A stretch of 64,000 nt of DNA from Bacteroidia bacterium (lineage in GTDB: Bacteria > Bacteroidota > Bacteroidia > B-17B0 > Aurantibacillaceae): contig JALOMJ010000002.1 in NCBI GenBank assembly GCA_025455485.1, positions 1 through 64,000 of the forward strand, written 5' to 3'. Shown piece by piece: positions 1 through 64,000 of the stretch. Made by a program: the position numbers and the translations under genes. Each line of letters starts with the position of its first letter. The stretch's first letter is position 1. The notes below the pieces were generated by a model that saw nothing but the letters and a program-made list of their open reading frames with translations, searched no databases and was not told where the DNA came from.

Positions 1-1
1 T

Positions 2-325
2 GTTAACTTTCAAAATAAGTTTTACCGTATTCCGGTATTTGGTGCCATTTCATTTTTAGTTGCCATGGTTGAGGTAAGGCAAACCGGCTTTTATGACCCT
101 CGTTTTGGAACCTATACCGGCGGCATGACCACCACCGAACAGAGAGAATTTGTAATGAATTTTTATGACGGCAAACTCAATCAACTGAAACAATCGGAGG
201 TGGAGCTGTTATTACAACGCGACAGGGCCCTTTACGATGAATATTCAAAATTGAGTAACCGAAAGCAAAAAGAACAACTCTACCGTTATATACGCAGGTT
301 CAACGTTTTAAATGCAAAAGAATAA
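2..325 (+). CDS. C-terminal part of an unidentified protein (5' end outside window)
   Basis: Frame stays open upstream of the listed ATG at 65 to the window edge (VNFQNKFYRIPVFGAISFLVAMVEV...). Confidence 0.5.
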   Translation, partial: VNFQNKFYRIPVFGAISFLVAMVEVRQTGFYDPRFGTYTGGMTTTEQREFVMNFYDGKLNQLKQSEVELLLQRDRALYDEYSKLSNRKQKEQLYRYIRRFNVLNAKE

Positions 326-598
326 AGTCAAAAGAACTAAGTCAAAAGTCAAATTTAGGTTTGGACATTAAAAAGCAGGCTAAATGATTTGTCTGCTAGG
401 AACACCCGAATTTGGCAAGATTTGGCAGTAGTTCCAGCATTTATCGATGCTTTAACAATAATTTAACAGTAAAAATTTGCACTTATGGCCTTTAAATGCC
501 GATATTTGCGGCAGTAAATCTGGTGTTAGTGTAAATTATTGAAAATCAAAAAGATACAATTAACGCGCTGATTAACAAATATTTAACATTAAGATAAA

Positions 599-1963
599 AT
601 GAAAACAACAAACCCTGTGATCGACACTTTGGTAGAAAACCAAACTCAATTCATGAACAATTGGATGGACTCTGCTAAGAAAATGCAGGCAGCCTTTACC
701 AATGGAAACATTACCAGTGAAGGTCAAAGCCTTTACAAGGAGTATTTTGACAAACAAATGGAGTTATTCAAAAATTTCCAAAAGCAATCAACCGGCATGT
801 TTGATGCTCAGGAAAATAACCCACAAGAGTTTTTCAAAAATTGGTTCAACCAGCAATCAAAATACGCCAAACAAATGGCTGATTTTAACCAAAGCATCAA
901 TAACAGCTTCCAGAATTTCGGAAAGCCGGCTCAGGATTACATGGCCAATTTTAATCAGGCGAACACGGCGTTTACAAACATTTACAATGCCTGGATGAAC
1001 ACACTTAATTCTACCTACGATACCATGAGTCGCCAAATGAACAGCACTTTCAATAAAGATGTGTTCAGCAATTTTATGCAAGGTAATCAGGTGTACAACA
1101 AAATGATTGAGATTTTCCAGCCCATGATGGATGCCATGCAAAAAGGCCAATTCAACATGGATTCATTCAAAAATTTCTATACGGCAGATCAAATCACCAA
1201 CCTTACCAAACACATGTTTGGCGGCATGATGATGAACGAATCATCAATTAAGGAAGTGTATGACAACAGCATAAAACAATTGCATACATTTTTCGCCAGC
1301 CAAAACAATCTGAGCAAAGAATATTACACGCAAATGCAAAACATCAGCAATAATTTCCCTAGTCTTTTCGGAAACAGTGCGGTGACAAATCTTCGTGATC
1401 TTTACGGCCACATGAGCAATGTGTTTGGAAAAACATTCGAACCTTTGATGAAAGTGGTTAATCCGGGTAAAGAAAAAGAAAACATTGAAGAAGTGATTGC
1501 ATTGATGGACCGTATTGCAGAATACACCATTAAGCAAGCTGAAATGCACTCTTTCTTGAGCAACACCACCAAAACCAGTCTTGAAAAAGTAGCTGAGCAA
1601 TTTGCTGCTAAATATGGTAAAATGACCAGCATGACTGAGTTGCCAAGTACACAAGAAATGTTCAGCGAGTGGGTAAAAATTAACGAGCAATTGTTTACTG
1701 AGCTTTTTGCCAGCGAAGAATTCAGCAAAGTAAAGGCCGAAGCAATCAATTTGAGCCTTGACGTTAAAAAGCAATTTGAAAAACAATTCGAAAACAACTT
1801 CGGTCATTTTCCTGTAGTTTTCAAAAGTGAAGTAGAAGAACTCCACAAAACCATCTATGACCTTAAAAAACAAGTAAAAGAACTTTCGTCAAAATTAAAC
1901 GGACAAGCAGTTTCTTCACTTGAACTTACTGAAGAAGGCGTTTCTAAAAGCCGCAAAAAGTAA
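599..1963 (+). CDS. phaE: PhaE-like subunit of class III PHA synthase / phasin-like protein
   Basis: Gln/Asn/Phe-rich helical N-terminus and PhaE-like C-terminus; phaC-like gene close downstream. Confidence 0.7.
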   Translation: MKTTNPVIDTLVENQTQFMNNWMDSAKKMQAAFTNGNITSEGQSLYKEYFDKQMELFKNFQKQSTGMFDAQENNPQEFFKNWFNQQSKYAKQMADFNQSINNSFQNFGKPAQDYMANFNQANTAFTNIYNAWMNTLNSTYDTMSRQMNSTFNKDVFSNFMQGNQVYNKMIEIFQPMMDAMQKGQFNMDSFKNFYTADQITNLTKHMFGGMMMNESSIKEVYDNSIKQLHTFFASQNNLSKEYYTQMQNISNNFPSLFGNSAVTNLRDLYGHMSNVFGKTFEPLMKVVNPGKEKENIEEVIALMDRIAEYTIKQAEMHSFLSNTTKTSLEKVAEQFAAKYGKMTSMTELPSTQEMFSEWVKINEQLFTELFASEEFSKVKAEAINLSLDVKKQFEKQFENNFGHFPVVFKSEVEELHKTIYDLKKQVKELSSKLNGQAVSSLELTEEGVSKSRKK

Positions 1964-1983
1964 TTTTTAGTTAGCATTAAATG

Positions 1984-2015
1984 AGGCCGTATGTGAAAGC
2001 ATACGGCCTTTTTTA
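1984..2015 (+). terminator. Rho-independent terminator after phaE-like gene
   Basis: AGGCCGTATG-TGAAAG-CATACGGCCT followed by T-run. Confidence 0.85.
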
Positions 2016-2074
2016 TTTAATTTGTTTCCGAAAGCAGCAAATGCCTTATCTGCTAAAAGCGTTTGAACAACACA

Positions 2075-3874
2075 ATGACATATCGCACACTGTTCATTGG
2101 ATTTTTATGCTCCATACTTGTTGTGTTTTTTTCTACCCGTTCGCTCAATTCCCCATGGCACCGCTTTATAGGAGGCGATGGTTTTGGCTATTATGCTTAC
2201 CTGCCTGCAAAATACATTTACCACGATGAGCAGTATGAATTCAAATGGTTTAATGAGGTATATGCGCTGGAATACCCTAATTTAATCAGTGAAAATGCAA
2301 GCAATCATTTTCTGGTTGATTACAAAGACAAAAAAGTCAATAAGTATTACCCCGGATTATCGCTGGTGTGGTTGCCGTTTTTTGCCTTGGCGCATGTCTT
2401 TGCTCTGGTCTTTCAGTTCCCAACCAATGGATTTTCATTACCCTATCAATGGGCCATTGGCTTTGCATCTTTGTTTTATCTTTTTCTCGGACTTCTCTAT
2501 CTGAGGAAATTACTCCTCCGCTTCTCCGGGAAAGCCTGGGTGGCCGTATTAGTTCCAGTGTTGTTATTTTATGGTACGCATCTTTTTGACTATGCTATCA
2601 ACTTGAATTCTCTGTCTCATGTATATTCGTTCAGCATCATCACGCTTTTTTCTTATTACACCTTCAGGTTTTTTAATGAGGAGGAAAACCAACTTTTGCA
2701 CCTGTGTTTGCTTATTTTTCTTTTCGTCGTATTGGTGTCCATTCGTCCGATGAATAGTCTTGTCCTTGGCCTTATACCTGCTTTGTCTCTCAGGAAGTGG
2801 ACACCTCAAGCTATTGTTTTAGTTAAACCGGGCATTGCTCCGTATGCAATCATGGCGCTAACACTATTTGTGGTGTTTAGACAGTGCTTTATTTTAAAAA
2901 CTGCTACAGGTGATTTTTTACCCAACACCTATCAAGCAGAGCCTTTCCATTTTTTCAATCCTGAACTGTTAAAGGCAACATTTGGTTTTCAGTATGGCGT
3001 TTTTTTGTATGCACCATTACTTTTATTTTCACTGGGTGGGGCTTATTTTTTTCCTGACAAACTTAAACGTTGGATTCTGCCTTTGCTCTTTCTTTTTGTT
3101 CTTTACGTTTATGCTTCCTGGTGGTTTTGGCCAATTTGCACACGTGCCAGCATAGATTTTTATGTTATACCTGCTATTTTACTCGCCACACTTTTTAACC
3201 GGCTGCAAGGTAAACCTGCAAAAATCATATTTACCTTATTTTCTGTAGCGCTGTGTTTTTATTATCAGTTAAAACTCCTACAATTTAACAGGGGTATTTT
3301 AGATAAAAATTACACGTATGCGAAATTGTATTTCGATAATTTTTTCAAAGTTAATGCCATTCAGCAATTTGTTGTGCCGCCTTATACTATATTGAACAGC
3401 GTTTCAATGACGAACGGTTTTGAAGACAGTGGTTATACGGGTTCAAGGTCGGATTCTATTGTCTTGAGCGGAAAGCACTCAGTATGCCTTGATGTAAACA
3501 CAGAATACGGTGCCGAGTTGAGTACAATAGTTCCTGACTTGTTTTTCGATCAGGGTATTGCAAAAATTCGTTATACGGTGCATGTGATGGCTTTGCAGGA
3601 GCTTCGGGAATTTCAGGTATACATGAACTTCATTGACAATGAAGGAAAGCAAACGTTATCTATACCATTCTACGTAAAAAGAGACGTGTTAAATCAAGAG
3701 ACGTGGTTAAAAATGGAATTTGGTCATGAATTTAATCAAATGGAATTAGCCCAACTAAAAGACAATTCGGTACAAGTGTTTATATGGAACAGCGGCAAAA
3801 AAAGCCGGCTTTATGTCGACGATGTGAAGCTGGAGTTTTTTCTTTGCGACCGGAGTGCAGAAATAGTTCCCTAA
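2075..3874 (+). CDS. Polytopic membrane protein, possibly glycosyltransferase-like
   Basis: About 600 aa with many hydrophobic helices and a soluble C-terminal domain; ATG at 2075 preferred over the TTG at 2063. Confidence 0.6.
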   Translation: MTYRTLFIGFLCSILVVFFSTRSLNSPWHRFIGGDGFGYYAYLPAKYIYHDEQYEFKWFNEVYALEYPNLISENASNHFLVDYKDKKVNKYYPGLSLVWLPFFALAHVFALVFQFPTNGFSLPYQWAIGFASLFYLFLGLLYLRKLLLRFSGKAWVAVLVPVLLFYGTHLFDYAINLNSLSHVYSFSIITLFSYYTFRFFNEEENQLLHLCLLIFLFVVLVSIRPMNSLVLGLIPALSLRKWTPQAIVLVKPGIAPYAIMALTLFVVFRQCFILKTATGDFLPNTYQAEPFHFFNPELLKATFGFQYGVFLYAPLLLFSLGGAYFFPDKLKRWILPLLFLFVLYVYASWWFWPICTRASIDFYVIPAILLATLFNRLQGKPAKIIFTLFSVALCFYYQLKLLQFNRGILDKNYTYAKLYFDNFFKVNAIQQFVVPPYTILNSVSMTNGFEDSGYTGSRSDSIVLSGKHSVCLDVNTEYGAELSTIVPDLFFDQGIAKIRYTVHVMALQELREFQVYMNFIDNEGKQTLSIPFYVKRDVLNQETWLKMEFGHEFNQMELAQLKDNSVQVFIWNSGKKSRLYVDDVKLEFFLCDRSAEIVP

Positions 3875-3921
3875 GCCGTAAACACGCGAATTAATTGTAT
3901 TTTTGTTCAAAATAAATGACT

Positions 3922-4968
3922 ATGGAAAAACTGGTGCAAGAATTTCATAACATGAGTAACAAGCTTTTGAAAGGCTTTGATACCTTAAGCAAAATTCAGG
4001 ATGTTGATATTGCGACAAGTCCGAAAACAGCAGTGTATAAAGAAGACAAACTAACCTTATACCGTTACGACAGAGAAACCGAAGCCACCTACAAAACCCC
4101 GGTTTTAATTGTTTACGCATTGGTAAATACCTATAAAATGCTTGACTTGCAGCCCGATCGGTCTTATATTAAAAATTTATTGGCGGCCGGTTTAGATGTT
4201 TATTTGATTGATTGGGGTTTTCCGGGCAAAGGCGACAGGTATTTAAGTTTGGACGATTACATTAACGGATACATCAATAATTGTGTGGATGTCATCCGTA
4301 AAAAACACCGCGTGGAAAGCATTAACATAATGAGCATTTGTCAAGGTGGCACCATGAGTGTGATTTATGCTTCTTTGTTTCCTAACAAGGTTAAAAATCT
4401 TGTAACCCATGTCACTCCTATTGATTTTAAAGGCAATGATGGTTTGTTGTTCCGTTGGAGCAAGGACATGGATTTTGATAAATTGGTGGATGCCAACCAT
4501 GGCTTGGTGCCAGGTGATTTCCTGAACCAGGGTTTTGACATGTTAAAACCCATGATGAAAGTTCAAAAGCAGCAGGCGCTCACCAACTCCCTTGATGATA
4601 AAGACAAACTGCTTAATTTTCTAAGGATGGAAAAATGGATTTCTGAGAGTCCTGATCAGGCGGGTGAATGTTTTCGGCAATTTATGACCGATTTGTATCA
4701 AAAAAATAAATTGGTAACAGGTGAATTGGAAGTAGGAGGTAAAAAAGTGAATTTAAAAAACCTCACGTCGCCACTGTTAAACATTTATGCCACAGAAGAT
4801 CACCTTGTTCCACCTTCGTCAACAATTCCTTTAAACGAACTTGTGGGAAGCACGGACAAAGAATTGTATAGTTTTAAAGGCGGTCACATCGGTGTATTTG
4901 TTGGTGGAAAATCGCAAAAGGAATTGGCCCCTGCTGTAACGGCCTGGCTGAAACAAAGAGACAATTAG
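3922..4968 (+). CDS. phaC: Class III poly(3-hydroxyalkanoate) synthase subunit PhaC
   Basis: Alpha/beta hydrolase with lipase-like box SICQGG, PhaC-like VYALVN and DWGFPGKGDR segments, and C-terminal GGHIGVFVGG. Confidence 0.9.
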   Translation: MEKLVQEFHNMSNKLLKGFDTLSKIQDVDIATSPKTAVYKEDKLTLYRYDRETEATYKTPVLIVYALVNTYKMLDLQPDRSYIKNLLAAGLDVYLIDWGFPGKGDRYLSLDDYINGYINNCVDVIRKKHRVESINIMSICQGGTMSVIYASLFPNKVKNLVTHVTPIDFKGNDGLLFRWSKDMDFDKLVDANHGLVPGDFLNQGFDMLKPMMKVQKQQALTNSLDDKDKLLNFLRMEKWISESPDQAGECFRQFMTDLYQKNKLVTGELEVGGKKVNLKNLTSPLLNIYATEDHLVPPSSTIPLNELVGSTDKELYSFKGGHIGVFVGGKSQKELAPAVTAWLKQRDN

Positions 4969-4988
4969 GGGATACCCGTTTGAATGAA

Positions 4989-5016
4989 AGGTCTGTTTTA
5001 AACAGGCCTTTTTTTG
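4989..5016 (+). terminator. Rho-independent terminator after phaC
   Basis: AGGTCTGTTT/AAACAGGCCT hairpin (one G-U) followed by T-run. Confidence 0.75.
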
Positions 5017-5103
5017 TAATTGAACCTGCTGTGGAAAGAAAGGGTAACCAAAATATAAAGATTTATTTAATTTCACACCGTTATTCAAATTAAAACAAAA
5101 GGT

Positions 5104-6039
5104 ATGAACGCAGAAGCTAATCAAAAAACCGAATTACAGGTCTTGTTTCATTTTTTGAAACGTTACCGAATGCCGTTGTTTTTTGTATCCTTCACTTGTG
5201 CTGTGCTTTCCGCAGCAATAAGTTTTATGATACCTAAAGAGTACGTTTCAACAGCTGTGGTTTTCCCTCCCGCCAGCCTCTCTCTTGATCTAAGCACTGA
5301 AAACCCGAATTTTGGATACGATATCGAGGCTGACCGTTTGTTGCAGATTTTACAATCAAAACAAATCAGAGATTCTGTGATAAAGCGGTATAACCTTGTA
5401 GAGTATTATGAAATTGATAAAAGTGAAAGGGATTGGCTTTCTAAAACCGACAAAGCCTATAGAAAGGACCTTGAGTTCAAACGCAGCACATTTATGTCCA
5501 TAATCATAAATTGCCAAACCAAAGACCCCGAACTTTCTGCCGGCATAGTCAATTACATTCTTGAAATGGCCGACATTGTGAGGGAAAAGATTTATAAGCA
5601 AAATGTAAAGCTGGCTTATGCAAAGGTACTCGACGAATACACGAGTGAAAAAGCCATTACCGATTCACTTTACTTAATTTTAAAAAGAAGATTTTCTGAG
5701 GTTGGAGTTTCAGATTTACTGCTGTTGGCGCCCAATGCCCAATTAAATTTTAATTTGCAGCAAATCAGCAATAAAAATTCAGCTAACACCGATCTGAGTT
5801 TGCTTGGTGCTGAAATTTTGAAATACCGCTTTCATCTTGAAAGACAAAATGAATTTGAAAAGAATTCAAAACACATTGCTAAAATGCTGGAGTATCCCAT
5901 TTCGCGCATCCACGTGCTCGATTCAGCCGAACCAAATTACCGAAAAGCATACCCTATGGTAACTGTAAATGTTATTGTGTCATTTGTTCTGGGCTTTCTT
6001 TTTACCAGCATCTATTTCATTATAAAACCAAAAACCTGA
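5104..6039 (+). CDS. Wzz/chain-length-determinant-like protein
   Basis: Two terminal TM segments, PKEYVSTAVVFPP motif, C-terminal YRKAYPMVTVNVIVSFVLGFL. Confidence 0.7.
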   Translation: MNAEANQKTELQVLFHFLKRYRMPLFFVSFTCAVLSAAISFMIPKEYVSTAVVFPPASLSLDLSTENPNFGYDIEADRLLQILQSKQIRDSVIKRYNLVEYYEIDKSERDWLSKTDKAYRKDLEFKRSTFMSIIINCQTKDPELSAGIVNYILEMADIVREKIYKQNVKLAYAKVLDEYTSEKAITDSLYLILKRRFSEVGVSDLLLLAPNAQLNFNLQQISNKNSANTDLSLLGAEILKYRFHLERQNEFEKNSKHIAKMLEYPISRIHVLDSAEPNYRKAYPMVTVNVIVSFVLGFLFTSIYFIIKPKT

Positions 6040-7527
6040 GTGCTGCCAGAGGCGAATACCGGCATAAAAAAATCAGATCTTTGGGTAGGTGTAAGTATCA
6101 TCCTGCTGCTGATATGGTATAATATCAATCTGATGCATAGGTATTCAGAGTACAATCAAATTCTTTTGTTTTTTGTTTTTCTGATTTTTCTCTCCTACTT
6201 GTTACTAAATAAAAGAGAGCAGTTGTATTATTTGTTGGTGTTTACCATCCCCTTAAGTGTAACATTTCCGATTAATGAAAGCAGTACCTTAAACGGACCA
6301 TCAGAGCTAATTTGTGCATTACTTGGTTTGTACTTTCTGCTTGCTTACCTGAATGGAAAAGCTTTAAGAAAAGATTTGCTGAAACATCCGATAAGTATTT
6401 TGTTGTTGTTGGATTTGCTTTGGATGCTGATAACCAGCTTTTCGAGTCAAATGCCGGAAGTTTCTGTTAAACGCTGGATCATTCGCTCAGTTTACCTGTG
6501 CGTGTATTATTTTATGTTTGCTGAATTTTTTCTTCAGAACAAAACCAAAATTCCAAAGGTGTTTGTTTATTATTGTTTAGGATTAATTCTACCTATAGTT
6601 TATTATTTGTATCAACACCAAAAAATTGGGTTTGCTATACAGGGTTCTACTGCTTTCAGTAGGCCGTTTTACAATGATCATACTGTGTATGGCGCCGCCT
6701 TGGTGTTTTTTTTACCCTTTCTGTATTATTATACCTACAGATCAATTCAGAATTTTAATTACAGACTGTTTTATATACTGCTGGCGGCATTAATTTTAGT
6801 GGCTTCTTTCTTTTCTTATTCCAGGGCGGCCTGGCTTAGTTTATTGTGTGCTTTTGGTGTTTACCTGATATTTAAATGGAAAATAAAATCAAGAACTATT
6901 CTCACAGGAATTCTGGCAGTTGCCATGGTTGGTGTTTTTTTCAGTGGCAGTGTAATAGATTATTTTAGCAGAAGTAAGGTAAAAAGTCATGGTGGTGATG
7001 TGAGTCAGCATTTTAAATCGGTAACAAACATTAGTACCGATGCTTCTAATGTTGAACGGATTAACCGATGGAAATGTGCCTGGAGAATGTTTAAGGATAA
7101 ACCTATGGCGGGCTTTGGGCCTGGAACCTATCAATTCTTTTACGGGCAGTTTCAGGTGAGCAGCGATTTGAATTATCACAGTACCTACGCCGGAAATAAA
7201 GGGCATGCGCATTCAGAATACCTCAATTACCTCAGCGAAACGGGTTTACCCGGTTTGCTTATTTTTATAATGATTATGGTTTTTGTTGGAAAAACTGCAG
7301 CCAATTTGATCAGAAAAAGTTATGCTGATAAAAGTACCAGTCACCTTGTAATGGTGCTTTACATGGGACTTATCACATTTTACATTCATTCTTTTTTTAA
7401 TGGATTTATTGAAAGTGATAAAATGGCTATGCCGGTTTTTGCCTCTATTGCTGCCATTGTTGCCATTGATCTCAACAGTAGGGCAAGTGCCCAGGAAATC
7501 CAAGGCAGAAGTATGTTGAAGTATTGA
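6040..7527 (+). CDS. O-antigen ligase / Wzy_C family membrane protein
   Basis: Polytopic; SRAAWLSLL and GFGPGTYQFFYGQF...HAHSEYLNYLSETGLPGLL motifs of O-antigen ligases. Confidence 0.8.
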   Translation: MLPEANTGIKKSDLWVGVSIILLLIWYNINLMHRYSEYNQILLFFVFLIFLSYLLLNKREQLYYLLVFTIPLSVTFPINESSTLNGPSELICALLGLYFLLAYLNGKALRKDLLKHPISILLLLDLLWMLITSFSSQMPEVSVKRWIIRSVYLCVYYFMFAEFFLQNKTKIPKVFVYYCLGLILPIVYYLYQHQKIGFAIQGSTAFSRPFYNDHTVYGAALVFFLPFLYYYTYRSIQNFNYRLFYILLAALILVASFFSYSRAAWLSLLCAFGVYLIFKWKIKSRTILTGILAVAMVGVFFSGSVIDYFSRSKVKSHGGDVSQHFKSVTNISTDASNVERINRWKCAWRMFKDKPMAGFGPGTYQFFYGQFQVSSDLNYHSTYAGNKGHAHSEYLNYLSETGLPGLLIFIMIMVFVGKTAANLIRKSYADKSTSHLVMVLYMGLITFYIHSFFNGFIESDKMAMPVFASIAAIVAIDLNSRASAQEIQGRSMLKY

Positions 7528-7534
7528 TTAATTC

Positions 7535-7548
7535 ATGACATATATCAT
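7535..7548. promoter_or_regulatory. Crp/Fnr-type palindrome ATGACATATATCAT upstream of ccoI
   Basis: Matches ATGAY-N4-RTCAT; TAnnTTTG-like elements at 7593-7600 and 7620-7627. Confidence 0.65.
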
Positions 7549-7667
7549 CCCTGATTTTTGTTTTTTGTAATGGTGATTGCTGAACTGCAAATTACATTTG
7601 TAGTTTAGTTGCATACTTCTAACTTTGTTATGCAGGACTAATTTGATTTACCTGAATCGTCATCTTC

Positions 7668-10079
7668 ATGATTAAAGACCCAATCCATCCGCATCCAAAA
7701 ACCACCTGTTACCACTGTGGTGAGGATGTTATCGAAAGAGGCATACACCTTCAAGAAAAGGAGTTTTGTTGTACCGGATGTAAAACGGTTTATGAAATTC
7801 TTAATCAAAATAATTTATGTGAATATTATAGTCGGGAGGCGCAACCGGGCATCAATCAAAAACAACACATCAGAGAGGGCAAGTTTGGTTTTTTGGATGA
7901 TCAAGGCGTAACACAAAAACTCCTTCATTTTCAACAGGAGGAACAGTGCCATGTGATTTTTTATCTGCCGCAAATGCATTGCAGTTCGTGCATCTGGTTG
8001 CTGGAAAATCTTCCAAAAGTTAACCAAGGCATACTAAAATCTGAGGTTGATTTTATAAAGAAAGAAGTTCGTGTTATTTTTGATCAAACTAAAACAAGTC
8101 TGCGCAAAGTAGCCGAAACGCTTACTATGGTGGGGTATGAGCCACACATTAGTTTGCAGGATGTAGCCGATAAAAAGATAAGCAAACACAACAGATCCCG
8201 TATTGTAAAAATAGGAATTGCCGGGTTTTGTTTTGGAAACATTATGATGTTAAGTTTTCCGGAATATTTTTCATTAAATCCGGACGAGCACCCTGGCCTT
8301 AACACCTGGTTTAGCGCACTCAATGTGCTTCTGTCATTGCCTATATTCTTTTATTGTGCAAATGAATTTTTTGAATCCGCATACAAAGGTCTGCGACAAA
8401 AATTTTTGAACATTGATGCTCCCATTGCCTTGGCTATTGTAATCACCTTTGCGCGAAGCATTTATGAGATAGTTAGTGGCAGCGGTGCCGGGTATTTGGA
8501 TTCGATGAGTGGTATTGTATTTTTTATGCTTGTGGGCCGGTATTTTCAGGATAAAACCTATCAAAACCTTTCCTTTGAGCGGGATTACAAATCGTATTTT
8601 CCTTTGGGCGTTACATTGCTGGAGGCGGAGGGACTTGAAAAACAAATTCCGGTGTCGGAACTTAAGCCCGGTAACCGGATAAAAATCCATCACGGCGAAA
8701 TTATCCCGGCCGATTCCATTCTTTTTATGGGCAAGGCCAGTATTGATTATAGTTTTGTTAGCGGAGAATCTCTGCCGGTTGAAAAATCTATCGGGGAAAT
8801 TCTCTATGCCGGTGGAAAACAATGTGGCGGAGCAATAGAGCTGGAAGTAGTCAAAGAAATCTCTCAAAGTTACCTCACACGCTTATGGAACAACGATACT
8901 TTTAAGCAAGAAAAGGAAAGAGATAAACGTTCTTTTATACATTACCTGAGCCGATACTTCACCTATATTTTATTTAGCATCGCATTTTTTTCCACCCTTT
9001 ACTGGCAATTGGCCGATGCCACTAAAACATGGCAGGTGCTAACGGCCGTTCTAATTGTGGCCTGCCCTTGTGCACTGCTGTTAAGTGCAACCTTCACAAA
9101 TGGCAATATGTTGCATGCGCTGGGAGGAAAGGGTATTTATGTTAAAAATGCCGGTGTGTTGGAGGATATGTCGACTATCGATACCATAGTGTTTGATAAA
9201 ACGGGCACAATTACGGAGCAAATCGGCTCAGAAATGGTTTACAAAGGCGAGGAACTTAGTGATTATCAAAAGCAAATGTTTCGAACGCTTGCCGCACAAT
9301 CCAATCACCCCTTAAGCAAGGGCGTCTATGTGCAATTCCCGGCTTCCCTTAAACTTAAAATCACTTCGTTTTGGGAGGAAAAAGGCAAAGGCGTTTCTGC
9401 AATAGTGGATGGGCATGCCTTGCGTATGGGCTCATCTGAATGGGTAAAACAGGGCCTAAGCACTCCGGAAGCAAAACGCAGTTCGGTCTATTTGGTATTG
9501 GATGATGAGGTACTTGGTTTTTTTGAAGTAAACCACCATTACCGTTCACAGCTTAAGCAAGTTGTTGATGAATTGAAACAACAGTACACTTTGGCGGTAG
9601 TATCCGGTGATAATAATGCTGAAGAACAAAGATTACAAAAGCTTTTTGGAGATAACAGTAATTTGCTTTTTAATCGTCAGCCTCAGGATAAGCTGGAGTA
9701 CATTAAGCGTTTGCAGGAGCAGAACCATACAGTGATGATGGTAGGGGATGGCTTAAACGATGCCGGGGCCTTGCGTCAAAGTGATATTGGTATTGCCATT
9801 AGCGATAATACAAATACGTTTTCTCCATCCTGTGATGTGATTTTTTCGGGGCGGTCCTTTGCCTTGTTTGGTAGATTCATCCTGTTCTGTAAGCGCCAAA
9901 AACACATTATTTACGCAAGTTTTATTTTATCGATACTGTATAACATCGTGGGTTTGTATTTTGCCGTAAGCGGACAGCTGCAACCGGTAATTGCGGCTAT
10001 ATTGATGCCCATAAGTTCGGTTAGCATTGTTTTGTTTACCTCCGGAGCCACCCTTTTGTTGGCAAAAAAATTGCGCTAG
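7668..10079 (+). CDS. ccoI: cbb3 oxidase-associated copper-translocating P-type ATPase
   Basis: N-terminal Cys-rich region, HMA domain (HCSSC), CPC motif (VACPCALLLS), DKTGT, GDGLNDAGAL. Confidence 0.93.
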   Translation: MIKDPIHPHPKTTCYHCGEDVIERGIHLQEKEFCCTGCKTVYEILNQNNLCEYYSREAQPGINQKQHIREGKFGFLDDQGVTQKLLHFQQEEQCHVIFYLPQMHCSSCIWLLENLPKVNQGILKSEVDFIKKEVRVIFDQTKTSLRKVAETLTMVGYEPHISLQDVADKKISKHNRSRIVKIGIAGFCFGNIMMLSFPEYFSLNPDEHPGLNTWFSALNVLLSLPIFFYCANEFFESAYKGLRQKFLNIDAPIALAIVITFARSIYEIVSGSGAGYLDSMSGIVFFMLVGRYFQDKTYQNLSFERDYKSYFPLGVTLLEAEGLEKQIPVSELKPGNRIKIHHGEIIPADSILFMGKASIDYSFVSGESLPVEKSIGEILYAGGKQCGGAIELEVVKEISQSYLTRLWNNDTFKQEKERDKRSFIHYLSRYFTYILFSIAFFSTLYWQLADATKTWQVLTAVLIVACPCALLLSATFTNGNMLHALGGKGIYVKNAGVLEDMSTIDTIVFDKTGTITEQIGSEMVYKGEELSDYQKQMFRTLAAQSNHPLSKGVYVQFPASLKLKITSFWEEKGKGVSAIVDGHALRMGSSEWVKQGLSTPEAKRSSVYLVLDDEVLGFFEVNHHYRSQLKQVVDELKQQYTLAVVSGDNNAEEQRLQKLFGDNSNLLFNRQPQDKLEYIKRLQEQNHTVMMVGDGLNDAGALRQSDIGIAISDNTNTFSPSCDVIFSGRSFALFGRFILFCKRQKHIIYASFILSILYNIVGLYFAVSGQLQPVIAAILMPISSVSIVLFTSGATLLLAKKLR

Positions 10080-10219
10080 ATACAATTTATAAGCTGATTA
10101 CCAAAGCATTTCCAAGGGAACTTATGGCGGGGCAGTATACTAATTAACCAGTTGTTTAGATGGGCCAAAATAGCTTTATTTGTCAGGAATATTAAAATTG
10201 ACAATTCTCCTTCAAAAGT

Positions 10220-10233
10220 ATGACCTAAGTCAT
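10220..10233. promoter_or_regulatory. Crp/Fnr-type palindrome ATGACCTAAGTCAT upstream of nos cluster
   Basis: Perfect ATGAC-N4-GTCAT. Confidence 0.75.
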
Positions 10234-10251
10234 GTATATTTATAAATTAAA

Positions 10252-10269
10252 TCGGACATTTGAGTCCGA
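10252..10269. promoter_or_regulatory. Palindrome TCGGACATTTGAGTCCGA (putative Rrf2/NsrR-type box)
   Basis: Perfect 6-6-6 inverted repeat; same motif at 18855 and 24960. Confidence 0.7.
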
Positions 10270-10306
10270 GATTAATGTGCAATCTCACCTAATAAAAATA
10301 AAATCT

Positions 10307-10792
10307 ATGAAAACAAAAAAAATCCTCTTAACAACTCTTGTAACCCTGGCGTTATGGTCATGCGGTGGTGGTGACAAAACAAGCAGTGATCAAAGCAATG
10401 CGGAGACACCAAAGAGCATGGTGCCTGAACCCGAAGCGTATGACCCTAAACGTGGGGAAGGAAAATGGACTGCAGAAAATCTGAATCTGGGGGCCACTTT
10501 GGATGCCGGAATGGCATCAGAAGGAGAAAAAATCAGTGGCGTTAAATGCACCTCCTGCCATAAAATGACAGAGGAACGTCTTGTTGGTCCGGGTTGGCAA
10601 GGTGTAACCACAAAGAGAACACCTGAGTGGCTCATGAACTTTATTACTAATCCCGATCCAATGATTGATAAAGATCCGGAAGTACAGGCCATGCTGGAAC
10701 TTTGTTTGGTAAGAATGCCAAACCAAAATCTAGCCGATCAGGAGGCCAGAAACATTCTTGAATACATGCGTAAAATAGATGGAGTTAAATAA
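10307..10792 (+). CDS. Lipoprotein c-type cytochrome of nos cluster
   Basis: Lipoprotein signal MKTKKILLTTLVTLALWSC, heme site CTSCH; ATG at 10307 preferred. Confidence 0.85.
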   Translation: MKTKKILLTTLVTLALWSCGGGDKTSSDQSNAETPKSMVPEPEAYDPKRGEGKWTAENLNLGATLDAGMASEGEKISGVKCTSCHKMTEERLVGPGWQGVTTKRTPEWLMNFITNPDPMIDKDPEVQAMLELCLVRMPNQNLADQEARNILEYMRKIDGVK

Positions 10793-10811
10793 TAATATAA
10801 AACCAAAAAAA

Positions 10812-12797
10812 ATGAAAAGCAGAATAACAACAACAGTAATTGCAGGTCTGGCCTTGGTTTCCATGATGGAATCGTGCAAACCAAAAAGCACCAGCAATGC
10901 CGTAAGCGGTGATGCGTCTACTAAAGCCTATGTGGCGCCGGGCAAACACGATGAATACTACAACTTTGTAAGTGGTGGATTCAGCGGTCAAATGAGCGTG
11001 TATGGTTTACCAAGCGGTCGTTTGTTAAGAGTAATACCGGTGTTTGCTGTAGACCCTGAAAAAGGATGGGGCTATAGTGAAGAATCGAAGCCAATGTTAA
11101 ACACCTCACACGGCATGGTGCCTTGGGATGATTTGCACCACGTTCAATTATCAAAAACGGAGGGTGAGATTGATGGTCGATGGGTATTTGGTAATGCCAA
11201 CAATACCCCACGTGTGGCCAGAATTGACCTTAAAACATTCAGAACAGCTGAAATTATAGAACTTCCAAACAGTGCCGGTAACCACTCTTCTCCTTTCATT
11301 ACTGAAAATACAGAGTATGTAGTAGCCGGAACCCGTTTTAGTGTTCCTTCTGATAACGCCAATGGTGATGTGCCCATCAGTTCCTATAAGGAAAATTTTA
11401 AAGGCTATTTAAGTTTTATTTCTGTGAATAAGGAAAGTGGAGAAATGGACATAGCCTTTCAGATTGAATGCCCTGGTGTTAACTTTGACCTAAGCCGTGC
11501 CGGTAAACAGAAATCGCATGGCTGGTTCTTTTTCTCATGCTACAATACAGAGCAAGCCAATACACTTTTAGAGGTAAATGCTTCTCAGCGCGACAAAGAC
11601 TTTATAATGGCCGTGAACTGGAAAAAGGCGGAAGAGTATATCAAAGCCGGAAAAGGCAAAAAAACAGCGGTGAAATATGCTCATAACGTTTACAGCGATG
11701 AAACCCATTCAGCCACTTCAACCATTAAAACGGAAGTATTGGTGTTGGATTCTAAAGAACTTGCTGACATTTGTTACATGATGCCATGCCCTAAGTCTCC
11801 ACACGGATGTGATGTGGATCCAACCGGCGAGTACATAGTTGGTAGTGGTAAATTAGCAGCCCTTATTCCTGTATTCAGTTTTGATAAGATGATTAAGGCC
11901 ATTGCAAATAAAGAATTCGATGGAGATTATCTTGGCATACCCATCATTAAATACGAATCGGCTTTGTATGGTGAAGTTAAAAAGCCAGGTCTTGGACCTC
12001 TTCACACCGAGTTCGACGGTAAAGGGAATGCCTATACCTCTTTCTTCGTGTCGTCTGAAGTTGTGAAGTGGAACATTAAAGACCTAAAAGTAGTGGATAG
12101 AGTTCCAACGTATTACTCTGTTGGTCACCTTTGCATCCCCGGTGGCGACACAAGAACACCATCGGCTAAATATCTGATCGCTTATAACAAAATTACTAAA
12201 GACCGTTATTTGCCGACAGGTCCTGAGCTCGCTCAAAGCGCTCAATTGTACGATATCAGTGGCGATAAAATGCAAATGATTTTAGATTTCCCTACAATCG
12301 GTGAGCCACATTATGCTCAGGCCAGCCCAGCGGCTATTATCGAAAAAAATCAACTGAAACTGTTTAAAATTGATGAGAACAAACACCCTTATGCTGCAAA
12401 AGGTGAGGGCGAAGCAAAAGTGGTGAGGGAAGGCAACAAAGTACACGTTTATATGACTTCCGTTCGCTCGCACTTTGCGCCTGATAATATTGAGGGCATA
12501 AAAATTGGTGATGAGGTGTATTTCCACGTAACTAATCTTGAACAAGACTGGGACGTTCCACATGGTTTTGCCGTTAAAGGGGCTAATAATGCGGAATTGT
12601 TAATCATGCCGGGTGAAACACAAACTTTAAAATGGGTTCCGGATCGCGTAGGTATTGTGCCGATTTACTGTACCGACTTCTGTAGCGCTTTACATCAGGA
12701 AATGCAGGGTTATGTGCGGGTATCTCCTGCCGGCAGTAACGTTCCTCTGAGCTTCCACGTTGGTAAAACAGCCGAGGAAACCCCGGCCTCCAAATAG
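10812..12797 (+). CDS. nosZ: Nitrous-oxide reductase, clade II (Sec-type/lipoprotein signal)
   Basis: CuA motif CTDFCSALHQEMQGY, DVPHGF, CPKSPHGCDVDPTGEYIV; no Tat signal (MKSRITTTVIAGLALVSMMESC). Confidence 0.96.
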   Translation: MKSRITTTVIAGLALVSMMESCKPKSTSNAVSGDASTKAYVAPGKHDEYYNFVSGGFSGQMSVYGLPSGRLLRVIPVFAVDPEKGWGYSEESKPMLNTSHGMVPWDDLHHVQLSKTEGEIDGRWVFGNANNTPRVARIDLKTFRTAEIIELPNSAGNHSSPFITENTEYVVAGTRFSVPSDNANGDVPISSYKENFKGYLSFISVNKESGEMDIAFQIECPGVNFDLSRAGKQKSHGWFFFSCYNTEQANTLLEVNASQRDKDFIMAVNWKKAEEYIKAGKGKKTAVKYAHNVYSDETHSATSTIKTEVLVLDSKELADICYMMPCPKSPHGCDVDPTGEYIVGSGKLAALIPVFSFDKMIKAIANKEFDGDYLGIPIIKYESALYGEVKKPGLGPLHTEFDGKGNAYTSFFVSSEVVKWNIKDLKVVDRVPTYYSVGHLCIPGGDTRTPSAKYLIAYNKITKDRYLPTGPELAQSAQLYDISGDKMQMILDFPTIGEPHYAQASPAAIIEKNQLKLFKIDENKHPYAAKGEGEAKVVREGNKVHVYMTSVRSHFAPDNIEGIKIGDEVYFHVTNLEQDWDVPHGFAVKGANNAELLIMPGETQTLKWVPDRVGIVPIYCTDFCSALHQEMQGYVRVSPAGSNVPLSFHVGKTAEETPASK

Positions 12798-12807
12798 ACT
12801 ATTATTA

Positions 12808-12846
12808 AAAAGGGAGCAGGGGCACACACTGCTCCCTTTTTTTTTA
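12808..12846 (+). terminator. Rho-independent terminator after nosZ
   Basis: AAAAGGGAGCAG...CTGCTCCCTTTT stem with T-run. Confidence 0.9.
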
Positions 12847-12896
12847 AATGTGTGTGTAAAGAAGAATTTATTATTGCCTCCTTCAAACCTATTCAA

Positions 12897-13916
12897 ATGA
12901 CCACTTCAACATCAAAAATCCGCCCGGTATCCAGACTTTTGCTATTCTTATCTGCTGCACTGCTTGTTATTTCTTTGTTTTTACCTATCTGGAGGATTGA
13001 CTTAGATGCCCCACAATATCCTGAAGGATTGAATCTTTTGATTTATGCCGATAAACTGGGAGGAAATGTTGAAATAATCAATGGTTTGAATCATTATATT
13101 GGTATGAAAACCTTGCATACGGATGATTTTATTGAATTTAAAGTATTGCCATACTGCATCCTCTTTTTTGCAGCCTTTAGTTTGCTCAGCATGGCGTTGG
13201 GTACTAAGCGTATCCTGTATGTTCTTTTGTCACTTTTCATTCTTTTTGGCGTTGTTTCAATGATTGATTTTTGGAGATGGGAGTACAATTACGGGCACAA
13301 TCTTGATCCAAATGCAGCTATTATTGTTCCGGGTATGGCCTACCAGCCGCCTCTGATTGGATTTAAACAATTGCTGAATTTTGGCGCCTATTCAATTCCT
13401 GATAAGGGTGGCTGGTTATTTATTTTAAGTGGTGTGTGTATGTTATTGGCAACTTTGTTGGAAACCGGGATCTTAAATAAATTTGGCAAGAAGAAGGGTA
13501 TTACAACAGCGGCGTTTGCTGCATTGGTTTTTGGGGTTTCGTGCAGTTCAGCCGGACCTGAGCCCATATCGTTGAATAAGGACAATTGCGATTACTGCAA
13601 AATGACCATTTCTGATAGTCGTTTTGCTACTGAACTAAAAACAGACAAAGGCAGGGTGTACAAGTTTGATGACATGTCCTGTATGTTAAACTACAAAAAG
13701 GAAAATTCAAATGCAGGGTCAGCAACCTATTATGTATCTGACTACCTAAGTCCAAATGCATTGTTGGTAGCGGATTCGCTCTTCTACATATCCGGTGATG
13801 CATTAGCCAGCCCAATGGGTGGTAATGTTGCTGCCTTCTCAAATCCCGACAGCGCACAGGTTTATGCGATGAGATTTTCTGCTCAGCCGCTCACCTGGTC
13901 AATGCTCAGTCAATAA
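12897..13916 (+). CDS. nosL: Fusion: nos-associated membrane protein (NosB-like) + NosL-like copper lipoprotein domain
   Basis: About 4 TM N-terminal half; internal lipobox-like ALVFGVSCSS; C-terminal half NCDYCKMTISDSRFATEL...FDDMSCML typical of NosL. Confidence 0.85.
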   Translation: MTTSTSKIRPVSRLLLFLSAALLVISLFLPIWRIDLDAPQYPEGLNLLIYADKLGGNVEIINGLNHYIGMKTLHTDDFIEFKVLPYCILFFAAFSLLSMALGTKRILYVLLSLFILFGVVSMIDFWRWEYNYGHNLDPNAAIIVPGMAYQPPLIGFKQLLNFGAYSIPDKGGWLFILSGVCMLLATLLETGILNKFGKKKGITTAAFAALVFGVSCSSAGPEPISLNKDNCDYCKMTISDSRFATELKTDKGRVYKFDDMSCMLNYKKENSNAGSATYYVSDYLSPNALLVADSLFYISGDALASPMGGNVAAFSNPDSAQVYAMRFSAQPLTWSMLSQ

Positions 13917-13920
13917 GGCG

Positions 13921-15156
13921 TTGAAAAAGAAGTTTTATACCCTTGTATTGCTTGGCTATGCTTTTATTGCAAATGCTGCTACACTTCATGTTGGAAAAGC
14001 GCAGGCATTTTTGCTTATTAAGCAGGCCATACAGGCAGCCAAAGCAGGCGATACGGTTATAGTTCATGAAGGGCATTATAAAGAAGGAAACATTATTGTC
14101 GATAAACGCATAACCTTAATGGGGGTTAACTACCCAATACTCGATGGAGAAAAAAAATACGAGGTCCTATCCGTTAAAGCAAATTTTGCCATTATCAAGG
14201 GGTTCCAAATTCAAGCCTCCGGATACGGCTCACTCGATGATCCCTGTGGGATAAAAGTTTATGACAGCAGAGGAGTAGAAATTCTTGAAAACATTTTAGA
14301 TGATAATTTTTTCGGCATTTATATTCAGTATGGTAAAGAGTGCATTGTAAAAAACAACCGTATAAAGGCGTATGGAGTGGAGGAGCAACAAATTGGAAAC
14401 GGTATACACTGTTGGAAAAGCGATAGTTTATTAATAATTGGCAATAAAATTGAAGGACACCGCGATGGCATTTACTTTGAGTTTGTAACCAATTCGGTAA
14501 TTTGGCGAAACCGCTCATTTGACAACATCCGGTATGGTTTGCATTTTATGTTCTCTAATAACGATGCCTACATTACCAACTATTTTAAAAACAATGGCGC
14601 AGGGGTTGCCGTAATGTTTACCAAAAATGTTAAGATGTACAATAACCATTTCGAAGAAAATTGGGGAGATGCTGCTTATGGTTTGATGCTGAAAGAAATC
14701 TCAGACAGTTATATCATTGGCAATCATTTTTTAAAAAACACTTCAGGTATTTATATGGAGGGTACCAGCCGCATACTTGCCGAGAAAAACATATTTGAGG
14801 CGAATGGCTGGGGCATGAAAATTCAGGCCAGTTGTTTAGACAATGAGATTCGCGCCAATAATTTTATCGGAAACACTTTTGATGTTAGCACCAATGGAAA
14901 TACGGTGCTAAATACCTTTAATGGGAATTATTGGGATAAATACAACGGTTACGATCTTGATCGGGACAAAACCGGTGATGTGCCCTATCATCCGTTAAGT
15001 GTGTTTTCGGTAATTGTTGAGCAAACGCCTCCAGCCATGTTATTATTTCGTAGTTTTATGGTTGATCTTTTGGATAAATCAGAAAAAATATCACCCAGTT
15101 TAACCCCCGATAATTTTGTGGATAATCAGCCACTTATGCATTCCCTCTCCTTGTAA
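13921..15156 (+). CDS. nosD: NosD periplasmic copper-insertion protein
   Basis: Signal peptide and right-handed beta-helix repeats, in nos context; TTG start. Confidence 0.9.
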   Translation: MKKKFYTLVLLGYAFIANAATLHVGKAQAFLLIKQAIQAAKAGDTVIVHEGHYKEGNIIVDKRITLMGVNYPILDGEKKYEVLSVKANFAIIKGFQIQASGYGSLDDPCGIKVYDSRGVEILENILDDNFFGIYIQYGKECIVKNNRIKAYGVEEQQIGNGIHCWKSDSLLIIGNKIEGHRDGIYFEFVTNSVIWRNRSFDNIRYGLHFMFSNNDAYITNYFKNNGAGVAVMFTKNVKMYNNHFEENWGDAAYGLMLKEISDSYIIGNHFLKNTSGIYMEGTSRILAEKNIFEANGWGMKIQASCLDNEIRANNFIGNTFDVSTNGNTVLNTFNGNYWDKYNGYDLDRDKTGDVPYHPLSVFSVIVEQTPPAMLLFRSFMVDLLDKSEKISPSLTPDNFVDNQPLMHSLSL

Positions 15157-15159
15157 CTT

Positions 15160-15873
15160 ATGATTGTTGTAGAAAACTTGTCCAAACACTTTGGAAAACT
15201 TCAGGCATTAAACAAGGTTAATTTAACCTGTGAAAAGGGTGAATGCATTGCACTTATTGGCCCAAATGCCTGCGGAAAAACAACATTAATAAAAAGTATT
15301 CTGGGTATGGTTATTCCCAATCAGGGAACCATTAAGTTCAATGGAAGGCCCATCGCAGGGCAATTTTCCTACCGTAACCACATTGGCTATATGCCTCAAA
15401 TCGGCAGATACCCGGATAATATGTCAATTGGGCAAATTATTGACATGATTAAAGAAATCAGGAATTACAATGATCAAACAGATGAGGAACTCATTGAAGC
15501 GTTTAAATTAAAACAGTTGTTTCATAAACGTATGCGAACTTTGTCGGGTGGAACCACTCAGAAAGTAAGTGCATCCTTGGCATTTCTCTTTAATCCGGAC
15601 GTGCTGATTTTGGACGAACCAACGGCCGGTTTAGATCCATTGGCATCTGAATTGCTCAAAGAAAAAATTATAAAAGAAAAGAAAAAGGGACGGTTGATAC
15701 TAATCACTTCCCATCTATTGAACGAATTGGACGAATTAATTACACAAATTGTGTTTATGCAGGAGGGTAAAATTCATTTCCATAAATCAGTTGAGCAACT
15801 AAAAGTGGATACCAGAGAGGAAAAATTAGCAAAAGCCATTTCTTTGGTTTTAAAACAAAGTCAGCATGAATAG
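15160..15873 (+). CDS. nosF: NosF ABC transporter ATPase
   Basis: Walker A GPNACGKTT, LSGGTTQKV signature, Walker B VLILDEPTAGLDP. Confidence 0.93.
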   Translation: MIVVENLSKHFGKLQALNKVNLTCEKGECIALIGPNACGKTTLIKSILGMVIPNQGTIKFNGRPIAGQFSYRNHIGYMPQIGRYPDNMSIGQIIDMIKEIRNYNDQTDEELIEAFKLKQLFHKRMRTLSGGTTQKVSASLAFLFNPDVLILDEPTAGLDPLASELLKEKIIKEKKKGRLILITSHLLNELDELITQIVFMQEGKIHFHKSVEQLKVDTREEKLAKAISLVLKQSQHE

Positions 15874-16633
15874 GATAGTCAAATTTGTTATCCTAGATAT
15901 TCTTAAGAATAAAGTGGTTTTGTTTTATACCCTTATTCTTGCAGCACTGTCGTGGAGTGTTTTTGCTCTCGAAGACAACAGTACCAAGGGGTTACTCACG
16001 CTTTTGAATGTTGTTTTATTGATTGTGCCGCTTGTGGCTGTAATCTTCTCTACCATCTACTTGTATAACAGTACTGAATTTGTTGAACTTTTACTTAGCC
16101 AGCCCGTAAAGCGAAACAGAATTTGGTTGAGTCTTTTCCTTGGCCTGAGCACATCATTGTTGCTTGCTTTTTTTGCAGGGGCGGGCATACCTATACTCAT
16201 TTATGCGCCCCCGGAGGTAAGTCTGATGATGCTGCTTATGGGTGCAACCATTTCAACCGTATTCGTGGCGATTGCATTTCTTAGTTCAGTATTCACGAGG
16301 GATAAAGCCAAGGGCATAGGCATTGCGATAATGCTCTGGCTCTTTTTTGCTTTGTTATTCGATGGCTTGTTGCTTTTTCTTTTGTTTCAGTTTTCTGACT
16401 ATCCTATTGAAAAAGCAGTGGTTTTTATTTCGGCGTGCAATCCTATTGATCTGGCCCGAATTATGATTCTGCTCCATCTTGATGTTTCAGCCATGATGGG
16501 TTATACCGGCGCAGTATTTAAGGATTATTTTGGCAGCAGCTATGGAATATATATCGTAATGAGCATACTCGCCCTGTGGGTATTCCTACCCTACAGGATT
16601 TCGCTGGCAAAATTCAGAAAAAAGGATCTCTGA
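15866..16633 (+). CDS. nosY: NosY ABC transporter permease
   Basis: Six-TM permease overlapping nosF. Confidence 0.9.
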   Translation: MNRIVKFVILDILKNKVVLFYTLILAALSWSVFALEDNSTKGLLTLLNVVLLIVPLVAVIFSTIYLYNSTEFVELLLSQPVKRNRIWLSLFLGLSTSLLLAFFAGAGIPILIYAPPEVSLMMLLMGATISTVFVAIAFLSSVFTRDKAKGIGIAIMLWLFFALLFDGLLLFLLFQFSDYPIEKAVVFISACNPIDLARIMILLHLDVSAMMGYTGAVFKDYFGSSYGIYIVMSILALWVFLPYRISLAKFRKKDL

Positions 16634-16642
16634 TGTTTTCTT

Positions 16643-17404
16643 TTATACAACAGAAGTTTCTTCCAATTCCAGGGCTTTAGGAAAAAGAATGTTGTTTTCA
16701 AGATGAATGTGTTGATGAAGGTCCTCCTCAAATTCTTTCAGTTTGGAATAACTTACCCTGTATGAGTTGCAGGCACTTTCGGGTGGGGTAAAGTTATCAG
16801 ACAATGTTCTGATAGTCAGAAACAATTCTCCTACGGCTTCATGCTCATGTTCCATCATAAGAATGGGTTGTTCTACAGAGCTAAATGCAGGAAATTGCTG
16901 TGTTGCAGGGTTTACATGAGAAGCACTTAGTTGTTTTATGTATGGAAATAATACCTGTTCTTCCTTAAACATGTGTGCTGTGAGTTCATCAGCCACATCA
17001 GCAAATAAGGTTGCTATATCAATCAGTTCAGGACGATCAGCACCATGCACACGCGCTACCTTTTTGGTGAGTTCAAGTAGAAAAGGAATAGCCGATTTTA
17101 CATACTTGTGGTGTGTGTTAACGATATACTCAGCCAAAAATCCTGCGTCCCATGCCTGAAAATTTTGTGAAGCAAATCCCTGGGCTGATTCGGCTTTATT
17201 TAATTCGTTCATAATCAAGTTCAAATCAAGGTTTTTTTCCTTGCAGACTTTCGAGAGGGTTTTTTTGCCTCCGCAACAGAAGTCAATCCCATATTTTTTA
17301 AAAATTTCAGCTTTACGGTAATTTTCGACCACTTGCTGTCCAATTGATTTTTCATTTTCTTCTTCACTAAAGGTTGTGATGTTAATGTTTTCGATAATCT
17401 TCAT
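16643..17404 (-). CDS. ric: Iron-sulfur cluster repair di-iron protein (RIC/ScdA/YtfE)
   Basis: N-terminal YGIDFCCGGKKTL domain plus hemerythrin-like His/Glu pattern. Confidence 0.92.
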   Translation of the reverse strand: MKIIENINITTFSEEENEKSIGQQVVENYRKAEIFKKYGIDFCCGGKKTLSKVCKEKNLDLNLIMNELNKAESAQGFASQNFQAWDAGFLAEYIVNTHHKYVKSAIPFLLELTKKVARVHGADRPELIDIATLFADVADELTAHMFKEEQVLFPYIKQLSASHVNPATQQFPAFSSVEQPILMMEHEHEAVGELFLTIRTLSDNFTPPESACNSYRVSYSKLKEFEEDLHQHIHLENNILFPKALELEETSVV

Positions 17405-17446
17405 AAGTGTATGATTTTAATTGGTGTATAATTTTATGTGTTTGGT

Positions 17447-18070
17447 TTAAACAGGTTGGTTGATTTCAACATCTTTTAATAAGCCCCATTCCGAGAAAAG
17501 GCTCAGAAATTCATCCTGTAGTGCATTTGTTTTATCCCTGGCATACCATAAGTGCAGATTTTTATTGAATTCATCTTTAGAACTTTCGGGGTTCAAGAGC
17601 TTATATTCCACCACACGATCATGTATTAGTGCAGGTCTTGGCCCCCATGTGCCTTGTACTTTTCCGGAAGCTTCATGTACGCATATTAATTTTGGTATAG
17701 CTCTTTTACCGTTTGTGAGAAACAATTCCATAATTTCAGGGTGTTCGTCCCTGAATAACAAGCGCAATTCCAAATTTGGGGAGGCTTCAGCAATTTTTGA
17801 AATAACCGGTGTGTTTTGGGCGCTATCTCCGCACCAGGCTTCGGTAATTAGGTACCAGATGTGCTTTTCGTTTACCTGTATGGCCAGTTCTATCAGCTGA
17901 GGCTTAATTACACACTGTTGGTCAATGCGTTTCATGCGTTGTGCATTTAATGCCATTACCTTAATATGATCTTCTGTTTGTTCTCCCGAAGTTTTACCAT
18001 CGGCTGCAAGCTGAAACATCATGCTTCGATAATCATTATAAGAAAGCGTTTTGTTTTTTGGAAATGGCAT
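17447..18070 (-). CDS. Thioredoxin-family protein
   Basis: Thioredoxin-like fold with TEAWCGDSAQNTPV and cis-Pro RAIPKLI. Confidence 0.75.
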   Translation of the reverse strand: MPFPKNKTLSYNDYRSMMFQLAADGKTSGEQTEDHIKVMALNAQRMKRIDQQCVIKPQLIELAIQVNEKHIWYLITEAWCGDSAQNTPVISKIAEASPNLELRLLFRDEHPEIMELFLTNGKRAIPKLICVHEASGKVQGTWGPRPALIHDRVVEYKLLNPESSKDEFNKNLHLWYARDKTNALQDEFLSLFSEWGLLKDVEINQPV

Positions 18071-18122
18071 GCGAAAAGGGGTTTAGAATATGTTAATGCA
18101 GGAAAGTATAGTTTTTAAAACG

Positions 18123-18154
18123 AAAAAAGAGACCGCCGTTGCCGGGCGGTCTCC
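18123..18154 (-). terminator. Terminator of fasciclin gene
   Basis: GAGACCGCC/GGCGGTCTC stem with T-run on minus strand. Confidence 0.85.
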
Positions 18155-18188
18155 AACCAATCAAAATGCCCGATATTGAACTCTAAAG

Positions 18189-18758
18189 TTATTGCCCGGG
18201 CAACAAAACTTCATCAATAACATGTATTATGCCATTTGAGGCAGGAATAGATGCAAGGATGTGAGCTTTGCCATTGATTACAGGTTTACCATCCTGCATG
18301 CTGATGGTAATGTTTTTTAAATTAACTTGATTAAATGTTTGACCATCTTTAAAATTCTCCAAAGGTAGAACGCCAACAAACACATGGTACTCAAGAATAT
18401 CAGAAAGCGCATCCAATTTATCGGGTTGCAACAAACCTTCTACGGTGCCTGCAGGCAATTTATCAAACGCAGCATTTGTTGGGGCAAAAACAGTAAAAGG
18501 ACCTGCATTACTAAGTGCATCAACCAAACTTGCCGCCTTTACTGCAGCTACCAGCGTGGTATGATCTTTACTGCCTACGGCAATTTGAACTACATTGGGA
18601 TTGGATACGTTGTCCTGTACCGCAGATTGGCCTGCAGCCGGACTTTCTGTCTCGGCACCGGAGTTAGCGGTGTCAGTATTGGCACTCTGTTCGCTGCTTC
18701 CGCAAGAGAAAAGGCCAATCAGGCCAGACATTAAAATAAATTTGATGGTTGTTTTCAT
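18189..18758 (-). CDS. Fasciclin-domain lipoprotein
   Basis: Signal MKTTIKFILMSGLIGLFSCGSS; FAS1 motifs TVFAPTNAAFDKLP and GIIHVIDEVLLP; start moved to 18758. Confidence 0.9.
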   Translation of the reverse strand: MKTTIKFILMSGLIGLFSCGSSEQSANTDTANSGAETESPAAGQSAVQDNVSNPNVVQIAVGSKDHTTLVAAVKAASLVDALSNAGPFTVFAPTNAAFDKLPAGTVEGLLQPDKLDALSDILEYHVFVGVLPLENFKDGQTFNQVNLKNITISMQDGKPVINGKAHILASIPASNGIIHVIDEVLLPGQ

Positions 18759-18812
18759 ATGGTTTGAATTTTTAATATGAGACAAAGTAACAACTGATAT
18801 CGTTAAGACTAT

Positions 18813-18826
18813 ATGACTTAAATCAT
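18813..18826. promoter_or_regulatory. Crp/Fnr-type palindrome ATGACTTAAATCAT between fasciclin gene and nor operon
   Basis: Matches ATGAY-N4-RTCAT. Confidence 0.7.
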
Positions 18827-18854
18827 AAATAAGCAAAAAGAAAACTGATATAAA

Positions 18855-18872
18855 TCGGATAAAAATGTCCGA
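18855..18872. promoter_or_regulatory. Palindrome TCGGATAAAAATGTCCGA (putative Rrf2 box)
   Basis: 6-6-6 inverted repeat, 14 bp upstream of TATATTTG -7-like element (18887-18894). Confidence 0.7.
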
Positions 18873-18923
18873 GAAATGAAAATACCTATATTTGTAGGCA
18901 TAATTCAATTGAAAAATTAAGAA

Positions 18924-20735
18924 GTGGAAGCAAACTACATACATAAGATACACATACCCGTTATGGGCTTGGGTTTTACAATTGACACGCCTCTTAAGGT
19001 GGCCCCATTTGGCATTTCTTCAGTTATTTCAGTGGCGGAAGATGATTTGGTAGAACGTATGAGGGAAGTTGTTTGCAGGGATGAAAACCTGCATTTTGTA
19101 CCAATTGAAAAACACATTGAAGATTTCAGAGCCAAACGGATTACAGCTTACCTGAATCTGTTGGACTTTCTTGTAGAAAGAAAATTTAACACCATCCAAT
19201 CTGGTCTAATGGTTGAGGGCACAGCGTCTGAAAAGTACTTTTTAATGCTTCCGGACGATTCTTCTATTAAACAAAAATTTATTAACCTACCAGTGTTGTC
19301 AGGAACTGAACGTAGTATTGCTATTAAGGAATTACGCGAAGCCATGCGGGTAGGAAGTATTGACGTAAACATCATGACCAAGGTGGATGGGGTAATGTAC
19401 AACGAGTCTGGAGAAGCTCAGTCATCCGAATTTTCAAGTGCACTTTCCGCTCTCAGGGGGTATGCCAATAGCAACCTTGATTCGTCGATTGTTTTTTCAG
19501 CAGGCCTCAATCCTAAATTATTCAGTTACTGTACACAGTTCAAAGATTTTTTCCCAGATGCTACAGGCAAGTTAAAAAAGAGAATCATTCTCAAAGTAAG
19601 CGATTTTCGCTCTGCAAGTATTCAAAGCAGGTACCTTGCGAAAAAAGGACTTTGGGTATCTGAATTTCGTATTGAATCGGGTATCAATTGCGGCGGCCAT
19701 GCATTTGTTGCAGAAGGACATTTGTTAGGTCCAATTCTGGAGGAGTTCAAGTTGAACCGCAACGCACTTCGCAAAGAATTGTTGCAGGTGTGTAATCAAA
19801 CACTTCGTTTAAACGGACTAAGCGAATTTAAATCGCTTCCTTTTCAAAAAATTACTGCGCAAGGTGGAATTGGAACTTACCTTGAGAACGAATTTCTGAT
19901 AAACCATTATGAATTGGATGCAACAGGTTGGGGAAGTCCATTTTTACTGGTACCCGAAGCTACTAATGTAGACGATGAAACCTTGGAAAAGTTGTTAGCG
20001 GCGAAGAAAGAGGATTATTACCTTAGTCATGCCTCACCCTTAGGTGTGCCTTTCCATAATTTAAGAACCAGCAGTTCGGAGGCACAACGAAAACAAAGAA
20101 TCAAAAAAAACAGAGCCGGTAGCCCATGTTATAAAAAGTTTTTGGCTTTTAATACTGAATTTACTGAACGCCCTATTTGTACTGCTTCAAGGGAGTATCA
20201 AAATCTAAAAATTAAACAGTTAAGGCAGGAATTTAGCGATGAATTAATGTATCGGCAAGAAGTGGAAAAAGTAACAGAAAAGGATTGTTTGTGCGAAGGG
20301 CTCGGCGCTTCAGCTTTATTAAAAAACAAAGCCAAACTTTCTCACAAACTCAGGGCGGTTACCATCTGTCCAGGCCCTAACCTTGCCTATTTCTCCAAAA
20401 AGGTTTCACTAAAAAACATGTTTGATCATATTTATGGACGCAGCTCGGTATTAAATTCTTCTTATCGTCCGCACATGTTTGTGAATGAATTAAAACTTTA
20501 TGTGGATTATTTTAAGAATGAGATGTTAAATGCTGGTGAAGAGATCACAGATAAAAAGAGAAACGCAACCGAATTGTTCAAAGCAAATCTGTTAAAAGGA
20601 ATAGAATATTATAAACAAATTTCAAAAGATATCTGTGTAAGCGGCAGTGCATCATACACAAATTTGCTGAAACAGCTTTCTGACATAAAAGCTGAATTGC
20701 AGGGCGAAATAAATGCAAACGGGGTATCACTGTAA
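18924..20735 (+). CDS. Conserved-looking uncharacterised protein (603 aa), possibly TIM-barrel/FMN-type
   Basis: Long ORF, first gene of nor operon; motifs APFGISSVIS, ESGINCGGHAFVAEGHLLGP and several C-terminal Cys (GSPC, RPIC, KDCLC, VTICPGP). Confidence 0.75.
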   Translation: MEANYIHKIHIPVMGLGFTIDTPLKVAPFGISSVISVAEDDLVERMREVVCRDENLHFVPIEKHIEDFRAKRITAYLNLLDFLVERKFNTIQSGLMVEGTASEKYFLMLPDDSSIKQKFINLPVLSGTERSIAIKELREAMRVGSIDVNIMTKVDGVMYNESGEAQSSEFSSALSALRGYANSNLDSSIVFSAGLNPKLFSYCTQFKDFFPDATGKLKKRIILKVSDFRSASIQSRYLAKKGLWVSEFRIESGINCGGHAFVAEGHLLGPILEEFKLNRNALRKELLQVCNQTLRLNGLSEFKSLPFQKITAQGGIGTYLENEFLINHYELDATGWGSPFLLVPEATNVDDETLEKLLAAKKEDYYLSHASPLGVPFHNLRTSSSEAQRKQRIKKNRAGSPCYKKFLAFNTEFTERPICTASREYQNLKIKQLRQEFSDELMYRQEVEKVTEKDCLCEGLGASALLKNKAKLSHKLRAVTICPGPNLAYFSKKVSLKNMFDHIYGRSSVLNSSYRPHMFVNELKLYVDYFKNEMLNAGEEITDKKRNATELFKANLLKGIEYYKQISKDICVSGSASYTNLLKQLSDIKAELQGEINANGVSL

Positions 20736-20747
20736 AAAAAGTAAAAC

Positions 20748-22133
20748 ATGAAGACTATAGTAAAAAAGCGCTCTTGGGCCGAACCTTACAAAATGAAAAT
20801 GGTGGAATTGTTAAAAATGACCACCAAACAGCAACGCATTAGGGTAATGAAGGAGGCTGGCTACAATACGTTTTTACTCCGTTCGGAGGATGTTTATATA
20901 GATCTTTTAACAGATAGCGGCACCAATTCCATGAGCGACAGACAATGGGGCGCTTTTATGCAAGGGGATGAGGCCTACGCGGGCAGTAAAAGTTATTACC
21001 ATTTTGAAGAAGCGGTACAAAAATATTATGGTTACAAATACTTAATTCCAACACATCAGGGTCGGGGTGCGGAAAATATCCTATCGAAAATTCTTATAAA
21101 AAAGGGAGATGTTGTTCCTGGCAATATGTATTTTACCACTACGCGCTTACACCAGGAATTGGCTGGAGGAAAATTTGTAGACATTATCATAGATGAGGCC
21201 CATGATGCAAACAGCGAACATCCTTTCAAGGGTAATGTGGATTTGAACAAGTTGGATGCAGTGGTTAAAAAATATGGTGTCGAAAAAATTCCTTACATCA
21301 GCATTGCCACAAACGTAAACATGGCCGGTGGACAACCCATGAGCATGCAAAATATTAAAGAACTAAGAGCATACACAAAAAAGCATGGATTAAGGATTAT
21401 ACATGACATGACCCGTGTTGCCGAAAATGCCTATTTTATTCAACAACGGGAAAAGGGGTATGAAAAAAAGGACATTAAAACTATTGTTAAAGAAATTTGT
21501 GCTAATACCGATGGTGCTACCATGAGCGCGAAAAAAGACGCCCTGGTGAACATTGGTGGTTTTATGGCCACAAACGAGTGGGATGTGTTTGAAGAAGCCA
21601 GAAATTTAGTGGTGGTTTATGAAGGACTTCACACCTATGGTGGATTGGCCGGCCGCGATATGGAAGCTATTGCCATTGGTATTGCTGAAAGTTTGGACGA
21701 TAACCACCAGCATGCACGAGTTGGGCAAGTTGAATACCTTGGGCATAAAATGATGGAATTTGGAATACCTATTGTGAAACCTATCGGCGGTCATGGTATT
21801 TTTGTTGATGCAAAAGCTTTTCTCCCACACTTAAATCAGGATCAATTTCCGGCGCAGGCTTTGGCCGCTGAAATCTACATTGATTCGGGCGTGAGAACGA
21901 TGGAAAGGGGAATTGTTTCGGCAGGAAGAAAAAGCAACGGAGAAAATTATTATCCCAAATTGGAGTTGGTTAGGTTTACTATACCCAGAAGAGTATACAC
22001 ACAAGCTCATATGGATGTGATTGCTGAATCTGCAGCTACTGTTTTTGATAGAAGAAAATCAATAAAGGGTTTAAAAATGGTTTACGAACCCAAATACCTT
22101 CGTTTTTTTCAGGCGCGCTTCGAAAAGCTATGA
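20748..22133 (+). CDS. tpl: Tyrosine phenol-lyase-like PLP enzyme
   Basis: Remembered Citrobacter TPL aligns along the whole length; PTHQGRGAEN, MYFTTTRLHQE, PLP lysine SAKKD, TPL-type TMERG where tryptophanase has AVEIG. Confidence 0.87.
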   Translation: MKTIVKKRSWAEPYKMKMVELLKMTTKQQRIRVMKEAGYNTFLLRSEDVYIDLLTDSGTNSMSDRQWGAFMQGDEAYAGSKSYYHFEEAVQKYYGYKYLIPTHQGRGAENILSKILIKKGDVVPGNMYFTTTRLHQELAGGKFVDIIIDEAHDANSEHPFKGNVDLNKLDAVVKKYGVEKIPYISIATNVNMAGGQPMSMQNIKELRAYTKKHGLRIIHDMTRVAENAYFIQQREKGYEKKDIKTIVKEICANTDGATMSAKKDALVNIGGFMATNEWDVFEEARNLVVVYEGLHTYGGLAGRDMEAIAIGIAESLDDNHQHARVGQVEYLGHKMMEFGIPIVKPIGGHGIFVDAKAFLPHLNQDQFPAQALAAEIYIDSGVRTMERGIVSAGRKSNGENYYPKLELVRFTIPRRVYTQAHMDVIAESAATVFDRRKSIKGLKMVYEPKYLRFFQARFEKL

Positions 22134-22549
22134 ATTTAGTTTTGCGCATAACCTATGTTTTATTGTGTTCACTCTTTATCTGGTACACTTTCAACATTTA
22201 TGCCAGAGCAGGCGAAAAAAGGGCTGATGATTTTGATACAAACAAGGCTGCTTCTGGGCGTTTGGTTTGGCAGAATTACAATTGCCAGGCGTGCCATCAA
22301 CTGTATGGTTTGGGCGGCTACTTAGGGCCTGACCTAACCAATGTGTATTCTGCCGGGGGTAAGGGAGAGGATTACATCAAGGCGCTCATTAAATCCGGCA
22401 CAAAACAAATGCCGGGATTTCATTTAACAGAGTTAGAAATGGAGCAACTGATGGAATTTTTGAAGTCAACCGATGCCAGTGGCTCGGCAGATCCAAGAAG
22501 TTTTATAACCACACGTTCAGGAATGATACAACAGCATGCAAAACAATAA
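22130..22549 (+). CDS. norC: NorC-like membrane-anchored cytochrome c
   Basis: N-terminal TM; GRLVWQNYNCQACHQLYGLGGYLGPDLTNV; Met ligand in KQMPGF. Confidence 0.85.
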   Translation: MNLVLRITYVLLCSLFIWYTFNIYARAGEKRADDFDTNKAASGRLVWQNYNCQACHQLYGLGGYLGPDLTNVYSAGGKGEDYIKALIKSGTKQMPGFHLTELEMEQLMEFLKSTDASGSADPRSFITTRSGMIQQHAKQ

Positions 22550-23882
22550 ATACGAAATAGGGAAATTGTATTTGTATAGCGCATTAATCATGCTGTTTTT
22601 GGGATTGTGTTTTGGGTTACTGGGGGCCTTTGTTTATGTTCAGCCGGAGTTTTTAAAGGAGAGTCTGGGGTTTGCTTCCTTGCGCCCTTTGCACGTGAGC
22701 TCAGTGTTGTTCTGGATTTTACTGGGTGCTACGGGGGCAGTGTATTGTTCATTGCAAAGCCTTGGCGTAAAGAGATTAAACACAAGGTTGGCAAAACTAC
22801 AGTGGTGGTTATGGCTGATAGCTATTGCAGGCATTTATTTTTCTTATTTTACAGCAAGGTTTGGCGGCAGAGAGTATTGGGAGTTCACGCCAATTTGGGC
22901 ACTACCAATTATTTTTGCCTGGGTGCTTTTTGTTTGGAATGTGTTGACGGTGTTGCGAAAAATTAAAAAATGGCCTGTTTATGTTTGGATGTGGCTTACC
23001 GGTTCTGTGTTTTTCTTCTTTATTTTTCTTGAGAATTACCTTTGGCTCTTTCCTTTTTTCAGAGAACATTTTACAACAGACATGACCATACAATGGAAAG
23101 TGAATGGGTCGATAGTGGGTGCATGGAATCAGTTGCTCTATGGTACATTGTTTTATTTGATGGATCGCATTACCGGAAACACTGATACGGGACGGAGCAA
23201 ACTAACCTTTTCTATGTATTTTCTTGGTTTATTTAATTTAATGTTCAATTGGGGTCATCACATTTATACTCTGCCCACACAAGCCTACGTGAAATATATA
23301 GGGTATGCAGTGAGCATGACGGAGTGGTTGTTTCTGATAAAGATTATTTACAACTGGAAGTTAACTGTTACCACCACACAAAAGTATTTCCATTACTTTC
23401 CCTACCGTTTTGTGATAGCTTCCGATCTTTGGGTTTTTATCAACCTACTTCAGGCCCTTTTTATGTCTGTTCCGGCAATTAATATTTACACACATGGCAC
23501 ACACGTTACAGTAGCACATGCTATGGGTACCACAATAGGCATTAACAGTATGATTTTATTGGCCTTATGTTTTGAGTTTCTTTGGCCTTCCGAATACAAA
23601 ACGTCGGTGAAGCCGAAAGCGTTAACGTTTGCTTTTTGGACGCTTCAGGTCTCGCTATTTGTTTTCTGGTTGTCATTGCTCTTGGCTGGTATCAAGAAAG
23701 GGCTTTGGCAAATGAGTGCGGTGCAGGGATTATATTCAAAACTAATGGATTCCCTTCATGTTTATTTTATTTTCTTCTTGCTTGCAGGTTGTGGAATGTT
23801 TATTGCCTTCTTTATTTTAATTGCTTATTTAGTGAAGGCAAAGAAGTTCGAGACGAATGTATTTTCGAAAGAGCATGTCTGA
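22536..23882 (+). CDS. norB: NorB-like heme-copper oxidoreductase subunit with non-canonical ligands
   Basis: 12-TM heme-copper protein; NWGHH and YTHGTHVTVAH motifs; gapless alignment with cNorB around helix VI. Confidence 0.8.
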   Translation: MQNNKYEIGKLYLYSALIMLFLGLCFGLLGAFVYVQPEFLKESLGFASLRPLHVSSVLFWILLGATGAVYCSLQSLGVKRLNTRLAKLQWWLWLIAIAGIYFSYFTARFGGREYWEFTPIWALPIIFAWVLFVWNVLTVLRKIKKWPVYVWMWLTGSVFFFFIFLENYLWLFPFFREHFTTDMTIQWKVNGSIVGAWNQLLYGTLFYLMDRITGNTDTGRSKLTFSMYFLGLFNLMFNWGHHIYTLPTQAYVKYIGYAVSMTEWLFLIKIIYNWKLTVTTTQKYFHYFPYRFVIASDLWVFINLLQALFMSVPAINIYTHGTHVTVAHAMGTTIGINSMILLALCFEFLWPSEYKTSVKPKALTFAFWTLQVSLFVFWLSLLLAGIKKGLWQMSAVQGLYSKLMDSLHVYFIFFLLAGCGMFIAFFILIAYLVKAKKFETNVFSKEHV

Positions 23883-24063
23883 TTGGATGAGGTATTTTTT
23901 GTTTGCCCTCGCGTGGATTGGTTTTGCCGGGCTTGTGGGCAAATACATTCGTATGAGGAAAGCAACACTAAAACGTCAGGTGATGTTTGGATTTGCTGCT
24001 TTATTGGTCTCCTATTTTATTGGGTTACTCATCTTGTTTATTGGAATTGTGTCTGCCTTCTGA
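23875..24063 (+). CDS. Small two-TM membrane protein at end of nor operon
   Basis: ATG at 23875 overlaps norB stop; two hydrophobic segments. Confidence 0.55.
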   Translation: MSDWMRYFLFALAWIGFAGLVGKYIRMRKATLKRQVMFGFAALLVSYFIGLLILFIGIVSAF

Positions 24064-24072
24064 ATTTTGTCT

Positions 24073-24846
24073 TTAAAGGTATACCTTACAAGGAATTCCT
24101 TCTTTTTCCACCCGCATGCATATCATGTCAAGTATGGCAGGTTGCACTTTTTCAAGCAAAGGCTCGGGTGCGGGTCTGTCAAGCGTATAAATCATAACCG
24201 ACTCCGGTTGAATTTCTTTAAGGGTTTTAATCCACAATTCAAGTTCTTGTTCTTCCGTATTGTCAATACGCTCCCCATTGTGCCAACCTTTTAAAAATAT
24301 GGTCTGAATGATCAATCGGCCTTTAAAAGCTTTTAATTTTGAAATTTGCCAGTCGATGGATTTACCCGAAAGCGGTTGATCTATCTTCTGAAACATGGCA
24401 TCTGAACCTGCATCGAGCTTAAGCACCCTCAAATCTGCTTTTTGAAGGGCTTCAACTACTTTTGGGTTTCCTGCTAATGCAGCATTTGATAACACAACTA
24501 TTTTTCTGCCGGGCAGATAGGTGTTTCGGTAGTCTATTACTTTGTCGATAATGGCATTGAACTGGGGATGCATACTGGGTTCACCATTTCCGGCAAAGGT
24601 GATACAGTCGACAGGAATAGATTTTTGTGCTAACTCCTGAAATGCACTTTTTATTTTGGCACAAACGATTTCATAGTGAAAATAGAGCACCCTTTGTGTT
24701 TTTAACTCGGTCCAGCCGCATTCGCAATACACACAATTAAAGTTACAGACCTTATTGGTGAGCGGTAGTAGGTTTATTCCAAGCGAGTGACCAAACCGAC
24801 GACTTTCAATCGGCCCAAACACCACACCATCAAATAATAAAGCCAT
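24073..24846 (-). CDS. Radical SAM protein
   Basis: CNFNCVYCECG cluster motif; GNGEPSMHPQ. Confidence 0.88.
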   Translation of the reverse strand: MALLFDGVVFGPIESRRFGHSLGINLLPLTNKVCNFNCVYCECGWTELKTQRVLYFHYEIVCAKIKSAFQELAQKSIPVDCITFAGNGEPSMHPQFNAIIDKVIDYRNTYLPGRKIVVLSNAALAGNPKVVEALQKADLRVLKLDAGSDAMFQKIDQPLSGKSIDWQISKLKAFKGRLIIQTIFLKGWHNGERIDNTEEQELELWIKTLKEIQPESVMIYTLDRPAPEPLLEKVQPAILDMICMRVEKEGIPCKVYL

Positions 24847-24879
24847 AGGCAAGATTACGGAGGAATACACAAATAAAAA

Positions 24880-24893
24880 ATGAGCCAGATCAT
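24880..24893. promoter_or_regulatory. Crp/Fnr-type palindrome ATGAGCCAGATCAT (one mismatch)
   Basis: ATGAG-N4-ATCAT between divergent radical SAM and Rrf2 genes. Confidence 0.5.
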
Positions 24894-24959
24894 TTTAACA
24901 AATTATTAACTGCGTCGGAAAGTTTTTTCACTATTGACCATTGCTTGTTTATAACTAAA

Positions 24960-24977
24960 TAGGATAAAAATATCCGA
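24960..24977. promoter_or_regulatory. Palindrome TAGGATAAAAATATCCGA upstream of Rrf2 gene (putative autoregulatory site)
   Basis: One mismatch from TCGGAY-N6-RTCCGA; 16 bp upstream of TACTTTTG (24994-25001). Confidence 0.65.
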
Positions 24978-25016
24978 TTAAATCCCTTGCCCTTACTTTT
25001 GAAGGAAACAAAGTGT

Positions 25017-25454
25017 ATGATTTTTTCTAAGGCAATCGAATACGGAATAAAAGCCAGCGTTTATGTGGCAAAACAATCTATGAATGGATACAGGTCCAAC
25101 CTTAAGGAGATTTCTGAGCACATAAATTCCCCCGAAGCATTTACCGCAAAGATTCTGCAACAACTGGCGAAGGGAGGTATCATACACTCTATAAAAGGGG
25201 CGGGTGGAGGCTTTGCTTTAGAAATTAAGGAGATGAAAAAAATCAAACTGGTTGATATTGTGCTGGCACTGGATGCTGATTTTTTGAATAGCACCTGTGT
25301 TTTGGGCCTTAAACATTGTTCTGAAACGAATCCTTGTCCTGTTCACCACAAATACAAACACATTAAAAGAGAGACCTTGCATCTTTTAAGAAACACATCA
25401 TTACTTGAAATGTCCATTAATCTGGATAAAGGATTAGCTTACCTTAGAAATTAA
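25017..25454 (+). CDS. Rrf2-family regulator, possibly NsrR-like
   Basis: Rrf2 wHTH and three-Cys motif CVLGLKHCSETNPC; start moved to MIFSKAIEYG. Confidence 0.9.
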   Translation: MIFSKAIEYGIKASVYVAKQSMNGYRSNLKEISEHINSPEAFTAKILQQLAKGGIIHSIKGAGGGFALEIKEMKKIKLVDIVLALDADFLNSTCVLGLKHCSETNPCPVHHKYKHIKRETLHLLRNTSLLEMSINLDKGLAYLRN

Positions 25455-25490
25455 ATTGAAACAAAAATTAAACCCACGAATAAGTAGAAT

Positions 25491-27635
25491 ATGGAAAAAT
25501 ATGTGATAAAAAGAAACGGGGAGTACCAACCCATTCAGGAATTTAAAATTAAAGATGCCATTACAAAGGGTTTTGGAAGTGTAGGAGCTTTGTTTGATGA
25601 GCAGGTTTACAGCAATGTGATGAAAGAACTCGAGGAAAAAGATACCTGGAGTGTTGAGGAAATTCAAGATAAAATAGAGCAAGAATTATTCAAACGTGGG
25701 CACTTTGAAGTGATGCGCTCATTTATGTTATACCGGCATACGAGAAAATTGCAGCGTGATATCGGTTCAGAAATTGATACCGCAACCACATACGTGAACA
25801 GCACACAAACCATCGAAGAATACACCGGTGAAACTGATTGGCGTGTGAACGCCAATGCCAACACGTCATTTTCAAATGCGGGATTGGTAAATAATGTGGC
25901 GGGAAAGGTTATTGCAAACTACTGGCTTGATAAAGTGTATTCCCCTGAGGAGGGTGCGGCCCACCGCAGAGGAGACATCCACATTCATGATTTGGATTGC
26001 CTCACAGGGTATTGCGCTGGATGGAGTTTGAGGGTACTTCTGAATGAGGGTTTTAATGGCGTGCGCGGGAGGGTGGAAAGCCGTCCCCCATCTCATTTCA
26101 GAGAAGCGCTTGGGCAAATGGCTAATTTTTTGGGCATTCTTCAAAGTGAGTGGGCCGGGGCACAAGCCTTCAGCTCTTTTGATACGTATTTGGCACCGTA
26201 TGTATTTAAAGATAAACTCTCGTATACGGATGTGCTTAAAGCAGTGCGCAGTTTTGTTTACAATTTAAATGTACCCGCGCGCTGGGGACAATCGCCTTTC
26301 ACCAACATCACTCTCGACTGGGTAGTACCGTCAGATCTTAAAGAACAAATCCCCACACGAAATAATAAACATCTTTTTGAAGGTATTAATGATTACGTCT
26401 TAATAGATTTGGCAATGACAAGGGGAGCAAAAGACCTCACAGAATTAAAATACAGTCATTTTCAAAATGAAATGAACCTCATTAATAAAGCTTATTACAC
26501 GGTTATGACGGAAGGTGATGCTCAGGGACAACCGTTCACGTTCCCCATTCCTACAGTAAACATCACTGAGGATTTTGATTGGTACGGTGAAAATACAGAC
26601 CTCCTGTTTGAAAACACAGCAAAAATTGGCTCATCCTATTTCCAAAATTTTATCGGAAGTCAATACACGCTTGATATAAATGGCAACCGCGTTGAAAATG
26701 AAAATGCTTATAAACCAAATGCGGTGAGAAGCATGTGTTGCCGCTTACAGCTGGATTTAAGGGAGCTGTTAAAGAGAGGTAATGGTTTATTTGGCAGCGC
26801 CGAAATGACAGGAAGTATAGGCGTTGTTACACTAAATATGGCACGTTTAGGCTATCTGTATAAAGCAAATGAGAAAGCATTGTACAAACGCTTAAATGAG
26901 TTGCTTGAACTGGCCAAATCAACATTGGAAAAAAAGCGACTCTTTATTCAGGACATGTTTGATAGGGGATTGTATCCTTATACCAAACGTTATTTAAGCC
27001 ACTACAGAAACCACTTCTCCACGATAGGTGTGAACGGCATGAACGAAATGATTATCAATTTTACTTCCGGTCAAGACAATATCAGCACAGAAAGCGGCAT
27101 TGATTTTGCGGCCGGGGTGCTTGATTTTATAAGAAATAAAATGAAAGCGTTTCAGGCTGAGACCGGAAATCTCTACAACCTGGAAGCTACACCCGCAGAG
27201 GGAACAACCTACCGTTTTGCAAAAGAAGATAAAAAGCGGTATCCGGAAATTTTACAATCAGGTATAGATGAAAACATATACTACACAAACAGTTCGCAAT
27301 TGCCCGTAGATTATACTGAAGACCCATTTGAAGCATTACTGCTCCAAAATGAATTGCAATGCAAATACACTGGCGGAACGGTCCTTCACCTATACATGCG
27401 TGAAAGATTAAGTTCTCCGGAAGCCTGTCGCAATTTGGTAAAAAAGGTAATCTCCGGCTTCAGTTTACCTTACATAACAGTAACCCCTGTGTTCAGCGTA
27501 TGTCCAAAACATGGTTACCTTTCCGGTGAACACACCTACTGCCCGCAATGCGACAAGGATGTATTAAAACAATTACAACATAACCTAAATAGTCATGAAA
27601 ACAACCACACAACAACTGCTCGAACAGCACAATGA
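25491..27635 (+). CDS. nrdD: Anaerobic ribonucleoside-triphosphate reductase catalytic chain lacking the C-terminal glycyl-radical segment
   Basis: ATP-cone N-terminus, NrdD core, terminal zinc site CPKHGYLSGEHTYCPQC; no RVxGY in this frame. Confidence 0.93.
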   Translation: MEKYVIKRNGEYQPIQEFKIKDAITKGFGSVGALFDEQVYSNVMKELEEKDTWSVEEIQDKIEQELFKRGHFEVMRSFMLYRHTRKLQRDIGSEIDTATTYVNSTQTIEEYTGETDWRVNANANTSFSNAGLVNNVAGKVIANYWLDKVYSPEEGAAHRRGDIHIHDLDCLTGYCAGWSLRVLLNEGFNGVRGRVESRPPSHFREALGQMANFLGILQSEWAGAQAFSSFDTYLAPYVFKDKLSYTDVLKAVRSFVYNLNVPARWGQSPFTNITLDWVVPSDLKEQIPTRNNKHLFEGINDYVLIDLAMTRGAKDLTELKYSHFQNEMNLINKAYYTVMTEGDAQGQPFTFPIPTVNITEDFDWYGENTDLLFENTAKIGSSYFQNFIGSQYTLDINGNRVENENAYKPNAVRSMCCRLQLDLRELLKRGNGLFGSAEMTGSIGVVTLNMARLGYLYKANEKALYKRLNELLELAKSTLEKKRLFIQDMFDRGLYPYTKRYLSHYRNHFSTIGVNGMNEMIINFTSGQDNISTESGIDFAAGVLDFIRNKMKAFQAETGNLYNLEATPAEGTTYRFAKEDKKRYPEILQSGIDENIYYTNSSQLPVDYTEDPFEALLLQNELQCKYTGGTVLHLYMRERLSSPEACRNLVKKVISGFSLPYITVTPVFSVCPKHGYLSGEHTYCPQCDKDVLKQLQHNLNSHENNHTTTARTAQ

Positions 27636-27762
27636 ACTTCGCACCAAATGTCTTGTTTATACAAGAGTCATGGGGTATCACAGGCCGGTAGAAAGTTTTA
27701 ATATAGGAAAAAAGGGTGAACACAAACAACGAAAACATTTCGAAGAACTTCGCTGCGCATAA
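27595..27762 (+). CDS. Detached NrdD glycyl-radical domain (55 aa)
   Basis: MKTTTQQLLEQHNELRTKCLVYTRVMGYHRPVESFNIGKKGEHKQRKHFEELRCA; RVMGY glycyl-radical motif; +1 frame relative to nrdD; absent from ORF track because it is under 60 aa. Confidence 0.85.
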   Translation: MKTTTQQLLEQHNELRTKCLVYTRVMGYHRPVESFNIGKKGEHKQRKHFEELRCA

Positions 27763-28432
27763 AGTTTTATACAGCATTAGTCCGTTTACGCTATTGGATT
27801 ATCCCGATAAAACGGCTGCTATACTGTGGTTTGCCGGATGTAACATGCGGTGTGCGTACTGTTATAACCCTGAGATTGTTTATGGAAAGGGAAAACAATC
27901 CTATGCCGAGGCATTGTGCTTTCTTGATACCAGAAGGGGTCTTTTGGATGCTGTTGTGCTAAGCGGTGGAGAATGCAGTATACACAAACACCTTCCGGAA
28001 TTTATCACGACTATCAAACGTATGGGATTTCTGGTGAAAATGGATACAAATGGATCCAAACCTGGTTTATTACGTTACCTTTTACAAAATCGTTTACTGG
28101 ACTATGTCGCTTTGGATTTCAAGGCACCTAAGAATAAATTTAATTCCATCACTGGATCAAAACTTTATTTTTATTTCCTGGAGAGTCTGAGGTTGCTTTT
28201 ATCCTCCGGAATCAAATTTGAAGTAAGAAGCACAATACACTCTGACCTTCTTAATCAATATGATTTTGAAAGCATGCTGCAATTGCTTGAGACAGAAGGA
28301 TACACAGGAGCGTATTACCTGCAAAATTTCAGAAATGGGGTGGATACTCTGCTAAACCTGAGGGAGTCAGAATCAAATTATCTGACTGATATCAATAAAA
28401 AATCGGATATAAAAGTCCTTTTTCGTCAATAA
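27716..28432 (+). CDS. nrdG: Anaerobic RNR-activating radical SAM protein
   Basis: CNMRCAYCYNPEI; follows nrdD. Confidence 0.92.
   Translation: MNTNNENISKNFAAHKVLYSISPFTLLDYPDKTAAILWFAGCNMRCAYCYNPEIVYGKGKQSYAEALCFLDTRRGLLDAVVLSGGECSIHKHLPEFITTIKRMGFLVKMDTNGSKPGLLRYLLQNRLLDYVALDFKAPKNKFNSITGSKLYFYFLESLRLLLSSGIKFEVRSTIHSDLLNQYDFESMLQLLETEGYTGAYYLQNFRNGVDTLLNLRESESNYLTDINKKSDIKVLFRQ
28403..28420. promoter_or_regulatory. Degenerate Rrf2-type box TCGGATATAAAAGTCCTT in 3' end of nrdG
   Basis: Left half perfect, right half GTCC only. Confidence 0.35.
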
Positions 28433-28433
28433 A

Positions 28434-28447
28434 ATGAGATTTGTCAT
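28434..28447. promoter_or_regulatory. Crp/Fnr-type palindrome ATGAGATTTGTCAT upstream of copper-uptake genes
   Basis: One mismatch from ATGAY-N4-RTCAT. Confidence 0.5.
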
Positions 28448-28491
28448 GTTACGAAAATTACAATCTAGTACCTTTGGCCCGGTATCCCAAA

Positions 28492-28878
28492 GTGAAAGGT
28501 TTGTTGCTCATAGCGGTTTTACTGAGTGTAATGGCTCAGAGTTTCAGTAAGGTTATACTCATTTCTAATTATCTGTTAAACAAACAGGAGATTACGATTC
28601 GGTATTGTGAGAACAGGGCAAAACCAGCTCTTAACTGTCAGGGTATGTGTCAACTAAAGAAAAAGCTGGCAGAGGAAAACACAAAAGACAATCAAGGACG
28701 TACCCCCTTGATCGAGTGGAGTGAGGTTTTGCTTTTTCACAGAGAAACAGAATCGCTTTTAAAAATACCCGTTCCGGAAGGATTTAATCATTTTAGCACT
28801 TGCTTCTGTCCAAAAACCAGTAGCTATCAAAATTCAATTTTTCATCCGCCTTCCCTTATTCGCACTCGTTTCACCTAA
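28492..28878 (+). CDS. Small Cys-containing hypothetical protein with N-terminal hydrophobic segment
   Basis: RYCENRAKPALNCQGMCQLKKKL; first gene of TonB-receptor module; GTG start inferred. Confidence 0.6.
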   Translation: MKGLLLIAVLLSVMAQSFSKVILISNYLLNKQEITIRYCENRAKPALNCQGMCQLKKKLAEENTKDNQGRTPLIEWSEVLLFHRETESLLKIPVPEGFNHFSTCFCPKTSSYQNSIFHPPSLIRTRFT

Positions 28879-29002
28879 TCCAAAAAGGTGCATAGCACGC
28901 CTGTGTTTTAAGCACAGTGGCTTTTAATACAAACATATTATTTACTAATTCATCGATATGAACAGTTGTATTCTGTTCGAAAAAAACTATATTAAATTTA
29001 TT

Positions 29003-29845
29003 ATGAAAAACCGAATTCAATTTTTATACATCATTCTGATTACTTCCGCGTTATTTTTTAGCTGTAAAAAGGAAGAAACAAAACCGGCAACGGTTCCAAC
29101 ACCAGCCCCCGTGCCAAATGAAACCTTACTCAAGATTGGTGAAACCTACCTCATGGGTGCAAATGCAAAGGCTATTGTGTTTGCTAAAAAAGCATTTGAA
29201 ACCGGATACAATGAGGTGTATGTGGCACTTTATGATTCGCTGGACGGCAGCAGATTAAGCGGGGGGCACTTTGATGTAATGCCAATGATGGACATGGGCA
29301 TGATGCAACATTCTTGTCCGGTGGAAAACACGGAAGATACGATTACCACAAACGGGTATTTTAAATCTACGGTCTATTTTTCAATGGCGGGAACCGCTTC
29401 ACAATGGAAGCTAAACTTTTCTTTTCACAACCATAAAACTGAAACAGAGGGTATGGGCAGTGTTGGAGTGGATGTTAAGGCGAGCACACCCTCAAAGTTT
29501 AAAACTACCACACTTAGTCTGGATAGCAATAAAGTGTTATTTCTTTCCTTTTTAGAACCTTCTAAACCGATTGTAGGAATTAACGATTTCGAAATAGTGC
29601 TACACCATAAGAAATCAGGTATGGTATATACACCAGTTGAAAATTACACTATTGAAATAGAACCTAACATGCCAAGCATGGGACATGGCTCTCCTAATAA
29701 TGTAAATCCTGTACATGAGAGCAAAGGCCATTACAAAGGAAAAGTAAATTACACCATGACCGGTTTGTGGCAAGTGAAGCTCAAAATTTATAAAAATGGT
29801 ACTTTGATTAGTGACAACCAATATTTTGAAATGACTTTGGAATAA
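29003..29845 (+). CDS. YtkA/FixH-like domain lipoprotein, Met/His-rich
   Basis: Signal MKNRIQFLYIILITSALFFSC; GHFDVMPMMDMGMMQHSCP; start moved to 29003. Confidence 0.7.
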   Translation: MKNRIQFLYIILITSALFFSCKKEETKPATVPTPAPVPNETLLKIGETYLMGANAKAIVFAKKAFETGYNEVYVALYDSLDGSRLSGGHFDVMPMMDMGMMQHSCPVENTEDTITTNGYFKSTVYFSMAGTASQWKLNFSFHNHKTETEGMGSVGVDVKASTPSKFKTTTLSLDSNKVLFLSFLEPSKPIVGINDFEIVLHHKKSGMVYTPVENYTIEIEPNMPSMGHGSPNNVNPVHESKGHYKGKVNYTMTGLWQVKLKIYKNGTLISDNQYFEMTLE

Positions 29846-31842
29846 TGATTAAAGTTATTAATTTATTTAACGGGCTTTTTTTAAGCTGGAGTCTTTGTGC
29901 ACAAACCGTGCACAAAGACTCCTTAATTAAAACAGTTGAATTAGAGGAGGTTTGTATTATAAAAGATGTTGACCCAGACCAATCATTTGGTTTTTTGAGA
30001 AGTAGTAAATTAGCCAGCACAGAGGATATTCTCGCACGTATGCCGGGAGTCAACCTTACCAAGCGCGGTGCCTTCGGTTTAGAGCCCGGGTTACGCAATT
30101 ACAATGGGGCACAAACCAATTTAGTTATTGACGGCATGCGCATGTATGGTGCTTGCACCGATAAAATGGATCCTGTATCTATTTACATTGAACCGGGGAA
30201 TTTACAAAGCATTGAGGTGGCTCAGGGGGCTTCCGGGGCTCAAGTGGGAAGTACCATTGGCGGCCAGATTAACATGAAGATGAGGGAACCTGAGGCCAAT
30301 TGCCATAAGCGCTTCAAAGGTGTTTTTGCGCAAACATACATGTCTGTAAACAACGCTTACAACGGCAATCTTAATTTTGAGCAATCCTTTACCAAATGGG
30401 CTTACCGCCTTAGCGGAACTTATCGCAATGCGGGAAACTATACAGCCGGTGGTGACAGCCTTATTGAGCATTCGGCCTATAGTAAAGCCAATCTTTCAGG
30501 CAATGTACTGTACAAGTTCAATGAAAAACACAGGATTAAATTGGATGTGTTGGGCGACTGGGGCCGAAATATTGGATACCCTGCTTTGCCCATGGATGTT
30601 GGAAGGGCAGATGCTGGTATCTATGCTTTGACACACAACTTAAACATCAATAAAGGGCTCTTTAAGCAAAACGAATTTAAGGTATACTACAATTCAGTTT
30701 ACCATGAAATGGACGACACCCAGCGACCCGAGGCGCCCATGCACATGGATATGCCCGGATGGAGCCAAACCATTGGATTTTACAATGAATTAAGCGGAAC
30801 AGGGAATCTAAAGCTTCGTTTTGATTACCACACCGCATATACGAGGGCAGACATGATAATGTACCCGGCAAATGAGGCTGAAATGTACATGCAAACTTTA
30901 CCTGAAAATAATCTGCATGATTTTGGGATTGCTTTTGGAAAAACAGTCCAATTTCAGGCTCAACAGCAACTTCATTTGAATTTTAGATTGGACTACTATT
31001 CACATGCTGTAGCAGATGGTTTTGGCGCTTCTCAATGGACGGTTTATAATGAAGATGTAACCGTTTCTCAAAACAACCTGCTTAAAAATGCAAGTGTGGG
31101 CTACTCGAAAAAAATAAAACAAAATAGTTTGTTATTCTTTACTATGGCATACGGTGAGAGAATACCGAGTGCAAATGAACGTTATGGGTATTACTTATTT
31201 AACCGTCAGGATATGTACGACTATTTGGGTAATCAGCACTTAAATCCGGAACAATCCGTGCAAGGCGAATTACGCTTTGAACAAAAATTCAAGAACATTG
31301 AGTATCATGCCAATGTATTTTACCATCATACTCTAAATTATATTTATGCCTACCGTATGGAAGGGCACAGCCAGATGACCATAGGAGCGCTCGGTTTAAA
31401 AACTTACAAAAATATTTCATATGCGGTTAGTCAGGGATTTGAAGCCGGAGCAAAAGCGCAATTGGGAGCCTCAATTTCTTATATAGCCAATTTAAAATAT
31501 GTTTTTACTCAAACCTACGATGGCCAGGCACTTCCACTTGTTCCCCCGTTTAAATTGCAACATGCTTTACGCTATACTTATAAATTTTATCAACTTCAGT
31601 TAGAGCACGATTTTGGTGCCGCGCAGAATAGAATCAACACCGATTTCGGAGATAAAGCCACGCCGGCCTTTAACGTATTTAACTTCAGAGCGTCTAGAAA
31701 CATAATAATTAAAAACACAGTTCTCCAACTGGCATTAGCGTGTGAGAATATGTTCGACCTGCTTTACCATGAGCACCTCGATATAGGTCAGGTGCCCCGT
31801 TTCGGAAGAAGCTTTAATGTAAATCTGAATTTCATTTTCTAA
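29845..31842 (+). CDS. TonB-dependent receptor, NosA/OprC-like copper uptake
   Basis: Plug with GACTDKMDP (CxxxM); beta-barrel C-terminus FNVNLNFIF. Confidence 0.85.
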   Translation: MIKVINLFNGLFLSWSLCAQTVHKDSLIKTVELEEVCIIKDVDPDQSFGFLRSSKLASTEDILARMPGVNLTKRGAFGLEPGLRNYNGAQTNLVIDGMRMYGACTDKMDPVSIYIEPGNLQSIEVAQGASGAQVGSTIGGQINMKMREPEANCHKRFKGVFAQTYMSVNNAYNGNLNFEQSFTKWAYRLSGTYRNAGNYTAGGDSLIEHSAYSKANLSGNVLYKFNEKHRIKLDVLGDWGRNIGYPALPMDVGRADAGIYALTHNLNINKGLFKQNEFKVYYNSVYHEMDDTQRPEAPMHMDMPGWSQTIGFYNELSGTGNLKLRFDYHTAYTRADMIMYPANEAEMYMQTLPENNLHDFGIAFGKTVQFQAQQQLHLNFRLDYYSHAVADGFGASQWTVYNEDVTVSQNNLLKNASVGYSKKIKQNSLLFFTMAYGERIPSANERYGYYLFNRQDMYDYLGNQHLNPEQSVQGELRFEQKFKNIEYHANVFYHHTLNYIYAYRMEGHSQMTIGALGLKTYKNISYAVSQGFEAGAKAQLGASISYIANLKYVFTQTYDGQALPLVPPFKLQHALRYTYKFYQLQLEHDFGAAQNRINTDFGDKATPAFNVFNFRASRNIIIKNTVLQLALACENMFDLLYHEHLDIGQVPRFGRSFNVNLNFIF

Positions 31843-31881
31843 AAATTCAGTGATTTATCTGAAAAAAGGGTTGTATTTATT

Positions 31882-33117
31882 TTAAGGCGTTAGTGAAGCC
31901 CTGTCTGATTGCTTTTTTACCTGTGAAAGGAAGAGTAGGAGTGTGCCCATGCTGAGCAGCAAAGCCACAATAAACAAGGTTTCGTTTACATGGGGTACAA
32001 TAAAATAACTGAAGGACGCTATGCCTTGTACTGCCAATACCACTTCATTGAAAAACACCCCCGATAAAAAAAACACAAAACCCAGAGCGCTCAGTACGTT
32101 TCTGTGCAGTAAATTTTGAACATAACTATACACTAAAAGGAAAACAGTAATTATTGCTAAAAGTACAAGATGCAGATAGGCAATAACAATAGGTCGAAAT
32201 CCAAAAGCCAATTTTGCTATGATGGGAATGGTAGAACCAAGCTGCAAAAAGAGTTTTATGGTAAACGCCAGAATTACAAAAAGAAACACATAAAGACTTA
32301 ATTTATCGGGTGCCGATACCTTTACTTTCACTTGTTTTAGATAGCCAAGCACTTTTAGCCATCCAAAAAGTTGCACAATTGCAGCAACAATTACAATAAG
32401 GTATAACCAAAGAGGGATGTTGGCCCATAAAACGGAAAGAAAATACGCCGGTATAGCGGAGATAAAAAATAAAGTAAACATGTTCTTGCTGTAAGGGAAT
32501 TGCGGGTACCTGTCTTTAAGTGCATTTAGGGCTAAGCCAAAGCAAGAAAAAAGAAAAAAACCATTGTATTGAAAATGAAGGTAGAAATATACTGCAGCCA
32601 GGTACCAATTCTCGTTAAAATTTCGAGAAGCCATAATGTATGCGAGATAAAGTGTGCCGGCCGACGAAATAATATTAAACCATAGGGACGCTCTGAACCA
32701 GTTATTATCGCATTTATTTTCATCCGTTTTGCGTAAATCTTTAAGAAAATAATAAGCAAAAAAACAGGCCACAACAATCGTACAGGATGAAAGCAGAATA
32801 GAGCTTAAGGAATAGCCGTAAATGAAAAAAGAAACCAGCATGCCATAAGAGCAAATGAGGTTAATAGTTAATAGTCGTTCATAGGGTTTTAAAACCAGGG
32901 CATCTGTCTTTCTGGTAAGATAATGAATCAATAAAGTGTAAATGGTGTGACTTATCCATCCTGCAAAGGCAAAATGAGAGTGCGCATATTGAATGTATTT
33001 TTGATTGAAATGCGGGAATTCAAAGCCTATCTTATAGCGCATCAGTGAACCCAATAGAGCCACCAAAAACAGGTTAAACAGGGAAATACCTAACCAAAAT
33101 CGGGGTTTAAATGCCAT
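31882..33117 (-). CDS. Polytopic membrane protein resembling heme-copper oxidase subunit I
   Basis: About 12 TM; QYAHSHFAFAGW, YFYLHFQYNGFFLF, RPIVIAYLHLVLL. Confidence 0.5.
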   Translation of the reverse strand: MAFKPRFWLGISLFNLFLVALLGSLMRYKIGFEFPHFNQKYIQYAHSHFAFAGWISHTIYTLLIHYLTRKTDALVLKPYERLLTINLICSYGMLVSFFIYGYSLSSILLSSCTIVVACFFAYYFLKDLRKTDENKCDNNWFRASLWFNIISSAGTLYLAYIMASRNFNENWYLAAVYFYLHFQYNGFFLFSCFGLALNALKDRYPQFPYSKNMFTLFFISAIPAYFLSVLWANIPLWLYLIVIVAAIVQLFGWLKVLGYLKQVKVKVSAPDKLSLYVFLFVILAFTIKLFLQLGSTIPIIAKLAFGFRPIVIAYLHLVLLAIITVFLLVYSYVQNLLHRNVLSALGFVFFLSGVFFNEVVLAVQGIASFSYFIVPHVNETLFIVALLLSMGTLLLFLSQVKKQSDRASLTP

Positions 33118-33312
33118 AAAAATATATTTTGTTGAATTAATCTAAACCAAGTACAGCAAATTTTAAGTAAACTGTCCTGAATACCAAATTCGGTTTTTTG
33201 AACATTTTTTTTACTTTTAAACAGATTCCAGCTGCTTAAAATAACCTCTGTTTTTTAATTAAAATGCTCAACAAACTTAAGCCGAAATTCGCTGTCATTT
33301 GTATTATTGAAG

Positions 33313-33326
33313 ATGATAAATGTCAT
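33313..33326. promoter_or_regulatory. Crp/Fnr-type palindrome ATGATAAATGTCAT
   Basis: Matches ATGAY-N4-RTCAT; TATCTTTG -7-like element at 33370-33377. Confidence 0.65.
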
Positions 33327-33408
33327 TTAAATCAATCAATGTAATGCACAACATACAAACTCCGTAGGTTATCTTTGCAGCATATGAATACAAATTAAGT
33401 CTATCACA

Positions 33409-33702
33409 TTGGAAACACTAAAACTACAAGTCGATAACCTTAAGTGCGGTGGGTGTGCGAACACCATTAAAAATGGCTTGCGCCAATTAGAGGGCATAAA
33501 AGAGGTGCTGGTAAACCCAGAGGAGCAGTGGGTAGAAATTACGAGTGAGCGTGCCATTGACCAGGAGGCCGTTTTAAATAAACTAAGGGCCATGGGATAT
33601 CCTAAAACCGGAACAACAGAAGGTTTAGAAAAGCTCGGACGCCATCTTCAGTCTTATGTAAGTTGTGCAATCGGCAGACTGGAAGGAGAGGATAAAAACT
33701 AA
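33409..33702 (+). CDS. Heavy-metal-associated (HMA) domain protein
   Basis: CGGCANTIKNGL metal-binding motif; TTG start. Confidence 0.8.
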   Translation: METLKLQVDNLKCGGCANTIKNGLRQLEGIKEVLVNPEEQWVEITSERAIDQEAVLNKLRAMGYPKTGTTEGLEKLGRHLQSYVSCAIGRLEGEDKN

Positions 33703-33706
33703 AGTT

Positions 33707-33742
33707 CTGACCTCTGTCACACAGGCAAATGATTTTAATCAT
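33707..33742. promoter_or_regulatory. Tandem Crp/Fnr-type boxes CTGACCTCTGTCAC and ATGATTTTAATCAT upstream of cco operon
   Basis: Two 14-bp palindromes, centres 22 bp apart; TACTTTTA -7-like element at 33765-33772. Confidence 0.65.
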
Positions 33743-33779
33743 AATTTAGTATAAATTGCACCATTACTTTTACCACCCG

Positions 33780-33971
33780 ATGAGCGTAATGTTTATTTTA
33801 ATTTCAGCCAGCCTTATTATAGCCCTCGGTTTTCTGGCCGCATTTATCTGGTCGGTGCGTTCCGGCCAATACGAAGATGATTATACGCCATCGGTGCGCA
33901 TGCTTTTTGAGGATGCAAAACCCACAACAACTAATCAGGAACCTCAATCAAAAGAAATAAAAAACACCTAA
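33780..33971 (+). CDS. ccoS: cbb3 oxidase assembly protein CcoS
   Basis: Single TM; AFIWSVRSGQYEDDYTPSVRML. Confidence 0.85.
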   Translation: MSVMFILISASLIIALGFLAAFIWSVRSGQYEDDYTPSVRMLFEDAKPTTTNQEPQSKEIKNT

Positions 33972-33981
33972 ACCCCGTCTT

Positions 33982-36111
33982 ATGGAATTACAAAAATTCA
34001 GCTACGACAACAAAATTGTTAAACAGTTCGCTTACGCCACCATGCTTTGGGGGCTGGTAGGCATGCTGGTTGGATTAACTGCAGCTTTGCAATTGTTTAT
34101 CCCGGCATTAAATTTTGATTTGCCTTATACCACATACGGCCGTTTAAGGCCCATTCACACCAATGCAGTGATTTTTGCTTTTGTGGGTAATGGAATTTTT
34201 ATGGGAGTGTATTATTCTCTTCAGCGATTGGTAAAAGCCCGAATGTTTAGTGATTTTTTAAGTGCCATACACTTTTGGGGTTGGCAGTTAATCATTGTTT
34301 TAGCCGCCGTGAGTTTGGCATTAGGCTATACCACCGGTAAAGAATATGCCGAATTGGAGTGGCCTATTGACATTCTGATCACACTAATCTGGGTAGTGTT
34401 TGGTTGGAACATGTTTGGTACTATTTTACGTCGCCGCGAACGCCATTTATACGTGGCCATTTGGTTTTATATTGCAACGTTCATTACTGTGGCCATGCTA
34501 CACATTGTAAACTCCATTGAAATTCCGGTTTCACTTACAAAATCGTATTCCTGGTACGCCGGCGTGCAAGATGCTTTGGTGCAATGGTGGTACGGGCATA
34601 ATGCTGTGGCCTTCTTCCTTACAACGCCTTATCTGGGCTTGATGTACTATTTTATTCCAAAAGCCGCTAACCGCCCTGTGTATTCTTACCGATTATCAAT
34701 CATTCACTTTTGGGCACTGATTTTTTTATACATCTGGGCCGGTCCGCATCATTTGCTTTACACCGCTGTTCCCGATTGGGCGCAATCACTGGGCGTGGTA
34801 TTTTCAGTAATGCTCATCGCGCCGTCCTGGGGCGGCATGATTAATGGTTTACTTACCCTACGCGGCGTGTGGGACAAAGTGAGAGAAGACATCGTGTTAA
34901 AGTTTATGGTGGTAGCCGTAACCGCTTACGGTATGGCCACTTTTGAAGGACCAATGCTTTCATTAAAGAATGTAAATGCCATTGCTCACTTTACCGATTG
35001 GATTGTGGCGCATGTGCACGTTGGTGCATTGGGCTGGAACGGTTTTCTCACCTTCGGCATTTTGTATTACCTCATTCCTAAAATGTTCAATACACGTTTG
35101 TATTCAAACAAACTGGCCAACATGCATTTTTGGATTGGTACTTTGGGTATTTTATTGTACGCAGTGCCAATGTATTGGGCTGGCTTTATGCAAAGTTCCA
35201 TGTGGAAGGATTTTACACCCGAAGGCCAGTTAAAATGGCAGTTTTTGGATACAGTAACGAAAATGATTCCATTTTATGCAGCCCGTGCAGTGGGCGGAAC
35301 CTTGTACCTCACCGGGGTAATTATCATGACCTACAACCTCATTAAAACGGTAAAAATGGGACAATTTACCGCCAACGAACAAACAGAAGCCATGGCTTTA
35401 AGCGGCGAATACCACGCCCATGCCAAAGATCACTGGCACCGTTGGATTGAGCGTAAGCCTATACAATTTATGATTGCCAGTTTGGTAGTAGTGGCCATAG
35501 GAGGAATTATTGAGTTCGTTCCTGCGTTTCTGGTTAAATCCAATATCCCTACCATCTCTAGCGTGAAACCTTATACCCCGCTTGAACTGGAAGGAAGAGA
35601 CATTTATGTTAGAGAAGGTTGTTATACCTGCCACTCTCAAATGATTCGTCCATTCAGAAGCGAAACCGCCCGCTATGGAGAATATTCAAAAGCAGGGGAA
35701 TTTGTTTATGATCACCCATTCCAGTGGGGCTCTAAACGCACGGGTCCGGATCTGGCGAGGGAAGGCGGCAAGTATCCAGACAGCTGGCACTACAACCACA
35801 TGCTGGAGCCAAACTCTATGTCGCCGGGCTCAATTATGCCTACCTACAGTTGGTTACTTGACGATGATTTTGATGCGGCAGGCATTGCAGCTAAAATTAG
35901 GGCCATGCAAACATTGGGCGTTCCTTATCCTGAAGGGTATGATAAAATTGCCGAGGCCGACATGATGAAACAGGCGGAGATGATAGCGGTCGGATTAAAA
36001 AAGGATGGTATTGAAACGGAACCACAAAAAGAGATTGTGGCCATGATTGCCTACCTGCAACGACTGGGAAAAGACATTAAAAATTCAGAAAAAGCACAAT
36101 TAACCAAATAA
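33982..36111 (+). CDS. ccoNO: Fused cbb3 oxidase subunits I and II (CcoNO)
   Basis: CcoN heme-copper core followed by CcoO heme site EGCYTCHSQMIRPF in one ORF. Confidence 0.95.
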   Translation: MELQKFSYDNKIVKQFAYATMLWGLVGMLVGLTAALQLFIPALNFDLPYTTYGRLRPIHTNAVIFAFVGNGIFMGVYYSLQRLVKARMFSDFLSAIHFWGWQLIIVLAAVSLALGYTTGKEYAELEWPIDILITLIWVVFGWNMFGTILRRRERHLYVAIWFYIATFITVAMLHIVNSIEIPVSLTKSYSWYAGVQDALVQWWYGHNAVAFFLTTPYLGLMYYFIPKAANRPVYSYRLSIIHFWALIFLYIWAGPHHLLYTAVPDWAQSLGVVFSVMLIAPSWGGMINGLLTLRGVWDKVREDIVLKFMVVAVTAYGMATFEGPMLSLKNVNAIAHFTDWIVAHVHVGALGWNGFLTFGILYYLIPKMFNTRLYSNKLANMHFWIGTLGILLYAVPMYWAGFMQSSMWKDFTPEGQLKWQFLDTVTKMIPFYAARAVGGTLYLTGVIIMTYNLIKTVKMGQFTANEQTEAMALSGEYHAHAKDHWHRWIERKPIQFMIASLVVVAIGGIIEFVPAFLVKSNIPTISSVKPYTPLELEGRDIYVREGCYTCHSQMIRPFRSETARYGEYSKAGEFVYDHPFQWGSKRTGPDLAREGGKYPDSWHYNHMLEPNSMSPGSIMPTYSWLLDDDFDAAGIAAKIRAMQTLGVPYPEGYDKIAEADMMKQAEMIAVGLKKDGIETEPQKEIVAMIAYLQRLGKDIKNSEKAQLTK

Positions 36112-36121
36112 AGCCAAACTC

Positions 36122-36301
36122 ATGAAATTCATCAACTACCTCCAATCGATATCGGGCGTGGGCATTTTCCCGCTGATTTCACTGCTTATGTTTTTTGTGT
36201 TTTTTGCTGCCGTAACCTGGTATGTGTTTAGAGTGGACAAAACTTACATTGAGCGCGCCAGTCGTATTCCAATGAATGAAGAGCCAACAACAGAAGTTTA
36301 A
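36122..36301 (+). CDS. ccoQ: CcoQ-like small membrane protein (59 aa)
   Basis: MKFINYLQSISGVGIFPLISLLMFFVFFAAVTWYVFRVDKTYIERASRIPMNEEPTTEV; below ORF-track cutoff. Confidence 0.75.
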   Translation: MKFINYLQSISGVGIFPLISLLMFFVFFAAVTWYVFRVDKTYIERASRIPMNEEPTTEV

Positions 36302-36337
36302 AAAAATAGTATTTATATCCATTTAAATTTAATTTTT

Positions 36338-37498
36338 ATGAAATACATGAGTAATACAAAATGGCTGCTTCTGATGATGGCGGCCCCTATGTTCGGATGG
36401 GCTCAGCAAAACAACAGTGCAGGAAGTACCTACTTCTCAAACGCATTGTTTAACACCTTACTGGTGGTAATCATCATGTTGTTAATATTAGTGGTTGTGC
36501 TCAGCAATTCAATCCGTAATATCATCCAAAGCGATTATTTCAAAGAACGCTTCAAAAAAATGAAAGAGATGAAATCAGGTAAAAATCTGACGCTGCTGTT
36601 TTTCATTTTGTTCGCTTCACAATTGAAGGCCCAAACCGCAGCTGCTGCAAATAATACAATCGGCGGAATAGATCAGTTTACATTCTACTTTCTTATCTCC
36701 ATTGTTTTGCTTGAAGTAATCGTAGTTATTTTGTTGTTCAACATTCTCAGAACATACACCATCAATGAACTGAGTGTGGTGATGGATCCTGAAGCTAAAG
36801 CAGCGCCCTCAAAGCCTGAACGTACAATTCTCGACGTATTTAATGCCTCCGTAGAACTAGAAAAAGAAGAAGAAATTATGCTCGACCATGATTATGATGG
36901 CATCAAGGAACTCGACAATAATTTGCCGCCGTGGTGGAAATACGGATTTTATCTTACCATATTGGTGTCTTTTGTTTACTTAATTCACTATCATATTTCA
37001 GGCACTGGCGATCTTCAAACGGTTGAATACAACAAAGAAATTGCAGCAGCTAAGCTGCAAGTGGAAGAATTCATGCGCACCTCTGCCAACAACGTGGATG
37101 AAACCACTGTTAAATACCTGGTGGAAGCTTCCGATTTAGAGGCCGGAAAACAAATTTTTATTGCAAATTGTGTAGCCTGTCATGGTAAATACGGCGAAGG
37201 AAATACTGTGGGACCAAACCTTACCGACAATTACTGGCTGCATGGTGGCGGAATTGCAGATATTTTTAAAACTGTAAAATATGGCTGGCCCGATAAAGGC
37301 ATGAAATCCTGGAAGGAAGATTTTTCACCGATACAAATTGCACAAGTATCCAGTTACATTAAATCGCTTGTGGGTTCCAATCCAGCAAACCCTAAAGCCG
37401 CACAGGGCGATTTGTACACTGAGGGCACAACACCAGCAATGCCTGCCGACAGCACGCAAATCAGTGCCTTGCCCGCCGACAGTTTACAAAAACAGTAG
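36338..37498 (+). CDS. ccoP: cbb3 oxidase subunit III CcoP (one CxxCH only)
   Basis: LPPWWKYGFYLTI motif, NCVACHGKYGEGNTVGPNLTDNYWLHGG. Confidence 0.92.
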   Translation: MKYMSNTKWLLLMMAAPMFGWAQQNNSAGSTYFSNALFNTLLVVIIMLLILVVVLSNSIRNIIQSDYFKERFKKMKEMKSGKNLTLLFFILFASQLKAQTAAAANNTIGGIDQFTFYFLISIVLLEVIVVILLFNILRTYTINELSVVMDPEAKAAPSKPERTILDVFNASVELEKEEEIMLDHDYDGIKELDNNLPPWWKYGFYLTILVSFVYLIHYHISGTGDLQTVEYNKEIAAAKLQVEEFMRTSANNVDETTVKYLVEASDLEAGKQIFIANCVACHGKYGEGNTVGPNLTDNYWLHGGGIADIFKTVKYGWPDKGMKSWKEDFSPIQIAQVSSYIKSLVGSNPANPKAAQGDLYTEGTTPAMPADSTQISALPADSLQKQ

Positions 37499-37510
37499 AA
37501 GTTAAAATAA

Positions 37511-38923
37511 ATGGAACCGGAAGAACAACAAGAAAGTTTTCGTGATAGTATCGCTACAATTGATAAGTCAGGAAAACGGGCCTGGATTTACCCGAAAAAA
37601 CCCTCCGGAAAGCTTTTCAATCTAAGAGCTTACCTTAGTTACGTTTACCTTCTTGTCTTTTTTGGATTACCCTTTATAAAAGTACATGGCGAACCACTTT
37701 TTCTCATGAACGTAATGGAGAAAAAGTTCATTTTGTTTGGCATGATTTTTTGGCCGCAGGATTTTTTCATCTTCGGTTTGGGCATGCTCATTTTTATCAT
37801 TTTTATCGCGCTGTTTACTGTAGTCTTTGGTCGTGTTTTCTGCGGTTGGGCCTGTCCGCAAACCATTTTCATGGAAATGCTTTTTCGCAGAATTGAATAT
37901 TGGATTGAGGGGGATTATAAACACCAACAAGCCTTAAAAAAGGCCCCTTTGAACGCTGAAAAAATAAGAAAGCGAACGCTGAAGTACACATTGTTTTTTA
38001 TTCTTTCCTTTATCATCGCAAATGTGTTTTTAAGTTACCTCATCAGCATGGATGAAGTGCTTAAGCTAGTTAAAGAACCAATTGCTCAGCACAAAGGTGG
38101 CTTTATTTCCATGCTTATTTTTACCGCCGTATTCTTTTTTATATATTCCTACATGCGTGAGCAGATTTGTCTGATTGTTTGTCCATACGGCCGCATGCAA
38201 GGTGTGCTGTTGGATAAAAACTCTATTGTGGTGGCCTATGACTATGAAAGGGGAGAACCCAGACACAAGTTTAAAAAGAACGAAGAAAGAGGCAAAGGAG
38301 ATTGTATCGATTGTGGTTTGTGTGTCAAGGTTTGTCCTACAGGCATCGACATACGCCATGGAACACAATTGGAGTGTGTGAATTGTACAGCTTGCATTGA
38401 TGAGTGCGATCACATGATGGAAAGTGTAGGCCTTCCGCCAAAACTTATCCGTTACGATTCTGAAAATGGCATCAAAAATAAAACCAAACTTAAACTTACT
38501 ACCCGCATGCTTGCCTATTCCGGCGTGTTGCTGGTGTTAATGGGCATTGAAGGATTTTTACTGGCCACACGAACTGATTACGATGCCACCGTACTGCGAG
38601 CAAAAGGTATGTTGTACCAGGAACAGGGCCTTGATAGTATCAGCAATTTGTACACCATAAAGTTGGTGAATAAAACCAGAGATAGTTTGCCAGTGCAACT
38701 GCGTGTTGAAAATTTTAATGCGGCCATACGCATAGTTGGCAAACCTATTCTAGTAAAAAGCGAAGGCGTGTCTGAAGGCACATTTTTTGTGGTGATGAAC
38801 AAAAATGAATTACACGAAAGAAAGGCCAAACTTAAGATTGGTGTTTATTCCAATGGCGAGAAAATTAAAACAGTTAAAACCAATTTTTTAAGTAATATTT
38901 CACGTCAATCCAAAAACAAATGA
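37511..38923 (+). CDS. ccoG: CcoG/RdxA-like ferredoxin membrane protein
   Basis: GRVFCGWACPQTIFMEM and two CxxCxxCxxxC clusters. Confidence 0.93.
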   Translation: MEPEEQQESFRDSIATIDKSGKRAWIYPKKPSGKLFNLRAYLSYVYLLVFFGLPFIKVHGEPLFLMNVMEKKFILFGMIFWPQDFFIFGLGMLIFIIFIALFTVVFGRVFCGWACPQTIFMEMLFRRIEYWIEGDYKHQQALKKAPLNAEKIRKRTLKYTLFFILSFIIANVFLSYLISMDEVLKLVKEPIAQHKGGFISMLIFTAVFFFIYSYMREQICLIVCPYGRMQGVLLDKNSIVVAYDYERGEPRHKFKKNEERGKGDCIDCGLCVKVCPTGIDIRHGTQLECVNCTACIDECDHMMESVGLPPKLIRYDSENGIKNKTKLKLTTRMLAYSGVLLVLMGIEGFLLATRTDYDATVLRAKGMLYQEQGLDSISNLYTIKLVNKTRDSLPVQLRVENFNAAIRIVGKPILVKSEGVSEGTFFVVMNKNELHERKAKLKIGVYSNGEKIKTVKTNFLSNISRQSKNK

Positions 38924-39354
38924 GTTGGGGAATTAAAATCACAATTTTGTACCTGAGTTTTGTGGTAATGATTGTTACCATGGTGGTATTAACCAGTCGA
39001 GAAAACATTGACCTTGAGTATAAGGACTATTATGCCAGAGAATTGGCCTATCAGGATAAAATTGATGCTATGGCGAATGAAAAGGCACTACCGCAAAGCA
39101 TTCAACACCAGGTTCAGGATAAAGCCTTGGTGCTTATTGCTCCAATGGATTTTATCCTCAATGGCATTAAAGGCGACTTGCATTTTTACCGTCCCTCGGA
39201 TGCCACCAAGGACCTAATATTGCCGATGGCGTTTGATGGAAAAGGGCAACAAATTATTAGTAGGACAGTGTTTAGTAAAGGCATGTATAAACTACGCATG
39301 TCATGGAATTTACATGAAAAGCAGTATTTTAAAGAGGTAGTTTTGAATCTGTAG
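38920..39354 (+). CDS. ccoH: FixH/CcoH-like protein
   Basis: Single TM plus YYARELAYQDKIDA; follows ccoG. Confidence 0.82.
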   Translation: MSWGIKITILYLSFVVMIVTMVVLTSRENIDLEYKDYYARELAYQDKIDAMANEKALPQSIQHQVQDKALVLIAPMDFILNGIKGDLHFYRPSDATKDLILPMAFDGKGQQIISRTVFSKGMYKLRMSWNLHEKQYFKEVVLNL

Positions 39355-39356
39355 GT

Positions 39357-40124
39357 ATGGTAGAACTTTGGGCTGCAATTACGTTAGGGTTATTGGGTAG
39401 CTTTCATTGTCTGGGAATGTGTGGTCCCATAGCCTTGGCTTTGCCAATTCATCAGCAAAACTCCTTACAAAAATTCTTTTCTGTATTGCTCTACAATGTT
39501 GGACGGGCGCTTACTTATGGGGTGTTTGGTGTGTTCTTTGGTTTACTAGGTCAGGGTTTTTTTGTGGGAGGATTTCAGCAGGCACTTTCTGTCGGTATAG
39601 GTGCATTGATATTAATTTCAGTGCTTTACTCCATGCTTTTTTCAAAAGGTTTATTCAAAGTGAACACCATCAATGGATTTGTATTTAAGCTCAAATCAAA
39701 ATTTGCAGAGTTGTTTCGTTTAAAAAGTACGTCCGCCATCTTTTTAATAGGTTTACTCAATGGATTGCTGCCTTGTGGTTTGGTTTACATTGCCATTGCA
39801 GGAGCCACAGCAACCGGTAATTACCTCAATGGTGCATTGTTTATGTTTGCGTTTGGATTGGGTACCATCCCCATGATGCTCTCTGTGTCACTGTTTGGGC
39901 AATTTATACAATTAAAGTACCGAAATATCTTGCGCAAAGCTGTACCTGTTTTTGTTTCGGTAATGGCCATATTGATGATATTGCGGGGATTAAACTTAGG
40001 TATACCTTATGTTAGTCCAAAGATTGTTGAAAAGAAAAACATGCAAACAGAATGTCACAATCCCGGGTCAGAGCAAACGATGGAGTGTTGTGCAAAACCC
40101 ATAAAGCTTGAGAAAGTTAAGTAA
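39357..40124 (+). CDS. Sulfite exporter TauE/SafE-like membrane protein (cbb3-associated)
   Basis: GSFHCLGMCGPIALALP and GLLPCGLVYIAIAGA. Confidence 0.85.
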   Translation: MVELWAAITLGLLGSFHCLGMCGPIALALPIHQQNSLQKFFSVLLYNVGRALTYGVFGVFFGLLGQGFFVGGFQQALSVGIGALILISVLYSMLFSKGLFKVNTINGFVFKLKSKFAELFRLKSTSAIFLIGLLNGLLPCGLVYIAIAGATATGNYLNGALFMFAFGLGTIPMMLSVSLFGQFIQLKYRNILRKAVPVFVSVMAILMILRGLNLGIPYVSPKIVEKKNMQTECHNPGSEQTMECCAKPIKLEKVK

Positions 40125-40231
40125 AATTAAACCTTTGGAACTTAGCTGCAAAGCGTGTTCTAATCATATTTCGAATGGTATCACTTCTGTTAGTTATAAA
40201 CTTTACAACTTTCTAAACCTTTAAACCAAAG

Positions 40232-41476
40232 ATGTTCTGGGAAAAATATCCATACACCACCATTAAAACCAAAGTATTTGAGGCTTTGAGTAAAAATACC
40301 AATTACCGCAGCGAAACGGTATTAGGTATCCCCGGTACTTTTCTTGATACAGATATTTTTTATGAGGATGCGCCGTTTTTAAGGGATGCCCCGTTTTTAT
40401 CTACTTTAATTGCGAATCCCAATCACATCGGCGTGCACACTTTAGGTGATGAACACGAAGAATTTTTTGCCGGTACACAGGAAATAGAAAAAGATTTAAT
40501 TAAAATTTGTGCAGAAGAGATTTTTGGTGCTGAACCACACGAATACGATGGCTATGTGGCCAGTGGCGGCACAGAGGCAAACATACAGGCCCTTTGGATT
40601 TACCGCAATTATTTTAGAAAACAATACAATGCCGGCAATGAAGATATTGTTGTGATTTATTCTAAGGACACACATTATTCAATTCCTAAAGGCTTGGATG
40701 TGTTAAATCTGCAGGGCATAGAAATTGCGGTGGATGACGTGAGCAGAGAAATAAAAATGAAGGACCTGGAGGAAAAAATTGAAGATGCACTGACTGCAGG
40801 GTATAAGTACTTTATTGTGAATGTAAACATGAGCACCACCATGTTTGGTTCAGTGGATGATATTGAAAAGATTACCAACTTGCTAAATCTTTTGCACCTG
40901 AATTATAAATTGCACGTGGATGCTGCTTACGGAGGCTTTATTTATCCATTTACGTGTCAAAATAATTTCTTCAGTTTTAAAAATAAAAATGTTAGTTCTT
41001 TTTCGATTGACGGACACAAGATGTTGCAGGCACCATATGGTACCGGCATTTTTTTGATTCGTAAGGGATACATGCATTATACTTTAACGGATGAAGCAGC
41101 CTATGTAAAGGGGAAAGATTATACCCTGGTGGGCAGCCGTTCAGGTGCCAACGCAGTGTGTGTTTGGATGATTTTACGAATACACGGTTCAATGGGCTGG
41201 AGTGTCAAAATGCACCAATTGTTGGACAAAACCAGTTTTATTTGCGAAAAATTAAAGGAATGGGGTGTTGATTTTTACAGGCACCCTAACTTGAACATCA
41301 TCGCTATACGGTCAAAATACATGAGTGTGGAGCTGGCTGAAAAATACAATTTAGTGCCCGATCAACACAACACCAAAGCCCAATGGTATAAAATTGTGGT
41401 AATGCCTCATGTAAAACAAGGTCTTATTGATAATTTTTTAAATGAATTTAAAACCGACTTAAACCGGATGAAATGA
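40232..41476 (+). CDS. PLP-dependent group II-type decarboxylase
   Basis: SGGTEANIQAL, HVDAAYGGF, PLP lysine SIDGHKM. Confidence 0.85.
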   Translation: MFWEKYPYTTIKTKVFEALSKNTNYRSETVLGIPGTFLDTDIFYEDAPFLRDAPFLSTLIANPNHIGVHTLGDEHEEFFAGTQEIEKDLIKICAEEIFGAEPHEYDGYVASGGTEANIQALWIYRNYFRKQYNAGNEDIVVIYSKDTHYSIPKGLDVLNLQGIEIAVDDVSREIKMKDLEEKIEDALTAGYKYFIVNVNMSTTMFGSVDDIEKITNLLNLLHLNYKLHVDAAYGGFIYPFTCQNNFFSFKNKNVSSFSIDGHKMLQAPYGTGIFLIRKGYMHYTLTDEAAYVKGKDYTLVGSRSGANAVCVWMILRIHGSMGWSVKMHQLLDKTSFICEKLKEWGVDFYRHPNLNIIAIRSKYMSVELAEKYNLVPDQHNTKAQWYKIVVMPHVKQGLIDNFLNEFKTDLNRMK

Positions 41477-41590
41477 TTTTATGATGTTGTAGTTTGAAAC
41501 AAGGCAGGAAACATAAACTGCTGTGGCATCAAGCCCTCATAATTACACCATGCAAAAGGTTTAACATACTGCACTAAACCAAAACACCAA

Positions 41591-42931
41591 ATGGACCTTA
41601 CAAAACTTGACATAGCCGCCCCACGTTACACAAGCTATCCTACAGTACCTTATTGGGAAAATAATCTGGATCAGGAAAGCTGGAAATTGAAAATTAATCA
41701 TGCGGGACAGGCTCAGGAAGGCATTAGTCTTTACATACATTTACCATTTTGCGAAAGTTTGTGTACCTATTGTGCCTGTAACACCAGAATCACCATAAAC
41801 CATACCGTGGAAGAAGGTTATGTAAATTCGCTCTTAAAAGAATGGACCTTGTATTTAAAGGCACTTGGACAAAAACCCAGGATAAAAGAAATTCACCTTG
41901 GGGGCGGTACCCCAACTTTTTTTTCCCCGCAACATCTCGAACGCTTATTAAAAACAATCCTAAGCACAGCGGAGGTACATGAACGCTACGATTTTAGTTT
42001 TGAAGGTCATCCGTCCAATACCACACGTGAACATTTAGAAACACTTTTCCATCTTGGGTTTAAACGTGTGAGTTTCGGTGTTCAGGATTTTGATGAACAG
42101 GTGCAGGAGGCCATTAACCGCTACCAAACGTTTGAAGAGGTGGAGAGTGTCATTTCAACGGCCAGAAAAATAGGCTACCATTCAATAAACGTTGATTTGG
42201 TGTATGGTTTGCCATTTCAAACAGAGCAGTCGGTGAAAAATACTCTAGAAAAAGTAATTCAGTTAAACCCTGAACGAATCGCCTTTTATTCATACGCCCA
42301 CGTGCCCTGGTTAAAACCCGGGCAACGCAAATATTCAGACAAGGATCTACCTGCCAATACGGTAAAACGCCACTTGTATGAGATGGGACGGGAATTGTTT
42401 TTAGCAGCCAAATATGAAGATGTTGGCATGGACCATTTTGCGCTGCCGGGCGATGACCTTCTGCAAGCCGCAAAACATAAAACTCTGCACCGCAACTTTA
42501 TGGGGTATACGGCGCAGCACACTAAATTTTTAATCGGCCTTGGGGCCTCTTCCATCAGCGATTCATGGGATGCGTTTGCACAAAATATCAAAACGGTAGA
42601 GGAGTATCAGAAAAAAGTGGAGGAGGGTGTATTTCCACTGATGCGGGGTCATCTGCTTAGCGAAGAAGATTTGTTGCTTCGCACCCACATATTGGATCTG
42701 ATGTGCAGATACGAAACAACGTTTAGCGAACACTTAAAATGGAAGGAACACTACGTAAGCATACGCTCCAGACTGACCGTGTTTTTTGAGAAAGGCTGGT
42801 TAGAAGAAAATGGAAAAACTATTGTGATTAAGGAGCAGGGCAAAAATTACTTGAGAAATATTGGTCTGGCATTTGATGAACGGTATTGGAACAAATTACC
42901 CGAAAAGCAGGTGTTTAGTACAACAGCCTGA
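41591..42931 (+). CDS. hemN: Oxygen-independent coproporphyrinogen III oxidase
   Basis: YIHLPFCESLCTYCACNTRI (CX3CX2CXC), GGGTPTFF. Confidence 0.93.
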   Translation: MDLTKLDIAAPRYTSYPTVPYWENNLDQESWKLKINHAGQAQEGISLYIHLPFCESLCTYCACNTRITINHTVEEGYVNSLLKEWTLYLKALGQKPRIKEIHLGGGTPTFFSPQHLERLLKTILSTAEVHERYDFSFEGHPSNTTREHLETLFHLGFKRVSFGVQDFDEQVQEAINRYQTFEEVESVISTARKIGYHSINVDLVYGLPFQTEQSVKNTLEKVIQLNPERIAFYSYAHVPWLKPGQRKYSDKDLPANTVKRHLYEMGRELFLAAKYEDVGMDHFALPGDDLLQAAKHKTLHRNFMGYTAQHTKFLIGLGASSISDSWDAFAQNIKTVEEYQKKVEEGVFPLMRGHLLSEEDLLLRTHILDLMCRYETTFSEHLKWKEHYVSIRSRLTVFFEKGWLEENGKTIVIKEQGKNYLRNIGLAFDERYWNKLPEKQVFSTTA

Positions 42932-43007
42932 GAAAAATTGATTGAAAATTAAACCGGGTAGTATAAAATACTTTACATTAGAGTAAGAATTCTTCAATTG
43001 TTTTTAT

Positions 43008-43481
43008 ATGATGTCTCGTGTCAGAAATCCATTGGTAGTAAGTTGTGTTTATCTCTGGGTTGGATTTGTATGCGCCATTAGTTTTATGGAAGCCTGGCTG
43101 AAATTTCAGGCGCCGGGAGTTACCCTGTCTGTAGGCCTTGGAATTGGCCGATTGGTGTTTAAAGCCTTAAATCAGATAGAATGGGTGTTTGCTATAGTGA
43201 TTGTGCTGAATTTTGTCATCCGACGAATTCGCAGACCGAATAATAAAATGATTTTTTTAGTGATACCCCTGATAATACTTACTATTCAAACATTAGAATT
43301 ATTACCCACTTTGGATGCCAGAGCAATCCGCGTAATCAATGGTGAATTTAGCGAGCCTTCGTCTACGCACACCGTATACATTATTTTAGAAGCTGTAAAG
43401 GTAATTTCACTGCTTATTTTCGGAAGCACTTTGTTTTTGCACCCACGACTAAAGCCCGTTTCTGCCGAACCCCAGCACTAA
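43008..43481 (+). CDS. Hypothetical four-TM membrane protein
   Basis: Four hydrophobic segments, intact ORF. Confidence 0.6.
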   Translation: MMSRVRNPLVVSCVYLWVGFVCAISFMEAWLKFQAPGVTLSVGLGIGRLVFKALNQIEWVFAIVIVLNFVIRRIRRPNNKMIFLVIPLIILTIQTLELLPTLDARAIRVINGEFSEPSSTHTVYIILEAVKVISLLIFGSTLFLHPRLKPVSAEPQH

Positions 43482-44225
43482 ATCCGGGGTCAAACAGGCT
43501 TTGGCTTTTATATACCCTATCTCGATTATTTTTTTGATGTTTTTGGTTTCAAACATTGAGTAAGTGCTCAATTTTTCAGGTTCAATATACACCTTACAAT
43601 CCACTGCCGCTTCTCTTGTTTTTTCAAGCAACAACAAATGCATGCTGTGATCAATTTTTTGGAACATGGTTTTTTTCTTGGCTGGAAGAAGAGGGTTAAC
43701 GTGCACTCCAACTATGGGCAATCCCTTTTCTTTAAGGGGAATAGTAGGCAGGTTGCGGCTGACACCACCGTCAATGTAAAGTTTGTCGTTTAATTTGACG
43801 GGCTTATACAATAGTGGTATGGCAGAAGAAGCCATCACAACCGGCAGTAATTTTCCTTCTTTAAAATAGGCGGCGTGGCCGGTTTCATAGTCGGTAGCAC
43901 AAACAGATAGGGGTATTTTTAAGGCATCGAAGTGTTTGCTCCTAAGGTACTTTTTCAGAATGGCTTCAATGCGTTTTGAGCTTAATAGTGATTCACTGAA
44001 ACGGAAATAATTAAAATCGAATCCAAATTTGCTCTTAAGGAAAATATCTTCAATTTCTCTGGAGTTGTAACCATCGGCAAAAAGAACGCCTATAATGGCC
44101 CCAATGCTTGTGCCGGAAATGTATTTTGGTTGGATGTGAAGTTCTTCCAGGCGCCTGAGCACACCAATGTGAGCACAACCGCGCATACCACCTCCTGAAA
44201 GCGCCAATGAAACCGATGTTAACAT
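43449..44225 (-). CDS. Patatin-like phospholipase
   Basis: GGGMRG oxyanion hole, GTSIGA nucleophile, DGG. Confidence 0.9.
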   Translation of the reverse strand: MLTSVSLALSGGGMRGCAHIGVLRRLEELHIQPKYISGTSIGAIIGVLFADGYNSREIEDIFLKSKFGFDFNYFRFSESLLSSKRIEAILKKYLRSKHFDALKIPLSVCATDYETGHAAYFKEGKLLPVVMASSAIPLLYKPVKLNDKLYIDGGVSRNLPTIPLKEKGLPIVGVHVNPLLPAKKKTMFQKIDHSMHLLLLEKTREAAVDCKVYIEPEKLSTYSMFETKNIKKIIEIGYIKAKACLTPDLVLGFGRNGL

Positions 44226-44350
44226 GCTTTAAAATTACGAAACGAATGATAAAACTGATGAAAATCAAATAGAAAAATTGACTTTTCTCAGGGCAAAACC
44301 CTTATGGCTGTGGTAATTTTGTACCTAGTTAAACCATTAAACACAGTATC

Positions 44351-44797
44351 ATGAGTTCAGTAATTAAAAAAACAGACAACTTCCCCTATTTTGGAAGTAT
44401 TTTTGATGACTTTTTCTCGAAAGACGTGTTCGATTGGAATGCTAAAAATTTTTCACAGCTTGGATCCACTTTACCTTCGGTTAATGTGAAAGAAACCGAC
44501 AACGATTTTCAGGTAGAATTGGCGGCACCGGGCATGAAAAAAGAGGATTTTAAAATTGAGCTGAACAATCACATCCTAAGCATTTCTTCCGAAAAAAGCG
44601 ATGAAAAGGAGGAAAAAAAAGAGAAGTATACCCGCCGGGAATTCAATTACCAAAGTTTTACCCGTTCCTTCAGGTTGCCCGACTCGGCAGCGGCTGATGG
44701 TATTGCTGCGGCTTATAAAGACGGGGTATTGAATGTGCAGATTCCTAAGAAAGAAGTAGCCAAAACACCGCCTAAACAAACTATCCCGGTAAAATAG
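44351..44797 (+). CDS. Hsp20 small heat-shock protein
   Basis: Alpha-crystallin domain; AAPGMKKEDFKIEL, AAYKDGVLNVQIPK. Confidence 0.93.
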   Translation: MSSVIKKTDNFPYFGSIFDDFFSKDVFDWNAKNFSQLGSTLPSVNVKETDNDFQVELAAPGMKKEDFKIELNNHILSISSEKSDEKEEKKEKYTRREFNYQSFTRSFRLPDSAAADGIAAAYKDGVLNVQIPKKEVAKTPPKQTIPVK

Positions 44798-44801
44798 GGT
44801 T

Positions 44802-44825
44802 AAGCCTCTTCGGAGGCTTTTTTTA
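44802..44825 (+). terminator. Terminator after hsp20
   Basis: AAGCCTC-TTCG-GAGGCTT plus T-run. Confidence 0.85.
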
Positions 44826-44902
44826 TATCAGGCAATTCACCACTTAGTTTTATGTAACATTTGTATCCGTTATCTGCACTAATTCCTTTGTAACTTTGAG
44901 GT

Positions 44903-45130
44903 ATGGAAAGTAAGTTCATTCAAAAAAACAAGAAGGCACTTGTTGCCGCTCTTATTGGGGCTGTTGCAGGTGGCTTGTATTATTATTTTGTAGGCTGCGA
45001 AAGCGGAAATTGTGTTATCGTTTCAAACCCATTTATTATTATTCCCTACGGTGCATTGTTGGGGTATTTGTTTGCCGGTATTTTTTCAAAAAAAGAAGTC
45101 GTATCCAGTCAAACCAATGAAAATTCTTAA
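44903..45130 (+). CDS. Small membrane protein
   Basis: Two hydrophobic segments, compact downstream operon. Confidence 0.65.
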   Translation: MESKFIQKNKKALVAALIGAVAGGLYYYFVGCESGNCVIVSNPFIIIPYGALLGYLFAGIFSKKEVVSSQTNENS

Positions 45131-45512
45131 TATTTTTTATTCTACATTTTTAAATAAATGTCCGCGATGCCACGAGGGTAAGGTGTTTGAGCAAAACAAT
45201 CCGTATCGCTTGAGCGATATGTTCAAAACTAACAAAACCTGCAGCCATTGCGAACTTAAATATGAAAAGGAACCAAACTTCTTTTATGGCGCTATGTATG
45301 TTTCATATGCTTTAACTTCGGGTTGGTTTATTGTTTGGTTTTTTATTGATTTGTTATACCTGCACATGGAAACCCTTAATTTTGCCCTTTTTATTACACT
45401 CAGCATTATAGCGCTTAGTCCATTAACCATAAGACTTTCACGATTGATGTGGCTTAACTTTTTTAATAAATTCGATAAACACTACCTGAAAAAGGAAATT
45501 ACTAATGTTTAA
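45117..45512 (+). CDS. DUF983-like zinc-ribbon membrane protein
   Basis: KCPRCHEGKVF...CSHCELKYEKEPNFFYGAMYVSY; start moved to 45117. Confidence 0.8.
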   Translation: MKILNIFYSTFLNKCPRCHEGKVFEQNNPYRLSDMFKTNKTCSHCELKYEKEPNFFYGAMYVSYALTSGWFIVWFFIDLLYLHMETLNFALFITLSIIALSPLTIRLSRLMWLNFFNKFDKHYLKKEITNV

Positions 45513-45540
45513 ATTAACCTAAATCACTAAACCCTAATCC

Positions 45541-45855
45541 ATGATAAGCAGCATCAAAAAACTTTTCGGTCTCGGACCAAAAGAAGATTTCAAAGCACTG
45601 GTAAAAAACGGCGCAAAAATAGTAGATGTAAGAACCCGTGGCGAATATGCTTCAGGTCACATCAAAGGCAGCATAAACATTCCTTTGAACGAATTAAATA
45701 AAGTGCCTAAAAATTTAAAGCCTGATATGGCTGTTATTACCTGTTGCGCCAGCGGTATGCGCAGTTCAGCCGCGAAATCTCAATTAAAAGCGATGGGCTT
45801 CACAAAAGTATACAATGGCGGAGGTTGGTATTCATTAAATAACAAAATACATTAA
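45541..45855 (+). CDS. Rhodanese-like protein
   Basis: VDVRTRGEYASGHIKGSINIPL, active site CCASGMRS. Confidence 0.9.
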   Translation: MISSIKKLFGLGPKEDFKALVKNGAKIVDVRTRGEYASGHIKGSINIPLNELNKVPKNLKPDMAVITCCASGMRSSAAKSQLKAMGFTKVYNGGGWYSLNNKIH

Positions 45856-46037
45856 TGAAAACACTGCTTTTAAAAGGTTGGACCACCTGGCGGCTCTTAA
45901 AAATGGTGTTAGGTCTTTTTTTTCTGGGATCTGGCCTCTATCGCCACGATTACATTTTAATCGCGGGGGGCGCTTACTTAGCCGCTATTAGTCTCTTTAA
46001 CCTCGGGTGTTCAGGCGGTTCGTGTAGGATAAATTAA
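45855..46037 (+). CDS. Small membrane protein (DUF2892-like)
   Basis: 60 aa, hydrophobic, C-terminal CSGGSC; follows rhodanese. Confidence 0.6.
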   Translation: MKTLLLKGWTTWRLLKMVLGLFFLGSGLYRHDYILIAGGAYLAAISLFNLGCSGGSCRIN

Positions 46038-46041
46038 TAGG

Positions 46042-46341
46042 ATGATGAAAACTTTTCAGGATATTATACATTCCGAGGTGCCCGTTTTGGTTGATTTTTT
46101 CGCCGAATGGTGCGGCCCGTGTAAAATGATGGCACCCATATTATCAGAAGTGAAACAGAGTCTGGGTGATAAGGCCTTGATTCTAAAAGTGGATGTGGAT
46201 AAAAACCCTGAAGCCGCAGCGGCTTATCAGGTGCGTGGTGTGCCTACCCTTATTTTATTTAAGAGGGGTGAAGTGCTCTGGAGACAGTCAGGCGTTGTAC
46301 CCGCAGCAGAACTTAACCGCCTGATCCAATCAAATCTTTAA
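46042..46341 (+). CDS. Thioredoxin
   Basis: FAEWCGPCKMMAPIL, cis-Pro VRGVPTLILF. Confidence 0.93.
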   Translation: MMKTFQDIIHSEVPVLVDFFAEWCGPCKMMAPILSEVKQSLGDKALILKVDVDKNPEAAAAYQVRGVPTLILFKRGEVLWRQSGVVPAAELNRLIQSNL

Positions 46342-46357
46342 GTGTGTTATAAAATAA

Positions 46358-46390
46358 AAGCCGGTAAAGTTTTTTTACCGGCTTTTTTGT
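46358..46390. terminator. Terminator between thioredoxin and convergent gene
   Basis: AAGCCGGTAAA/TTTACCGGCTT plus T-run. Confidence 0.85.
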
Positions 46391-46411
46391 TTCCTGCACC
46401 CTTATTTTACT

Positions 46412-46795
46412 TTACATCCATTTGGATGCAAACCGGTTAAATTCGCTGCGAATCTCGTTCATGTTTTTTTCAAAGCTGTTTACCATATCTTTTTCTTTAC
46501 TGTGGTATTCCACTTTGCGATGATCGGCAGCCACGGGATTGCTTTTAATTTCAGCCATGAGTTTCTCCTCGTTCATCTTTACTTCATGAGCAATGGTGTC
46601 GATGTTATTTCTTTGGATGATAAATTGGTTCTGAAAATGTTCCACTTCCTTTAGCACCTCCTGATTGTTGTTTTTAGATGTGATTTCAGCCAAACGGGTT
46701 TTAAGTACTTCCAACTCCTCTTTATAAAATTTCAATTTGCTGGTCCACTCTGTATTTTCGTTGTGCTGAGTGTAAATTTTTTCTTGTTCTTTCAT
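46412..46795 (-). CDS. Coiled-coil hypothetical protein
   Basis: Charged heptad-like sequence, intact ORF. Confidence 0.65.
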   Translation of the reverse strand: MKEQEKIYTQHNENTEWTSKLKFYKEELEVLKTRLAEITSKNNNQEVLKEVEHFQNQFIIQRNNIDTIAHEVKMNEEKLMAEIKSNPVAADHRKVEYHSKEKDMVNSFEKNMNEIRSEFNRFASKWM

Positions 46796-46925
46796 GGTTA
46801 AATGGTTAATTGATGATGCGATTAAATGGTTTATTGTTTAAGAATGGGAGTAAGAAACGAGAGGCAGTTCTTTCATCCATAACCCCATTGCATGACGAAG
46901 TTACTGAGACTTATTGTATTTTACC

Positions 46926-46961
46926 GTGATAAAAGTCATGGTTAAGCATGATACTTCTCAG
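46926..46961. promoter_or_regulatory. Crp/Fnr-type box GTGATAAAAGTCAT with half-match ATGATACTTCTCAG 22 bp downstream
   Basis: Upstream of the DoxX-like/USP genes; same 22-bp spacing as other tandem sites. Confidence 0.45.
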
Positions 46962-47033
46962 CCCCTGCCTGAGGTCATTAAACGATATTTGTTAAATCGG
47001 AATAAATAAGTACCTTTTCTAAAAATTTTTACG

Positions 47034-47450
47034 ATGGAAGAGAGTTTAAAATATCAGTTTCTTGAGTTAATTATCCGTTTGTTTTGTGGAATTATTTTTG
47101 TTTTTCAAGGCTTCGACAAGCTCTTTGTGGTAAAAGTAAAGGGTGTAGTGCAATTGTTTCAAAACAACGCCAGACAAAAGAAGGTGCCTGAATTTCTGCA
47201 ATATAGCATGGCCTACTATACATCTTCTATTGAGTTTTTTGGCGGTATTTTACTTATTCTCGGACTGTTTAAAAACACCGTACTGGTGTTGCTTGGCTTT
47301 GATGTGATAATGGTAGCCGTTGCTTTTTCCGTTTTAGAGCCGGTATGGGATATGCGCCATGTTTTTCCACGTTTGCTCATTGTTTCGGTATTATTGGTTA
47401 TGCCCGAAGAATGGAGTCGTTTCACTTTAGATTATTTTTTAATTAAATAA
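47034..47450 (+). CDS. DoxX-like membrane protein
   Basis: Four TM, GIIFVFQGFDKL. Confidence 0.7.
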   Translation: MEESLKYQFLELIIRLFCGIIFVFQGFDKLFVVKVKGVVQLFQNNARQKKVPEFLQYSMAYYTSSIEFFGGILLILGLFKNTVLVLLGFDVIMVAVAFSVLEPVWDMRHVFPRLLIVSVLLVMPEEWSRFTLDYFLIK

Positions 47451-47455
47451 CGTTT

Positions 47456-48283
47456 ATGGCAACACAACAACAAAAAAGCAAAAGGATTCTGGTAGGCGTA
47501 GATTACACAAAATCCTCATTAAATGCAGTGGATTATGCTGCCGGACTTGCGAAACAATCTGGCGCTACCCTGATTTTGTTTCATGTGTATGAATTCCCTG
47601 TGGTTCATACCAATGCGGGCCTTTATATGGTAGACTATAAAGCCATTAAACGGGATGACTTAGCCAGGCTGGAACAATTAAAAAAGAAAACCCTCGACAA
47701 ACATCCCGGCTTGCAACTCGAAATAGGAAATTCCAACATGTCGTTTAAAGCCTATGTGGAAGAACTTGCAGCCAAAAAAAAGATACATGTGGTAGTGCTT
47801 GGACTTGAAACCAAAGGCAAAATCTCGAAATTTATTTGGGGTACCACAGGGGTTGACATCGCAGGAAAAATTGATTGCCCGGTGGTGATTGTCCCTGAAT
47901 CCTACACTAAACACAAGTACGAAAAGGTCATGGCAGCGGTGGATTACAAACAAGACTTAAAACGTGTGGTCATCAGAAAGGCTGAACAGTTTGCCAAAGA
48001 CAATCAAATGAAATGCAACTTAGTCCACATTCAAACAGAGGACGAACTGGATTTTGGTATTGAGGCTGGAGAAAGAAGAAAGGAAGCTGCCAAATGGAAT
48101 ATTGAACTATTTAAAGCCAAAGGTTTTTCTGAAGGGGTAAAAAAATATGTGAGTCAGAATAAATCCGATCTTGTGGTGCTATTCAGCAGAAAACACTCTT
48201 TGGTTTACCGTTTATTTAATGAAACAAATACAAAAACAATTGCTTTTAATTCAAATGTGCCTGTAATGGCAGTACACGCTTAA
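47456..48283 (+). CDS. Universal stress protein (tandem UspA domains)
   Basis: RILVGVDYTKSSLNAVDYAAGLA; VVLGLETKGKISKFIWGTTG. Confidence 0.85.
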   Translation: MATQQQKSKRILVGVDYTKSSLNAVDYAAGLAKQSGATLILFHVYEFPVVHTNAGLYMVDYKAIKRDDLARLEQLKKKTLDKHPGLQLEIGNSNMSFKAYVEELAAKKKIHVVVLGLETKGKISKFIWGTTGVDIAGKIDCPVVIVPESYTKHKYEKVMAAVDYKQDLKRVVIRKAEQFAKDNQMKCNLVHIQTEDELDFGIEAGERRKEAAKWNIELFKAKGFSEGVKKYVSQNKSDLVVLFSRKHSLVYRLFNETNTKTIAFNSNVPVMAVHA

Positions 48284-48296
48284 AACCTTTTTATTT

Positions 48297-49187
48297 ATGA
48301 TTAAATTTAATCCCAAACGTATTTTAATGCCTTACGACTTCTCGAAGAATGCGGATAAGGCGCTTAGTCACGCGGCATTTATGGCCTCCCTGCTAAAATG
48401 CGATCTCTATTTGCTGCACGTGATTAGTAAATCCGAGATGCTTGATATTTTGCTCCCGGTGTTCAAAATAAAAAGTAATCAGGTGCTTGTGAATCTGGTG
48501 AATGAAAAACTTGAGACAGTATGTGTGAATGTGCGAAAGGAATATGGCGTTAAAGTAAAATCCATAGTTTCTACAGGAAGTATCACCACCGAAATTGTCA
48601 GCATGTGCGAAGAAAACAAGATTGATTTGGTGGTAATGGGCACACAGGGTTCTAATTCAAAATCCGATTTATTTTTAGGCAGTAACGCCTACCGCTTAAT
48701 TACCAAATCTGAGATTCCGGTAATGACAGTTAAAGAACCGTCTAATAAAAAGGGGTATTCCAACATTCTCTTACCCATTGATCTTTCAGATCACACCCGT
48801 CAAAAGGTAGATTATGCATTAAGTATGGCCAAAGCTTTTAAAGCAAAAATTACAGTGCTTGGGCTTTACGACGAAGATGAAAAAGCCAGTAAGTTTAAAT
48901 TAGAAACTTACGCCAAACAAATTGAAGACGTGTGCAAGGCTCAGAAAATAAACGTGGAAAGCTATATCGATAAAACCAACCACCGTGTTGGAAAAACCAA
49001 CATATTCGCCAAAAAACACAAAGTAGATTTAATTATTACCATGACCGACCAAAAGCGTGGTGGCAAATTATTAGAACTTAATTCCTATGATCATGAGTTG
49101 GTGCATACAGCAAAGCAACCAGTCATCTCCATACACCCGGTGCTAAGCGGAATATATACCGGAAGCGCATCGGGCATGCCGTTTTAG
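48297..49187 (+). CDS. Universal stress protein (tandem UspA domains)
   Basis: VVMGTQGSNSKSDLFLGSNAYRLI nucleotide-binding-type motif. Confidence 0.9.
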   Translation: MIKFNPKRILMPYDFSKNADKALSHAAFMASLLKCDLYLLHVISKSEMLDILLPVFKIKSNQVLVNLVNEKLETVCVNVRKEYGVKVKSIVSTGSITTEIVSMCEENKIDLVVMGTQGSNSKSDLFLGSNAYRLITKSEIPVMTVKEPSNKKGYSNILLPIDLSDHTRQKVDYALSMAKAFKAKITVLGLYDEDEKASKFKLETYAKQIEDVCKAQKINVESYIDKTNHRVGKTNIFAKKHKVDLIITMTDQKRGGKLLELNSYDHELVHTAKQPVISIHPVLSGIYTGSASGMPF

Positions 49188-49194
49188 TGAACAC

Positions 49195-50253
49195 CTAAGC
49201 CTTTAGTGATTTTATTTTATCGATGTTGATGATGGTGATGTTGCTGCCGCGTACTTCCACCAACTTTTCTTCTTTAAAGTCACTTAATGTTCGAATGAGC
49301 GATTCTGTTGCTGTACCTACAATATTAGCAAGGTCTTCTCTCGATATGGAGATGCTGAAGTTTTGATCACTTTCACGGCTATACCTGTCGTATAGCAATA
49401 CCAGTGCCTCGGCCACACGTTTTCTTACCGTACTGTAGGCCAGATTAACCAATTGTTTTTCTTTTTCAAGGATGTTATCAGAAAGCAATTTAACGAACGC
49501 CTTCATTACCTCCATGTTGTTATAAATAAGTGCAAAAAAGTCTTCTTTTGGTATGAGGATGACCTCACAATCCTCCATGGCTTCTGCCGAATCGGTATAA
49601 TTTTTATTTTCTAATAAGGCCGTGTATCCTAAAAAATCACCTTCTTTGTACAGCGTGGTGATAAATTCCTTGCCGTATTCGTGAGCCCGAAAGGTTTTGA
49701 TTTTACCTTTTGAAAGAAAATAGAGGTAGTGCGCTTGATTGCCTTCTGCAAAAATAAGTTCTTTCTTTTTGTACTGTTTTACTCTTCGTTGCGACGAAAG
49801 ATTTTTAAGTTCATCCAGTTTTTTTACATCGTCAAGAAATTTGTTTAAACCCTCAGCATTTTTAGAGAATTCTTTACGCAACATGGCATTTTTTTTCATT
49901 CGGCTTTCAACGGCATTCAACAATTCAATGTCACTGAAAGGTTTGGTGATGTAGTCATCAGCCCCCATTTCCATACCTTTCCTCATATCGGTTCTTTCGC
50001 TTTTTGCTGTAAGAAATATAAATGGAATTCCTGCAGTTAATGGAGATTTGTTTAGGAGGTGAATTACGCCGTACCCGTCTAATACAGGCATCATGATGTC
50101 GCAGATGATGAGGTCGGGTGTGTTTTGTTGTGCCATTTCCACACCTGTTTTTCCATTTTCAGCCTGCAGCACTTTATAGTTTGCCAATTCAAGAATTTCT
50201 GCTGTATTTTCCCTTACGTCGCGGTTGTCTTCTATAATCAGTATTGTTTTCAT
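49195..50253 (-). CDS. Response regulator with REC domain fused to Crp/Fnr-type cNMP-fold and HTH
   Basis: REC DIMMPVLDGYG and K in ITKPFS; cNMP-like domain; HTH ISREDLANIVGTATESLIRTLSDF. Confidence 0.92.
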   Translation of the reverse strand: MKTILIIEDNRDVRENTAEILELANYKVLQAENGKTGVEMAQQNTPDLIICDIMMPVLDGYGVIHLLNKSPLTAGIPFIFLTAKSERTDMRKGMEMGADDYITKPFSDIELLNAVESRMKKNAMLRKEFSKNAEGLNKFLDDVKKLDELKNLSSQRRVKQYKKKELIFAEGNQAHYLYFLSKGKIKTFRAHEYGKEFITTLYKEGDFLGYTALLENKNYTDSAEAMEDCEVILIPKEDFFALIYNNMEVMKAFVKLLSDNILEKEKQLVNLAYSTVRKRVAEALVLLYDRYSRESDQNFSISISREDLANIVGTATESLIRTLSDFKEEKLVEVRGSNITIINIDKIKSLKA

Positions 50254-51470
50254 CTTGCGTTTTGTATTGGAATTGTAATTTCAAAGATAGTGCCTTTATT
50301 CAACTCACTCTTAAATTGAATGTTGCCGTTCATGGCTTCAAGGTATTTGCTTACGATGTTTAATCCCAAACCTGTGCCTTGAATGTTGGTTACGTTTTTG
50401 GCTCTGAAAAATCGTTCAAACAAGTGTTCGTGCTCTTCTTCGGGAATGCCCATACCCTGATCGGCGATAGAAATAAAGGTTTGGTTGTTATTGATTTCCG
50501 TTCGGATAGTAATAATTTTACCTTCATCAGAAAACTTTATTGCGTTTGAAATGAGGTTAATAAAAATGTTTTTAATCATCTGCGGATCAAGTTCCAGATT
50601 TACTTCGCCTTCGTGTTTGTAATCCAATTGCTGTCCGGGTTTTAAGATTCCGTGCATTTCAATTAAGGTTTCATTCATGAGCTCTTTCAGCGAAAACAGG
50701 CTGTATTTGGCTGAAATCCGACCGTCTTCGAGCCGTTCAGCAGAAAGAAAATCATTCAGTATAAGGGTCATGTTGGTAACTGCCGACTTAATCCGTTGAA
50801 CGTGTTTTTGCCGTTTCTCATCGTCTTCGGTTTGTGTGTATTTTGCTATTAAAGAAATGGAAGAAAGGATAGTGCTGAGCGGTGTTCTGAATTCATGAGA
50901 GGCCATGGTCACAAACCGGGATTTGAGATCGTGCAGTTCCTTTTCGCGCTTGAGGGCGTGTTTGAGGTCTTCTTTCGAACTTTCAAGCTGTATGAGGGCT
51001 TCCTGCAATACACTTGTTCTTTCCTTTACTTTTAAGTCCAAATCGAAGTTCATCTTTATAATTTTTTCTTCGTTTTGTACCCTTTCAGTAATATCAATAA
51101 TAAAGGCTATAACAAAGGTTTTGTCTTCATTCTTGTAATAGCTTAAACTAATTTCGACAGGAAATTCACTTTTGTCTTTTCTTAGGGCCCTCAGTTTAAA
51201 ATCTTTGCCCATGGCCCTTGCGTGTGGCGATTTCAAGTAATGCTTCCGGTGCGATTCGTGTTTTTTGGTTAAACTCGCGGGTATCAGAGCTTCAATTGGC
51301 AAACCATCCAATTCGCCGGAAGTATAACCAAACATCCGGTTGGCGCTCGGATTCACCTTTATCATCAAACCCTCATTATCCACAATAATGATACCTTCTG
51401 TGGCGTGCTCAAACAAGGCAGTAATGCTTTCCATTCGGGTACCGGATAAAATTGAGCCTAATGTATGCAT
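50250..51470 (-). CDS. PAS-domain sensor histidine kinase
   Basis: PAS; H-box MASHEFRTPLSTI; N/G boxes NLISNAIKFSDEG, DQGMGIPEEE. Confidence 0.93.
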   Translation of the reverse strand: MHTLGSILSGTRMESITALFEHATEGIIIVDNEGLMIKVNPSANRMFGYTSGELDGLPIEALIPASLTKKHESHRKHYLKSPHARAMGKDFKLRALRKDKSEFPVEISLSYYKNEDKTFVIAFIIDITERVQNEEKIIKMNFDLDLKVKERTSVLQEALIQLESSKEDLKHALKREKELHDLKSRFVTMASHEFRTPLSTILSSISLIAKYTQTEDDEKRQKHVQRIKSAVTNMTLILNDFLSAERLEDGRISAKYSLFSLKELMNETLIEMHGILKPGQQLDYKHEGEVNLELDPQMIKNIFINLISNAIKFSDEGKIITIRTEINNNQTFISIADQGMGIPEEEHEHLFERFFRAKNVTNIQGTGLGLNIVSKYLEAMNGNIQFKSELNKGTIFEITIPIQNAR

Positions 51471-51570
51471 AATTTTTCGCCCTGAAAAAGAGAAATTAGA
51501 CTTTGCCTAGGTTATACCATCTCAAACAAGCCGGTGGTGGCGAATAGAATAGCTTAAAACGTATTGAGCA

Positions 51571-52974
51571 TTAGCTCAGAAGAAAACTTTCCCCTTTTTC
51601 AGGGATAATAACTTCGCGATATCCATGCTGGATTAAGAGTGATCTGTAACCGAGTTTAGATTCAGCTTCCCCATGCACAAGGAATATTTTTTTGATTTTT
51701 TCTTTGTTCTGGCAAGAAAGAAATCTTAATAAATCGGAGGAGTCGGCGTGCGCGCTGAGGGATTGTATGGCCTCCACCTCAGCTTTCACTTCAAAAACCT
51801 CTCCGAAAATGTGCACTTGTTTATGGCCGGCAAGAAGGTCGGCACCCAAAGTGCCGGGTGAACAATACCCCGCAATTAAAACGGTGTTGTTGGGATTACC
51901 AATGGTGTTGCTGAGGTGGTGTTTTATTCGGCCTGCATCTCCCATCCCTGAGGCAGAAATAATCATACAAGGTTCCTGAATTTCGTTTAAAAATTTAGAA
52001 TCTTCCACGTCCTCAATGTATTTTAAATCTTCAAAATCAAATGGGTCAGGGTCTTGGTGCAACGATGCCTTAAGTGTTTCATTAAAACATTCGGGATGTT
52101 TTCGCATCACCTGTGTAGCTTTAAATGAAAGCGGGCTGTCAACAAACACCTTCATCTTGGGAAGCAAATTTTTATTTTTTAGAACGTTGAGCAGGTACAC
52201 AATTTCCTGAGTGCGACCCAAACTGAAGGCAGGCACAATTAATTTACCTTTTTTCTCAATACAGGTTTTGATAATAAGGTTGAGTAATTTTAGTTCGGAG
52301 TTCTCGGGGTTCTCATGTATGCTGTTACCGTAGGTAGATTCGCAAACAATGTAATCCGCCTGGGGAAATGGTTCGGGGGCATTTAGGATGAGATCGTTGT
52401 AACGCCCCACATCGCCGCTAAAACATAATTTTAGTATTTTGTTTTCTTCGTTTGAAGTGATGTTAATGGCCGCACTGCCAATAATGTGGCCCACATCGGT
52501 GAAATGAAAAGAGAGTTCATCGCACAAATGAAATTCGTGATGATAAGGAATGGGTCGAAACCGCTTTAAACACTCCTCGGCATCTTTTGAAGTATACAGT
52601 GGTTTCAGTGGGTCAAAGCCCTTTTTTAAACGGCGTTTATTTATGTAACGAATATCGCTTTCGTGAATATGGGCACTATCGAGTAGTAATATTTCACAGG
52701 CATCGTAGGTTGCCGGGGTACAATAGATTTTTCCCATGAAACCGTTTTTAACCAGAAAAGGCAGATTTCCAGAATGGTCGATGTGTGCGTGAGACAACAC
52801 CACTGCTTCAATATGTGAAGGATTTACACCCAAATGCCGGTTGAGGGAATCGGTTTCTTTTCCTAAACCCTGATACAAACCGCAATCCAGCAAGAATTGT
52901 TTTCCTTTTTCCGTAAGCAGGAGGTGTTTGCTGCCGGTAACCGTTTCTGTAGCACCAATAAATTTAATTTTCAT
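51571..52974 (-). CDS. MBL-fold hydrolase with beta-CASP/RNA-specificity domain
   Basis: SHAHIDHSGNLPFL; STYGNSIHE; SASGMGDAGRIKHHL. Confidence 0.9.
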   Translation of the reverse strand: MKIKFIGATETVTGSKHLLLTEKGKQFLLDCGLYQGLGKETDSLNRHLGVNPSHIEAVVLSHAHIDHSGNLPFLVKNGFMGKIYCTPATYDACEILLLDSAHIHESDIRYINKRRLKKGFDPLKPLYTSKDAEECLKRFRPIPYHHEFHLCDELSFHFTDVGHIIGSAAINITSNEENKILKLCFSGDVGRYNDLILNAPEPFPQADYIVCESTYGNSIHENPENSELKLLNLIIKTCIEKKGKLIVPAFSLGRTQEIVYLLNVLKNKNLLPKMKVFVDSPLSFKATQVMRKHPECFNETLKASLHQDPDPFDFEDLKYIEDVEDSKFLNEIQEPCMIISASGMGDAGRIKHHLSNTIGNPNNTVLIAGYCSPGTLGADLLAGHKQVHIFGEVFEVKAEVEAIQSLSAHADSSDLLRFLSCQNKEKIKKIFLVHGEAESKLGYRSLLIQHGYREVIIPEKGESFLLS

Positions 52975-52992
52975 GGAGAGGCGCCGGTACTG

Positions 52993-53394
52993 TCAGGATT
53001 TTTTGTAGAAGATGGGGTCGCCTTTCAGGGGCCCTATGTCTTTTACAAATCTTTGATAAAGCTCATTTTCTTCTATAGTTACGGGCGGAAACGCTTCGGT
53101 AATGCTTTTCATAATCTTCAGGGCACATTCTTTTAGTTCCGGACTCAGATAGTGGCTGTTTACCTGAAGCTCATGAATTGCCCAGGTGTAAACTGTTTCT
53201 ACATCACGTTTGTCTTTTTCAAGTATTTTGAAAATAATATCCGACACATCGTAATTGTAGTTGTTTTGTTTGAAACCGGCTGTTATAATCTGTTCGAATT
53301 TTTTACGTTCTTCCGGATTTACTTTGCCATCAACTTTTGCAAAGGCGTAGGCCAATTCACCCAAGGCATAATGAAGGTTTTCGATTGGTGTCAT
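52993..53394 (-). CDS. TerB-like protein
   Basis: GELAYAFAKVDGKVNPEERKKFEQII. Confidence 0.65.
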   Translation of the reverse strand: MTPIENLHYALGELAYAFAKVDGKVNPEERKKFEQIITAGFKQNNYNYDVSDIIFKILEKDKRDVETVYTWAIHELQVNSHYLSPELKECALKIMKSITEAFPPVTIEENELYQRFVKDIGPLKGDPIFYKKS

Positions 53395-53523
53395 AGATGA
53401 AACGTTTTGTGATTACAGAATTAAGCACCCACCCAAAATATAGGTAATGGCTTATCCGAAGTCCAATTTACGTATTTTGTTATTAAGATGCAAGGCCAAA
53501 AGAGGCCTTGTTTTCATTGGCAG

Positions 53524-53889
53524 TCAACCCTCACTAAGCTCTCTGCCTTGTTCGTTTTGCTTTTCCAGTGTCCAGCCATCGGTAACACTGGTTTCCAGCC
53601 ATACATTGCCTGATTTTCGAAACACCTGTATTGAAAGACCATACACATCCATAAACCTTTGTTCAAGTTCATCTACTGTAAGTTCCGGACTGATGGTGAT
53701 ACTGCCTTTATTATGAACTGTTCGGCATTCGCCTAATGTTTTGCTGCTCGATTTCATTAGTTTTTTTGAAGACATGCCTCCACTACCGTGAGGTTTGGAG
53801 AAAAATTCAATTTTCAAATAAGGAAAAGCCGCATTAAACTCCTCCTGAATGGCGTGTATTTTTCGATGGTCGTTAATACTGATTTTCAT
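53524..53889 (-). CDS. Hypothetical protein
   Basis: Intact ORF; start moved to MKISINDHRK. Confidence 0.55.
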   Translation of the reverse strand: MKISINDHRKIHAIQEEFNAAFPYLKIEFFSKPHGSGGMSSKKLMKSSSKTLGECRTVHNKGSITISPELTVDELEQRFMDVYGLSIQVFRKSGNVWLETSVTDGWTLEKQNEQGRELSEG

Positions 53890-53921
53890 TGGTTCTGCCT
53901 TTAGATTGTGTAACATGGTGT

Positions 53922-54758
53922 TTATTCGTGTATGGTTAATATGGGTGTTTGGATATGGTAAATGATTGTTTGCATGTTATTCTTCCTGAATATGGATTCA
54001 AAGAAGCCATGGTGCCTTGCTAAAGCTACGCTTAAATCAATGTTGTGTTTTTGAGCAAAGGTGTTCAAACCTACTGTAATGTTTGGCGCCGTGATTTCGT
54101 AAAAGTTGTGTTGTATTCCTTCCAGAAAATGGTCTAAGGCTACTCCTTCTACAGCGGCTTCAAAGCCCGGAATATTTTTTTCCTCTTTGTTCACATGCAG
54201 AATAAAAATTTCAGCATTAAAAAGACGCGCCATGGTTTTTAAAGGCTCAAGCAAATTCAGGGATTTTATTGCCTTGTTATCGCTGGCAAATAGTATGCGC
54301 TGTATGGGTTTGAATTTTATCTGATGATGAATAATCATTACGGGACAGGCGCACTCGCTGACCATTTCAGAGGCATTGCTGCCAATTACCTTCTCACTGA
54401 AAAATCCACTGCCCTGTAAACCCATCACAACAAGGTCGGCCTTTAGTTTTTCAGCCTGATTTTTTATGGTTTCTCCGGCAAATCCATGCAAACACATTAA
54501 TTCAACAGATTGCAATTCAGGATGATTTTTTCTGATACGGGCTTCAGTATCCTTGAGTTGTTGTAGGCCCTCTTTCTCCAATTCATTCAGCGTAAACATT
54601 AAGGTAGGCACTTCAGACGCAACCAGAGGAACATGGTAGGCAGTTAAAAGAATTAACCTCGCCTTACTCTTCACGGCCATTGCTGCAGCGTAATCTATCG
54701 CATTTTCAGCGCTTTCTGAAAAGTCGGTAGCGGCAAGTATGGTTGAAAATGAAGACAT
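53922..54758 (-). CDS. Universal stress protein (tandem UspA domains)
   Basis: ILAATDFSESAENAIDYAAAMA; VVMGLQGSGFFSEKVIGSNASEMV. Confidence 0.92.
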   Translation of the reverse strand: MSSFSTILAATDFSESAENAIDYAAAMAVKSKARLILLTAYHVPLVASEVPTLMFTLNELEKEGLQQLKDTEARIRKNHPELQSVELMCLHGFAGETIKNQAEKLKADLVVMGLQGSGFFSEKVIGSNASEMVSECACPVMIIHHQIKFKPIQRILFASDNKAIKSLNLLEPLKTMARLFNAEIFILHVNKEEKNIPGFEAAVEGVALDHFLEGIQHNFYEITAPNITVGLNTFAQKHNIDLSVALARHHGFFESIFRKNNMQTIIYHIQTPILTIHE

Positions 54759-54836
54759 CTTTTTACGGGCAGCATTGCTCTCTGAGTTTGAGGGTAATGA
54801 TTTGGACGAAATTAGTGAGAAGAGATAAGAAGAAAA

Positions 54837-54872
54837 CTGACTGATGTCAGCTTTGGTGATGATTTAAATCAA
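54837..54872. promoter_or_regulatory. Tandem Crp/Fnr-type boxes CTGACTGATGTCAG and ATGATTTAAATCAA upstream of USP gene
   Basis: Two 14-bp palindromes, centres 22 bp apart. Confidence 0.6.
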
Positions 54873-54899
54873 AAGGCACAGAAATTTCCGTGCCTTTTA
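54871..54899 (-). terminator. Terminator of M13 peptidase gene
   Basis: AAAAGGCAC...GTGCCTTTT stem. Confidence 0.65.
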
Positions 54900-54922
54900 A
54901 TAAAAATTAATCAAATGGCCTT

Positions 54923-56956
54923 TTACCAGATTTTTGCTCTCTTTTCCGGAGCAATGTACATTTTGTGGCTTTCCTTCACGTTAAAGGCAGCATAAAATGG
55001 ATCAAAATTAGAAGCCGGTCCGTTAACCCTGAACATTTCCGGACTGTGAGGGTCGGTCGTAATCCGGCTTCGCAAACTTTCGTCCCTGCTTTTCATCCGC
55101 CATACCTGAGCATACCCCAGAAAAAACCGCTGATCAGGGGTAAAGCCATCAATTTTTATAGTATCCTGACCCTGTTTGGTCATTTTAAAGGCGTCGTAAG
55201 CAATGGCCAAGCCACCAATATCAGCAATGTTTTCGCCCAGAGTAAGATCCCCTTTTACATGTAGGCCATCCAGAATTGTGTAGCTGTTGTATAGGTCGAC
55301 TAGGCCTGTGGTTTTTTCCTTGAATTTTTCACCGTCTTCCTTTGTCCACCAATTTACCATGTTACCTTTTTCATCGTATTGGCTACCCTGATCGTCAAAG
55401 CCGTGTGTCATTTCATGACCAATAACCATGCCTATTGCTCCGTAATTTATAGCATCATCCGCATTCGCATCAAAAAAGGGAAATTGCAATATACCTGCAG
55501 GAAAAACAATTTCATTATAACTAGGATTATAGTAGGCGTTCACAGTAGGAGGACTCATGCCCCATTCTGATTTATCAACCGGTTTGCCAACCTTATCAAT
55601 CATTTCTTTGTAATCGTGAGCACGCACTGACATGGCATTTTCAAAAAAATTGTTTCGGTCTATCGCTACATCGTCGTAACTTTTCCATTTCTCAGGGTAC
55701 CCAATCTTTTTTGTGAATGTGTTCAGCTTGGTAATAGCTTTGGTTTTGGTTTCAGTACTCATCCAAGCCAAAGCACTAATCCGTTTTTCAAAGGCTACCT
55801 GTAGGTTCTTCACCAGTTCATCCATGCGTTTTTTTGCTGTATCGTTAAAATACTTTTTCACATACAACTGCCCCAGAAGTTCACCCAATCCTCTGTCAAC
55901 ACGACCCACCATTTTTTTCCAGCGTTTGCTGTCGCTTTTCTGACCACTGAAAATCCGGTCAAATTCAAAGTTGGCATCCCTGAAAGCTTTTGAAAGAAGG
56001 TTAGCATTACTGCTGATGTAGTCGTATTTGAGTTTGGTTTTCCAAACATCAATCGGTTTCGATACCAGCAACTTGCTGAGACCTTCGTAGTAAGCGGGTT
56101 GAGCAACATTAATACTATCTGTTTTTACTTTCATGATATCAAAAACAAGTTTCCAGTCAATACCCGGACTCAATTTTTGCAATTGGGCCATGCTCATTTT
56201 ATTATAATTCGTCTGAGGGTTTCTCAACTCCACCGGACTTCTGTGATGTTTAGCAATTTCGGTTTCGAGTGCCAGAACCTGTTGGGCATATCTTTTGGCC
56301 GCTTCTTCGTTTTCGCCTGAAAGTGTAAACATGGTGATGGCATTTTGCACCAAAGCGTTTCGTGCTGCTTCAGTAGCACTGTCTTTACGCGTATAATAGT
56401 CTTTTTCAGGCAGGCTTAAACCGTTTTGATAAAGTACAGCAATGTTTTGATTGCTGTTTTTATCATCGGCGCCGACGTAAAAGCCAATTTCATATGCTTC
56501 GCCACGGGCATACAATTCGGCAATGAGTTTTACGAGCTCGTTGTGGTTTTTAACAGCATTAATCTGCTCTAAAACCGGCTTTAAAGGCTCAGCGCCAATT
56601 TTTTCAATGGTGAGGGTATCCATTCCACTAGCATAATAATCGCCCACCTTTTGTTCAAGACTGCCTTTTTCTACTTTGGCAGAAGCGCTTTCCTCCAGTA
56701 TTCCCCTTAGTTTACTTAGGTTTTCTTCATATAGCGTGTAAAAGCTTCCCCAGGCACTTTGGTCATCGGGTATTTTAGCACCCTTCAGCCAGGTACCGTT
56801 CACATATTCATAAAAGTTATCGCCCGGGCTAATGCTTGTATCCATGCCGCTGACATCAAAATAGGATTTTTGAACGCCGGTTTCCTTGGAAGTGTTTTTA
56901 CATGATTGGCCAATAATCAGGACTGAAGCTAAAATAAGAATGAGTTTGTTTTTCAT
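54923..56956 (-). CDS. M13-family zinc metallopeptidase lipoprotein
   Basis: HEMTHGFDDQG, ENIADIGGLAIAYDAF, lipobox IIGQSC. Confidence 0.95.
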   Translation of the reverse strand: MKNKLILILASVLIIGQSCKNTSKETGVQKSYFDVSGMDTSISPGDNFYEYVNGTWLKGAKIPDDQSAWGSFYTLYEENLSKLRGILEESASAKVEKGSLEQKVGDYYASGMDTLTIEKIGAEPLKPVLEQINAVKNHNELVKLIAELYARGEAYEIGFYVGADDKNSNQNIAVLYQNGLSLPEKDYYTRKDSATEAARNALVQNAITMFTLSGENEEAAKRYAQQVLALETEIAKHHRSPVELRNPQTNYNKMSMAQLQKLSPGIDWKLVFDIMKVKTDSINVAQPAYYEGLSKLLVSKPIDVWKTKLKYDYISSNANLLSKAFRDANFEFDRIFSGQKSDSKRWKKMVGRVDRGLGELLGQLYVKKYFNDTAKKRMDELVKNLQVAFEKRISALAWMSTETKTKAITKLNTFTKKIGYPEKWKSYDDVAIDRNNFFENAMSVRAHDYKEMIDKVGKPVDKSEWGMSPPTVNAYYNPSYNEIVFPAGILQFPFFDANADDAINYGAIGMVIGHEMTHGFDDQGSQYDEKGNMVNWWTKEDGEKFKEKTTGLVDLYNSYTILDGLHVKGDLTLGENIADIGGLAIAYDAFKMTKQGQDTIKIDGFTPDQRFFLGYAQVWRMKSRDESLRSRITTDPHSPEMFRVNGPASNFDPFYAAFNVKESHKMYIAPEKRAKIW

Positions 56957-57082
56957 GTGTTGTATAGGTTTTATTTACAAAGTTAATCATTCAAAAAAGA
57001 GGCCTTGCTCTGGTAATGAACTTTTACATGAACGGTAATCTCAAGGCTTGTTCGTTTGAAAAAATGGATTTGTGAGTGTTGT

Positions 57083-57313
57083 TTATTTTCGCAGCCAGGT
57101 GTGGAACCGTTTTTGAATGAATGGAATGTATACCCAAACCATTAGTGGAACAAGCAATAAACTGACGGACAATGTGCGAAAAGGTGTTGGAAGAAATTGC
57201 AGATGCGGAAGTAAAAGTAAAGAAAATAAGGTAATCATTGGATAAATAAAACACCAAACCAATAGCGCAAATTTCCATTTTTTTGGATGTTGGGGTAGGG
57301 GAACAGAGGACAT
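57083..57313 (-). CDS. Small membrane protein
   Basis: Two hydrophobic segments; several overlapping frames open, so less certain. Confidence 0.5.
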   Translation of the reverse strand: MSSVPLPQHPKKWKFALLVWCFIYPMITLFSLLLLPHLQFLPTPFRTLSVSLLLVPLMVWVYIPFIQKRFHTWLRK

Positions 57314-57326
57314 AATTAAGTTTGTT

Positions 57327-57959
57327 TCAGAAGGTGCTTAAGAGCTTTATTTCGTTTCGATAAAGCAGTAGTTTTTTGTCGTTTTCCAATTGTTTTAATA
57401 GACGTGAGATGACCACTCTGCTTGTGCCCATTTCTTCGGCAATTTGGTTATGGGAAAGTAAAATGGAAGATTTACCGGTAACTTTTGATTTGTTTTTTAA
57501 ATACTTAATTAATCGTTCATCAAGCTTGTGAAAGGCAATGCTTTCAAGTGATTTGAGTAATTCATTGAAACGTTGGGTAAAACTGTTAAAGATGTAGCTT
57601 TTCCAGCTGGGGTATTTTACCAGCCATTCATCCAGTTTTTCATGGGGTATGGAAATCAGTTCCACGTTATCTTCGGCAATGGCTTTGATTTCACTTTTTC
57701 TTGCCTCCATGCAGCAGGTATAGGCCATGGCGCAACTCTCATTTGAACTTAGGTAGTACAATAACAATTCATTTCCATCTTCGTCTTTTCGCATAACACG
57801 TATGGTGCCGCTCACAATCAATGGCATAAATTTGATTTGTTTGTTGTAGTCAATAATCACGTCTCCTTCTTTGAAAGACATAAGCTTACACCCTTCGCTA
57901 ATTTCATCGATGAGTTTTAATTCAAGAAAATGTTTGAGTTTTTCTTTAAGTGCCGTCAT
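57327..57959 (-). CDS. Crp/Fnr-family regulator
   Basis: cNMP-fold; HTH LSHNQIAEEMGTSRVVISRLLKQLEN. Confidence 0.92.
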   Translation of the reverse strand: MTALKEKLKHFLELKLIDEISEGCKLMSFKEGDVIIDYNKQIKFMPLIVSGTIRVMRKDEDGNELLLYYLSSNESCAMAYTCCMEARKSEIKAIAEDNVELISIPHEKLDEWLVKYPSWKSYIFNSFTQRFNELLKSLESIAFHKLDERLIKYLKNKSKVTGKSSILLSHNQIAEEMGTSRVVISRLLKQLENDKKLLLYRNEIKLLSTF

Positions 57960-58010
57960 AGTTTTTTTTTGTGAAGGCTAAAGGTATTTAAAAATACTAA
58001 GCAGGAAACG

Positions 58011-59741
58011 TTATCTGAATTCGTACGATGTGCCTTTAAGCTGTGTGAGCAATGTGTTTGGCTCATCGGTGGCTACCGCTCTGCCTTCTATTTTTGGGGC
58101 TACGGGCGAATGCTGGCTGAGGTACTCGATAATCACATCGTGTAGCAGGAAAGGTGTTTTTTTAGGATGCTTTACGTGTTCAATTCTGCACAAGGTGTCT
58201 TCAGGGTCGCCTTCGCGTTCACAGGCAACAATGTTGTATTCTTTCTCAGGATTTAAGGGTTTACCACCAATTTTCACCGAGTTTACCCTTTTACCCAAAT
58301 CATTTCCGATAGTGAAATTAACTTCCATGCCACTGTAACGCACAAACCAACCCCCAAAACGTTTGGAGGGATCTTTGGCGAAAGCATTTTGCAGTTCTTT
58401 TTCAAGCCAGTCCCATATTTGTTTGCCGCTCACTTTGGCCGTTTTTGCCTCACTGTTCACCGGCAGCATGTTCCATAAAAATTCTTTGGTAATCTTGGCC
58501 AGGCCGGTTTTGGGATCAAGGGCAAGGGGTTGGCAAAACCGAAAGCCGTTCGACAATGCAATGTCGGGTTTAAATTTCCACAAAATGGCATCGGTAATTA
58601 AATTGTCCATGGGTGTTTCCATTACAAAATAGCGTACAAGCGGCGTTTTGCTGGTGCCAATTACCACATCAAGATCTTTTTTAAATGGTTCATACGCTGC
58701 ATCTACAAGTTTCTGCACAGCTTTGTCAGGGGCGTATTTTGCCGGATCAACATCCAGCAATTGGTAGTGGATGTTTTTTAATTTACCATTGTCCATTTCA
58801 AAATCCAACTTACCCAAAAAGGAACCAAAGGCTCCGCATTCAACTACTTTTGTGTATTTGCCCTGAATGGGCTCTCTCACGCGCTCGTGTGTGTCAGCCC
58901 CCAAAATAATATCAACCCCTTCGCTTACCGGGTTGTTGGCGAGCCCTACCTGTTGCGCCAGGCCCATGTGTGTGGCAACGATTACCAGTGAACACCCCTC
59001 TACTTCCCGCAAAAGTTTAACGTATTTGGCCAAATTTTTATCGGCATGTTCAAATTTTAAACCTTCGCTGTATGCCGGACTCTGGCGTTTGGGAATTAAA
59101 TGATCGGTGTAGCCTATGAATCCAATTTTTGTGCCCCCAATAAATTTTATCCAGTACGGAGGATAAACCAATTCACCATTGTTTTCATCCTTGGTGTTGT
59201 GGTACATGTTGGCACAAATTTTTGCCGCATTCGCGTGGCCCATGTCGTACAACATTTTTTTCTTTTTATACACCACTTCCCAATTGCCGGGCAACATCAG
59301 GTCATAGCCCAGTTCATTAAAAATCGGAATAAGCACTTCACCTTCTGTTAAGGAAGCCACGGCATGTCCGTGAAAATAATCGCCACCATCGTAAAGTAAA
59401 GTAGTGTCAGGAGCTTTTTTCCTGAACGACTCAATCATGGTTTTTAAGACCGCAAGGCCTCCGCGTTTTTTATACACGGCTTGGTTGTTCTCCCAAAAAA
59501 ATTCGTCGTGCGTGAACAATTGTGCATGAATGTCGGTGGTAATTAAAATGCTGATGGTTTTCGCTTTTACGGCATTTGCGTCAGGTTTCATTTCAACCAG
59601 CTCATTTTTTTCAGCACCAATAAGTTCCGATACCGGACTTAGCATTGTGGCGAGACCGGCAAGTGTGGTTTTTTTTAAAAAATCCCTCCGGTTGTTCTGT
59701 GGTTTTGAGCTGCTTTTTTTCTTCTCCATCGCGTATTGCAT
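58011..59741 (-). CDS. SoxB/5'-nucleotidase-type metallophosphoesterase, Tat-exported
   Basis: Tat signal NRRDFLKKTTLAG; TTDIHAQL, GGDYFHG, SoxB-like GNWEVVYK, ATHMGL. Confidence 0.8.
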   Translation of the reverse strand: MQYAMEKKKSSSKPQNNRRDFLKKTTLAGLATMLSPVSELIGAEKNELVEMKPDANAVKAKTISILITTDIHAQLFTHDEFFWENNQAVYKKRGGLAVLKTMIESFRKKAPDTTLLYDGGDYFHGHAVASLTEGEVLIPIFNELGYDLMLPGNWEVVYKKKKMLYDMGHANAAKICANMYHNTKDENNGELVYPPYWIKFIGGTKIGFIGYTDHLIPKRQSPAYSEGLKFEHADKNLAKYVKLLREVEGCSLVIVATHMGLAQQVGLANNPVSEGVDIILGADTHERVREPIQGKYTKVVECGAFGSFLGKLDFEMDNGKLKNIHYQLLDVDPAKYAPDKAVQKLVDAAYEPFKKDLDVVIGTSKTPLVRYFVMETPMDNLITDAILWKFKPDIALSNGFRFCQPLALDPKTGLAKITKEFLWNMLPVNSEAKTAKVSGKQIWDWLEKELQNAFAKDPSKRFGGWFVRYSGMEVNFTIGNDLGKRVNSVKIGGKPLNPEKEYNIVACEREGDPEDTLCRIEHVKHPKKTPFLLHDVIIEYLSQHSPVAPKIEGRAVATDEPNTLLTQLKGTSYEFR

Positions 59742-61159
59742 TAAATCTTAAAATCAACAATCAAATTGAAATTAAGCATGTTTACTTTGTTATAAATATA
59801 ACGTAAATCATTGTAAGATTCACCTTGTTTGATTTTATAAACCAAAAGCAACCTTAGTGTCATGCCTTTAAAGAAATGTGAAAATCTGTACGCGGCATCT
59901 AAATTTATCTGATGGTAGGAAGGTATACCGTATTTGTTTAATCTGTAATTTTTCACATCCGGCAAATGGTAGTAACCATAACCAAGTCCGCTTGAAAAAC
60001 TTGAATTAAAGAAGTTCAGATTTGTTTTTGCCATAATGGCGTGTACACCGCCCAATCCTTCATTTCGCTCTCTTGGTAAAAAAGTATAAAAAGGTTCTTT
60101 TCCCCATTCGCGTGGCATCAGGTAACGGCCATCGCCGGTTATGTGAGTGTAATTGATGGAGGTGTTGTGCCGATTATTTTTTAATCCAATTTGTGCACTT
60201 AGCACATTAGCTTGCGCGCCTTTGTTAATATAGGTTTTGGACTGATCTGCATTACCACCATGGTTAATGGCATCCTGACGCAAATACATTATGCCTTGGT
60301 ACAAGTTGGCATTATTTTTTAGTTTTTGGTTGGTGTTAACTTCTAAAATGGCGGTATTCATGATGTTGTCGAGAAACCCGTTCCAGATGTTTATTTTCAG
60401 AGCGTCGTTTGGGCGAAAATAAAGGTTAGCAATGGCAAGTCCCGAACTGTATAAATTGCCCGCATAATTGGCTTTGCTTCCATCCACATTAAAGCCCATG
60501 GGATTTACCCCAATAGAATTGGCAACTGTAAACCACCGAATAGTTGAACGGGGCGATACCTCCCAAATCCAGCCGCCGTTTAATCCAAATTTTTTAGACT
60601 CATTGATGTTAATCCATACACCTTCCTCCAAAGTGGGACGCATTCTGCCGTCCTGAGGATTCATAAACGGTGTATTGATGTTGATTTTGCCAACGGTAAT
60701 AGCACTTTTTGAGAGGCTGTATTTGATGTACAGTTCCTCTAATCGATCGAGGTCGTTTTTATTGCTAGGATTCTCAATGTCGAACAAGCCCAATTCATAG
60801 CGATTGGAAGCCTTTGTTAGTTCATCGGGTTCATCTATGTTGGAGGATAGCAGGTTATAAATAAAAAAACCGCTAATCCCTGCTTGAAAACCATATACAG
60901 GGCGCGTTAATACGCCTATACCGGCCCCGGCACCCAGGGCATAATCGTCTTTTAATTCACCCTCATTGGTAGTGCTCATTAAAAAGGTTCGCACGTGTGC
61001 TTCCCAATGTGCCTTTAAAAAGCATGTTTCCAAACAGGCCGTATCTTTAGGGTTTAAAGCAATGTGATGCACGTCCACATCAGTTTGCTGCTGAGGCGGA
61101 TTTTGTGCTTTTGAATACCAAACGAAGAGGATTAGAAGCAGTATGAATAAGTGTTTCAT
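59741..61159 (-). CDS. Outer-membrane beta-barrel porin-like protein
   Basis: Signal peptide; alternating beta-strand pattern ending NLIVDFKI. Confidence 0.7.
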   Translation of the reverse strand: MKHLFILLLILFVWYSKAQNPPQQQTDVDVHHIALNPKDTACLETCFLKAHWEAHVRTFLMSTTNEGELKDDYALGAGAGIGVLTRPVYGFQAGISGFFIYNLLSSNIDEPDELTKASNRYELGLFDIENPSNKNDLDRLEELYIKYSLSKSAITVGKININTPFMNPQDGRMRPTLEEGVWININESKKFGLNGGWIWEVSPRSTIRWFTVANSIGVNPMGFNVDGSKANYAGNLYSSGLAIANLYFRPNDALKINIWNGFLDNIMNTAILEVNTNQKLKNNANLYQGIMYLRQDAINHGGNADQSKTYINKGAQANVLSAQIGLKNNRHNTSINYTHITGDGRYLMPREWGKEPFYTFLPRERNEGLGGVHAIMAKTNLNFFNSSFSSGLGYGYYHLPDVKNYRLNKYGIPSYHQINLDAAYRFSHFFKGMTLRLLLVYKIKQGESYNDLRYIYNKVNMLNFNLIVDFKI

Positions 61160-61183
61160 TTACTTATTTTTCAACTGAGCTGT

Positions 61184-61618
61184 TTAATTGCCTGCTTTAA
61201 TGTAACTCCAGCCTTGTTCTTGTTTGGTTACAATTTCTATAATGCCGGCTGGAACATAGCCGGCAATTTTCAGAATGCTGTTTCTGTCAATTTTTCTTTC
61301 TTTAATAGAAAATTCGCAGGCATTAAAAACAACCCCCTGTTTGGCAAGAGCGTTTATTTTATCCTCAACAATGGTTTTACCTGAGATTAACATATCCATG
61401 CCTGCACCGTGGCAAACCACTTCAATGCGTGTGCTTGGTGAAACGCTCAAAATGTTGTTGAATTGTTTCATGAGTTGTTTGTGAGCCATGGTATCTCCGC
61501 TTGTTAGCTGAAAAATTATTTTGTGCTCAGGTGTTTTAGTGTTTTGGGTTTGCGCAAAATTTGCCGAGGAGAAACCGAAAAGAAGGCTGAATGATAACAG
61601 GGTGATGAGTTTATACAT
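61184..61618 (-). CDS. Periplasmic DsrE/F-like protein
   Basis: Signal peptide; EVVCHGAGMDML, GVVFNACEFSIKE. Confidence 0.8.
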   Translation of the reverse strand: MYKLITLLSFSLLFGFSSANFAQTQNTKTPEHKIIFQLTSGDTMAHKQLMKQFNNILSVSPSTRIEVVCHGAGMDMLISGKTIVEDKINALAKQGVVFNACEFSIKERKIDRNSILKIAGYVPAGIIEIVTKQEQGWSYIKAGN

Positions 61619-61636
61619 ACTATAAAATTTAAAGAA

Positions 61637-62731
61637 TTAACTTTTTTGAGTTTGAGATGTCTTTTTTGCAATGATGGCTTTAAATGGTCCGTATTTGTGT
61701 TGATGTTCATCAAACCCATCAGAAAAAGGTCCAAAAGGATGATCAAAAGGTTTTTCTTCAATGTTTGGCCAATCTTTCGAGATATCTTTTTCAGGACGTG
61801 TTTGTGAATTCACATAAGCAGCAACATCCCAGGCTTCTTCATCACTAAGTTGAGCGGAGGTATGTGAAGCGCCAAGGGGCATGTTGTATTTTACATATTT
61901 TGCGAAATTTGAAAGACGGAACAAACCTGCCCCATCATTGTAACTTTTGGGCCCCCAAAGCGGAGGGTAAGTAAACGCAGTTTTATCAGCATTCATTAAA
62001 CCTGAACCATCTTTTTGATGACAACTCTGACATTTTTCTGCATACACCTTGTTTCCCAGTGCAGGTTCTGCAGCTCTGTCAAGAAAACTAATGTCTTTTA
62101 AACCTGATCCTGCTGCTTTTTTTCCCTTTTCAACATCTTTGCCTATCCACTGTATGTAGGCGGAAATCGCCTGCATTTCTTTTGAATTGGTATCCAGCGA
62201 TTTTCCATTTAAACTTCTTTCAAAACAATCGTTCACGCGCTTGTATAAATTTTCAATTTCACCTGAACGGGCACGGTATTTTGGATACGTTGAGGCCACA
62301 GAACCATAATTGTTACCGAATACTTTGGTGCCAGCTTCAAGATGACAGTTCTGACAATTCAAGCCGTTTGTGCTTTTGGCAAATACGGTGCCGGTTTCTC
62401 CAAAATATAGTGACGTGTTAACGATTAAATCTTTTCCGTAAGCAATCAAATCTTTTTTGTTCTCATTTTCAATTTCAGAAAAATCAGGGGCATGCCAAAA
62501 CTGGGCATTAACGAGTTTTTGTTTAAATTCTTCTCGAGCCGATTCGGTGAATAAACCATTGCTGTCGGCCTGAGGCGGTTTAATATCGGTTGTTTTCTTT
62601 TCCGGCAAATGAACGTCGAAAATTAATACCAGAAAGGTGATTAAAAGCAGAACAACCGCAATGGCAATGGTATTGCTTAGTTTCAGTATTACCGAAGCGG
62701 TTTTTTCTATTTCTTCCTGCTCTTTCATCAC
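61637..62731 (-). CDS. Diheme cytochrome c, thiosulfate dehydrogenase (TsdA)-like
   Basis: LNCQNCHLEAGTKVFGNNYGSVASTYPKYRARSGEIENLYKRVNDCFERSLNGK; second site CQSCH. Confidence 0.85.
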   Translation of the reverse strand: MMKEQEEIEKTASVILKLSNTIAIAVVLLLITFLVLIFDVHLPEKKTTDIKPPQADSNGLFTESAREEFKQKLVNAQFWHAPDFSEIENENKKDLIAYGKDLIVNTSLYFGETGTVFAKSTNGLNCQNCHLEAGTKVFGNNYGSVASTYPKYRARSGEIENLYKRVNDCFERSLNGKSLDTNSKEMQAISAYIQWIGKDVEKGKKAAGSGLKDISFLDRAAEPALGNKVYAEKCQSCHQKDGSGLMNADKTAFTYPPLWGPKSYNDGAGLFRLSNFAKYVKYNMPLGASHTSAQLSDEEAWDVAAYVNSQTRPEKDISKDWPNIEEKPFDHPFGPFSDGFDEHQHKYGPFKAIIAKKTSQTQKS

Positions 62732-62734
62732 AAT

Positions 62735-63241
62735 TTAATGCGGGAGTTTTTCTCTGATTTTTCCGTACGTCCAGGTGCCGGCGATGGCACTCAGCAAGGT
62801 TACAATCACCACGGTTGATCCTGATCCGATTTGAGCAAACAAGGGGCCGGGGCAGGCACCGGTAATGGCCCAGCCAACCCCAAACATCAAGCCGCCATAC
62901 ACATTGCCTTTATTAAATTGTTTAGGATGAATTTCCACTTCTTCACCGTAAATGGTTTTGATGTTGAATTTTCTGATCAGAAATACACTTATTATTCCAA
63001 CCACTACGGCTGAACCAATCACTCCATACATATGGAAAGACTGAAAACGAAACATTTCCTGAATACGAAACCAGGAAATGATTTCTGCTTTGATGAAAAT
63101 TACACCGAAAAGTAATCCTACGGCCGCATACTTTAAATTGTACCACCACGGATGCTTCAATTCAGACTCATTCACGCACATGGTGTCTGTGGCCCTGATT
63201 TTAAATTCTTCGGATTCTTTTGTGATATCTATTATTTTCAT
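62735..63241 (-). CDS. YeeE/YedE-family sulfur-compound transporter subunit
   Basis: GLMFGVGWAITGACPGPLFAQIG. Confidence 0.88.
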   Translation of the reverse strand: MKIIDITKESEEFKIRATDTMCVNESELKHPWWYNLKYAAVGLLFGVIFIKAEIISWFRIQEMFRFQSFHMYGVIGSAVVVGIISVFLIRKFNIKTIYGEEVEIHPKQFNKGNVYGGLMFGVGWAITGACPGPLFAQIGSGSTVVIVTLLSAIAGTWTYGKIREKLPH

Positions 63242-63244
63242 TGT

Positions 63245-63805
63245 TTAAAGACTTAAGATGAATGGTAAAATAAAATTGGCAAAAAGGATGCCTCCGGCCA
63301 TAAAGCAGCAGGTGGCTATTAAGGATGGCCATTGCAATGTGGAAAGGCCCATAATGGCATGCCCGCTTGTGCAACCGCCGGCATAACGTGTTCCAAAACC
63401 AACCAAAAATCCACCAACCACCATCATGATGAGTCCCTTCAGTGTGAATAAACTGCTCCAATTAAATAAATCAGGAGGCACGAGCCCAGAGAAGTTGCTG
63501 ATGCCATAACTGTTTAATTCTGCTGCAAGGGAAGGGTGAACCTCTACAGGACCGGCATTGGGTATAAAAGCACTGGTTAGAATTCCTCCAAGTAAAATAC
63601 CGCCAACAAAAAACAAATTCCAGATTTCTTTTTTCCAGTCGTATTTAAAAAATGGAATGTTGGCAGGCATACAGGCTGCGCAAATGTGCCTTAAGGAGGA
63701 ACTTATCCCAAAGGATTTGTTTCCGATTAGCAATAAAATTGGCACTATTAGTCCAATTAAAGGGCCGGCAATATACCAGGGCCATGGTTCAAAAATCCAG
63801 TTCAT
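63245..63805 (-). CDS. YeeE/YedE-family sulfur-compound transporter subunit
   Basis: [41 protein letters not shown]. Confidence 0.92.
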
Positions 63806-63829
63806 AGTTTTTTAGTTTAATGCAAATTT

Positions 63830-63843
63830 ATGACCTATGTCAT
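63830..63843. promoter_or_regulatory. Crp/Fnr-type palindrome ATGACCTATGTCAT upstream of sulfur operon
   Basis: Perfect ATGAC-N4-GTCAT; differs from the nos box at one spacer base. Confidence 0.7.
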
Positions 63844-64000
63844 GTAATTTGTGTCACTTTTGTAACACATGGCTATAGCAGCCAATGAGCGTGTATTAGA
63901 AAACCTTGCAGTTCAGCTTTTGCACTGCAATATTATTCAGTAATAATAATTTTTTTACGGTAGGCAGGCATATTATCCTGATAAATGCTGATAAAGTAAA

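Follow-up and report, generated by a model that had tools for sequence, protein, structure and literature searches.

A 22-bp tandem pair of Crp/Fnr-type boxes as a candidate composite operator of a low-oxygen regulon in Bacteroidia

In the 64,000-nucleotide stretch of Bacteroidia DNA analyzed here (hereafter the window), the cco operon starts with ccoS and continues with a ccoNO fusion and the ccoP, ccoG and ccoH genes (Table 1). Upstream of ccoS lie two boxes centered at 33713.5 and 33735.5, the small HMA-domain gene (33409-33702) that precedes them ending 4 bp before the start of the distal one. Their centers are 22 bp apart, and the tandem arrangement with this exact spacing, proposed for positions 33707-33742 in a first-pass annotation, agrees with the window sequence in coordinates and distance. 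Further downstream, at 29.5 bp from the center of the proximal box to its first T, lies a -7 element that fits TAnnTTTG, the -7 consensus described for the phylum (PMC7366714). This distance places the proximal cco box near -41 to -42, so that the predicted activator position is close to the -41.5 of class II Crp/Fnr-type promoters. In relatives, ccoNO orthologues located 3' of the same paired element match COX1 and FixO. The ccoS start codon follows the predicted transcription start at a distance of about 3-4 nt (window 33780-33800) and predicted leaders are very short in several relatives too, hence the cco mRNA may be nearly leaderless.

Table 1. Boxes, promoter elements and genes considered in the window
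Feature	Position	Strand	Basis
Pair, 23 bp, proximal box degenerate, before ccoI-type P-ATPase gene 7668-10079, -7 element TACATTTG	7536..7570	+	Window scan
Pair, 22 bp, distal box degenerate, before cytochrome c and nosZ-propeller genes	10199..10232	+	Window scan
Distal cco box CTGACCTCTGTCAC	33707..33720	+	Sequence; 22-bp partner rule
Proximal cco box ATGATTTTAATCAT, about -41	33729..33742	+	Sequence; -7 element 29.5 bp off
cco -7 element TACTTTTA, consensus TAnnTTTG	33765..33772	+	Sequence; 29.5-bp peak in relatives
ccoS (FixS), gene 1 of the cco operon	33780..33971	+	Pfam FixS; ATGAG(C/T)G start kept in relatives
ccoNO fusion (cbb3 oxidase catalytic subunit and FixO)	33982..36111	+	ORF, sequence inspection
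ccoP, ccoG, ccoH	36338..39354	+	ORFs; assigned by sequence inspection
Pair, 23 bp, before hsp20 44351-44797, -7 element TAATTTTG	44256..44290	+	Window scan
Pair, 22 bp, before DoxX gene 47034 and two usp genes	46927..46960	+	Window scan
REC-cNMP-HTH_Crp regulator, best candidate reader	49195..50253	-	Pfam; co-occurrence; conserved recognition helix
Partner histidine kinase of the regulator, with a PAS domain like the haem-PAS of DosP and FixL	50250..51470	-	Pfam; PAS-domain matches; adjacency
Universal stress protein gene (usp)	53922..54758	-	Pfam Usp; gene order
usp -7-like element TAATTTCG	54807..54814	-	29.5 bp from proximal center
Proximal usp box (TGAC type)	54838..54849	-	Sequence, pair scan
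Distal usp box (TGAT type)	54860..54871	-	Sequence, pair scan
Weaker pair, 23 bp, before YeeE-type sulfur transporter gene, outside the -41 position	63831..63865	-	Window scan

The cco pair is one of several. With up to two mismatches allowed, a scan that, within this genome, covered the window and a few other loci retrieved seven pairs at 22 or 23 bp in the window versus about 0.5 for each of the other spacings, and these pairs precede ccoI, the cytochrome c gene of the nosZ operon, cco, hsp20, DoxX-usp, usp and the sulfur transporter gene. At six of the seven, a -7-like element lies at 28.5-29.5 bp; the scan identified four of these elements, and the other two (pairs 10199 and 46927), which have a mismatch at the leading T, were recognized by eye. 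The weaker pair 63831-63865 has its closest -7-like element just 6.5 bp off, which would fit with repression, not activation. The pair at 54837-54872 had been described as having the same architecture as the cco pair, which holds for the spacing and for the 29.5-bp distance to the -7 element but not for the order of the boxes. Indeed, as this pair faces the minus-strand usp gene, the first of a minus-strand gene series including the kinase and regulator genes, its TGAT box is distal and its TGAC box proximal, the opposite of the cco pair relative to its own gene. The window also encodes a second Crp/Fnr protein (57327-57959, minus strand) with several cysteines and a helix GTSRVVISR in which V replaces the usual E; its gene adjoins SoxB-like nucleotidase, cytochrome c and YeeE-type transporter genes (57-64 kb) and probably belongs to a separate sulfur-related regulon. 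Elsewhere, an Rrf2-family regulator gene lies directly 5' of nrdD (anaerobic ribonucleotide reductase) and its activase gene, and no tandem pair was found at this locus (window 24987-27635).

Comparison with relatives supports the view that these are Crp/Fnr-type dyads with a two-turn spacing. When 150 related genomes were searched for heterotypic pairs (TGAC-N4-GTCA, a gap of 0-30, TGAT-N4-ATCA), 45 of 58 had a gap of 10 or 11, corresponding to centers 22 or 23 bp apart, while the other 29 gaps shared 13 (binomial p ~4e-42 for 2 of 31 allowed gaps). All five TGAC-TGAC pairs are at 22 or 23 bp, as are most TGAT-TGAT pairs among the matches listed. A degenerate fixed-gap pattern returned 267 sites in 94 of the 150 genomes versus none for its letter-reversed control; a search with the box order swapped was dropped as a control since, both boxes being palindromic, it equals the reverse complement of the heterotypic search. 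The same rule is seen in an unselected set of 80 loci (1.37 Mb) fetched by the regulator protein alone, from genera including Runella, Chitinophaga, Pontibacter, Larkinella and Dyadobacter. Between 13 and 60 bp, 109 of 162 near-perfect pairs were at 22 (100) or 23 bp (9), with 2 at 21 bp and 0-3 at each of the remaining spacings; the letter-reversed control box had 1 of 10 at 22 or 23 bp and at most two pairs at any one spacing. Sampling of the wider phylum showed the sites to be largely confined to the class of the window and one further family.

Regarding the meaning of this distance, it had been suggested that 22 bp puts two dimers on the same DNA face. The two-turn spacing agrees with this suggestion; however, no enrichment was found at three (31-33 bp) or four turns (42-44 bp) across the 80 loci, and helical phase alone thus fails to explain the rule. 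Conservation of the exact abutting distance suggests dimer-dimer contact, and we infer that abutting dimers account for the spacing. Three-box arrays at successive 22-bp spacings were also observed in two loci (L065:1585-1640 and L197:7625-7680).

The position of the pair within the promoter is also constrained. TAnnTTTG is found 29.5 bp from the proximal center in 77 cases, with 0-7 cases for each of the other distances. In the unselected loci, it peaks at 29.5 bp (86) and 51.5 bp (121) over a background of about 6. In this set, 65 of the 86 proximal boxes have a partner at 22 or 23 bp and 104 of the 121 distal boxes have a proximal partner with at least six of eight letters, comparative support for the class II-like position initially proposed. 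The aligned promoters show no strong -33 element. The paired site, a putative control element, thus recurs across a class of Bacteroidota, with nearly always the same promoter position.

The genes located 3' of the pairs in the unselected loci encode PAS kinases (17-18, mostly the regulator's own kinase), Usp (15), ccoNO (10), ccoI (10), ccoS (6), Hsp20 (4), hemerythrin (4), DoxX (4) and also ScdA. The pair is carried by all 14 ccoS genes of the loci fetched by the regulator, and by another 8 in loci selected on sites, the window included. Like the geometry and the position of the operator, these targets can be read directly from the sequences. Our preferred reading is a low-oxygen or alternative-respiration regulon in the class Bacteroidia, with the pair as its composite activator operator bound by Crp/Fnr-fold dimers and a REC-Crp protein as its most likely reader; we give it a probability of roughly 70%.

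In this genome, the reader is most likely the REC-cNMP-HTH protein of Table 1. It belongs to the Crp/Fnr superfamily (PF00027, 8.5e-22; PF13545, 1.1e-15) and is also a response regulator (PF00072, 4e-29), whose receiver residues D9, D52 and K104 are present in 110 of 110 loci and T82 in 107, and whose recognition helix has invariant E317 and R321. As judged by eye on the alignment, its stretch LLENKNYTDSAEA appears to lack the usual R-A of the CRP phosphate cassette, where the arginine contacting cAMP is expected. The closest solved structure to its Crp part is PDB 2gau (E=6e-28), which we take to be a Crp/Fnr-family protein of P. gingivalis and whose match covers only this part of the candidate (query 133-347). 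Sites were found in 83 of 105 genomes with a REC-Crp protein (mean of 2.36 perfect gap-10 sites), in 7 of 20 with weak matches only (mean 0.75) and in 4 of 25 with no match (mean 0.16), an association (Fisher p = 5e-10) confounded by phylogeny and respiratory lifestyle; the 22 REC-Crp genomes devoid of a perfect gap-10 site were scored with a strict pattern. A strict DNA pattern for the helix, present in 22 of 396 genomes, was likewise associated with sites (p=1e-7), although too narrow for the phylum.

The kinase gene overlaps the regulator gene, and the two genes are adjacent in 103 of 110 loci. The PAS domain of the kinase has as best match the kinase 10jx, followed by DosP (E=4e-12) and FixL (2e-10), and the histidine aligned to the haem ligand of DosP and FixL is kept in 86 of 89 kinases. 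As the distal residues differ from those of FixL and DosP, haem binding is uncertain. By its targets and the resemblance of its PAS domain to haem sensors, oxygen is the likeliest signal of the system.

Could a different Crp/Fnr paralogue read the boxes, with REC-Crp controlling something else or sharing the sites? Such a protein is encoded elsewhere in this genome (C36:21475, 236 aa, no cysteine), with a helix GTAKETLVR similar to that of REC-Crp, and genome G011, in which no full REC-Crp was found, has three sites together with GTAKETLVR/GTARETLVR proteins. However, sites are dense around the REC-Crp gene, often directly 5' of its kinase gene, and most REC-free genomes that have sites encode cysteine-type proteins with a GTATE helix, which makes this alternative unlikely.

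Six genomes that have sites but no REC-Crp encode such cysteine-type proteins, which are standalone, have their cysteines at the N-terminus and carry the helix RE(D/E)(I/L)ANIVGTATE, nearly that of REC-Crp; several of their genes have a box pair nearby. Receiver dimerization, considered as a cause of the 22-bp rule, is weakened by the tandem pairs kept in these fusion-free genomes. The FNR-like N-terminus of these proteins (CxxC..C..C) and the target genes of the pairs, typical of FNR/FixK, would fit an oxygen-sensing Fe-S FNR binding directly as in E. coli, the tandem being ordinary FNR activation. We consider this quite improbable: the candidate reader in this genome is devoid of an N-terminal cysteine cluster, with two cysteines in its whole ORF, and the boxes, of consensus [AC]TGAYNNNNRTCA[GT], have the core TGAY..RTCA but differ from the FNR site TTGATNNNNATCAA with its conserved outer T-A, the outer T of TTGAT being disfavored (5' flank of the distal box: T in 10-13%, A or C in 71-81%). 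In the unselected set, each half-site has C or T as its fourth base irrespective of the other half-site, so that the CTGAC and ATGAT boxes of the window are variants of one site and two distinct box types are ruled out. Two regulators, one for the TGAC and one for the TGAT box, would accommodate the differing window boxes and the bias of heterotypic pairs (TGAT distal in 32, proximal in 9) but are very improbable, given this free choice, mixed boxes as common as pure ones with many combinations at the same spacing, and homotypic pairs that keep that spacing.

Returning to the composite operator read by REC-Crp, two Crp/Fnr-fold dimers would occupy the abutting 22-bp-spaced dyads. The proximal dimer at about -41 could contact RNA polymerase and replace the -33 element, and the distal dimer at about -63, on the better conserved box, would hold the proximal one in place through cooperative binding, touch polymerase itself, or both. 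The REC-cNMP-HTH protein would be phosphorylated by the adjacent FixL/DosP-like PAS kinase, the two forming in effect a FixL plus a fused FixJ-FixK. The co-occurrence of protein and sites and the pairs 5' of the kinase gene are apparent in the genomes themselves; we infer which protein reads the boxes, their cooperative binding, the phosphorylation step and the oxygen signal. Beyond this genome, there may be a class-wide promoter code of two abutting Crp-type dimers exactly 22 bp apart, with one recognition helix carried by two sensors (in certain families a cysteine protein like FNR, in others a receiver fusion driven by a kinase), the sensor having been swapped while operators and regulon were kept; we see the case for this scenario as evenly poised.

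A literature search, with subscription journals mostly outside its reach, retrieved no paper on this regulon. As far as we found, low-oxygen sensing and the switch-on of cbb3 oxidase, nitrous oxide reductase and stress genes are poorly described in Bacteroidota. What is gained here is an operator that can be searched for and comes with a predicted transcription start, together with candidates for the regulator and the kinase and a hypothesis of sensor swap. All of these can be tested in culturable strains such as Runella limosa or Chitinophaga filiformis, each with a pair in its REC-Crp locus, in a natural system where exact dimer-dimer spacing, beyond helical phase, seems required.

Among known systems, E. 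coli FNR and CRP activate from -41.5 (class II) and -61.5 (class I) (PMC5957442), class III sites lying further upstream at about -93.5. The boxes described here are likewise Crp-fold dyads with a 12-bp core and a proximal position of about -41; they differ by the missing FNR outer T and by the two abutting dimers predicted as the rule. Another parallel is with FixL-FixJ-FixK of Alphaproteobacteria (PMC4999443), which shares a PAS kinase resembling haem sensors, cco targets, a Crp/Fnr output protein devoid of an Fe-S cluster and what looks like the takeover of sites that an Fe-S FNR-type protein reads in other organisms. In Caulobacterales, FnrN is proposed to have been replaced by FixLJ-FixK on existing sites (PMC4999443), a replacement that the putative sensor swap resembles by analogy, not as proof. 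In contrast to the Fix system, the receiver and the Crp body are here one protein, and the sites, in another phylum and with other box letters, are tandem pairs fixed at 22 bp before a TAnnTTTG promoter.
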